From Halanaerobiales bacterium (GTDB taxonomy: Bacteria; Bacillota; Halanaerobiia; Halanaerobiales; DTU029), in the NCBI GenBank assembly GCA_029981855.1, contig JARRCS010000022.1:1-33140 (forward strand): a stretch of 33,140 bases of DNA, written 5' to 3'. The translations under genes and the position numbers were made by a program. Numbering within the stretch: position 1 is the stretch's first letter; every line of letters begins with the position of its first letter. The notes below the pieces were generated by a model. It was not told the DNA's origin and ran no database searches. It worked only from the letters and a program-made list of their open reading frames with translations. This document shows, piece by piece, positions 1-33,140 of the stretch.

Positions 1-122
1 GTTCTTCATCATATTTAAATTATACATCAAATTAATTAAAATTACCAGTACTATTCTGGGAACCTTGATATATCAGGATCTATTGTGACTTTGACGTGGT
101 CCTGTGCTTAACAATATTTTCC

Positions 123-151
123 TTGGTTCTTTTTCAAAGATATGGTATTAT
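123..151 (+). promoter_or_regulatory. Probable promoter of murB
   Basis: A -35 box TTGGTT (123-128) and a -10 box TATTAT (146-151) are separated by exactly 17 bases, and a TG sits one base before the -10 (extended -10). The expected start of transcription is near 158, giving a leader of about 90 bases before murB. The rest of 1-238 shows no gene I can support. Confidence 0.55.
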
Positions 152-247
152 AAAAAGGAAATTTAACCTTGCTGAAACCTTAAACCAATTTAGTCTTCGA
201 CCATTTAGTCAGATAAAAATAGAGCCCCTAAGAAGGGAGTGGCAAAG

Positions 248-1159
248 GTGCAGTATGATAGCAGTCTGGAAAACAAGCTGAATAAGATAGATAATCTGGA
301 GGTAAGATATAATGTGCCGCTAAAGAAATATACCTCCTTTAGGATCGGCGGGCCTGCTGATATTTTTCTTGCCCCCCGGACAATTCCCGCCTTCAGGAAA
401 GCCCTGTCTCTCTTAAATAACTATCAGCTGCCCCTCTTTATTCTCGGTAAAGGAAGTAATATTATTGTCGGCGATAAGGGATTCAGAGGTGTTGTCATCT
501 ATACCGGAAAGCTAAACCGGGTCGAGATTAAAGGAAAGGAAATAATAGCTGAAGCCGGAATAACCCTTTCCTCACTGGCAAATAAAGCTATGGAGGCCGG
601 TCTAACCGGGCTGGAATTTGCCAGCGGAATACCCGGCACCCTGGGTGGAGCCCTCTATATGAATGCAGGTGCCTACGGTGGGGAGATGAAGGATATAATA
701 ACCGAAGCGATATTACTGGACTACTCCGGGAAAGAAATGAAATTAAAGAAAAAGGAATTAGGGCTTTCATACAGGTACAGTATCCTGCAGGAAAAACCTC
801 TGATTGCCGTAAAGGTTAAGTTAAAACTTAAGCCGGGTAATAGAGAAGAGATAAAGGCCTATATGAAGGAAATAAACCAGAAACGCAAGGAAAAACAGCC
901 CTTGGAATGGCCCAGTGCGGGAAGCGCCTTTAAGAGACCGGAGGGCTATTATGCCGGGCCGTTAATTGAAGAAGCGGGGATGAAGGGAGTCAGGGTTGGT
1001 GATGCTCAGGTATCGGAAAAACATGCCGGATTCATTATTAACCTCGGTAATGCTACCGCCCGTGATGTTAGGCAGCTGATGAGGATGGTCCAGGAGAGGG
1101 TCTACGAAAAAAGCAGAGTCAGACTGGAACCTGAGCCTAAATTTGTCGGTGAGTTTTAA
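248..1159 (+). CDS. murB: UDP-N-acetylenolpyruvoylglucosamine reductase MurB
   Basis: FAD-dependent cytoplasmic enzyme that reduces UDP-GlcNAc-enolpyruvate with NADPH to UDP-MurNAc, the second committed step of peptidoglycan synthesis. The FAD-binding part shows YTSFRIGGPADIF near residues 28-40, GKGSNIIV near 67-74 and SGIPGTLGGALYMNAGAYGG near 126-145. The C-terminal substrate domain has the SAGSAF segment with the proton-donor Ser near 226 and the terminal EPEPKF. The short form (about 303 residues) fits type IIb MurB. The longest reading frame starts at GTG 239, but the Shine-Dalgarno AAGAAGGGAG (230-239) runs into that codon; the in-frame GTG at 248 has a spacer of 8 bases and is preferred. 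It stands alone on the plus strand and ends at a shared terminator facing the GIY-YIG gene. Confidence 0.95.
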   Translation: MQYDSSLENKLNKIDNLEVRYNVPLKKYTSFRIGGPADIFLAPRTIPAFRKALSLLNNYQLPLFILGKGSNIIVGDKGFRGVVIYTGKLNRVEIKGKEIIAEAGITLSSLANKAMEAGLTGLEFASGIPGTLGGALYMNAGAYGGEMKDIITEAILLDYSGKEMKLKKKELGLSYRYSILQEKPLIAVKVKLKLKPGNREEIKAYMKEINQKRKEKQPLEWPSAGSAFKRPEGYYAGPLIEEAGMKGVRVGDAQVSEKHAGFIINLGNATARDVRQLMRMVQERVYEKSRVRLEPEPKFVGEF

Positions 1160-1217
1160 TTAGTGATGAATTTATTGAGTGAACCTAGAATATCTCGATT
1201 TTTTTCCAAAAAAGCTA

Positions 1218-1241
1218 AATCCCGGTCTTGCCGGGATTTTT
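1218..1241. terminator. Bidirectional rho-independent terminator between murB and the GIY-YIG gene
   Basis: AATCCCGG (1218-1225), loop TCTTG, then CCGGGATT (1231-1238) followed by T's on the plus strand. On the minus strand the hairpin is followed by a TTAGCTTTTTT run. The two genes converge on it, and the stop codon of the minus gene (1240-1242) touches it. Confidence 0.85.
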
Positions 1242-1500
1242 AATTATTCTGATTGAAGCTAGATTTATTTATCAGGTTTTCCTTCTCACTCCTGGTCAAA
1301 TGCTTGATCTCATCCTCCCGCTTCATCGCCTGGCTTTTAGTTTTAAACTCCTCCTGATAAACAGGTTTAACGGGTAATCTACCCCTGGTGTATTTGGCAC
1401 CCTCACCTCTATTATGTTCTTCTACCCTCCGTTCAATATCTGTGGTATAACCCGTATAATATGTTCCATCAGCACATTCAACTATATAGACATAATACAT
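1240..1500 (-). CDS. GIY-YIG nuclease-domain protein, YhbQ/YazA (UPF0213) type
   Basis: Small single-domain protein (86 residues) of the GIY-YIG superfamily, the fold found in UvrC and homing endonucleases. It shows YYVYIVECADGTYYTGYT near the N-terminus (the GIY and YIG elements read as VYI and YTG), then the conserved Arg in ERRVEEHN, and the ARYT-like AKYTRGRLP typical of the YhbQ/YazA family. These stand-alone proteins are thought to act on DNA, but the physiological substrate is unsettled. A longer frame begins at 1533; the ATG at 1500 is preferred because GAGGGAAAG lies about 8 bases upstream and the family domain starts there. It follows the 46-codon ORF by one base, so the two are probably co-transcribed. 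Confidence 0.85.
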   Translation of the reverse strand: MYYVYIVECADGTYYTGYTTDIERRVEEHNRGEGAKYTRGRLPVKPVYQEEFKTKSQAMKREDEIKHLTRSEKENLINKSSFNQNN

Positions 1501-1501
1501 C

Positions 1502-1642
1502 TTAAACTCTTTCCCTCTGCTTTGCCAAACCAATAAGGTATTGTTTTTCCTTTTTAATTGATCTCTTTAAAATAGCCGGGGTCTCACCAGTGTTACGGTT
1601 GGCTAACTCTATAACATTCACATTTAAACTATTTCTTAGCAT
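1502..1642 (-). CDS. Hypothetical 46-residue protein upstream of the GIY-YIG gene
   Basis: Short ORF from ATG 1642 to a TAA that ends one base before the start of the GIY-YIG gene. It has a very strong ribosome binding site (GGAGGTAGGAGAT, about 7 bases from the ATG) and a good promoter 53 bases upstream. The product is basic and probably helical, beginning MLRNSLNVNVIELANRNT and ending GLAKQRERV, with a KRSIKKEKQ stretch in the middle. I recognise no family. The tight spacing suggests either translational coupling to the nuclease gene or a leader ORF. It could instead be an unconserved upstream ORF that only delivers ribosomes. Confidence 0.5.
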   Translation of the reverse strand: MLRNSLNVNVIELANRNTGETPAILKRSIKKEKQYLIGLAKQRERV

Positions 1643-1694
1643 ATCTCCTACCTCCAGTAAATATATAAATGTTTTTTCTACTTTATTCTACTTT

Positions 1695-1723
1695 ATTATA
1701 CACTTTAGAAATATTTACTGCAA
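1695..1723 (-). promoter_or_regulatory. Promoter of the small ORF / GIY-YIG pair
   Basis: Reading the minus strand, a -35 box TTGCAG (1718-1723) and a perfect -10 TATAAT (1695-1700) are 17 bases apart. The stretch 1643-1955 between the two divergent units holds only this promoter, the nrdJ promoter and AT-rich DNA with a doubled AAGGTTAAA motif near 1759-1777. Confidence 0.65.
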
Positions 1724-1883
1724 ATTATTACTAGGCCAATGTTAAAGCTAAATGAAGATAAGGTTAAAATAAGGTTAAATAAAGAAGAATTTAGTAAAAA
1801 TGGACCATATATATTAAACCAGAGCCAACCACAACATATAGTATGTTTACTATCTAATCATACAAGATATAGTTATATTTTGC

Positions 1884-1912
1884 TTTACTATTTCTACATA
1901 AAATGCTATAAT
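1884..1912 (+). promoter_or_regulatory. Promoter of nrdJ
   Basis: A -35-like TTTACT (1884-1889), 17-base spacer and perfect -10 TATAAT (1907-1912) with an upstream TG (TGCTATAAT, extended -10). Transcription should start near 1919, leaving a leader of about 37 bases, too short for a cobalamin riboswitch. Confidence 0.65.
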
Positions 1913-1955
1913 ATATTTATTCGCTGGAGGTATAATTACATATGAGGTGATGCTT

Positions 1956-4202
1956 ATGTCAGAAGGAGGATTTACACCAAATGCCATTAAGGTCTTAGAA
2001 GCTCGCTATTTAAAGAAAAATACCGAGGGTGAGCTAATTGAAACACCTGATGAAATGTTTAGGCGAGTGGCCAGAAATATTGCCCTGGCCAATGAAAAAT
2101 ATGGCGAAGATCCTCAAAAAGACGAGGAATCTTTTTATGAAATCATGAAAAACCTTGATTTTCTACCCAATTCACCAACATTAATGAATGCCGATAATGA
2201 CTTACAGCAGTTAAGTGCCTGTTTTGTCCTGCCGGTAGAAGACAGTATGAATGGAATATTTGACGCGGTTAAAAATACTGCCTTAATCCAGAAGAGCGGC
2301 GGGGGTACCGGTTTTAGCTTTTCCCGTTTAAGACCGAAGAATGATATCGTAAGAACCACCGGCGGAATTGCCAGTGGCCCCATCTCCTTTATGGAGATCT
2401 TTGACGCCGCCACAAATACCGTTAAACAGGGAGGCAAACGCCGCGGGGCCAACATGGGGATCCTGAGGGTGGATCACCCGGACATTTTGGATTTTATTAC
2501 AGCTAAAGAGAAGGAAAATAAGTTAAATAATTTTAATATATCAGTTGCCGTTACCGATGAATTTATGAAAGCAGTGAAAAATGATGAGTACTACAACCTG
2601 ATCAACCCCCGCAACGGGGAAATTTCCGGGCGGTTAAAGGCCAGGGAGGTCTTCGATAAGATAGTCTTTATGGCCCATAAAAATGGTGAACCGGGAATCA
2701 TCTTTATTGATGAGATTAATAGACATAACCCCACTCCTCATCTGGGAGAGATTGAGAGTACTAATCCCTGTGGAGAACAGCCTCTTTTGCCCTATGAGGC
2801 CTGTAATCTGGGTTCGATCAATCTATCCCATATGGTTAAAGAAAATAAAGATCATGCTGAGATCGATTATGACAAACTGGAATACACCGTTAGAGTTGCA
2901 ACCCGTTTCCTCGACAATGTTATCGATATGAATGAATACCCCCTGGAAAAGATTAAGGAAATGGTCTACGGTAACCGTAAGATCGGTCTCGGGGTTATGG
3001 GCTGGAGTGATCTCTTAATCATCTTGAGAATACCTTATAATAGCCGGGAGGCAGTCGACCTGGCCGGTGAGGTTATGGCCTTTATCCAAAAAATCTCTCA
3101 TGATGAATCGAGAAAGATTGCTGAAAGAAGGGGCTCCTTCCCCAATATTAAAGGTAGTATCCATAAAGAACCTATGCGCAATGCGACAACAACTACCATC
3201 GCGCCTACAGGCAGTATCAGTATTATTGCCGGTTGCAGCAGCGGTATCGAACCCCTCTTTGCCATCAATTATGAACGACATGTGCTGGATGATACACTAA
3301 TTGAGGTCCATCCTATCTTCGAAAAGATTGCCAGAGAAAGGGGCTTTTACAGTGAGGAACTGATGGCCAGGGTGGCCGAAAACAACTCCATCCAGGAGAT
3401 GGAGGAAATACCAGAAGACGTACGAAAAATCTTCGTTACCGCCCACGATATCGAGCCGGAATGGCATATTAAAATGCAGGCTGCCTTCCAGAAATCGGTA
3501 GATAATGCCGTCAGCAAAACGGTAAACTTCCGCCATGACGCCACGGTAGAGGATGTAAAAAAGGTCTACACCATGGCCTATGATTTGAAGTGCAAGGGAG
3601 TTACCATCTACCGGGATGGCAGCCGTTCAAAGCAGGTCCTGGCAACCAAAAATCAAAAGAACGGGGTTTCAGAAACAAGCAGAGGAAAACGGCCCCGGCC
3701 CAAAGTTACCTTCGGAACCACCGAAAAGACCAATATCGGCTGCGGAAAACTATATATTACGATCAACTCCGATAACCACGGTATCTGTGAGGTCTTTACC
3801 ACCACCGGCAAGGGCGGGGGTTGTCACGCCCAGTCAGAGGCCATCAGCCGGCTGGCCTCACTGGCTCTAAGAAGCGGTGTTCCCATCGAAGAAGTAACAG
3901 GCCAGCTGAAAGGGATCAGGTGTGAGGCCGCCATGATTAGAAAGGATGTCTCTAACCTCTCCTGCCCGGATGCCATTGGACGGGCCATTGAAAGCTTTGT
4001 TAATAACACCGATAATGGAAAGATAATCCTATCCGGGTTAAAGCTGGAATTTAATCACAAAGAGAAAGAGGACAGGCCGAAAGGGAACCCGAATGGTTCT
4101 ACCTATAATAATCACGCCGTCTGTCCGGAATGCGGACATGAGCTAGAACACGAAGGCGGCTGCTCCGTCTGCAGAAACTGCGGTTGGTCCAAATGCGGTT
4201 AA
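1956..4202 (+). CDS. nrdJ: Adenosylcobalamin-dependent (class II) ribonucleotide reductase
   Basis: Reduces ribonucleotides to deoxyribonucleotides using a thiyl radical made from adenosylcobalamin, with or without oxygen. About 748 residues. Visible core elements: LPNSPTLMNA near 70-79; the SACF redox Cys near 89; GGGTGFSFSRLRP near 115-127; the catalytic NPCGE (Asn 270, thiyl Cys 272, Glu 274); the second redox Cys in EACNLGS near 283; and the phosphate-binding TTTTIAPTGS near 415. The last 30 residues form a Cys-rich tail with two CxxC pairs and a terminal CGWSKCG, as in Thermotoga-type NrdJ. ATG 1956 is chosen because GAGGTGA (1944-1950) is correctly spaced; GTG 1947 lies inside that site. 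A single-gene unit with its own promoter and terminator. Confidence 0.96.
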   Translation: MSEGGFTPNAIKVLEARYLKKNTEGELIETPDEMFRRVARNIALANEKYGEDPQKDEESFYEIMKNLDFLPNSPTLMNADNDLQQLSACFVLPVEDSMNGIFDAVKNTALIQKSGGGTGFSFSRLRPKNDIVRTTGGIASGPISFMEIFDAATNTVKQGGKRRGANMGILRVDHPDILDFITAKEKENKLNNFNISVAVTDEFMKAVKNDEYYNLINPRNGEISGRLKAREVFDKIVFMAHKNGEPGIIFIDEINRHNPTPHLGEIESTNPCGEQPLLPYEACNLGSINLSHMVKENKDHAEIDYDKLEYTVRVATRFLDNVIDMNEYPLEKIKEMVYGNRKIGLGVMGWSDLLIILRIPYNSREAVDLAGEVMAFIQKISHDESRKIAERRGSFPNIKGSIHKEPMRNATTTTIAPTGSISIIAGCSSGIEPLFAINYERHVLDDTLIEVHPIFEKIARERGFYSEELMARVAENNSIQEMEEIPEDVRKIFVTAHDIEPEWHIKMQAAFQKSVDNAVSKTVNFRHDATVEDVKKVYTMAYDLKCKGVTIYRDGSRSKQVLATKNQKNGVSETSRGKRPRPKVTFGTTEKTNIGCGKLYITINSDNHGICEVFTTTGKGGGCHAQSEAISRLASLALRSGVPIEEVTGQLKGIRCEAAMIRKDVSNLSCPDAIGRAIESFVNNTDNGKIILSGLKLEFNHKEKEDRPKGNPNGSTYNNHAVCPECGHELEHEGGCSVCRNCGWSKCG

Positions 4203-4283
4203 TAATTTATCCGGTAGAATAAACTGCATACAGTTTTTAACTAAATCTATGAACTAAAGGATGAAAAAAGATCTTTAAATGAT

Positions 4284-4324
4284 AAAAGAGCTATGAAACA
4301 CTCTCAGATTTCATAGCTCTTTTT
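4284..4324. terminator. Bidirectional terminator between nrdJ and ptsI
   Basis: AAAAGAGCTATGAAA (4284-4298) pairs with TTTCATAGCTCTTTT (4309-4323) across a 10-base loop. T-rich runs follow on both strands. The hairpin includes the last codons of ptsI, so terminator and coding sequence overlap. Confidence 0.85.
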
Positions 4325-6103
4325 CTTTCTGACTTCAGTTAAATATTCCTTAACCTCTTCTGCAGTTGACAGCTTAAGAACATCCTCAACAATCCCCTTA
4401 CATTCCTCTCTCTTAAGCTGCCTGACTACATCTTTAATCTCCAGGATAGCACCAACACTCATACTCAGTTCATTAACCCCCAGGCCGATAAAAAATGGGG
4501 TTAAGAGGGAGTCACCACCGGCCTCCCCACAGATACCTACCCAGATACCGGCTCTATAGGCTGCCTCAACTACTTCCTTTATCACCCTCAATACTGCAGG
4601 GTGATAGGGGGTATTCAGATTCGCAATCTTATCATTGGTTCTATCTACTGCAACAATGTACTGGATTAAGTCATTTGTTCCGATACTAAAGAAATCAACC
4701 TCTCTGGCAAAGATATCTGCCAGGATAGCGGCTGCGGGAACCTCAACCATCATTCCTACCTCAATATCAGGGTCATAGGGAATCCCCGCTCTATCCAGTT
4801 CCCCTTTAACCTCCTTGAGTATTCTTTTCGCCTCTCTTAACTCTTCTAAAGAAGAAATCAAAGGAAACATAATCTTGAGATTACCGTAATATCTGGCCCT
4901 TAAAAGAGCTTTAAGCTGAGTTTTAAAGATATCCCTTCTCTCAAGGGAAATCCGGATTGCCCGCCAGCCAAGAAAAGGATTCAGCTCATCAGGTAATTCA
5001 AGACCGGGTAGACCCTTGTCACCACCGGTATCGAGGGTGCGAATGATTACCGGTTTGCCGGCCATTTCTTCAACTACCTCTCTATATACCTTAAACTGTT
5101 TCTCTTCATCAGGCAGCTCCTCGGTATTCATATATAGGAATTCGGATCGAAAAAGGCCTATACCCTCACTATTTACCTCCAGAACCCCCCTCAATTCCTC
5201 ATCTGTGCCGATATTTGCTGATAATCCGATAGTAAAACCATCTATAGTTGTAGCAGACTTATCTTTTAACCTGAATAATTTCTGCTGTCTCCGGTAGTAT
5301 TTATTGATCTTCTCTCTATATTTATCTAAGAGCTCCCGGTCGGGCTCAACAACTATCTCGCCGGACAGGGCATCAAGTATGACCCTCTCCCCATGTCCAA
5401 CCTTATCGAGAATTCCCTCAACATTAACTATTACCGGCAGCATTAACCCCCTGGCCATAATAACAGTATGTGAGGTCTTACCCCCTTTACTTAAAATCAA
5501 ACCCTTTAACCTATCTTTATCAATCAGGGCAATCTCGGAAGGAGTCAGATCCTCGGCCAGGATAATCGAATCCTCCGGCAGATTCTGTAGGGAGGTTATC
5601 TCCCCGGTCAGGGCCCGTAAGAGGTGATTTCCTACATCCTGGATATCCTTTATTCTTTCCTTAAAGTACTCATTATCCATCCTGGAAAATTTATCCGTTA
5701 TCCTCTGGATGGCCTTTTTTACCGCTGCCCCGGCATTAATCTTTTCCTTTTTAATCAGGTCTTTCATCTCTCCGTAAACTACAGGGTCATTAAGCATACT
5801 GATATGGGCATCAAAGATCTTGGTCTCCTCTGAACCCAGTTCACTGGCTGCCTTTTCTTTAATCTCCTTTAAGAATCTGTTAGCCCTCTGCCTGGCCTCC
5901 TCTAATTTTTCAAGCTCGGTTAGGACTTCCTCCTCAGAAATAGGATAATCTTCGATAATTAGTTCCTCTTTAAGATACTTATATACCTTCCCGATAACAA
6001 TTCCTTTTGATACAGGGACACCCTGATAGACTTCATTCATCTCCTTAGCGGAACGGGTATTTAAACCGGTCTTGTTTGCTAATTTCACCTTATCCCGGAT
6101 CAA
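4304..6103 (-). CDS. ptsI: PTS enzyme I (phosphoenolpyruvate-protein phosphotransferase), with HPr-like N-terminal leader
   Basis: Cytoplasmic first enzyme of the sugar phosphotransferase system; takes phosphate from PEP and passes it to HPr. Counting from the internal Met at 6040, the phospho-histidine domain starts MNEVYQGVPVSKGIVIG, the active His is residue 191 in GGKTSHTVIMARG, and the PEP-binding barrel contains DFFSIGTNDLIQY and ICGEAGGD with its catalytic Cys. From that Met it is 578 residues, the usual size. The frame stays open upstream through about 20 codons that look like an HPr N-terminus (see 6041-6103). The Met at 6040 has AAGGAG directly abutting it, a poor distance, whereas TTG 6103 has AAGGAG 8 bases upstream; that start is tentatively chosen. 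The gene follows fruK by 12 bases, as in a sugar-kinase/PTS operon. Confidence 0.92.
   Translation of the reverse strand: MIRDKVKLANKTGLNTRSAKEMNEVYQGVPVSKGIVIGKVYKYLKEELIIEDYPISEEEVLTELEKLEEARQRANRFLKEIKEKAASELGSEETKIFDAHISMLNDPVVYGEMKDLIKKEKINAGAAVKKAIQRITDKFSRMDNEYFKERIKDIQDVGNHLLRALTGEITSLQNLPEDSIILAEDLTPSEIALIDKDRLKGLILSKGGKTSHTVIMARGLMLPVIVNVEGILDKVGHGERVILDALSGEIVVEPDRELLDKYREKINKYYRRQQKLFRLKDKSATTIDGFTIGLSANIGTDEELRGVLEVNSEGIGLFRSEFLYMNTEELPDEEKQFKVYREVVEEMAGKPVIIRTLDTGGDKGLPGLELPDELNPFLGWRAIRISLERRDIFKTQLKALLRARYYGNLKIMFPLISSLEELREAKRILKEVKGELDRAGIPYDPDIEVGMMVEVPAAAILADIFAREVDFFSIGTNDLIQYIVAVDRTNDKIANLNTPYHPAVLRVIKEVVEAAYRAGIWVGICGEAGGDSLLTPFFIGLGVNELSMSVGAILEIKDVVRQLKREECKGIVEDVLKLSTAEEVKEYLTEVRKKKSYEI
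6041..6103 (-). pseudogene. Remnant of a ptsH (HPr) N-terminus fused in frame to ptsI
   Basis: The 21 codons before the natural enzyme I start read LIRDKVKLANKTGLNTRSAK plus E. HPr proteins begin with a short beta strand followed by N-x-x-G-L-H-(A/T)-R-P-A, where the His is the phosphorylation site. Here the same spacing reads NKTGLNTRSA, so the His is Asn and the Pro is Ser. The Shine-Dalgarno AAGGAG fits the start of this segment. The simplest reading is that a fruK-ptsH-ptsI operon lost most of ptsH by an in-frame deletion. The segment cannot act as HPr, so an intact ptsH should exist elsewhere. Resemblance is over about 15 residues only. Confidence 0.55.
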
Positions 6104-6115
6104 CTGGACCACTCC

Positions 6116-7045
6116 TTATTTTAAATATTCTAATGTAAGTTGTGATTCTATCTCTTTAATTCCGGCAAGCTCTATTTTATCTCTTCTCCCTGTTTTAACA
6201 TAGGTAGTAGCCAGAGCAGTAGCAAACCTGGCCATCTCTTCTAATGAGCTCTTTCTTAATAATTTTATAGCCAGGCCGGCAACCATAGAGTCTCCTGCCC
6301 CAACCGTTGTTTGAGATACCTCAACTTCAGGCACCTTCACCCAGATAAGCTCATCTCTATCGGCAAAAACGGCCCCCTGACTACCCATGGAAATAACTAT
6401 AATCCTGACACCCTTACCAATAAAGTAATCTACTGCATTATAGATACCGGCAGTACTATCAATCCTTTTATCTATTAAAAGCTCAACCTCATGTAGATTG
6501 GGCTTAATTAAATAAGGTTTCTCCCTCAAACCTAACTTTAAAGATTTACCGGCGGTATCTAAAATGACACTAACATTATTCTGATTAGCCAGTTTCATTA
6601 GCTGATTATAGGCATCCTCAGGTACTCCCTGGGGGAGACTACCCGAGAGTACTAATAGGCTGGCCTCTTTAAGCTGTACCTTCAGGGAATTCTTTAATAC
6701 CTGAAAATCCTGAGGCAGTACCTGGCCCGGTTCATTTACTTCCGTTTCCCTGTCATCGTTCTCCAGAATCTTCATATTTACCCGGGTTGGATACTCGGTC
6801 CAGGTAAAATTCCGGGCCAGCCCCTCCTTTTCCAAAAACCTATCAATCTGTTGGCCGGTATCACCACCGAGAAAACCCATAGCTACCACCGGTTCACCTA
6901 GCTGGTGAACTACCCTGGCAACGTTAATTCCCTTACCCCCGGCAATAATATCAACCTCCCTAACCCTGTTTAACTCTCCGGGCTTGAGTTTATCAACCTT
7001 TAAGGTTTTATCTATTGCCGGGTTCAAGGTGACTGTAATTATCAT
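6116..7045 (-). CDS. fruK: 1-phosphofructokinase / tagatose-6-phosphate kinase family (PfkB)
   Basis: Ribokinase-superfamily sugar-phosphate kinase, 309 residues, most like FruK/LacC, which phosphorylate fructose 1-phosphate or tagatose 6-phosphate. The N-terminus MIITVTLNPAIDKT and the GGKGIN loop (residues 36-41) are the PfkB first signature of this subgroup; TTVGAGDSMVAGL carries the anion hole and catalytic Asp (residue 252). ATG 7045 has GGGAGG 7 bases upstream. The stop codon overlaps the Shine-Dalgarno of ptsI, indicating one transcript. No fruA (EII) or fruR is present in the window, so fructose as substrate is inferred from family and the ptsI neighbour. A CATTGC/GCAATG hairpin without a U tract (7092-7109) separates it from the DUF1232 gene. 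Confidence 0.88.
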   Translation of the reverse strand: MIITVTLNPAIDKTLKVDKLKPGELNRVREVDIIAGGKGINVARVVHQLGEPVVAMGFLGGDTGQQIDRFLEKEGLARNFTWTEYPTRVNMKILENDDRETEVNEPGQVLPQDFQVLKNSLKVQLKEASLLVLSGSLPQGVPEDAYNQLMKLANQNNVSVILDTAGKSLKLGLREKPYLIKPNLHEVELLIDKRIDSTAGIYNAVDYFIGKGVRIIVISMGSQGAVFADRDELIWVKVPEVEVSQTTVGAGDSMVAGLAIKLLRKSSLEEMARFATALATTYVKTGRRDKIELAGIKEIESQLTLEYLK

Positions 7046-7127
7046 TCTATCCCTCCCTGGTCTCTACCCCTCATTATTCATCTTTCCCCAACATTGCACT
7101 CCAGCAATGGATAAAATGCTTGCCTGT

Positions 7128-7445
7128 TTACTCGACTTCATAATCCTCTTCATCAATATCGATAGCATCTTTATACTTCTTCTTACTCTGACCGGGTGAA
7201 TCATTATAGCCATTATCAAAATAATTACTCAATAAACTCTTTAAGATCGGCCACATTAGTACAAATACAGCCACATCATCGAGCTGTCCGGCCAGAGGGA
7301 AGAAATCCCCTATCAGGTCAAAAGGCAAGAGTAGATAAAGAATTGGTACGAAGAATAAGAGTTTCTTGCTGAATTCAACATCATGTGCCATTAAATAACG
7401 AATTATCTTCAACAGGCTAAAGAGGCTTTTTTTGCTCATTTCCAT
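7128..7445 (-). CDS. DUF1232 (YkvA-like) small membrane protein
   Basis: About 105 residues with the DUF1232 signature PFDLIGDFFPLAGQLDD (family form PxDLIPDxxPxxGxLDD), flanked by a hydrophobic LLFFVPILYLLLPF segment and a second one after it, then a charged, acidic tail ending DIDEEDYEVE. The function of the family is unknown; members are small membrane-associated proteins. A longer frame starts at 7538, but AAGGAG lies 5 bases before the ATG at 7445 (MEMSKKSL), and the upstream part runs into repeat copy 1 at 7495-7560. It sits 82 bases upstream of fruK in the same direction. Confidence 0.8.
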   Translation of the reverse strand: MEMSKKSLFSLLKIIRYLMAHDVEFSKKLLFFVPILYLLLPFDLIGDFFPLAGQLDDVAVFVLMWPILKSLLSNYFDNGYNDSPGQSKKKYKDAIDIDEEDYEVE

Positions 7446-7494
7446 GTTACTCCTTTCCAGAGTATTAATTAATACCTCTCTTCCCTTCGCCAGT

Positions 7495-7560
7495 AACTTT
7501 GAATAGGTGTTGGAGAGATGTTTAGAATTTTTTTGCAATCGGAAGCAACTATTTATAGTT
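7495..7560. repeat. Dispersed palindromic repeat, short copy 1
   Basis: Left end AACTTTGAATAGGTGTT (7495-7511) and right end AAGCAACTATTTATAGTT (7543-7560) are imperfect inverted copies of each other. Just inside the left end is GGAGAGATGTTT, and before the right end AATCGGAA; both are shared with the copy at 32934-33140. Only about 30 bases separate the ends, so this looks like an internally deleted version. Confidence 0.6.
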
Positions 7561-7887
7561 TTCCAAAAGGAAAATCCTGTAATATATCTTTAATGATGCC
7601 TCTATGACAAACTTCTATTATTATTTCTATTTCTATTATTATATAGATATCATACCACAATCCAGGCCATTAGTCGAGTTTTTCAGAATTATCGTGCTTT
7701 CCGGATATTAATTACGGATATAAGAACAAACTGGTTTCGCTTGTTGATGTCGTAAATTATCCCCAGAATTCATCTGTATATAATTTACCTGACATAAAAA
7801 AGATGAAAAAATAACTTATCTTAAGGAATACTAGTTATTAGCAAGAAGTTTTTTCCCATTATACAAAATAATTTAAGGAGTAAGAAG
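7561..7887. other. Gene-free AT-rich spacer before splB
   Basis: No supported gene. It holds a small TTTTCC/GGAAAA hairpin at 7560-7575, a low-complexity ATTATT/ATTTCT stretch near 7610-7645 and a possible -10 TATAAT near 7780 without a convincing -35. The last bases hold the splB ribosome binding site AAGGAG. Confidence 0.4.
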
Positions 7888-8913
7888 ATGAAACCCTTTA
7901 AGCCAACAACCGTAATCTTTCGGGAAAATGCCCTGGAATATCCCCTGGGCAAAAAATTATATGAAAGTTTTAAGGAAGAAGAGAAGATTAAAATTCATAT
8001 AGTAGCCCCCAGAGGTCCCTTCCCTCTCGAAAATAACGTATCCTTTAGAAAAAAGTTTATCAGGGCCAAAAAGACCCTGATAGTTTCTGTCCGTTCTCTG
8101 GGGAAGTTTCAGTCCTGCAAACCCTCTGCCCATTATCAACTACCACTGGTAACCGGTTGTCCCGCCCACTGCCACTATTGCTATCTCTCCACCAATCTGG
8201 GAAAGAACCCCTATATCAAGATTTATGTCAATCTAGAAGAGATACTGGATAAAGCGGAAAAATATATAGAAAAAAGAAAACCGGAAGTCACCATCTTTGA
8301 GGGCTCAGCCACCTCCGATCCGCTGCCGGTGGAGAGATGGACCGGGTCACTGGCCAGATGTATCGAGTTTTTTGCTGGAGAAGAACTAGGCCATTTCCGC
8401 TTTGTGACAAAGTTTACCGATATAGAATCATTACTTAATCTTAAGCACAGAGGACGAACGGAGTTTAGATTTAGCCTCAATAGCAACTATGCCATAAATA
8501 AATTTGAACCGACTACCCCGCTATTAGAGGAAAGAATTAAAGCAGCCAGCAAAGTCTTTCAGGCCAGCTATCCACTGGGCTTTTTGATTGCCCCCATCTT
8601 TATCTATGACGGCTGGCAGGATGAATATAAAGACTTAATACGCAAGTTAAAAGAGTCTTTAGATAATAAAGGGAAAAGAATCTCCTTTGAACTGATTACC
8701 CACCGTTTCACCAGGCGAGCCAAGGAAATTATTGAGAAAATCTATCCCCGGACCGAGTTGCCCATGAATGAAGAGACCCGTCAGTTTAAATATGGCCAGT
8801 TCGGTTACGGGAAATATGTTTATCCAGAGGAGATCCGACAGGAGATTGAAGATTTTATGAGAAAAACCATCAATGAATACTTTCCCGAAGCAGAGATCAA
8901 GTATTTTGTTTAA
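7888..8913 (+). CDS. splB: Spore photoproduct lyase homologue (radical SAM)
   Basis: Spore photoproduct lyase repairs the UV product 5-thyminyl-5,6-dihydrothymine in germinating spores, using a 4Fe-4S cluster and SAM. The 341-residue protein aligns end to end with the Bacillus SplB I recall: N-terminal ALEYPLGKKLYE, the radical SAM cluster CPAHCHYCYL with Cys 91, 95 and 98 and both following Tyr, and RFVTKF, FRFSLN, YPLGFLIAPI and FELITHRFT in order. The striking difference is residue 141: Bacillus has Cys in FEASCTSD, the hydrogen donor to the repaired thymine, while this protein reads FEGSATSD with Ala. It may be a variant clade using another donor, or have a different job. AAGGAG 7 bases before the ATG supports the start. 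Single-gene unit. Confidence 0.9.
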   Translation: MKPFKPTTVIFRENALEYPLGKKLYESFKEEEKIKIHIVAPRGPFPLENNVSFRKKFIRAKKTLIVSVRSLGKFQSCKPSAHYQLPLVTGCPAHCHYCYLSTNLGKNPYIKIYVNLEEILDKAEKYIEKRKPEVTIFEGSATSDPLPVERWTGSLARCIEFFAGEELGHFRFVTKFTDIESLLNLKHRGRTEFRFSLNSNYAINKFEPTTPLLEERIKAASKVFQASYPLGFLIAPIFIYDGWQDEYKDLIRKLKESLDNKGKRISFELITHRFTRRAKEIIEKIYPRTELPMNEETRQFKYGQFGYGKYVYPEEIRQEIEDFMRKTINEYFPEAEIKYFV

Positions 8914-9042
8914 GGAAATAATATTGCGCCATTTTTCTTTCTGTACCTTTTGGTATATTTATTCCTGAGATTAAAGCAGGAGACAATATTTAAGTAAGAC
9001 TTATATAGTTTCATAAAAGAATAAGTTAAGCTAATGACTATA

Positions 9043-9073
9043 TTTATTAAAAGGTGGGCAATAGTGCCCACCT
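9043..9073 (-). terminator. Terminator of the metNIQ operon
   Basis: Perfect 9-bp stem AGGTGGGCA / TGCCCACCT (9052-9060, 9065-9073) with loop ATAG. On the minus strand it is followed by TTTTAATAAAT. It lies 46 bases beyond the metQ stop. Confidence 0.75.
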
Positions 9074-9119
9074 ATAAGGTTGGTTTTACAGGATATTCTT
9101 GCTTTCCGCTATAATAGCA

Positions 9120-9917
9120 TTAAAATACCGGCACGACCGCCCCTTTATACTTATCCAGGATAAACTCTTTAACGGGCTCACTGGTTAATACCTCAGCCAG
9201 ACGTTTTAGTAATGGATTATCCTCATCCTCTGACCTTACAACCAGGATATTGGCATAGGGTGATTCATTTCCTTCAATAATCAGGGCATCCTCAAGGGGA
9301 TTTAAGTCTGCCTCCAGAGCATAATTGGTGTTGATAAAGGCAGCGGTTACATCAGGTAAGACTCTTGGTAATTGAGCTGCCTCCAGTTCTTCAAACTTTA
9401 ACCCTTTAGGATTGTCTACAATATCAAGAGGGGTAGCCTCAAGACCGGCATCTTCGGCCAGCTTAATAATTCCCTTACTGGCTAATAGCAAGAGTGCTCT
9501 GCCCTCATTTGTAGGATCATTAGGTACGGCAATGGTAGCACCCTGAGGTAGTTCATTGATATGATCTATCTTCTTTGAATAGAGACCGAAGGGCTCAATA
9601 TGAACCTTAATCAGTGAAACAATATCCAGATTATGATCCTTTTTGAACTGCTCTAGATAGGGTACATGCTGGAAGTAGTTAGCATCAATACTGCCATCGG
9701 CCAGAGCCAAATTGGGAGTAACATAATCGGTAAACTCGACTATCTCCAGCTTAATACCTTCCTTAGCCAGGACCGGCTTAATAAACTCAAGGATCTCGGC
9801 ATGGGGAACCGGTGTAGCCCCGACCTTAAGCACCTTATCCTCTGCCAGTACGGAATTAACACCAACAGCCAAAACCAACAGACCTACTAATACTAAAGCT
9901 ATTAAGATTCTTTTCAT
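9120..9917 (-). CDS. metQ: Methionine ABC transporter substrate-binding protein MetQ (NlpA family)
   Basis: Binding component of the methionine importer MetNIQ. 265 residues: Sec signal peptide (about 1-25, ending NSVLA before EDK), then the NlpA/MetQ domain with VGATPVPHAEIL, DGSIDANYFQHVPYLEQF, VPNDPTNEGRALLLL and AAFINTNYAL. MetQ proteins are usually lipoproteins with a Cys at the mature N-terminus; this one has no Cys in the signal region, so it should be released by signal peptidase I as a soluble protein, which makes sense only if the cell has a periplasm. Last gene of the riboswitch-controlled operon, ending before a strong terminator. Confidence 0.93.
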   Translation of the reverse strand: MKRILIALVLVGLLVLAVGVNSVLAEDKVLKVGATPVPHAEILEFIKPVLAKEGIKLEIVEFTDYVTPNLALADGSIDANYFQHVPYLEQFKKDHNLDIVSLIKVHIEPFGLYSKKIDHINELPQGATIAVPNDPTNEGRALLLLASKGIIKLAEDAGLEATPLDIVDNPKGLKFEELEAAQLPRVLPDVTAAFINTNYALEADLNPLEDALIIEGNESPYANILVVRSEDEDNPLLKRLAEVLTSEPVKEFILDKYKGAVVPVF

Positions 9918-9982
9918 GGTAATCTCTCCTATCTTTATAATTTTTTTTACTTCTCCCTGCTCACTAATCTGGACTGCATCAA

Positions 9983-10654
9983 TTATCTATGATCGAACCT
10001 CTTTGCCAGTAGATTGCCCAGCCACTGTACCAGCTGAACCAGTATAACTAAAATGATAACTGTCTCAATCATAATACCAACCTTGAAACGCTGATAGCCA
10101 TACCTGATCGCTATATCCCCAAGACCACCCCCTCCAATAGCTCCGGCCATAGCCGAATAGCCAATTAGATTAATCGCCGTTAAGGTAATCCCCAGGATGA
10201 TTGCCGGTAATGATTCTGAAAATAAAACCTTAAAGACAATCTGCAGGGGAGTAGCCCCCATAGCCTGGGCAGCCTCGATTACCCCAGGACTGACCTCCTG
10301 CAGGGCATTATCAACAATTCTTCCTACAAAGGGTATTGCCGCCAGTGCCAGGGGTACAATAGCAGCAGTCGTTCCGATGGAGGTGCCGACAATAACCCTG
10401 GTCAAGGGAATGACCGCTACCATCAAGATTATGAAAGGTACTGAACGCCCGATATTTATTACTAAATCGAGCACCTTGTGGACCGGTGTATTTTCCATAA
10501 TATGACCCTTTCTAGTAATCGCCGTCAGAAAACCCAGGGGTAGACCGATAATTACGGCAATTAACAGGGAAAATCCGACCATATAAAGGGTTTCATTGAT
10601 CCCAGCGAGCATTAATTGATTATACCTGGACAGCCTGGTCAAGAGCTCCGTCAT
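9983..10654 (-). CDS. metI: Methionine ABC transporter permease MetI
   Basis: Inner-membrane channel subunit, 223 residues with five predicted membrane segments. The cytoplasmic coupling loop carries the EAA motif VIEAAQAMGATPLQIVFKV, which docks on MetN. The N-terminal LAGINETLYMV is typical of MetI. The start ATG 10654 has GGAGGTG 7 bases upstream, located inside the end of metN, so the two genes overlap by 35 bases and are probably translationally coupled. metQ follows after 65 bases. Confidence 0.93.
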   Translation of the reverse strand: MTELLTRLSRYNQLMLAGINETLYMVGFSLLIAVIIGLPLGFLTAITRKGHIMENTPVHKVLDLVINIGRSVPFIILMVAVIPLTRVIVGTSIGTTAAIVPLALAAIPFVGRIVDNALQEVSPGVIEAAQAMGATPLQIVFKVLFSESLPAIILGITLTAINLIGYSAMAGAIGGGGLGDIAIRYGYQRFKVGIMIETVIILVILVQLVQWLGNLLAKRFDHR

Positions 10655-11660
10655 CGCTTAACACCTCCACCGTTAATCCCTTTCCTTTTAAGTAGTTTAT
10701 TCCCTTTAAAACCTGATTATATTCCCCTTCAAGCTCAAGTATCAGGGTGCCGAAGGGAATTCCCTGGATATCATCGATCTTCCCGTAGAGAATATTGGCA
10801 TCCAGCTCAAAGGTCTTAACCAAAGAGGAGATCAGGGGCTGATGGGTAGATTTCCCCAGAAAGGAAACCCTGATCAATTCTCCACCATTATGATCCTTAA
10901 AGAGTTCTTCCGGGAAGTTAAAGTCAATGATTGACTTGATAAACCTCCTGGTCAGAGACTGCCGGGGATTGGCAAAAAGGTCTATTACCTTTCCCTCTTC
11001 AATAATCCTTCCCTTCTCCATCACGGCAACCCGGTCACAAACCTGTTTAATTACTTCCATCTCATGGGTTATAAGTAAGATTGTTAATTTCATCTCATCT
11101 CTGATTCTGGCCAGGAGCTCCAGAATGGACCCGGTACTTTCCGGATCAAGGGAGGAGGTTGCTTCATCAGATAATAGTAACTCTGGCTCATTGGCCAGGG
11201 CCCGGGCAATACCAACCCTCTGTTTCTGTCCCCCGCTCAACTGGGCCGGGTAATGATCAGCCCTATCGGCCAAACCCACCAGCTCAATTAATCTATCAAC
11301 TCTCTTCTCCCGTTCTGCTTTAGCTACCCCGGCTATCTCCAGAGGAAAGCTGACATTACCTCTAACGGTACGGGAATTCAGAAGATTAAAATGCTGAAAG
11401 ATCATTCCGATCTTCTGTCTCCTTTTTCTAAGTAAATCCGGTGCCAGAGAGGTTATATTCTCACCGTTGATTAATATCTCACCACTGCTCGGTTTCTCCA
11501 GGAGATTAACCGTCCGGATTAAGGTGCTCTTGCCGGCACCACTGGGGCCGATAATCCCAAAGATCTCCCCCTCATTTATCTTGAGATTAATATTGTTCAG
11601 GGCAGTAATCTCCTCCTGCCTGGTCTTATATTTTTTAACCAGGTTTTTAATCTCTATCAT
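10620..11660 (-). CDS. metN: Methionine ABC transporter ATP-binding protein MetN
   Basis: ATPase of the MetNIQ importer, 346 residues from ATG 11660. Walker A GPSGAGKST near 38-46, ABC signature LSGGQKQRVGIARAL, Walker B ELLLSDEATSSLDP, H-loop ITHEME. The C-terminal 90 residues form the NIL/ACT-like regulatory domain (RVSFLGKSTHQPLISSL onward), which in MetN binds methionine and shuts the transporter (trans-inhibition). The longest frame starts at 11678, but its first codons contain the ribosome binding site AGAAAGGTGAT, so the next ATG is chosen. First gene of the operon. Its leader is long, with the SAM riboswitch at the far end and repeat copy 2 in between. Confidence 0.95.
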   Translation of the reverse strand: MIEIKNLVKKYKTRQEEITALNNINLKINEGEIFGIIGPSGAGKSTLIRTVNLLEKPSSGEILINGENITSLAPDLLRKRRQKIGMIFQHFNLLNSRTVRGNVSFPLEIAGVAKAEREKRVDRLIELVGLADRADHYPAQLSGGQKQRVGIARALANEPELLLSDEATSSLDPESTGSILELLARIRDEMKLTILLITHEMEVIKQVCDRVAVMEKGRIIEEGKVIDLFANPRQSLTRRFIKSIIDFNFPEELFKDHNGGELIRVSFLGKSTHQPLISSLVKTFELDANILYGKIDDIQGIPFGTLILELEGEYNQVLKGINYLKGKGLTVEVLSDDGALDQAVQV

Positions 11661-11720
11661 TAAAATCACCTTTCTCATCAGACCTAACTGATATAATTTA
11701 CCTTTACTTCGTTCGATAAC

Positions 11721-11898
11721 AACTGCAAATAGAATGTTGGAGAGATGTTTTGCGATGCGCTCGATGCGCTAGTGTCTAACTATCATTGCGTAATTTAAAA
11801 GAAGGTTTAGCCCGGCGGCCTCGATAGCCTAGTGCAAAAACCATCTTTGCGTAGATAAAAAGAAGGTTTTTGCAAGCGAAAACATCTATATTGTAGTT
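11721..11898. repeat. Dispersed palindromic repeat, copy 2, inside the met leader
   Basis: Left end AACTGCAAATAGAATGTT (11721-11738) followed by GGAGAGATGTTT; right end AACATCTATATTGTAGTT (11881-11898), inverted relative to the left. The inside is built of two about 60-base tandem units (11760-11819, 11820-11880), both starting CTCGAT and containing CTAGTG and AAAAGAAGGTTT. The second unit forms a GCAAAAACC/GGTTTTTGC stem (11834-11842, 11865-11873). It separates the riboswitch from metN. Confidence 0.6.
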
Positions 11899-11933
11899 TG
11901 CAAATTCTTACAGAATCATGATTTAATTAAAAT

Positions 11934-11957
11934 TAAAACAGCCACTCAAAAGTGGCT
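11934..11957 (-). terminator. Second intrinsic terminator in the met leader
   Basis: Minus strand: AGCCACT, loop TTTG, AGTGGCT, then GTTTTAATTTTAATT. It lies directly downstream of the riboswitch terminator, so a transcript escaping the first meets another U-rich hairpin before metN. Confidence 0.65.
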
Positions 11958-11963
11958 GGCATG

Positions 11964-11984
11964 AAAAAAACCCTCATGAGAGGG
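11964..11984 (-). terminator. Riboswitch-controlled terminator
   Basis: Minus strand: CCCTC, loop TCAT, GAGGG, then seven T's (11964-11970). The 5' arm is also part of CCTCTCAT (11976-11983), which can pair instead with ATGAGAGG (11994-12001) to form the antiterminator. Since ATGA of that segment is also the 3' side of aptamer helix P1, SAM binding should free the terminator. Confidence 0.75.
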
Positions 11985-12104
11985 GATAATATTCCTCTCA
12001 TCTTTCACCTCCGTTATTCGGAGATGCAGGATTTAGCACCTTATCATCTTTAATGATAGGTTGCCGGGCTTCTTCGGGCCAGTCCCTCCACCACTCTTGA
12101 TGAT
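11985..12104 (-). ncRNA. SAM-I (S-box) riboswitch
   Basis: Minus-strand sequence matches the S-box core: ATCAAGAGTGGTGGAGGGA, GGCCCGAAGAAGCCCGGCAA, an AT-rich P3 hairpin (CCTATCATTAAAGATGATAAGG region), GGTGCTAAATCCTGCA, a P4 hairpin CTCCGAATAACGGAG, and the closing GATGAGAGG. P1 is TCATC with GATGA. The aptamer senses S-adenosylmethionine and turns off transcription when SAM is plentiful, here of metNIQ, a usual S-box target. Confidence 0.95.
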
Positions 12105-12139
12105 TAATTATTATTTTGTGGTTATATTTATTGTATATT

Positions 12140-12168
12140 ATATTAACATCTAAAATATAGCTTGTCAA
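12140..12168 (-). promoter_or_regulatory. Promoter of the SAM riboswitch / metNIQ operon
   Basis: On the minus strand a perfect -35 TTGACA (12163-12168), 17-base spacer and -10 TAATAT (12140-12145). Transcription would start near 12133, about 30 bases before the S-box. The rest of 12169-12319 shows no gene. Confidence 0.65.
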
Positions 12169-12319
12169 GGAAAAAAATTGGCCTCCGGCACATTACATTA
12201 AATGGCAAATTTTTTATTGTTATCTTTATAAAAATAGGTTGACAATTTTGCAGTAATATAATTCAATAGTTTTTAATAGCATATTATAGATATATCAAGC
12301 TCTATAGTAAAGATTATAT

Positions 12320-13189
12320 CTAAGCCAGATTGTCCCTTCTATCGTTCAGGAAAAAGATTGCTAATGTTCCAGGCCCTGCATGAGCACCAATAACTGCCCC
12401 GATAGTATTAATGACAAAGCTATCGGGGCCAAATCTCTTTCTAATCATTTCCTTTAAAGACTCCGCCCCTTCAATATCATCACCATGACTGATCCCGATA
12501 GTCTGATCAGCCAGATCTACCCCCCTCTCTTCCATCAGTTCCAGCATCCTCTCAAAAACCCTCTTTCTGCCTCTTTTTTTATCAATTGGTACCAGCCTGC
12601 CATCTTCTACATTCAAGACAGGCTTAATATTCAACAGACCACCCACAAAGGCAGTGGTACGGCTTACCCTGCCACCCCGATACAGATATTCCAGATTATC
12701 AACAGTAAAGATATGTTCCATGTGCCCGGCATTAAATTTAACCTGTTTTAAGATCTCCTCTTTATCCTTCCCTTCCCTGGCCATCACGGCCGCCTTATAT
12801 ACAACCAGCCCCTCTCCCAGAGAAGCACACCTGGTATCAATAATATCCAGATCAAAGTCGGGGTATTCTTCCCTGACCTGTTCCCTGGCAATTACAGCCG
12901 ACTGATAGGTACCGGAAAGTTCGGAGGAGAAGGCAATATAAAGGCAGCCTGTCTTATTCTCAGCATACTTTTTGAACCTTGCCAGAAAATCACCTACAGG
13001 AACTTGGGAGGTCTTATAGACCTTACCCTCCCTCATATTATTAAATAGCTCCCGGGGGGTTATGGTTTCACCATCTTTATAAACTTCTTTATCTGCAGAA
13101 ACCAGTAAAGGAAGTACATCTATATCGTATTCCTTAATAATATCTTCTGGTAGATCCGCAGCACTATCGGTAATTATTTTTATACTCAT
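12320..13189 (-). CDS. DegV family protein (fatty-acid-binding, FakB-like)
   Basis: DegV/FakB proteins bind a fatty acid and, in several Firmicutes, present it to the kinase FakA for incorporation into phospholipid. 289 residues with the family landmarks: IKIITDSAADLP at the N-terminus, TSQVPVGDF near 60-68, the ligand-loop SSELSGTYQSA near 88-98, and LYRGGRVSRTTAFVGGLLNIKPVL in the second domain. ATG 13189 has AGGAG about 10 bases upstream. No fakA (DhaK-type kinase) is nearby, so the lipid role rests on family knowledge. A single-gene unit between repeat copy 3 and the met promoter. Confidence 0.88.
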   Translation of the reverse strand: MSIKIITDSAADLPEDIIKEYDIDVLPLLVSADKEVYKDGETITPRELFNNMREGKVYKTSQVPVGDFLARFKKYAENKTGCLYIAFSSELSGTYQSAVIAREQVREEYPDFDLDIIDTRCASLGEGLVVYKAAVMAREGKDKEEILKQVKFNAGHMEHIFTVDNLEYLYRGGRVSRTTAFVGGLLNIKPVLNVEDGRLVPIDKKRGRKRVFERMLELMEERGVDLADQTIGISHGDDIEGAESLKEMIRKRFGPDSFVINTIGAVIGAHAGPGTLAIFFLNDRRDNLA

Positions 13190-13218
13190 ATTTTTTCAAC
13201 TCCTAAATTAAATTAATA

Positions 13219-13361
13219 ATCACTATCGTTTCCGAAACCTCATAGTGTAAAAATATAAAGAAGGTTTTGGTGAGCCGGAATTTATATTATTAATAACATA
13301 AATTCCTAGGCATCAAAGAAAACTACAAATATCAAAGAAAACTACAAATAGATGTTGGAGA
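13219..13361. repeat. Repeat cluster, copy 3 (partial), with 19-bp tandem duplication
   Basis: Several elements shared with copies 2 and 4. CACTATCGTTTCCGAAACC (13221-13239) resembles 32900-32920 and pairs in part with ATAGTG and GGTTTTGG. AAAGAAGGTTTTGG also occurs in copy 2. AACTACAAATAGATGTTGGA (13340-13359) is a left end. An exact tandem pair of ATCAAAGAAAACTACAAAT occupies 13312-13330 and 13331-13349. GGAATTTAT/ATAAATTCC forms another hairpin (13277-13306). No matching right end is seen. The whole 13190-13442 gap has no gene. Confidence 0.5.
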
Positions 13362-13429
13362 GTTGGATATACCTTTTAAGTATCTGTACTTTATATAATA
13401 TGCCTCAAATAAAATGGAAATATTCTACA

Positions 13430-13457
13430 AAAATGCAGGGTATCAATCCAGATACCC
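13430..13457 (-). terminator. Terminator of the sat-cysC operon, overlapping the last codons
   Basis: Minus strand: GGGTATC, loop TGGATT, GATACCC, then TGCATTTTTG. The stem covers the final codons and stop of the ribbon-helix-helix gene. Confidence 0.7.
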
Positions 13458-13682
13458 CAAGCTCTTTAATCTCTTCCTGATTAAATAAATCTCCTGCCGG
13501 GTCAACTGCTGGTCATTGAAGACCTCGTTCTGCTCTTTATCACCCAGTTCAGTTGTCGATATCAGGTCGCGCATTACATAAACAATAAATTCGGTTACAC
13601 TATTAAACCCGGTATCCTCAATAACTTCCTTGAGCTTTTCATAGAGATTACGGGGAATTTTGATGGTTGCCTTATCGCTCAT
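13443..13682 (-). CDS. Ribbon-helix-helix (CopG-like) protein downstream of cysC
   Basis: 79 residues from ATG 13682. The first 50 form a ribbon-helix-helix DNA-binding fold: strand ATIKIP, then NLYEKLKEVIEDTGFNSVTEFIVYVMRDLI, which matches RHH_1/CopG repressors. The last 20 residues (LTRQEIYLIRKRLKSLGYL plus D) are an added helix that resembles the C-terminus of the neighbouring CysC. GGGAGGA lies 8 bases before the ATG; the longer frame from TTG 13703 runs through that site. It begins 17 bases after cysC and probably shares its transcript. It may be a repressor of the sulfate-activation operon; alternatively the tail targets it to a partner shared with CysC. No binding site could be assigned. 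Confidence 0.8.
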   Translation of the reverse strand: MSDKATIKIPRNLYEKLKEVIEDTGFNSVTEFIVYVMRDLISTTELGDKEQNEVFNDQQLTRQEIYLIRKRLKSLGYLD

Positions 13683-13699
13683 AGCAAATTCCTCCCTTA

Positions 13700-14311
13700 T
13701 CAAAGATAACCGAGACCGTTTAGCCTTTCGGTAATTAGCTCTTCTTCCTCGGTGGTATAATCCTTAGTTTCAGGTATATATCCGTGTTCTTCCAGATAGG
13801 TTATAACCTTGGCCGCACTCTCGGCAACTGTTTCCTGATCGGTCCTCAACTCCAGATCACAATTAACAGGTTCTTCATAGGGAGCAGAGATCCCTGTAAA
13901 ATTTTCAATCTTTCCTTCCCGGGCCTTCTTATACAATCCCTTTACATCTCTCTCTTCACAGACCTTAAGAGGGGCATTAACAAAGACCTCGATAAACCCT
14001 CCCACTTCTTCAATCTCTTTACGGGCCTTATCTCTGGCCTCCTGGTAAGGGGAGATAAAGGAACAGAGGGTTATGATATCATTTTTGGTTAAGAGTTTGG
14101 CTACAAAGGCATTTCTCTCAATATTTTTGTCCCTGTCTTCCTTACTAAAACCCAGGTCTTTGGTCAGGCTCTTCCTGACAATATCCCCATCCAGTCTCTG
14201 CACATATAGATTTCGTTCCTTGAGGATTCTCTCAACCTCTTTGGCAACTGTTGTTTTACCGGCACCACTTAAGCCGGTAAACCAGACGGTAACTCCTTTT
14301 TGGGCACGCAT
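13700..14311 (-). CDS. cysC: Adenylylsulfate (APS) kinase
   Basis: Phosphorylates APS to PAPS, the universal sulfate donor. 203 residues: P-loop GLSGAGKT at 13-20, DGDIVRKSLTKDLGFS near 41-56 and the following RDKNIERNAFVA (APS-binding), SPYQEARDKARKEI, FVNAPLKVCEERDVKGLY, FTGISAPYEEP. All catalytic features of an active kinase are present. The last 20 residues, after about 180 of normal CysC, form an acidic tail ending ERLNGLGYL that is shared with the next protein. AAAGGGTGAT lies 7 bases before ATG 14311. It is 37 bases downstream of sat, so Sat feeds it directly. No cysH or cysND in the window. Confidence 0.94.
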   Translation of the reverse strand: MRAQKGVTVWFTGLSGAGKTTVAKEVERILKERNLYVQRLDGDIVRKSLTKDLGFSKEDRDKNIERNAFVAKLLTKNDIITLCSFISPYQEARDKARKEIEEVGGFIEVFVNAPLKVCEERDVKGLYKKAREGKIENFTGISAPYEEPVNCDLELRTDQETVAESAAKVITYLEEHGYIPETKDYTTEEEELITERLNGLGYL

Positions 14312-14348
14312 ATCCTATCACCCTTTCATTAAAAATACTCTAACTCTA

Positions 14349-15524
14349 TTACTGCTTGGTAGCAGTCGTACTGCTAGCCGCTGCCATACCGCGGATTAGA
14401 ACATCGGCAACCTCAGGGCGGGTCATTTCCTTCGGTGGGCGTTTCCCTTCCCTAAGCATAGCCCTGACCCTGGTTCCGCTTAAACCGATATGGAACTTCT
14501 TATCATGGGGACAGGTCTTTGAAGTGGCCATGGATTCGCATTTAGTACAGTAAAATGAATACTCGAATCTCAAGGGGGTAATCCCGATCTCTTCATCCTT
14601 GAACTGATCAAAGATCTCCTGAGCCTCATAAGTACCGTAATAATCTCCCACACCTGCATGGTCACGCCCGACTATAAAATGGGTACAGCCGTAGTTTTTG
14701 CGGCAGAGAGCATGGAAAATAGCCTCCCTGGGGCCGGCATACCTCATTGCTGCCGGAAATACGGCCAGATAGACCCTGGAGGGTGGATAGATCTTATCCA
14801 TAACTACCTCATAACTCTCGATTCTGTACTCGACCGGAATATCAGTACTCTTTGTCTCCCCAACAAGCGGAGATAAGAAAAGCCCATCGGTAATCTCTAA
14901 AGCACACTTCTGTAAATACTCATGGGCCCTGTGGATTGGATTTCGAGTTTGAAATCCAACAACTCTCTTCCATCCCCTGGCAGCAAAGTCCTTCCTGACC
15001 TGAGCAGGATCCACTCTATACTGGTTAAATAGCTTGTGTTCTATCCGGTTAAGCATTGAGATCGTACCGCCTAGCAGGACCTCACCACGCCTGTAGAGAT
15101 TAGCCACCCCGGGATGGGTCTCATCCCTGGTTTTATAGACCAGTTCTGCCTCCCTTTTTTTATCTGGCTGGAATTTATCCTCAAGATGAAGAATAGCATA
15201 AATTCTGCCTGACTTACCGGTCAGGGCTACATCAGTACCAATAACGAGCTGTTCGGCTTCCTGGCGGCTGACACCCAGTACTACAGGAATAGTCCAGACG
15301 GTCCCATCGGCTAACCTCATCTCTTCAAGAACACTATTATAATCCTCTTCATTCATAAAACCAGTTAAAGGACTATATAGACCGGTGGCGATATTCTCTG
15401 CCTCAGTTAGATCCCGTTTGCTTAAGACCAATTTGGGCATTTTTACTGCTTTAACCAGCAGTTCATCCCTTTTAGAATCTAAAACTATTCTATTGATTAG
15501 TTTACCGCCATGTGGCTCAATCAT
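14349..15524 (-). CDS. sat: Sulfate adenylyltransferase (ATP sulfurylase)
   Basis: Makes APS and pyrophosphate from ATP and sulfate. 391 residues of the monomeric-gene, Sat/Met3-like type, not CysDN. Start [11 protein letters not shown]; substrate motif [11 protein letters not shown] near 192-202; second nucleotide motif [12 protein letters not shown] near 286-297; a zinc site of Cys 326, 329 and 338 plus a nearby His, as in Thermus and dissimilatory-type enzymes; then [14 protein letters not shown]. The start is ATG 15524 with AGGGGGT 8 bases upstream; the preceding TTG extends it by one codon only. First gene of sat-cysC-ribbon-helix-helix. In a sulfate reducer it would go with aprAB and qmo, which are absent here, so a PAPS-making role is favoured. 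Confidence 0.95.
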
Positions 15525-15686
15525 CAATAAATACCCCCTATGTAATTTATCCTATTAATAAAGATACTATAAACACTCTTAAAATCCTCTTTTTTTAGGA
15601 GATTGACTCCTATAACACTCCAGAGATAACCTCCTTTATATAATATGGAGAACCCGGTAGATTTGTGATTTATCTTTTTAGGCATT

Positions 15687-15712
15687 AAAAAAAAGCCCTT
15701 TAAAGGGGCTTT
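15687..15712 (-). terminator. Terminator after the ElyC/YjbQ unit
   Basis: Minus strand AAAGCCC ... GGGCTTT around CTTTAA, followed by eight T's (15687-15694). It overlaps the end of the PHP remnant, so it is probably the original terminator of that lost gene. Confidence 0.8.
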
Positions 15713-15851
15713 ATTTGTTTCTCTTAAATTCCCTGAGCCTCTCTACCAGATCATCCGTAATCTGAACATCACCCATCTCCACCCCCGGCGAATTCACACC
15801 ATGAAAATCGGAACCATCTGTTACAAGTAAATCTAACTCCTTCCTATATTC
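15711..15851 (-). pseudogene. C-terminal remnant of a PHP-domain phosphoesterase gene
   Basis: About 46 codons with the ending of PHP-family metal-dependent phosphoesterases (TrpH/YciV-like, normally about 280 residues): ELDLLVTDGSDFHGVNSPGV, then EMG and a helical tail to FKRNK. GSDFHG carries the late Asp-x-His metal ligands of PHP. Everything before is missing; upstream the frame runs into the 3' end of the ElyC gene in another frame, overlapping it by 8 bases. AGGAAGGAG lies just inside, but no suitable start follows. I read it as a deletion scar. Confidence 0.6.
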
Positions 15852-16608
15852 TGCCTCTAAATTTGTACCAGAGAATACCTGCCCATTCATGGATTGCCGC
15901 CAGATTGGCATTTAAGGCTGCCCGGTTTGGCAGGTAGTCAAGCCAGCTTAAGCGGTGGCTGCTAAGATATCCGGCAGGAACCGGTATCGCCTTTATTCCC
16001 TGCTTATAGAAAACCATCATGGCCCGGGGTAGATGGACGGCTGATGTTACCAGATATACCCTGCCATGATAATTATGATTATCTAACCATTCTTTAACAT
16101 AGAGCCCGTTCTCATAGGTAGACCGGGCCCTGCTTTCCCTGACGATCTTATCTTCCGGTACCCCCATCTCCCTTAACCATTCAGCTGCAATTTCGGCCTC
16201 GCTTATCTCCTGTTGGCCCACACCGATACCACCGGTAAAAATTATCGAACCACCCAGTTTATTAAATAAGCGGTAACCCTTAACTAACCTCTGTAAGGTA
16301 ATCGAGTTTAATTCCGCTTCTCCCCTGCCAAAACCGTAATTAATTCCTCCACCCAGGATAACAATAGGATAGCTCCGGGTAAAACTCCCGGTCTGATCCT
16401 GATATGTATCTTCCAGCCGTATGAGAAAAATCTTGATACCAAGGCCGGAGAAGGTAAGAAACATTAATAGCAGGGTGAAAAAAGCCAGAAACTTAATTAA
16501 AAATGACCTTGCCCTGGCCATAAGATAAATGGTAATAATTAACCAGAGCAGGATAAAGAGACCGGGTGGTGATATAAAGGAAGCGATTATCTTCTCTAAA
16601 GCCAGCAT
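15844..16608 (-). CDS. DUF218 / ElyC-SanA-YdcF family membrane protein
   Basis: 254 residues. Two membrane segments at about 14-34 and 38-60, then a DUF218 domain: PIVILGGGINYGFGRGEAEL near 81-100, IIFTGGIGVGQQEISEAEIA, MGVPEDKIVRESRARSTYEN, VYLVTSAVHLPRAMMVFYKQG. In Escherichia coli ElyC supports envelope and peptidoglycan precursor metabolism, and SanA affects envelope permeability; biochemical activity is unproven. The ATG lies three bases after the YjbQ stop codon, so the two genes form an operon. Its 3' end abuts the PHP remnant, and the final residues may have been altered by that deletion, although length and ending look normal. Confidence 0.85.
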   Translation of the reverse strand: MLALEKIIASFISPPGLFILLWLIITIYLMARARSFLIKFLAFFTLLLMFLTFSGLGIKIFLIRLEDTYQDQTGSFTRSYPIVILGGGINYGFGRGEAELNSITLQRLVKGYRLFNKLGGSIIFTGGIGVGQQEISEAEIAAEWLREMGVPEDKIVRESRARSTYENGLYVKEWLDNHNYHGRVYLVTSAVHLPRAMMVFYKQGIKAIPVPAGYLSSHRLSWLDYLPNRAALNANLAAIHEWAGILWYKFRGRI

Positions 16609-16611
16609 AAT

Positions 16612-17031
16612 CTATTCACCGATTACTTTAACCAGGACCCTTTTTTCCCGCCGACCATCAAATTCTCCGTAAAAGATCTGTTCCCAGGGACCAAAATCAA
16701 GCTCACCTCCGGTAATTGCCACCACAACCTCTCTGCCCATTATCTGCCTCTTTAAGTGGGCATCGGCATTTATCTCAAATCCGTTGTGCTGATATTGAGA
16801 TACCGGTTCATGAGGGGCCAGTTCCTCCAACCATCTCTTAAAATCATTATGTAAACCGGGTTCATCATCATTGATAAATACACTGGCTGTTATATGCATG
16901 GCATTAACCAGACACAACCCTTCCTGAATTCCGCTTTTTTTGACAATCTCCTCCACCTGACCGGTAATATTAATTAATTCAACCCGCTCTTTAGTCTTGA
17001 AATAGAGGTATTCCCTTAAAGATTTAATCAC
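16612..17031 (-). CDS. YjbQ / UPF0047 family protein (secondary thiamine-phosphate synthase type)
   Basis: About 139 residues of the UPF0047 family, which folds as a beta sandwich with a His/Glu metal site; E. coli YjbQ has weak thiamine-phosphate synthase activity. Visible: [32 protein letters not shown], the YQHN segment, [19 protein letters not shown], and [19 protein letters not shown], where WQ-x-IF is the family signature (here WEQIFY). The longest frame starts with TTG 17046; GTG 17031 is preferred because AAGGGG is 5 bases before it. The first gene of the two-gene unit with the ElyC-like gene. The 286 bases upstream to the M23 gene hold nothing I can support. Confidence 0.85.
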
Positions 17032-17317
17032 AATCACCCCTTCCAAAGTATTTCATCCTAATTATATTAATATTAATAACTTTGTATACATTATTTCTGA
17101 CTTCCCCCGTCTATTCCCAGAAAAAAATAGCATTTTTTCTTATTATATATCTTTCTTGTTATAGAAACAAGGGTACATTTTAATGTCTCTATTCTATTTC
17201 TACATCCTTTTTTCCTGTTTCCTACTCAAATATTTATACTGCCTTTTAATGTCATCTTTATGTTGTTTTTGTGGTTTTCCAGAAGACCAGCCCTTTTCGA
17301 CATCACTTTTCAGACAC

Positions 17318-18349
17318 TTACCTTAAATAAGATAGCGGGTTTACCGGTTTACCGTTAATCTGGACCTCAAAATGGAGATGGGGACCGGTAGAACGGCCTG
17401 TATTCCCTGATTTAGCAATAATCTCTCCCTGCTCTACCCACTCCCCGCTGTGAGCGAGCAATTCAGAATTATGGGCATAGAGGGTCCTTAATCCCTTCCT
17501 GTGTTCAATAATAATGGTCTTACCGTAACCCGATGCCCAGCCGCTGTAGATTACCTTACCGGAGCCAGCTGCTTTAATAGGGGTGCCGAGATTGACAGCA
17601 TAGTCTATTCCTTCATGCATTCTTCCCCATCTGCCTCCGAAATAGGAGGATATCCTGGCATTTACGGGTTTAATAAACTTCCTCTGCAGCCTTTCTTTAT
17701 AGCCGAATTCAGGCTTGGCCCCCGGGAGGATGAGTAACCTCCCCGGTTTCACCAGGTCGGGATCGGCAATATTATTAGCCTTAACGATTTCATCTATATC
17801 AATATCAAACTGCCGTGAAATTGTCCAGAGGTTTTCGCCGGGGTTGATCTTATAAAGAATCCCTTTGACCGGTAAAATCCTAATAATATCTCCTGGCTTA
17901 ATTTTGTTCATATTAGTTATGTCATTGGCACCGATAATTGTATCAACATCAATACCGTAGCGCCGGGCAATATCCCAGAGATTATCTCCCTTTTTCACCC
18001 GGTATTCCTCAATCTGGTCAATTAGAGAAAACCGCTTTACAGTCTCTTCTGCTTCTTCTTTTATCTCCTGTTCCTGGTTTCCATCTGCTTCTATCCCCTG
18101 TTCCTGCTGCCTATCCTCTTCGACAATTTCCGGCTTAACAGCTTCCGGTTCTTCCCTGATTTCCTTTAATTTGTTTTTGGTTATTTTAACACTCTTTGAC
18201 TGACTTTCTTCCCCCACTTTAACACTTACCTGAACTTGACGGCTACTCTGGAAGACGGCAGACTCAGTTTCTGAGCCAGTACTTAGGCTATATCCACCAT
18301 AAATAATTAAAATACTAATAATAATTCCAGTTATGATTCCCTTTTTCAT
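17318..18349 (-). CDS. Membrane-anchored LysM / M23 murein endopeptidase
   Basis: 343 residues. One N-terminal hydrophobic segment (about 4-22, uncleaved anchor or signal), an acidic Glu/Gln-rich linker (60-105) with a repeated QEQ-I pattern, LysM 1 (116-160, YRVKKGDNLWDIARRYGID), LysM 2 (164-208, YKINPGENLWTISRQFDID) and a C-terminal M23/LytM domain. The zinc and catalytic residues are complete: His 245 and Asp 249 (HEGID), His 293 (YAHN) and His 324/326 (HLHFE), so an active peptidase cutting peptide crosslinks is expected, held to the wall by LysM. GGAGGT lies 6 bases before the ATG. It is divergent from the GH13 gene across a 189-base spacer. Confidence 0.92.
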   Translation of the reverse strand: MKKGIITGIIISILIIYGGYSLSTGSETESAVFQSSRQVQVSVKVGEESQSKSVKITKNKLKEIREEPEAVKPEIVEEDRQQEQGIEADGNQEQEIKEEAEETVKRFSLIDQIEEYRVKKGDNLWDIARRYGIDVDTIIGANDITNMNKIKPGDIIRILPVKGILYKINPGENLWTISRQFDIDIDEIVKANNIADPDLVKPGRLLILPGAKPEFGYKERLQRKFIKPVNARISSYFGGRWGRMHEGIDYAVNLGTPIKAAGSGKVIYSGWASGYGKTIIIEHRKGLRTLYAHNSELLAHSGEWVEQGEIIAKSGNTGRSTGPHLHFEVQINGKPVNPLSYLR

Positions 18350-18538
18350 GAAGTACCTCCAGTCAAATTTGCCGGTCAGGATAAATTATTTTAAATTATG
18401 GCCAACTAACATATGTCACTTTAATTTTATCCTACTTTAGTATATAATTCAAGAAGAAAAGATGATACTATATTTTCCAGAAATATGACCTGCAGGATTA
18501 AATTAGGGCTTAAACTAAGTTTATCTGGAGGGATTATT

Positions 18539-20218
18539 ATGGAGAGAAAATGGTGGAAGGAAGGGGTTGTCTATCAGATCTACCCCCGGAGTTTCTATGA
18601 TAGCAACGGAGACGGTATTGGTGACCTGCAGGGGATTATTAGGAAACTGGATTACCTGAAAAAACTGGGTGTGAATATTATCTGGTTATCGCCGGTCTAC
18701 AGCTCACCTAATGATGATAATGGTTATGATATCAGTAATTATCGCCAGATTATGGCCGAGTTCGGCACCATGCAGGATATGGAAAGATTGATAGCAGAGA
18801 TGCATAAACGAGGTATGAAAATTATTATGGATCTAGTAGTAAATCATACCTCTGACGAACACCCCTGGTTTATCGAATCGCGTTCTTCCCGGGACAACCC
18901 CTACCGGGATTATTATATCTGGAGAAAGGGTAAAGATGACCAACCTCCCAATAACTGGGGATCCCGTTTCGGAGGCTCAGCCTGGGAATATGATCAGACT
19001 ACCGGTGAATACTACCTCCATCTCTTCTCCCGGAAACAGCCCGACCTTAACTGGGAAAACCCCCGGGTCAGAGAAGAGGTTTACGATATGATGAGGTGGT
19101 GGCTGGATAAAGGGATTGATGGCTTTAGAATGGATGTTATTAACATGATCTCCAAGGTTAAGGGGTTACCTGATGGTAGAATTAAAAAGGGAGAGAAATA
19201 TAGCAAGGATGACAGCTATTATATCAATGGTCCCCGGGTCCATGAATATCTACAGGAGATGAACAAAAGGGTTCTTTCTCACTATGATATCATGACCGTC
19301 GGGGAAACCCCCGGTGTTACACCCGAAATAGCCAGAAAATATGTTGACTTTGACCGTAATGAACTAAATATGCTCTTTCACTTCGAACTGATGGAAATTG
19401 ACCGCCAATCGACAAAGTGGAAACCTAGAAAATGGAGATTAACAGAACTAAAGGAGATATTCACCAAATGGTATGAAGGGCTGAAGGAAAAGGGCTGGAA
19501 TAGCCTCTATATGAGTAACCACGACCAGCCCCGGATGGTCTCACGCTTCGGTGATGACAGAAAATACCGGGTAGAATCGGCCAAGATGCTGGCAACCCTA
19601 CTCCATACCCTCCCCGGTACCCCCTATATCTATCAGGGTGAAGAGATCGGGATGACCAATGTTGCCTTTGAGACCATCGCCGATTACCGGGATATCGAAA
19701 CCCTGAACTGGTACCGGGAAAAGAAAAAAGAGGGTGTACCGGAAGAAAAAATAATGGCAGCTATCCACCGGACGAGCCGGGATAATGCCCGGACACCTGT
19801 CCAGTGGGATGATAGCCCCAATGCCGGTTTCACGGGAGGAGTACCCTGGATTAAGGTAAACCCCAATTACAAAGAAATTAATGTCTCCCGGGCCTTAAAG
19901 GATCCAGATTCCATCTTTTATTATTACCGGAAACTGATCAAACTAAGAAAGGAAAACCCGGTCATCGTCTACGGTGATTATAAGCTAATACTGGCGGAAG
20001 ATGAAAACATCTATGCCTATTTGAGAAGACTCGAAAATGACTCTTTACTGGTTATTCTTAACTTCTTTACAAGGCCGGCAAGATTCCATCTACCTGAAGA
20101 TATAGAGTATGGGGATAAAGAGCTATTAATCAGCAATTACCCGGTTGAAAAAAATGAAGGAATCAGAGAAATACCTTTACGCCCCTATGAGGCAAGGATA
20201 TACCGGCTGAAAAAATAA
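18539..20218 (+). CDS. malL: GH13 oligo-1,6-glucosidase (alpha-glucosidase)
   Basis: Cytoplasmic glycoside hydrolase of family 13, subfamily 31, 559 residues, the size of Bacillus oligo-1,6-glucosidase. N-terminal WWKEGVVYQIYPRSFYDSNG; conserved DLVVNHTSDEHPWF; nucleophile Asp 199 in GFRMDVIN; acid/base Glu 256 in VGETPG; third Asp 329 in SNHDQPR. The Val right after the nucleophile is the residue that goes with alpha-1,6 specificity in this subfamily, so isomaltose-type oligosaccharides are the likely substrates. No signal peptide. The start is ATG 18539 because GGAGG is 7 bases upstream; the longer frame from 18485 is rejected. A TATAAT at 18443-18448 may be its -10, without a good -35. It ends three bases from the convergent sulfotransferase gene with no terminator between. 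Confidence 0.93.
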   Translation: MERKWWKEGVVYQIYPRSFYDSNGDGIGDLQGIIRKLDYLKKLGVNIIWLSPVYSSPNDDNGYDISNYRQIMAEFGTMQDMERLIAEMHKRGMKIIMDLVVNHTSDEHPWFIESRSSRDNPYRDYYIWRKGKDDQPPNNWGSRFGGSAWEYDQTTGEYYLHLFSRKQPDLNWENPRVREEVYDMMRWWLDKGIDGFRMDVINMISKVKGLPDGRIKKGEKYSKDDSYYINGPRVHEYLQEMNKRVLSHYDIMTVGETPGVTPEIARKYVDFDRNELNMLFHFELMEIDRQSTKWKPRKWRLTELKEIFTKWYEGLKEKGWNSLYMSNHDQPRMVSRFGDDRKYRVESAKMLATLLHTLPGTPYIYQGEEIGMTNVAFETIADYRDIETLNWYREKKKEGVPEEKIMAAIHRTSRDNARTPVQWDDSPNAGFTGGVPWIKVNPNYKEINVSRALKDPDSIFYYYRKLIKLRKENPVIVYGDYKLILAEDENIYAYLRRLENDSLLVILNFFTRPARFHLPEDIEYGDKELLISNYPVEKNEGIREIPLRPYEARIYRLKK

Positions 20219-20221
20219 TAT

Positions 20222-20899
20222 CTACTTAATGCAGCAGCTCTCCCTCTCCAGTTCCTGGAGGATTTTATAGAGCTGCTTTTCTTCCTCGGTAATTAAAACC
20301 CGGCTCCTTTGCTGGGTCCGCCGCTCCGGTTTAATTATACTTAAATCAACATTTAATCCCAGCTTTTTAAAGCCTTCCTCTACCCAGCCCTCTTTTGCCA
20401 GAATAGACTCATAGCTGATAATAATACTCTCCTTAATATTCTCATAGGCAGCAATCAGGGCATTATTATTCTCTACCCAGCTAATTGAGAAGCGGGAGAT
20501 ACCCCTTCTGAGCATACTGGCCTTGACATCCGCTGGATTTCTGTAAACAAGGACCGCCCTGAGTCTTTTAGCGACATGGCGGTAAAAAAAGATAGCCGGT
20601 ATCCTGACTAATTTTAAACCCGCCGGACCCCGGTAACTATTTAATCTGTCAACTATCTTATTCATATCAATTGTGTTCTCCACGGTCATGGCCTGCTCCA
20701 GTAGCCGCTTGGAAAGGTCTTTGCTCAGTGCCAGTTCGTAATACCCGCCTTGATTATATTCATCCTCCTCAAAATCGGAGGGAAATTTCACCCCGGCACT
20801 CTCAACCAGCTGACAGACCAGAGAGGTACCACTCCTGGGATGACCGGCAACTATAACCCCATTTCTTAAAACCTTTGCTTTGACGTCTTCCTGAGCCAT
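20222..20899 (-). CDS. PAPS-dependent sulfotransferase family protein
   Basis: 225 residues with both PAPS-binding signatures: the 5'-phosphosulfate loop AGHPRSGTSLV (residues 18-28) and the 3'-phosphate motif with Arg 120 and Ser 128 eight residues apart in VYRNPADVKASMLRRG. The sequence between is poorly conserved, so the acceptor cannot be named. The C-terminus ends RESCCIK with a Cys pair. Likely moves sulfate from PAPS to a sugar or small molecule in the cytoplasm. It lies 130 bases downstream of rfbB on the same strand; no clear terminator separates them, so it may be the last gene of that transcript. PAPS could come from sat-cysC 5 kb away. AGGGA before the ATG is a modest ribosome binding site. 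Confidence 0.85.
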   Translation of the reverse strand: MAQEDVKAKVLRNGVIVAGHPRSGTSLVCQLVESAGVKFPSDFEEDEYNQGGYYELALSKDLSKRLLEQAMTVENTIDMNKIVDRLNSYRGPAGLKLVRIPAIFFYRHVAKRLRAVLVYRNPADVKASMLRRGISRFSISWVENNNALIAAYENIKESIIISYESILAKEGWVEEGFKKLGLNVDLSIIKPERRTQQRSRVLITEEEKQLYKILQELERESCCIK

Positions 20900-21029
20900 T
20901 TAAGTCCCTGGTTTTTTCAATCTATGCAATTACATTAAGTAGCCTTCACAGGATTATCGACTAGCTAATAGTTTGTTCCTGTTACCAGACCACCAACCAG
21001 GTCTTTCACCACCTTTCTTTAATCTTCTT

Positions 21030-22025
21030 TTATCCATTCTCTCCATATTTTCTTCGATATTCACCTGATTTAATCCTCTTCCACCAGCCGGTATTTTCCT
21101 GATACCATCTGACGGTCTCCTTAAGTCCCGTAGTAAAGTCATACTGGGGCTGCCAGCCTAACTCCTCCCGGATCTTTGATGAATCAATGGCATATCTCCT
21201 GTCATGCCCCGGTCTATCCCGGACAAAACTGATCAGGGATTCTGGTTTTTGCAGAATTCTCAGTATTTCCCGGGTTATCTCCAGGTTGGTCCGCTCACTG
21301 TTTGCTCCAATATTATAGATCTCCCCCTCCTTACCCTCTCTCATTACCAGGTCTATCGCCCGGCAGTGGTCCTTAACATGAATCCAGTCCCTGATGTTCC
21401 GGCCGTCCCCATAGAGGGGCAGTTTTTTATCTCCCATAGCATTTGTTACGAAAAGGGGAATTAATTTCTCGGGAAACTGATAGGGTCCGTAATTATTGGA
21501 GCACCGGGTAATATTCACCGGTAGGCCGTAGGTTTGATGATAGGCCCTGACCAGCAGATCTGCCCCTGCCTTGCTGGCAGAATAGGGGCTATTGGGGGCC
21601 AGTGGGCTTGTTTCAGTAAAATAACCCGTTGGACCTAAAGAGCCGTAGACCTCATCTGTAGAGATCTGGATAAACTTCCTGATCCGGTATTTTTGGGCCG
21701 CCTCCAGCAGAACCTGGGTCCCCAGTACATTAGTTTTGAGAAAAATTGCCGGATCCTCTATGCTCCGATCGACATGAGATTCGGCAGCGAAATTGACGAT
21801 GATATCGATCCCCCGGCTAACAATTTGATTAACTATCTCCGGATCCCCTATATCTCCCCTTATAAAACTGTAATTCGGGTTATTTTCTATCTCCTCCAGA
21901 TTCTCCGGGTTTCCGGCATAGGTCAGCTTATCGAGGTTAACTATCTCATCATTATAGTTTTCCAGAAGGTGGCGGATAAAGTTAGAACCGATAAAACCCG
22001 CCCCACCGGTTATAAGAATTTTCAT
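21030..22025 (-). CDS. rfbB: dTDP-glucose 4,6-dehydratase
   Basis: Converts dTDP-glucose to dTDP-4-keto-6-deoxyglucose, the entry to dTDP-rhamnose and many deoxysugars. Short-chain dehydrogenase fold, 331 residues: NAD-binding GGAGFIG at 7-13, NFAAESHVDRSI, the catalytic ISTDEVYG (Thr 123, Asp 124, Glu 125) and YSASK (Tyr 148, Lys 152), then RCSNNYGPYQFPEKLIPLF and GDGRNIRDWIHVKDHC. All dehydratase residues are present. ATG 22025 is used, since AGGTAGGTG overlapping the stop of the previous gene serves it; GTG 22034 lies inside that site. It follows the RfbC-like gene with a 9-base gap. rfbA and rfbD are not in the window. Confidence 0.94.
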   Translation of the reverse strand: MKILITGGAGFIGSNFIRHLLENYNDEIVNLDKLTYAGNPENLEEIENNPNYSFIRGDIGDPEIVNQIVSRGIDIIVNFAAESHVDRSIEDPAIFLKTNVLGTQVLLEAAQKYRIRKFIQISTDEVYGSLGPTGYFTETSPLAPNSPYSASKAGADLLVRAYHQTYGLPVNITRCSNNYGPYQFPEKLIPLFVTNAMGDKKLPLYGDGRNIRDWIHVKDHCRAIDLVMREGKEGEIYNIGANSERTNLEITREILRILQKPESLISFVRDRPGHDRRYAIDSSKIREELGWQPQYDFTTGLKETVRWYQENTGWWKRIKSGEYRRKYGENG

Positions 22026-22034
22026 TTCTAACAC

Positions 22035-22490
22035 CTACCTGTTTTTGGTCCTCCAGTCAAAACCGATCTCCGGGTCATTCCAGGGTATCCGGTATTCATC
22101 AGGCTCCTCCCGGTTATAGGACCGGGTAGTAAAATAGATGATGGTAGCAGGTTTATTACCCAGTACCCTGTAACCGTGAGCCACCCCCTTCGGGATCAGG
22201 AGTAAAATAGGATTATCCTCACCCATATAAAAGATATTCCTCTCCCCTTTAGTGGTGGACTCAGGCCTTAAATCATATAAGACGACCTGGGCATTACCCG
22301 AAGAAAAAAACCAGAGATCATCCTGCTCTTTATGATAATGAAAGGCCTTGATTACCCCGGGGTAAGTTAAAGACATGGAAGCCTGACCGAATCTCGCCAG
22401 CAGATGATCATCATCCCTCAGGATCTCCATGAAAAAACCCCGGTCATCCAGATGCTTGGTTAACCCTTTTATCTTTACACCCTTTATCAT
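22035..22490 (-). CDS. RfbC-like cupin (dTDP-4-dehydrorhamnose 3,5-epimerase family, short form)
   Basis: 151 residues, shorter than classical RmlC (about 180). Cupin core with RGFFMEILR, the GVIKAFHYHKEQ segment carrying the catalytic-type His, VVLYDLRPES, IPKGVAHGYRVLG, and the ending EYRIPWNDPEIGFDW, which matches the RmlC C-terminal WDDPDIGIDW. A Tyr-containing TRSYNREEPDEY segment sits where RmlC has its general acid. This short form is known next to rfbB in clostridial dTDP-sugar clusters. Likely an epimerase on dTDP-4-keto-6-deoxyglucose, though an isomerase or noncatalytic cupin is possible. GGGGGA precedes the ATG by about 6 bases. Confidence 0.82.
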   Translation of the reverse strand: MIKGVKIKGLTKHLDDRGFFMEILRDDDHLLARFGQASMSLTYPGVIKAFHYHKEQDDLWFFSSGNAQVVLYDLRPESTTKGERNIFYMGEDNPILLLIPKGVAHGYRVLGNKPATIIYFTTRSYNREEPDEYRIPWNDPEIGFDWRTKNR

Positions 22491-22635
22491 AACGAATCCC
22501 CCCTATTTATTTATATGCCTCTTTCCGGCAAAAGTGAGGGGAAATGCTATTTATTTCAATGTAAACATTGTCATATATTTATTCAATATATTATTTGTAA
22601 TCTCCTCTCTTTACTCTTCATTTTGAGCTTTAGCG

Positions 22636-23874
22636 TTAAAACCGCAGGTCCCACACTTCCCCGGTCAAAGAGAAGTAATTATAGATTAAATCACTATAAT
22701 CACCGGGAATAATAATATGATGATTAGCTAACGGTCTAGTTAAGAAGTAGTCTAAACCCGTAATCAACCTTACCTTAATCTGGGTCCGGCAGGCATTGGG
22801 ATTACCGGTATTTTCCAGTATCTCGCCCGTTTTTACCATATACTCTCCCAGGTCCTTTCCCCCAACTTTAAAGATGGTAACTGGCCCCGGTGTCAGCATG
22901 CCCTGAATCCCTACTCCTATTCCTGATTCAAAGTGAGAACGGATTTTATAGCCTTCTGCAAGGCCGGTGGCCACAGTGCAGTGGGCAAAGTTAACCGTTC
23001 TCTGCTCCTGATCCAGAGATACGGGATTGGCCATAAAGGGCAGCCTACCGGTCAGATAATAGGCCAGTAGCATACTGACAGTAGCCGGAATATCCCCTTC
23101 ACAGCCAGCAATTAGCCCCTCATTATTTAAAAGGGAAAGAGCCAGACAGCCGGTAGTCTTTAACCCGGTTACTAGATCGAAACAGCGGAGGGTTAGGGCA
23201 TTTAAATCATATCTCAACACAATCTCCTTTAAAGCCAGATAAACCCTGGATGCCTGATACAGGTCCTCCTCACTATTCTCCACCATACCCCGGGACCCTT
23301 CGGCAAATTTTTGGCCCACCTCCCTGGCCCGGGTAGAATCTGTTTGATGATATAGCTCTATTAACTCCTCCATCTTGATTTTCATTATCCTTAAACCCCA
23401 TCTTTCCCTGACTTTCTCTGGATCAACCCTGCTGGCTATCAGCCAATCTGAAGGCTCTCCGACCAAACCCAGGGTGGCACTGCTCATCTTCTGCCGGGTC
23501 TGATTAATCGAAGATAATGCCATGAGCCTGCTCTTTACCTGTTCTGAATTGCCGTGGATTATCTCACCCTTACCCCCTCTTGACTTAATCCAGCTTAAGA
23601 TTTCCATGGAAGCAGCCAGTGAGTTATGTAATGAGGTACTCAAGAGGTATACCGGCTGTGGTAACCGGTGATAGATATCTTTAAACTGATTTTCCGTACC
23701 CCCGGATTTAACAAAAACCAAAACAAGATCATATTCCTCAACCTCATCCAGTTGATTAAAGGATAATTCTGTAATATCAAACTGGTTTAAACCCTCCATA
23801 AAACCTGTTAGAGTCTGATCAATCCTCTCCTGATCATGAACCGGAGATATAAGTGGAACCAATCCGATCTTCAT
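22636..23874 (-). CDS. L-fucose/L-arabinose isomerase-like protein (COG2407)
   Basis: 412 residues of the fucose/arabinose isomerase superfamily. N-terminal Rossmann-like part (MKIGLVPLISPVHDQE, then DLVLVFVKSGGTENQ, VYLLSTSLHNSLAA), a central TLGLVGEPSDWLIAS segment, and the C-terminal part with GCEGDIPATVSMLLAYYLTG, FAHCTVATGL and ITGLDYFLTRPLANHHIIIP. CEGD and the terminal NHH are where metal-binding acid and His residues sit in this family. Canonical fucose isomerase is near 590 residues; the 400-residue group is largely uncharacterised, so its sugar substrate is unknown. It follows the ABC ATPase by 67 bases and precedes the RfbC-like gene by 145 bases. Its position suggests it acts on the transported compound. 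Confidence 0.75.
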   Translation of the reverse strand: MKIGLVPLISPVHDQERIDQTLTGFMEGLNQFDITELSFNQLDEVEEYDLVLVFVKSGGTENQFKDIYHRLPQPVYLLSTSLHNSLAASMEILSWIKSRGGKGEIIHGNSEQVKSRLMALSSINQTRQKMSSATLGLVGEPSDWLIASRVDPEKVRERWGLRIMKIKMEELIELYHQTDSTRAREVGQKFAEGSRGMVENSEEDLYQASRVYLALKEIVLRYDLNALTLRCFDLVTGLKTTGCLALSLLNNEGLIAGCEGDIPATVSMLLAYYLTGRLPFMANPVSLDQEQRTVNFAHCTVATGLAEGYKIRSHFESGIGVGIQGMLTPGPVTIFKVGGKDLGEYMVKTGEILENTGNPNACRTQIKVRLITGLDYFLTRPLANHHIIIPGDYSDLIYNYFSLTGEVWDLRF

Positions 23875-23941
23875 CGTCCCTGCCCCCTTTTATAATGTCC
23901 TCTATAGGTATATTCTTCTCTAAAAGGTATTTTTCCTCTAC

Positions 23942-24673
23942 CTATTTTCCGTTCAGTTCCATAAATATATTGATTATTTCCTCCAATGCACTATAGAGCT
24001 CTTCATCCTTGATGGTTCTCTGCTGCTGGGGTTTATTAAACTCCAACGTCTTAATAACCCGGCCCGGTTTATCGGAAAGAAGATAGATCCGGTCGGCCAT
24101 CAGCACCGCTTCCTCCGGGTCATGGGTGATCAGAAACAGGCTAAGCCCCTCCTCTTTCCAGAAGTTAAGAATCATTTCCCTTAATTTTATCTTTAAATGG
24201 GTATCAACAGACTTAAAGGGCTCATCCAGGAGCAGCAGGTCCGGTTTAATCGATAGGGCCCGGATTAACTCCAGTCTCTGTTTCATGCCTCCGCTCAGCT
24301 GGGCAGGATAGTGATCCTTAAAATCAAGCAACCCGGTAGCTGTTAGCAACTCTTCTCTGATAAACCTGGCCTCCTCTTCCCCCAGATAATTCTGCTGGAC
24401 AAAGACCAGGTTCTCTTCAACGGTCTTCCAGGGTAAGAGACGGGGCTCCTGGAAGACATAACCAACCCTGCTACCGGGCTTTAGAATAATTTTTCCCCCG
24501 TCTGGTTTGGTTAACCCGGCCACCATTCTGAAAAGGGTCGTCTTACCACAGCCCGAAGGCCCCAGTAAAGAGGCGATCTCTCCCTGTTTCAGATAGAGAG
24601 AAATATCCTCCAGGACCTCCAGTGAATCATATACCTTTTTTACTCCCGTAATTTCCAGAACCCTATTCTCCAT
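23942..24673 (-). CDS. ABC transporter ATPase, NitT/TauT (SsuB-like) type
   Basis: 243 residues from ATG 24673 (AAGGTGG 7 bases before it; the longer frame from 24694 runs through that site). Walker A GPSGCGKTTL, Q-loop VFQEPRLLPW, signature LSGGMKQRLELIRAL, Walker B LLLLDEPFKSVD, H-loop ITHDPEEAV, and LSDKPGRV, which is typical of the SsuB/TauB/ThiZ branch (aliphatic sulfonate, taurine, nitrate or thiamine precursor import). The start overlaps the end of the permease gene by 11 bases. Substrate cannot be read from this subunit. Confidence 0.9.
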   Translation of the reverse strand: MENRVLEITGVKKVYDSLEVLEDISLYLKQGEIASLLGPSGCGKTTLFRMVAGLTKPDGGKIILKPGSRVGYVFQEPRLLPWKTVEENLVFVQQNYLGEEEARFIREELLTATGLLDFKDHYPAQLSGGMKQRLELIRALSIKPDLLLLDEPFKSVDTHLKIKLREMILNFWKEEGLSLFLITHDPEEAVLMADRIYLLSDKPGRVIKTLEFNKPQQQRTIKDEELYSALEEIINIFMELNGK

Positions 24674-25436
24674 GTCGATTCCACCTTGTAACATATCTCT
24701 GGATGGGTTGAATTATCAGATACTCGAAAATTAACATCAAACCTACCAAAACCAGGGCCCAGGCAAAGAGTTCCTCGGTTTCCAGGTTACTGTTGGCCAT
24801 ACTTAAAGCAAAACCAATCCCACTTGAACTGCCGATAAATTCGGCAAAAACGCTTGACTTCCAGGCAAAGGCCAGTCCGATACTGACGGCAGAAACCAGA
24901 TGGGGGATCAAAGCGGGTAAATAGATATCAAGAATTACCTGGCGACGGGTACAGCGGTAGACCCTGGCCATCTCTACTAGATAAAGGTCGATACTCTTCA
25001 GTCCGGAAAAGACATTGATAAAGATAACCGGAAAGGTTACCACAAAAATGAGAAAAATAGGAGTGATCTCCTCGGCAATACCGAACCAGATAACGGCTAA
25101 GACCAGCCAGACAATAGGGGGGATCGTCTGGATAATGGTTATTAGCGGTCTAAAGACCAGCTGCCAGAAGCTGCTAGCTTTCAGGATTACCGCCAGGGTA
25201 AAACCTGTCAGGATAGCGGCTCCGTAACCGATCAGGGTTCTTCTAACCGTAATCCAGAGATTAGTAAAGAGGCTGCCTGATACTGCAAGCTCCTTAAGGG
25301 CTGTCCAGGTCTCTGCCGGGGAAGGTAAGACCAGGGGATTAAACCTCCTGGCCAGAAGATGCCAGAAAAGAAGCACCACCAACAACCCGGTGGTGCTGAT
25401 CGTAAAGTTATATCTTTTAGAAGTAGAAGTACTCAT
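24663..25436 (-). CDS. ABC transporter permease, NitT/TauT (SsuC-like) type
   Basis: 257 residues from ATG 25436, chosen over the TTG at 25454, whose first codons contain the weak binding site GGTAGGT. About six membrane segments; the N-terminal LLFWHLLARRFNPLVLPSPAETW and the mid-protein TIIQTIPPIVWLVLAVIWFG are typical of SsuC/TauC permeases. The coupling loop is less regular than usual (VEMARVYRCTRRQVILDIYL). It overlaps the binding-protein gene by 20 bases and the ATPase gene by 11, a tightly coupled trio. Confidence 0.9.
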   Translation of the reverse strand: MSTSTSKRYNFTISTTGLLVVLLFWHLLARRFNPLVLPSPAETWTALKELAVSGSLFTNLWITVRRTLIGYGAAILTGFTLAVILKASSFWQLVFRPLITIIQTIPPIVWLVLAVIWFGIAEEITPIFLIFVVTFPVIFINVFSGLKSIDLYLVEMARVYRCTRRQVILDIYLPALIPHLVSAVSIGLAFAWKSSVFAEFIGSSSGIGFALSMANSNLETEELFAWALVLVGLMLIFEYLIIQPIQRYVTRWNRHGE

Positions 25437-26385
25437 TTGGTAACCTACCACCAATCAACTCCGGATAAATCTTGAGAATCTCATTAAAATAGGCTTCAAT
25501 CAGCTTAAAGCTCTCACCTTCCGGGTAACAGTTTAAATTGATTCTGTTAAAGGAGGCCCTGATAACCTTGACCGGCAGATTAAAGTACTTAGCCCCCAGA
25601 GCAGCAGCCTTTTGCGGATGACTATTTACCCAGTTGACACCTTCTTTATAATACTGATTAAACCGTTCGGTCAGTTCAGCATTCTCCCGGGAAAATTTCC
25701 CGCTGACAAAGAGCCCGACATAAGGGATCCGGTCATCACCGTTATGCAGTTTAGCCCACTCCTGCTGTAAATCTAAAGATAGATAGGCATCTTTAGCTTT
25801 GGCTAAGGTAACTGTAACCAGGGGCTCGGGCAGAATAATGGAGTCCAGTTTGCCCAGCTGGAAGTAACGGGCTCCGTTAGCTGAAGGCTGATAGACCAGC
25901 TTTACCTCTTCGGGATCAACACCGTTTTTGTTCAGGAAATAACGGGCGAGAAAATCCAGCGGTCCTCCCTTCAGTGGCAAACTCAGGGTCTTTCCCCTTA
26001 AATCGGCCCAGCTACTCGCTTTAAAGCCCTTGGTTAAAAGATAATCAACAGCCCAGATATTTGTATTTAATAGCTTGACATCAATACCCTTATTAAAGAT
26101 CTTAGCTCCTACATTAACCCCGGTGATCATCATATCGATCTCATTTTTAGCAATTAAGGCAACTGCCCGCTGATGATCAGGGGAAATTTTGATATCCAGT
26201 TCGATATCATTTCCCAGAACCCCCGTTTCATTCATCCATAAAATGGGCAGGGCAGAAGCTACTGGGGGTGTTTGAACAGTAATCTTTTTAGTAGCCGCCA
26301 GAAGAGACCCGTTAACTAAAGTAATTAAAAAGACCAGTACCAACAGTATAACCAGCATACTTCTTTTCCCAGTCAAATGAATCAT
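25417..26385 (-). CDS. ABC transporter substrate-binding protein, NMT1/SsuA-like
   Basis: 322 residues: signal peptide of about 31 residues (MLVILLVLVFLITLVNGSLL then AATKK), no Cys for lipidation, then a periplasmic binding fold of the NMT1/THI5/SsuA group: PPVASALPILWMNETGVLG, AVALIAKNEIDMMITGVNVG, DLRGKTLSLPLKGGPLDFLA, QLGKLDSIILPEPLV. The family includes binders of sulfonates, nitrate, riboflavin and thiamine precursors; the ligand here is unknown. GGAGG lies 7 bases before the ATG. First gene of the ABC-isomerase-RfbC-RfbB transcript. The transcript may start near 26572, leaving a leader of about 190 bases that holds a 33-codon ORF. Confidence 0.9.
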   Translation of the reverse strand: MIHLTGKRSMLVILLVLVFLITLVNGSLLAATKKITVQTPPVASALPILWMNETGVLGNDIELDIKISPDHQRAVALIAKNEIDMMITGVNVGAKIFNKGIDVKLLNTNIWAVDYLLTKGFKASSWADLRGKTLSLPLKGGPLDFLARYFLNKNGVDPEEVKLVYQPSANGARYFQLGKLDSIILPEPLVTVTLAKAKDAYLSLDLQQEWAKLHNGDDRIPYVGLFVSGKFSRENAELTERFNQYYKEGVNWVNSHPQKAAALGAKYFNLPVKVIRASFNRINLNCYPEGESFKLIEAYFNEILKIYPELIGGRLPNEYFYF

Positions 26386-26468
26386 CTAATCTACCTCCTT
26401 TAATTTAATTCCTTTAACGCCTTTATAATGATCATCATACCAGAACAGTTTTTACAGGTTTTAACCTT

Positions 26469-26570
26469 TTAATTGGATATCTCATATCTCTTGGCCAGCA
26501 GAGAGCCCCCAGGTAAAAAAGTGCTAGAAAAAGCCAGGATAAGAAAAATAAAAACAAATCCTCTCTGCAT
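26469..26570 (-). CDS. Possible 33-residue signal-peptide-like small protein
   Basis: ORF from ATG 26570 to TAA 26469. The product is MQRG, a hydrophobic core FVFIFLILAFSSTFL, a turn PGGSLLA and a short polar end KRYEISN. That is the layout of a Sec signal peptide with a plausible cleavage site after SLLA, and hardly any mature part. A candidate promoter would start transcription almost at the ATG, so translation would be leaderless. It may be a small secreted or membrane peptide, or the 5' scrap of a lost secreted-protein gene. No family recognised. Confidence 0.35.
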   Translation of the reverse strand: MQRGFVFIFLILAFSSTFLPGGSLLAKRYEISN

Positions 26571-26578
26571 CTCTCTAC

Positions 26579-26607
26579 ATTATAGTATTAACATGATTAA
26601 TCTTAAA
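26579..26607 (-). promoter_or_regulatory. Candidate promoter of the ABC / isomerase / sugar-nucleotide operon
   Basis: Perfect -10 TATAAT (26579-26584), 17-base spacer, weak -35 TTTAAG (26602-26607) on the minus strand. It lies immediately after the lplA stop. A second possibility, an extended -10 TGGTATGAT near 26430-26440, lies closer to the gene. Confidence 0.4.
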
Positions 26608-26623
26608 ACTTTTTTAGATTGAT

Positions 26624-27622
26624 TTAAATAGCCTTACTCCTTAACCATTCCTTTAAGTCCTTAATAACCTCTTTCCGCGTTGAATCGGTTGCAAGCCTGT
26701 CAATGCTGGAGGTTATATCATTGATTTTAAAGGGAACCCCAACCAGTACAGATGAGATCTCCTGGATTAATGCTAAATCCATGGCATCGGAATAGATAAC
26801 CGCTTCCTTAATATAGCCCTTCTTCAGTTTCAACCCCAGCTCAATACCTCCCCAGCTGAACCTGTTTTCAAAGATGATATCAAAATCAGGTGTCTGACCA
26901 TACCGCCACTCCCAGGAAGAGTATTTCTCATATAAATCCTCAAGCTCCTCAAGGACAGTGGGATTTAACTCCTGTTTCTCACAGTCCCCACCGTAAAGCC
27001 TCTTGAAACTATCCTCCATAGCCTGTTTCATTTTCCCGATTGTCAGGTCAGGTTTTAACTCCAGCAGATTAACCACCCGGGAGGGAACCGATTCAATCCC
27101 CTTGGCCTTAATCTTTTCCTTAGAAACCTGTAGATAGTTTACCAGTTTCTTAAAATCGGTATTAATTAAAATAGTGCCGTGGTGATAGGCGGAATCGGCT
27201 GTGAAGTAAAAGGCATTACCGGAGAATTTTTTGCCTGCAACCAGCAGGTCATTACGCCCGGAAAACTCGGCCTCAATTCCCAGGTTTCTGACAGCTTCCA
27301 GGATTACCTCCAGCTGTTTTTCCAGGTTATAGAGGTCCCTGTCCACAATAAAGGTAAAATTAAGATTTCCCAGGTCATGGAAAACAGCCCCGCCTCCGGA
27401 TAACCTGCGGGCCAGTTTACCGCCCTCCGCCTCCAGCTCTTTACAGCGGCATTCCTTCCAGGCATTCTGGTTTCTGCCAATAACCACCGTATTCTGGTTC
27501 TGCCAGAGGTAGAGGATCACCTCACTTTTACCTACCTGGTTTAAGAGATACTCCTCTAGGGCCAGGTTATACCAGGGGTTATCAGACAGAGAATGGACTA
27601 TTTGAGTCTTTAGGTCAGCCAT
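26624..27622 (-). CDS. lplA: Lipoate-protein ligase A
   Basis: Activates free lipoate with ATP and attaches it to lipoyl domains or GcvH. 332 residues: biotin/lipoate ligase fold with the lipoyl-AMP loop RRLSGGGAVFHD (72-83), NLNFTF, the SGRNDLLVAGKKFSGNA segment with catalytic Lys near 131-132, and HHGTILINTDF. A C-terminal accessory domain follows (about 240-332), as in full-length bacterial LplA. AAGGAG lies 8 bases before the ATG. A TATAAT at 27664-27669 could be its -10, with a poor -35. No lipoylated enzyme gene is adjacent; salvage of exogenous lipoate is inferred. Confidence 0.94.
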   Translation of the reverse strand: MADLKTQIVHSLSDNPWYNLALEEYLLNQVGKSEVILYLWQNQNTVVIGRNQNAWKECRCKELEAEGGKLARRLSGGGAVFHDLGNLNFTFIVDRDLYNLEKQLEVILEAVRNLGIEAEFSGRNDLLVAGKKFSGNAFYFTADSAYHHGTILINTDFKKLVNYLQVSKEKIKAKGIESVPSRVVNLLELKPDLTIGKMKQAMEDSFKRLYGGDCEKQELNPTVLEELEDLYEKYSSWEWRYGQTPDFDIIFENRFSWGGIELGLKLKKGYIKEAVIYSDAMDLALIQEISSVLVGVPFKINDITSSIDRLATDSTRKEVIKDLKEWLRSKAI

Positions 27623-27753
27623 GGTTATCGCTCCTTTTTACTTATCTCTTGGCTTTTATTCGTATTATAATCATTCTCCATAATTTTAAATATTCCTTTA
27701 TTTAAATATAAGAAACCTTACTCAAAAAAACCTCCCGGTATACCAATCTAGTT

Positions 27754-27900
27754 TTACCCTACCCAGCCCCTGGCCTGCATGGCATCCTTTAATCTCTCGA
27801 TAGCTACCACGTAGGCGGCAACCCGCATATTTACCTTTTTACTCTGATAAACAGCATAGACCCTGTTAAAGGCATTGACCATAATCCGCTCCAGCTTAAA
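27754..27900 (-). pseudogene. C-terminal remnant of a glutamate dehydrogenase gene
   Basis: Minus-strand reading ending TAA at 27754 gives FKLERIMVNAFNRVYAV, then YQSKKVNMRVAAYVVAIERL and KDAMQARGWVG. This is the ending of the Glu/Leu/Phe/Val dehydrogenase family (pattern MRxAAYxxAxxRxxxAxxxRGW). Only about 48 of roughly 415 codons remain. The upstream frame stops at 27901-27903, inside the last codons of the patatin gene, so no functional start exists. A deletion joined the patatin 3' end to the gdh 3' end. Confidence 0.75.
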
Positions 27901-28933
27901 TTAATGCTCTCTTCGACAATAGGTGTTGCCTTAGCCATTTTCCGGCATCCCTCTCCCCCTTAAGGATTAATTCTGCTATTGCCTCCTTCTGATCAAAACC
28001 CATCGTTCCCGGCGGTTCTAAAACCTTATCAGGGGCAATCTTCACAATCCGGATAATCCTTTTCCCATCCCCAAACTTTAACCCGAAGAGCCGGCGAATC
28101 TCGCTTAAAAATCCCCGCGGTAGGACCTTTTCATATTTATTTAATAACTTTATCAGCTGGTTTAATTTTTCCGCCTTATGTAAATCACCGTACATTAGCT
28201 TACTTGTGGCTAAATCAACAAACTCTTCGATAACATCCAGGGCAGAAAAGTCCTCCCTCTCTTCTCCCCCATTGTTATCTCCACCTTCAATAAGATGCAG
28301 GGGTTTTAAAAAGATAACATAAATATTCCTTGCCCCCCAGAGAATCGCCTCCTTAAGAGGGGCATTATCCAGAGCACCCCCGTCAATATAATGGTCCTTA
28401 CCAATCCTGACACTCGGTAAGGCTACGGGGTAGGCCATTGAAGCGAGTACAGCCTTATTGACCGGGACAGCGGAATTAAAATCAAAGACCGTTAACTCCT
28501 TTTTATTTAAATTAGTACCAGTAACACTGAGCTGACAGCTTGTATAATCAGAGAATTTACGTTCACGTGGTATGTAGCTATTTAAAACCCTCTTGATTAT
28601 TTTATTGGTATAGATTGAGGGAATATCAAAGGGGGTAAAGAGGTTACTTAAGATACCGTACCAGTTAAAGGTTAGAAAATCATCAATCTCCATCCAGACT
28701 CCTTCCAGCCTCTTAGCGATTTGGGTATTACTTAAACCGAGATGAATAAATTCAGCCAGCAATACTCCATTAAAAGCCCCGATTGAGGAACCGGTAACCA
28801 GATCGGGCTTTATCCCCCTGGCTAGCATTCCTTTAATTACCCCGACCTGATAGGCACCCTTTGCCCCACCACCACTTAAAACCAGGGCATTTTTCACGGG
28901 CCTTATCTCTTTGCCCATCATCCTGTACTTCAT
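27896..28933 (-). CDS. Patatin-like phospholipase
   Basis: 345-residue patatin/RssA family lipid acyl hydrolase using a Ser-Asp dyad. Oxyanion loop GGGAKGAYQVG (21-31), nucleophile Ser 50 in GSSIG, and Asp 184 in DGGALDN are all present, so catalysis is likely. Residues 200-290 form an insert with an acidic GGDNNGGEEREDF stretch not needed for the core. No signal peptide. GGGGGG lies 6 bases before ATG 28933. The last two codons and stop overlap the glutamate dehydrogenase remnant, so the final residues may be affected by the deletion there. Substrate unknown; membrane lipid turnover is the family role. Confidence 0.9.
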   Translation of the reverse strand: MKYRMMGKEIRPVKNALVLSGGGAKGAYQVGVIKGMLARGIKPDLVTGSSIGAFNGVLLAEFIHLGLSNTQIAKRLEGVWMEIDDFLTFNWYGILSNLFTPFDIPSIYTNKIIKRVLNSYIPRERKFSDYTSCQLSVTGTNLNKKELTVFDFNSAVPVNKAVLASMAYPVALPSVRIGKDHYIDGGALDNAPLKEAILWGARNIYVIFLKPLHLIEGGDNNGGEEREDFSALDVIEEFVDLATSKLMYGDLHKAEKLNQLIKLLNKYEKVLPRGFLSEIRRLFGLKFGDGKRIIRIVKIAPDKVLEPPGTMGFDQKEAIAELILKGERDAGKWLRQHLLSKRALI

Positions 28934-28988
28934 CTTAAACCCCCCAAAGATGAATCTATTCTTCTATTAATATATATGCCGCAAGACA

Positions 28989-29023
28989 GGAAAAAATAAA
29001 AGACCTGAGCCTTCACCCAGGTC
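28989..29023 (-). terminator. Terminator of the rbsBAC operon
   Basis: Minus strand GACCTGGG ... CTCAGGTC (29002-29023; 8 bp with one G-U pair, loop TGAAGG) followed by TTTTATTTTTT. It lies about 40 bases beyond the rbsC stop. Confidence 0.8.
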
Positions 29024-29062
29024 ATTATCATTAATCATCAGTCTCCGGAATCCTGTTCCCCA

Positions 29063-30052
29063 TTATTTTGCCTTATTCACTCCAGCCCGAACAAAGACGG
29101 CCCCGATAATAACCAGACCCTTAACAACTAACTGCAGGTAAGGCGAAACATTCAAGAGATTTAAACCGTTATTCAAAACACCGATAATAAAGGCACCAAT
29201 TATCGTACCGATAATTGTACCCCTACCACCGGCAATATCGGTACCACCAACAACAACAGCCGCAATTACATCCAGTTCCCAGCCATCTCCTGATAGTGGC
29301 TGACCGGACCCGAGACGGGAAGCAAGGATTAAACCACTGATCGCAGACATCAGACCGGATATAACATAGACCTTCATCTTGAGGGCTCGAACATTAATTC
29401 CAGAAAGGCGGACTGTCTCCTCATTACCACCCAGGGCATAAACATGACGGCCGAACTTGGTTTTATTCAGCACAATATAAGTCAGAATGAAGATAACAAC
29501 CATAATATAAACCGCGATGGGAAAAGGACCTAAATAACCCCTACCCAGCACCTTAAAACTATTTGGCAGTCCGGAGATAGGGTATCCGTTGGAATAAAGC
29601 AGTGCCGTTCCCCTACCCATAGACATGGAAGCCAGAGTAACGATAATAGCCGGGATCCGGGTATTTGCTATAATAAATCCGTTAAATAAGCCAAATAAAA
29701 GACCGATACCAAATCCCAGGATAACGGCAACTAAAATTGGCATCCCGCTTTTAATAAAACCGGCGATAAAGGTTCCGGTTACGGCAACGATAGAGCCAAC
29801 AGATAGGTCAATACCCCCTGTTAGAATAACAAAAGTCATTCCGGAAGCAATAATAGCGTATAACGAGATCTGACGGGCTAGGTTAATCAGGTTCCTTGAT
29901 TCCAGGAAATAAGGACTGGCAAAAGATAGGATAATAGACAAAAGAACTAAACCGATACCTGCGTAAATCTCCGGTTTATAATAACTATTATTTATCCGAT
30001 AGAGAAAACCCCCGGAATTTCTAAGTTCTGCAACATTTGCCTTTGCATCCAT
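29063..30052 (-). CDS. rbsC: Sugar ABC transporter permease, RbsC family
   Basis: 329-residue membrane subunit of a carbohydrate uptake type 2 importer, with about eight to ten hydrophobic segments from residue 30 on. Family signatures: TGGIDLSVGSIVAV, RIPAIIVTLASMSMGRGTAL, KTKFGRHVYALGGNEETVRL with SGINV following (coupling region), and VVVGGTDIAGGRGT. The ATG starts two bases after the rbsA stop codon; GGGGAGG lies in the last rbsA codons, so translation is coupled. Last gene of the operon. Confidence 0.94.
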   Translation of the reverse strand: MDAKANVAELRNSGGFLYRINNSYYKPEIYAGIGLVLLSIILSFASPYFLESRNLINLARQISLYAIIASGMTFVILTGGIDLSVGSIVAVTGTFIAGFIKSGMPILVAVILGFGIGLLFGLFNGFIIANTRIPAIIVTLASMSMGRGTALLYSNGYPISGLPNSFKVLGRGYLGPFPIAVYIMVVIFILTYIVLNKTKFGRHVYALGGNEETVRLSGINVRALKMKVYVISGLMSAISGLILASRLGSGQPLSGDGWELDVIAAVVVGGTDIAGGRGTIIGTIIGAFIIGVLNNGLNLLNVSPYLQLVVKGLVIIGAVFVRAGVNKAK

Positions 30053-30053
30053 T

Positions 30054-31544
30054 TTAATTTACCTCCCCTGCAGCACTCTTCATAATTTTTTCCTGACTTA
30101 GATCTCCCCTGTGATACTCTCCGGTTATCCTACCTTTATGCAGGACTAGCACACGATCGCTAATACCAATTACTTCCGGCAGCTCTGAGGAGATCATAAT
30201 AATTGATTTACCCTGTTTTGTTAATTCATTCATCAACACATAGATCTCATATTTAGCACCAACATCGATTCCCCGGGTTGGTTCGTCAAAGATTAAAATC
30301 TCGCTATCGGTAAATAACCACTTGGCAAGAACAACCTTCTGCTGATTCCCACCACTTAAATTCATAGCCAGAATATCCTCTGAAGGGGTCTTTATCCCCA
30401 GGTCTTTTATATATTTATGAACAGCTTCTTTTTCTTTATTATCACGAATCAGCATCCTATCTATTAATTTATCAAGACTGGCCAGTGTAATATTATTTCT
30501 TACAGACTGACCTAAAACAAGGCCCTGTTGTTTTCTGTCTTCAGGTAATAGTCCAATTCCATGGTTAATACTATCTTTAGGAGAGTCAATCTGGATAGGT
30601 TTGCCTTTAAAGATAACCTCTCCGCTATCTTTAGGATCTGCCCCGTATAATGCTCTAACAAGTTCTGTCCTGCCGGAACCGACTAATCCGGCAATGGCCA
30701 GAATCTCACCCTGGCGCAGCGAAAAACTAATATTATCAAGCACCCCTTCTCTGGTAAGGTTCTTAACCTCCAGAACAACCTCACCAGGTGTAACCTCACG
30801 GGGGGGATAGGAATTTGTCAGTTCCCTTCCAACCATCATTTTTATAATATAATTTTTATCAACATCTTCGATATTATCGGTAGTAATCCATTCTCCATCT
30901 CGCAAAACGGTTAACCTGTCACCGATCTCAAATAACTCATCAAGGTGGTGTGAGATATAGATTATTGCTATTCCCTGTGATTTTAAATCTCTAATAACGG
31001 CAAATAACCTTTCTAATTCTTTGGGAGTTAATGTTGCTGAAGGTTCGTCCATGACAATCAGCTTGGAATCAAAGGAAAGAGCCTTGGAGATCTCTACAAA
31101 CTGCTGTTCAGCAACACTTAACTGACTAACCAGTGTTCTGGGATCTATATCAGCCTGTAATCTGTCCAGCAACTCCCTGGTATTTTTATATAAAAGATCC
31201 CAGTCGATTAAACCCGACTTCTTTAAGGGTTCGCGTCCCAGATAGATATTTTCCGCCACACTCAGACCAGGAATCAGGTTGAATTCCTGGTAGATAATAC
31301 TGATTCCCCTCTCCTGGGCATCAAGAGGTGTTTTAATGTCCAGTTTCTCCCCGGCAAAATAGATCTCACCGGAATCCATCTGATAGGCGCCGGAAAGGAT
31401 CTTCATTAGAGTTGATTTCCCTGCTCCATTCTCTCCAACCAGAACATGAACCTCTCCAGGTCTTACGGAAAAGTTCACATTCTTTAAGGCCTGAACCCCG
31501 TAAAATTGTTTATTGATATTCTTCATCTCTAAGATGTTTTCCAT
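30054..31544 (-). CDS. rbsA: Sugar ABC transporter ATPase with two nucleotide-binding domains, RbsA family
   Basis: 496 residues, tandem ABC domains as in RbsA/MglA/XylG. Domain 1: Walker A GENGAGKSTL, signature LSVAEQQFVEISKAL, Walker B IVMDEPSATL. Domain 2: GLVGSGRTELVRAL, the usual degenerate P-loop (Arg-Thr for Lys-Ser), signature LSGGNQQKVVLAKWL, FDEPTRGIDVGAK. The family's GLLPEDRK segment is present. ATG 31544 is preferred because GAGGTG is 7 bases upstream; the GTG at 31559 lies within that region. It is 65 bases downstream of rbsB, with a GC-rich hairpin between, and two bases upstream of rbsC. Ribose is the typical substrate, but rbsK/rbsD are absent from the window. Confidence 0.94.
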   Translation of the reverse strand: MENILEMKNINKQFYGVQALKNVNFSVRPGEVHVLVGENGAGKSTLMKILSGAYQMDSGEIYFAGEKLDIKTPLDAQERGISIIYQEFNLIPGLSVAENIYLGREPLKKSGLIDWDLLYKNTRELLDRLQADIDPRTLVSQLSVAEQQFVEISKALSFDSKLIVMDEPSATLTPKELERLFAVIRDLKSQGIAIIYISHHLDELFEIGDRLTVLRDGEWITTDNIEDVDKNYIIKMMVGRELTNSYPPREVTPGEVVLEVKNLTREGVLDNISFSLRQGEILAIAGLVGSGRTELVRALYGADPKDSGEVIFKGKPIQIDSPKDSINHGIGLLPEDRKQQGLVLGQSVRNNITLASLDKLIDRMLIRDNKEKEAVHKYIKDLGIKTPSEDILAMNLSGGNQQKVVLAKWLFTDSEILIFDEPTRGIDVGAKYEIYVLMNELTKQGKSIIMISSELPEVIGISDRVLVLHKGRITGEYHRGDLSQEKIMKSAAGEVN

Positions 31545-31573
31545 AACAAGGCACCTCACTCCTGGTGATTATT

Positions 31574-31597
31574 AGGAGGCCCCATAAAGGGGCCCCT
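31574..31597 (-). other. Intercistronic stem-loop between rbsB and rbsA
   Basis: Minus strand AGGGGCCCC, loop TTTAT, GGGGCC(T)CCT, one of the strongest GC hairpins in the window. No U tract follows on either strand, so it is not a standard terminator. Such hairpins after a binding-protein gene (as in malE-malF) stabilise the upstream mRNA or allow partial termination, raising binding-protein yield. Confidence 0.55.
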
Positions 31598-31609
31598 ATC
31601 TTTTGGATA

Positions 31610-32551
31610 TTACCAGTGGAATCCTTCAGCATTTTCAATGGTGATCAATTTAACCGGGACAGGTAGGTAATCAGGTACTTCTTCGCCTTCAAGAATCTTA
31701 ATACCGTACTCAACACCCAGACGGCCGATCTTGGCCGGATCCTGAGCGGCGGTAGCAGCCATTGCTGTACCATCCAGGATAGCCTGAACACCATCAGGAG
31801 ATCCGTCTACACCGGTGATGAATAATTCATCTTCACGACCGGCTGCCTGTACGGCGGCTAAGGCACCTAAAGCTGTCGGATCATTGATACCGAAGATAGC
31901 ATCGATTTCTGGTTGGGACTGAAGTACGTTTTCAGTAACCTCGAGGGATTTGGTCAGGTTGGTCTCGCCATTCTGCTCGGCTACGATCTCGATACCGGGA
32001 TAGTTTTTGATTGTATCCATAAATCCTTTATAACGGTTACGAACGGAAGTAACCGGGGTACCGTTGATGATAACAACTTTACCCTTACCATTCAGACGCT
32101 TGACTGTGTACTCAGCATCAAGTACACCAGCCTGATAGTTATCGGATCCGATAAACATATCACGGGGACCGGCAGCATCAACATCAAGGCAAACAACGGG
32201 AATTCCGGCCTCTTTAGCCATAACAACTGCTGGCTCAGCTGCATCAGAGTCAACAGCATTAAAGAGTAAGAGATCGATACCCTGAACAATCATATCCTCA
32301 ACATCAGCAATCTGTTTGGCAACGTTAAACTGACCGTCAGAAACGATAACAGTACCGCCAAGTTTACCTTCAACCTCTTCTTTAACTGCGTCTAACATTG
32401 CTACAAAGAAGGGGTTATTGGTGGTCATAAAGGTAATACCGACCTTAATTCCCTTGTATTTCTCGGGATACTTTGTTTCCTCAGCAAAAGCCATGCTAGC
32501 CATACTAAAGACCAAAACTGTAACCAGTAATAATGTAACTAGTTTCTTCAT
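31610..32551 (-). CDS. rbsB: Sugar ABC transporter substrate-binding protein, RbsB family
   Basis: 313 residues: signal peptide 1-23 (MKKLVTLLLVTVLVFSMASM then AFA), cleaved before EETK, with no lipobox Cys, then a type I periplasmic binding fold (Peripla_BP_4). Strand-1 GIKVGITFMTTNNPFFVAML with the sugar-stacking Phe pair, DGQFNVAKQIADVEDMIVQG, NAVDSDAAEPAV, GSDNYQAGVLDAEY, INGTPVTSVRNRYKGF, FGINDPTALGALAAV, ITGVDGSPDG and TAAQDPAKIG follow in normal order. Ribose or a related monosaccharide is expected from family, not proven. First gene of rbsBAC; AAAGGAGG lies 11 bases upstream of the ATG, rather far. Confidence 0.92.
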   Translation of the reverse strand: MKKLVTLLLVTVLVFSMASMAFAEETKYPEKYKGIKVGITFMTTNNPFFVAMLDAVKEEVEGKLGGTVIVSDGQFNVAKQIADVEDMIVQGIDLLLFNAVDSDAAEPAVVMAKEAGIPVVCLDVDAAGPRDMFIGSDNYQAGVLDAEYTVKRLNGKGKVVIINGTPVTSVRNRYKGFMDTIKNYPGIEIVAEQNGETNLTKSLEVTENVLQSQPEIDAIFGINDPTALGALAAVQAAGREDELFITGVDGSPDGVQAILDGTAMAATAAQDPAKIGRLGVEYGIKILEGEEVPDYLPVPVKLITIENAEGFHW

Positions 32552-32591
32552 TAAAAAGGTATCCTCCTTTGAAAAATTTTTTTAAATTATT

Positions 32592-32628
32592 CGCGCGCGC
32601 GCAATCTATAATTTTTAAATTGCAATTT
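32592..32628 (-). promoter_or_regulatory. Putative control region of the rbs operon: CG tract and palindrome
   Basis: Within AT-rich DNA 40-80 bases upstream of rbsB are CGCGCGCGCGC (32592-32602), able to adopt Z-DNA, and a perfect 12-base palindrome AAATTGCAATTT (32617-32628), a candidate operator. A TATAGA between them could be a -10 box, but no acceptable -35 accompanies it. Confidence 0.35.
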
Positions 32629-32933
32629 CCGTACCAACTAGACAAAATTCTTATGTTTTTATCAGGAAAAAATTAATGATTTACCGGAGCGTCCGCCATA
32701 CTGGTCCTTTCATCCCTGCCTCAAAGCTCATCAGATTCAAAAGCCCTAAATATAGCGATAGGCTAAGAACAAAATGTCCTAATCGTTTCAAAAGTAAATC
32801 TGGAGATTTTTTGATGAAAACCGGAAATCAATTTCCGCTTTTCATGTCCTTGATATGAAATTCCTTTCCGCTAATTTGTCCTAATATTGAATTAGTGCCT
32901 CACTATCGTTCGGCAACTTACTTACCTTCAAAC
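32629..32933. other. Gene-free stretch upstream of rbsB
   Basis: No supported gene on either strand. It contains a strong hairpin, ATGAAAACCGGAAAT (32814-32828) with ATTTCCGCTTTTCAT (32831-32845), and at 32901-32915 CACTATCGTTCGGCA, related to the start of repeat copy 3, so repeat-associated sequence may begin before the defined left end at 32934. Confidence 0.4.
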
Positions 32934-33140
32934 AACTGCAAATAGATGTTGAAGAGATGTTTGGAAATTTTTTGTATATGACTCTTGGTGAATCGAAGTT
33001 AAAAATCAGGTCGAGCCACAGGAAGTGGCGAGCTTATCAAAGGTCAGGATGACCCATTTGATAAGTTTGCCTGATTTTTAACGGAGATGAACCTTAGAGT
33101 CATCAAAAAATTTCCACTGAATCGGAAACATCTATTTGCA
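32934..33140. repeat. Dispersed palindromic repeat, long copy 4 (runs off the window)
   Basis: Nested inverted repeats, outside to inside: TGCAAATAGATGTT/AACATCTATTTGCA (32937-32950, 33127-33140), GGAAATTTTTTG/CAAAAAATTTCC (32963-32974, 33104-33115), TGACTCT/AGAGTCA (32979-32985, 33096-33102), GTTAAAAATCAGG/CCTGATTTTTAAC (32998-33010, 33070-33082), CTTATCAAA/TTTGATAAG (33033-33041, 33057-33065) and GGTCA/TGACC at the tip, with a side hairpin GCCAC/GTGGC (33015-33029). All these arms are perfect. No protein is encoded. It resembles a non-autonomous palindromic element or a structured RNA. Confidence 0.75.

Follow-up and report, generated by a model that had tools for sequence, protein, structure and literature searches.

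The window, meaning the whole stretch of DNA analysed here (33,140 nucleotides, contig C20 of a Halanaerobiales bacterium), ends within a copy of a folded element that is located upstream of an rbsB-like operon on the - strand. An earlier note had placed a folded element of about 207 bases at 32934-33140 and the folding proved to be real, as the minimum free energy of this stretch is -94.8 kcal/mol (z -11.9) against -43.6 +/- 4.3 kcal/mol for dinucleotide shuffles, none of 200 being as good. The complement folds nearly as well (-84.7 kcal/mol, z -12.1). The strong pairing described in that note was also observed, but its figure of about 65 pairs has to be replaced by the 80 pairs of the minimum free energy structure, and the single axis it claimed gives way to a three-way junction with two hairpin arms atop a long stem (Table 1). 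Its limits for the element do not hold either, since the left end is found at 32898 and 33140 is merely the end of the contig. At the end of contig C24 we observed an exact 95-base overlap with the last bases of the window, followed by 27 more bases (GTTTGTAAAAAAGGAATTTCCTATGGT) and then by ATTGAATTAGTG again, which is the 12-bp flank on the left side. Most simply, C20 and C24 would be neighbouring contigs joined through the window copy. Because C24 supplies the last 27 bases and the second ATTGAATTAGTG, this copy would then have a full length of about 270 bp with a 12-bp duplication. The element has stops in all six frames and no open reading frame. An ordinary SAM (S box) riboswitch (85.1 bits) is also found in the window at 11995-12106 on the - strand.

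Table 1. Parts of the element copy at the right edge of the window.
Feature	Position	Strand	Evidence or remark
Left copy of target-site duplication, ATTGAATTAGTG	32886-32897		Same 12 bases after right end on C24 (L063)
Left outer end, host-specific version (CCTCACTATCGTTCGGCAACTT...CAAAC)	32898-32933	+	20 genomic matches to 22-mer
Stretch named in the earlier note; right side cut by contig end	32934-33140	+	Folding, genome search
Inner inverted repeat, left arm TGCAAATAGATGTT	32937-32950	+	Pairs with 33127-33140; sequence
Inner inverted repeat, right arm	33127-33140	+	Sequence
Conserved core, about 150 nt	32964-33113	+	Model R1 159.3 bits, R2 150.6 bits; common to other genera and classes
Basal stem P1a AAATTTTTTG	32965-32974	+	Pairs with 33104-33113; covariation
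Stem P1b	32980-32997	+	Opposite 33083-33103; alignments and covariation
Stem P2 GTTAAAAATCAGGT	32998-33011	+	Pairs with 33069-33082; double changes in 11/14 pairs
Hairpin hp1, loop AGGAA at 33020-33024	33012-33032	+	Alignment, covariation, loop counts
Arm P3 (33033-33039 with 33059-33065)	33033-33065	+	Capped by hp2
Hairpin hp2, loop AGGAT at 33046-33050	33042-33054	+	Alignment, covariation, loop counts

The search of the host genome that the earlier note proposed returned about 60 matches to the 207 bases, many of them partial, and several contigs of this genome were found to end inside element copies. The left-end 22-mer (the CCTCACTATCGTTCGGCAACTT end) occurs at 20 genomic places with at most 3 mismatches, and nearly all of these lead into recognisable element sequence cut to various lengths; truncation and internal deletion are frequent among the copies. 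A comparison of 42 separate insertions in Halanaerobium sp. MA284_MarDTE_T2 (G009) found 38 of them flanked by exact duplications of 8 bp or more. These duplications are mostly 9-10 bp, and only about 3% reach 8 bp or more when left and right flanks are shuffled. On our own reading, the versions in genomes G001, G038, G039 and G147 carry GATT...TGCAAAAAG-type inverted repeats and 7-bp duplications. The terminal inverted repeats of G147 are 19 bp long, with similar ones in the other three genomes, and their matches in G147 number at least 113 and at least 109. The inner repeat of the element is perfect in the window's own genome, where the outermost ends are not inverted repeats. An autonomous partner was looked for in three genomes: no IS with the same left end was found among the left-end matches of the window's genome, no facing pair of right-end sequences occurs within 3 kb in G009, and none was found among the matches listed for G147. 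A search for a left-arm pattern gave no match in the contigs of other genomes or in viral contigs.

With dispersed genomic copies and target-site duplications both observed, the mobile-element reading of the earlier note is borne out, and the element is almost certainly a non-autonomous, MITE-like mobile element. The REP-like part of that reading finds no support, given the target-site duplications and terminal inverted repeats. To our knowledge, REP/REPIN and IS200/IS605 elements have neither feature, although REP/REPIN-RAYT systems (with Y1 transposases) and IS200/IS605 resemble the element in being mobile palindromes with a strand-specific fold. Membership in these groups was rejected, as insertions are accompanied by duplications of 7 or 8-11 bp. 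Folding of the attC kind is also unlikely because the sites are dispersed and the target duplications differ.

A covariance model built from 18 copies (R1) matches in 19 of the 59 genomes of the class. A second model (R2) does so in 19 of 398 genomes sampled across the phylum, and these include members of six families outside the class; the GC content of the core ranges from 27% to 68%. The outer sequences change from lineage to lineage. For example, they read CTGGACTTTCCCC.../...GGGGAAACTCCTG in G009 and GATTCTGGTGCAAAAAGTC in G147, while G109 and G339 have other ends again; in the window's genome the outer ends are unpaired. The inner left arm TGCAAATAGATGTT of the window copy is the counterpart of the CTGCAAAAAG terminal repeats that the element has in other genomes. 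Because this older CTGCAAAAAG-type repeat survives inside newer ends, both in G009 and in the window's genome, the sequences suggest that the element has been re-housed. As ends and duplication lengths vary by lineage, the comparison shows that the constant part is the folded domain. A shorter form of the core, about 126 nt, was observed in five genomes of two families (G044, G046, G052, G055 and G056; loci L079-L081, L083, L084 and L096), where simpler arms without GGA loops stand in place of hp1 and hp2 and csrA is still present. When the window and five representative loci were compared with the 4227 models of Rfam at E ≤ 1, no family matched the element; the matches obtained were to unrelated riboswitches, together with one weak match on the opposite strand (E 0.89). 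A known Rfam RNA family was therefore rejected as an identity for the element, which has no score above a gathering threshold. No report of a structured MITE family in Halanaerobiales was found in open-access PMC papers.

The fold proceeds from P1, which contains conserved mismatches and purine internal loops (T.T, GA opposite GA and a GGA-type loop in P1b), through P2 to the three-way junction, from which hp1 and the hp2-capped P3 branch. In an alignment of 33 sequences made without a covariance model (A3), 47 of the 56 pairs were found to have changed on both sides. The alignment contains 351 double-change cells against 114 +/- 8 after shuffling and 55-88 with the partner slid, with a covariation score of 0.489 against 0.165. 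As one of the aligned sequences served to draw the structure, part of the excess over the slid versions is built in. The size of the covariation leaves no doubt in spite of this built-in part. Sequences from outside the class, which were aligned to the model and hence are not independent, have 311 double-change cells against 103 +/- 9 shuffled. Covariation among copies, another point raised in the earlier note, is thus very strong across genera and classes. Of its structured-RNA reading, the conserved covarying domain stands, while action as RNA is graded as likely only. The mobile element and the structured domain, which it had offered as alternatives, are not alternatives since the former carries the latter.

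The folded strand can be read from the non-canonical pairs. Columns 52-75 and 53-74, in the stem of hp1, hold G.A/A.G tandems in some copies and Watson-Crick pairs in others, and the same alternation was observed in P3 of the Halanaerobium-type copies. At the level of group consensus, 16 G.A cells replace Watson-Crick pairs against 1 T.C cell; because G.A would be a T.C mismatch on the complement, the + strand is the folded one. We are highly confident that selection acts on the + strand fold, and the alignments show that the domain is kept for one fold on one strand across several classes. The ratio of GU to AC cells is 10:2 in the group consensus, 30:27 among private changes and 144:74 over all copies, compared with a stronger bias of 44:5 in the SAM riboswitches of the same class. 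One pair accounts for five of the ten consensus GU cells, and p is 0.06 for the difference from private changes. The private changes look like neutral decay, and the consensus-level GU excess leans to RNA, which is favoured but not proven. Overall, we consider it somewhat probable that the domain acts as RNA rather than as single-stranded DNA. A scan of two element copies found no promoter-like site.

GGA is present in the hp1 loop in 93 of 109 copies and in the hp2 loop in 107 of 109, with at least one such loop in every copy of the full-form set, and almost all of these copies have CA(N)GGANG in both loops. The hp1 loop was observed to switch between AGGA and ANGGA, each of which has been described for CsrA. 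Across the two hairpins the loops take the forms ACAGGANGU and UCAGGANGA, or are one base longer as ACACGGAAGU, ACAUGGAUGU and UCAUGGACGA. Most of the exceptions are ACGA loops of hp1, of which there are 12; a further 2 hp1 loops read ATGA. Recognition by CsrA needs GG, which the ACGA and ATGA loops do not have. By SELEX, CsrA has the consensus RUACARGGAUGU, its GGA lying in a hairpin loop (PMC7652899), and the loops look like the form described for a CsrA/RsmA site, which makes them candidate sites. The csrA gene was found in 27 of the 30 element-bearing genomes, the three in which it was not detected (G008, G159 and G192) being draft genomes. Within the class, 18 of the 19 genomes with the element have it, compared with 23 of the 40 without (p = 0.005, ignoring kinship and completeness); outside the class, 9 of 11 element-bearing genomes do. 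In B. subtilis the antagonist of CsrA is the protein FliW (PMC4894983, PMC7652899), and many CsrA-bearing bacteria are without CsrB-type RNAs (PMC4894983). From the CsrA-form loops, the co-occurrence with csrA, the use of FliW in B. subtilis and the frequent absence of CsrB-type RNAs, a mobile decoy with two sites is the most economical functional guess. No account of a mobile CsrA decoy was found in open-access PMC papers.

Our main reading, to which we give a probability of roughly 40%, is that a MITE-like element carries a conserved + strand domain which would act as RNA with CsrA-type hairpins. The non-autonomous element, about 210-290 bp long, carries the folded domain of about 150 nt, while a transposase encoded elsewhere would act on its ends and new ends would repeatedly have been acquired around the old element. 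Once the element is transcribed, the domain would work as RNA, this being the most likely of several possibilities, and its two CA(N)GGANG-loop hairpins, about 26 nt apart, could be bound by one CsrA dimer. Each transcribed copy may then serve as a decoy like CsrB/RsmZ, or may place the neighbouring message under CsrA control. CsrA as the predicted ligand is tentative. Points that weigh against the main reading include the negative promoter scan of two copies, the small size of the consensus-level GU excess, the insertion orientations described below and the negative searches for an autonomous partner in three genomes. More doubtful is the larger idea of a transposable-element family with a regulatory-RNA cargo, in which each copy would be a two-hairpin CsrA decoy spread by transposition and adjusting the CsrA network.

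The strong covariation might in principle arise in an ordinary MITE with no selection on the fold, as long inverted repeats are prone to template-switch correction between their arms, and nearly all double changes indeed swap one Watson-Crick pair for another, GU intermediates being few. Such correction, however, would erase the GA/GA, T.T and purine-loop mismatches, which persist from 27% to 68% GC. It also sits badly with the short local hairpins hp1 and hp2, which covary as strongly as the arms, with the conservation of loops and junction and with the strand bias of the mismatches (G.A, not T.C). We regard this explanation as highly improbable already. An unlikely but more serious alternative is that the + strand folds as single-stranded DNA in the service of the element's own mobility or copying, with no role as RNA. 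The domain does travel with a mobile element, and attC sites and IS200/IS605 ends are comparable recognised folds. GU pairs are few, with an all-copy GU:AC ratio much nearer 1 than that of the same-class riboswitch, and a promoter was not found in the scanned copies. DNA, too, forms stable tandem G.A pairs and C-GAA-G hairpins, and variants with the latter occur in L015-L017 and L036. On the other hand, the terminal inverted repeats and the duplications, which measure 7 or 8-11 bp, point to cut-type transposition of double-stranded DNA, GU exceeds AC at the consensus level, and the CsrA-type loop consensus would be left as a coincidence.

The + strand fold may also be functional as RNA with a partner other than CsrA, the loops serving for example another RNA-binding protein, a transposase, a reverse transcriptase or, inside the RNA itself, a tertiary contact. 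The ACGA loops in 12 of 109 copies of hp1, the GGA-less short cores and the csrA-negative genomes misfit strict recognition by CsrA, and for the first and second of these reasons a strict reading with CsrA in every loop was dropped. The ATGA loops count against CsrA in the same way, as does the presence of csrA beside the short form. In addition, conservation is equally strong in the junction, the internal loops and the apical loops, and this suggests that the tertiary fold is compact. Yet the AGGA/ANGGA switch of hp1 with its C-G closing pairs closely fits the known CsrA consensus, and we know of no other bacterial protein with a preference for C-G-closed loops of this kind. We consider a different partner improbable.

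The element resembles bacterial MITEs such as Correia/NEMIS, ERIC, RUP, bcr1 and QMITE2 (reviewed in PMC10969869) in being short, non-coding, multi-copy and mostly intergenic, with terminal inverted repeats, target-site duplications and a foldable transcript. It differs from them in that its interior, not its ends, is conserved across families and classes, and in its very strong covariation, strand-specific non-canonical pairs and lineage-variable ends and duplication lengths. Bacterial MITEs are usually seen as ends plus filler, whereas here the filler is the selected part. With CsrB/CsrC and RsmX/Y/Z of Gammaproteobacteria the element shares CA(N)GGANG hairpin loops, more than one per RNA. 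Unlike these, it has only two predicted sites where they have many, and places them within a long branched stem; it is also mobile, present in many copies and found in Firmicutes-type bacteria. HEARO/omega RNA, group II introns, OLE/ROOL/GOLLD and other large RNAs are likewise structured and in some cases mobile, but the element has neither an Rfam match nor an ORF. If the RNA binds CsrA, mobile DNA would be able to rewire a global post-transcriptional regulator, and a missing RNA arm would be supplied for bacteria without a known CsrB-type RNA. If the decoy reading is true, it would be a CsrB-like antagonist outside Gammaproteobacteria, mobile and repeatedly re-housed in new transposon ends. 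Should CsrA play no part, the element still offers a new covarying structure that Rfam lacks, together with a ready-made collection of natural variants of unusual size.

In G009 (loci L135-L139 and L153-L195), 22 of the 42 insertions were found at a fixed distance upstream of TTGAC, a -35 box, which lies 12-14 nt past the right-end marker or, on the left side, 14-16 nt past the end marker in all but two cases. Promoters within 30 nt point away from the element in 22 cases against 0, on either side of the element, and a -10 element with at most one mismatch follows in 13 of 23 cases against 55 of 388 in the background (p = 7e-6). Transposition in Halanaerobium sp. MA284 is thus apparently targeted to promoters, and the fixed distance makes this directly testable. 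No such pattern was seen in the flanks of G039 and G147 read by eye. Among the co-directional insertions of other genomes, 32 are antisense and 15 sense (p = 0.02, some of the loci being orthologous). Because the G009 promoters point away and antisense is commoner than sense elsewhere, the domain is not simply the 5' leader of neighbouring genes.

A region of G039 (C1:1942000-1981999; L133 and L134) consists of duplicated units, several of about 2.1 kb. They carry RHS-repeat, FG-GAP and unknown genes of about 380 aa, and the element copies among them are nearly regularly spaced and all in one orientation. A cis-regulatory leader reading of this array was rejected; because it is a duplicated RHS/toxin-cassette region, the upstream position of the copies says little.

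Several variants and neighbours of the element were also noticed. A second dispersed repeat (CGCACTCGATGCGCTAGTG...AAACCATCATTGCGTAA...) occurs inside or beside element copies in the window's genome (L003 after 1682; L127 and L130 near 1600-1750). One subfamily (L014, L015, L016 and L020, at about 1601-1665) has an insert of about 65 nt between hp1 and P3 that holds a GGC-GAA-GCC mini-hairpin, and in L036 (G003) a GGTC-GAA-GACC hairpin stands in place of hp1. In G038, a purine riboswitch match (89 bits; L033:1749-1927, - strand) adjoins an element copy and partially overlaps a sub-threshold guanidine-I match of 57 bits.
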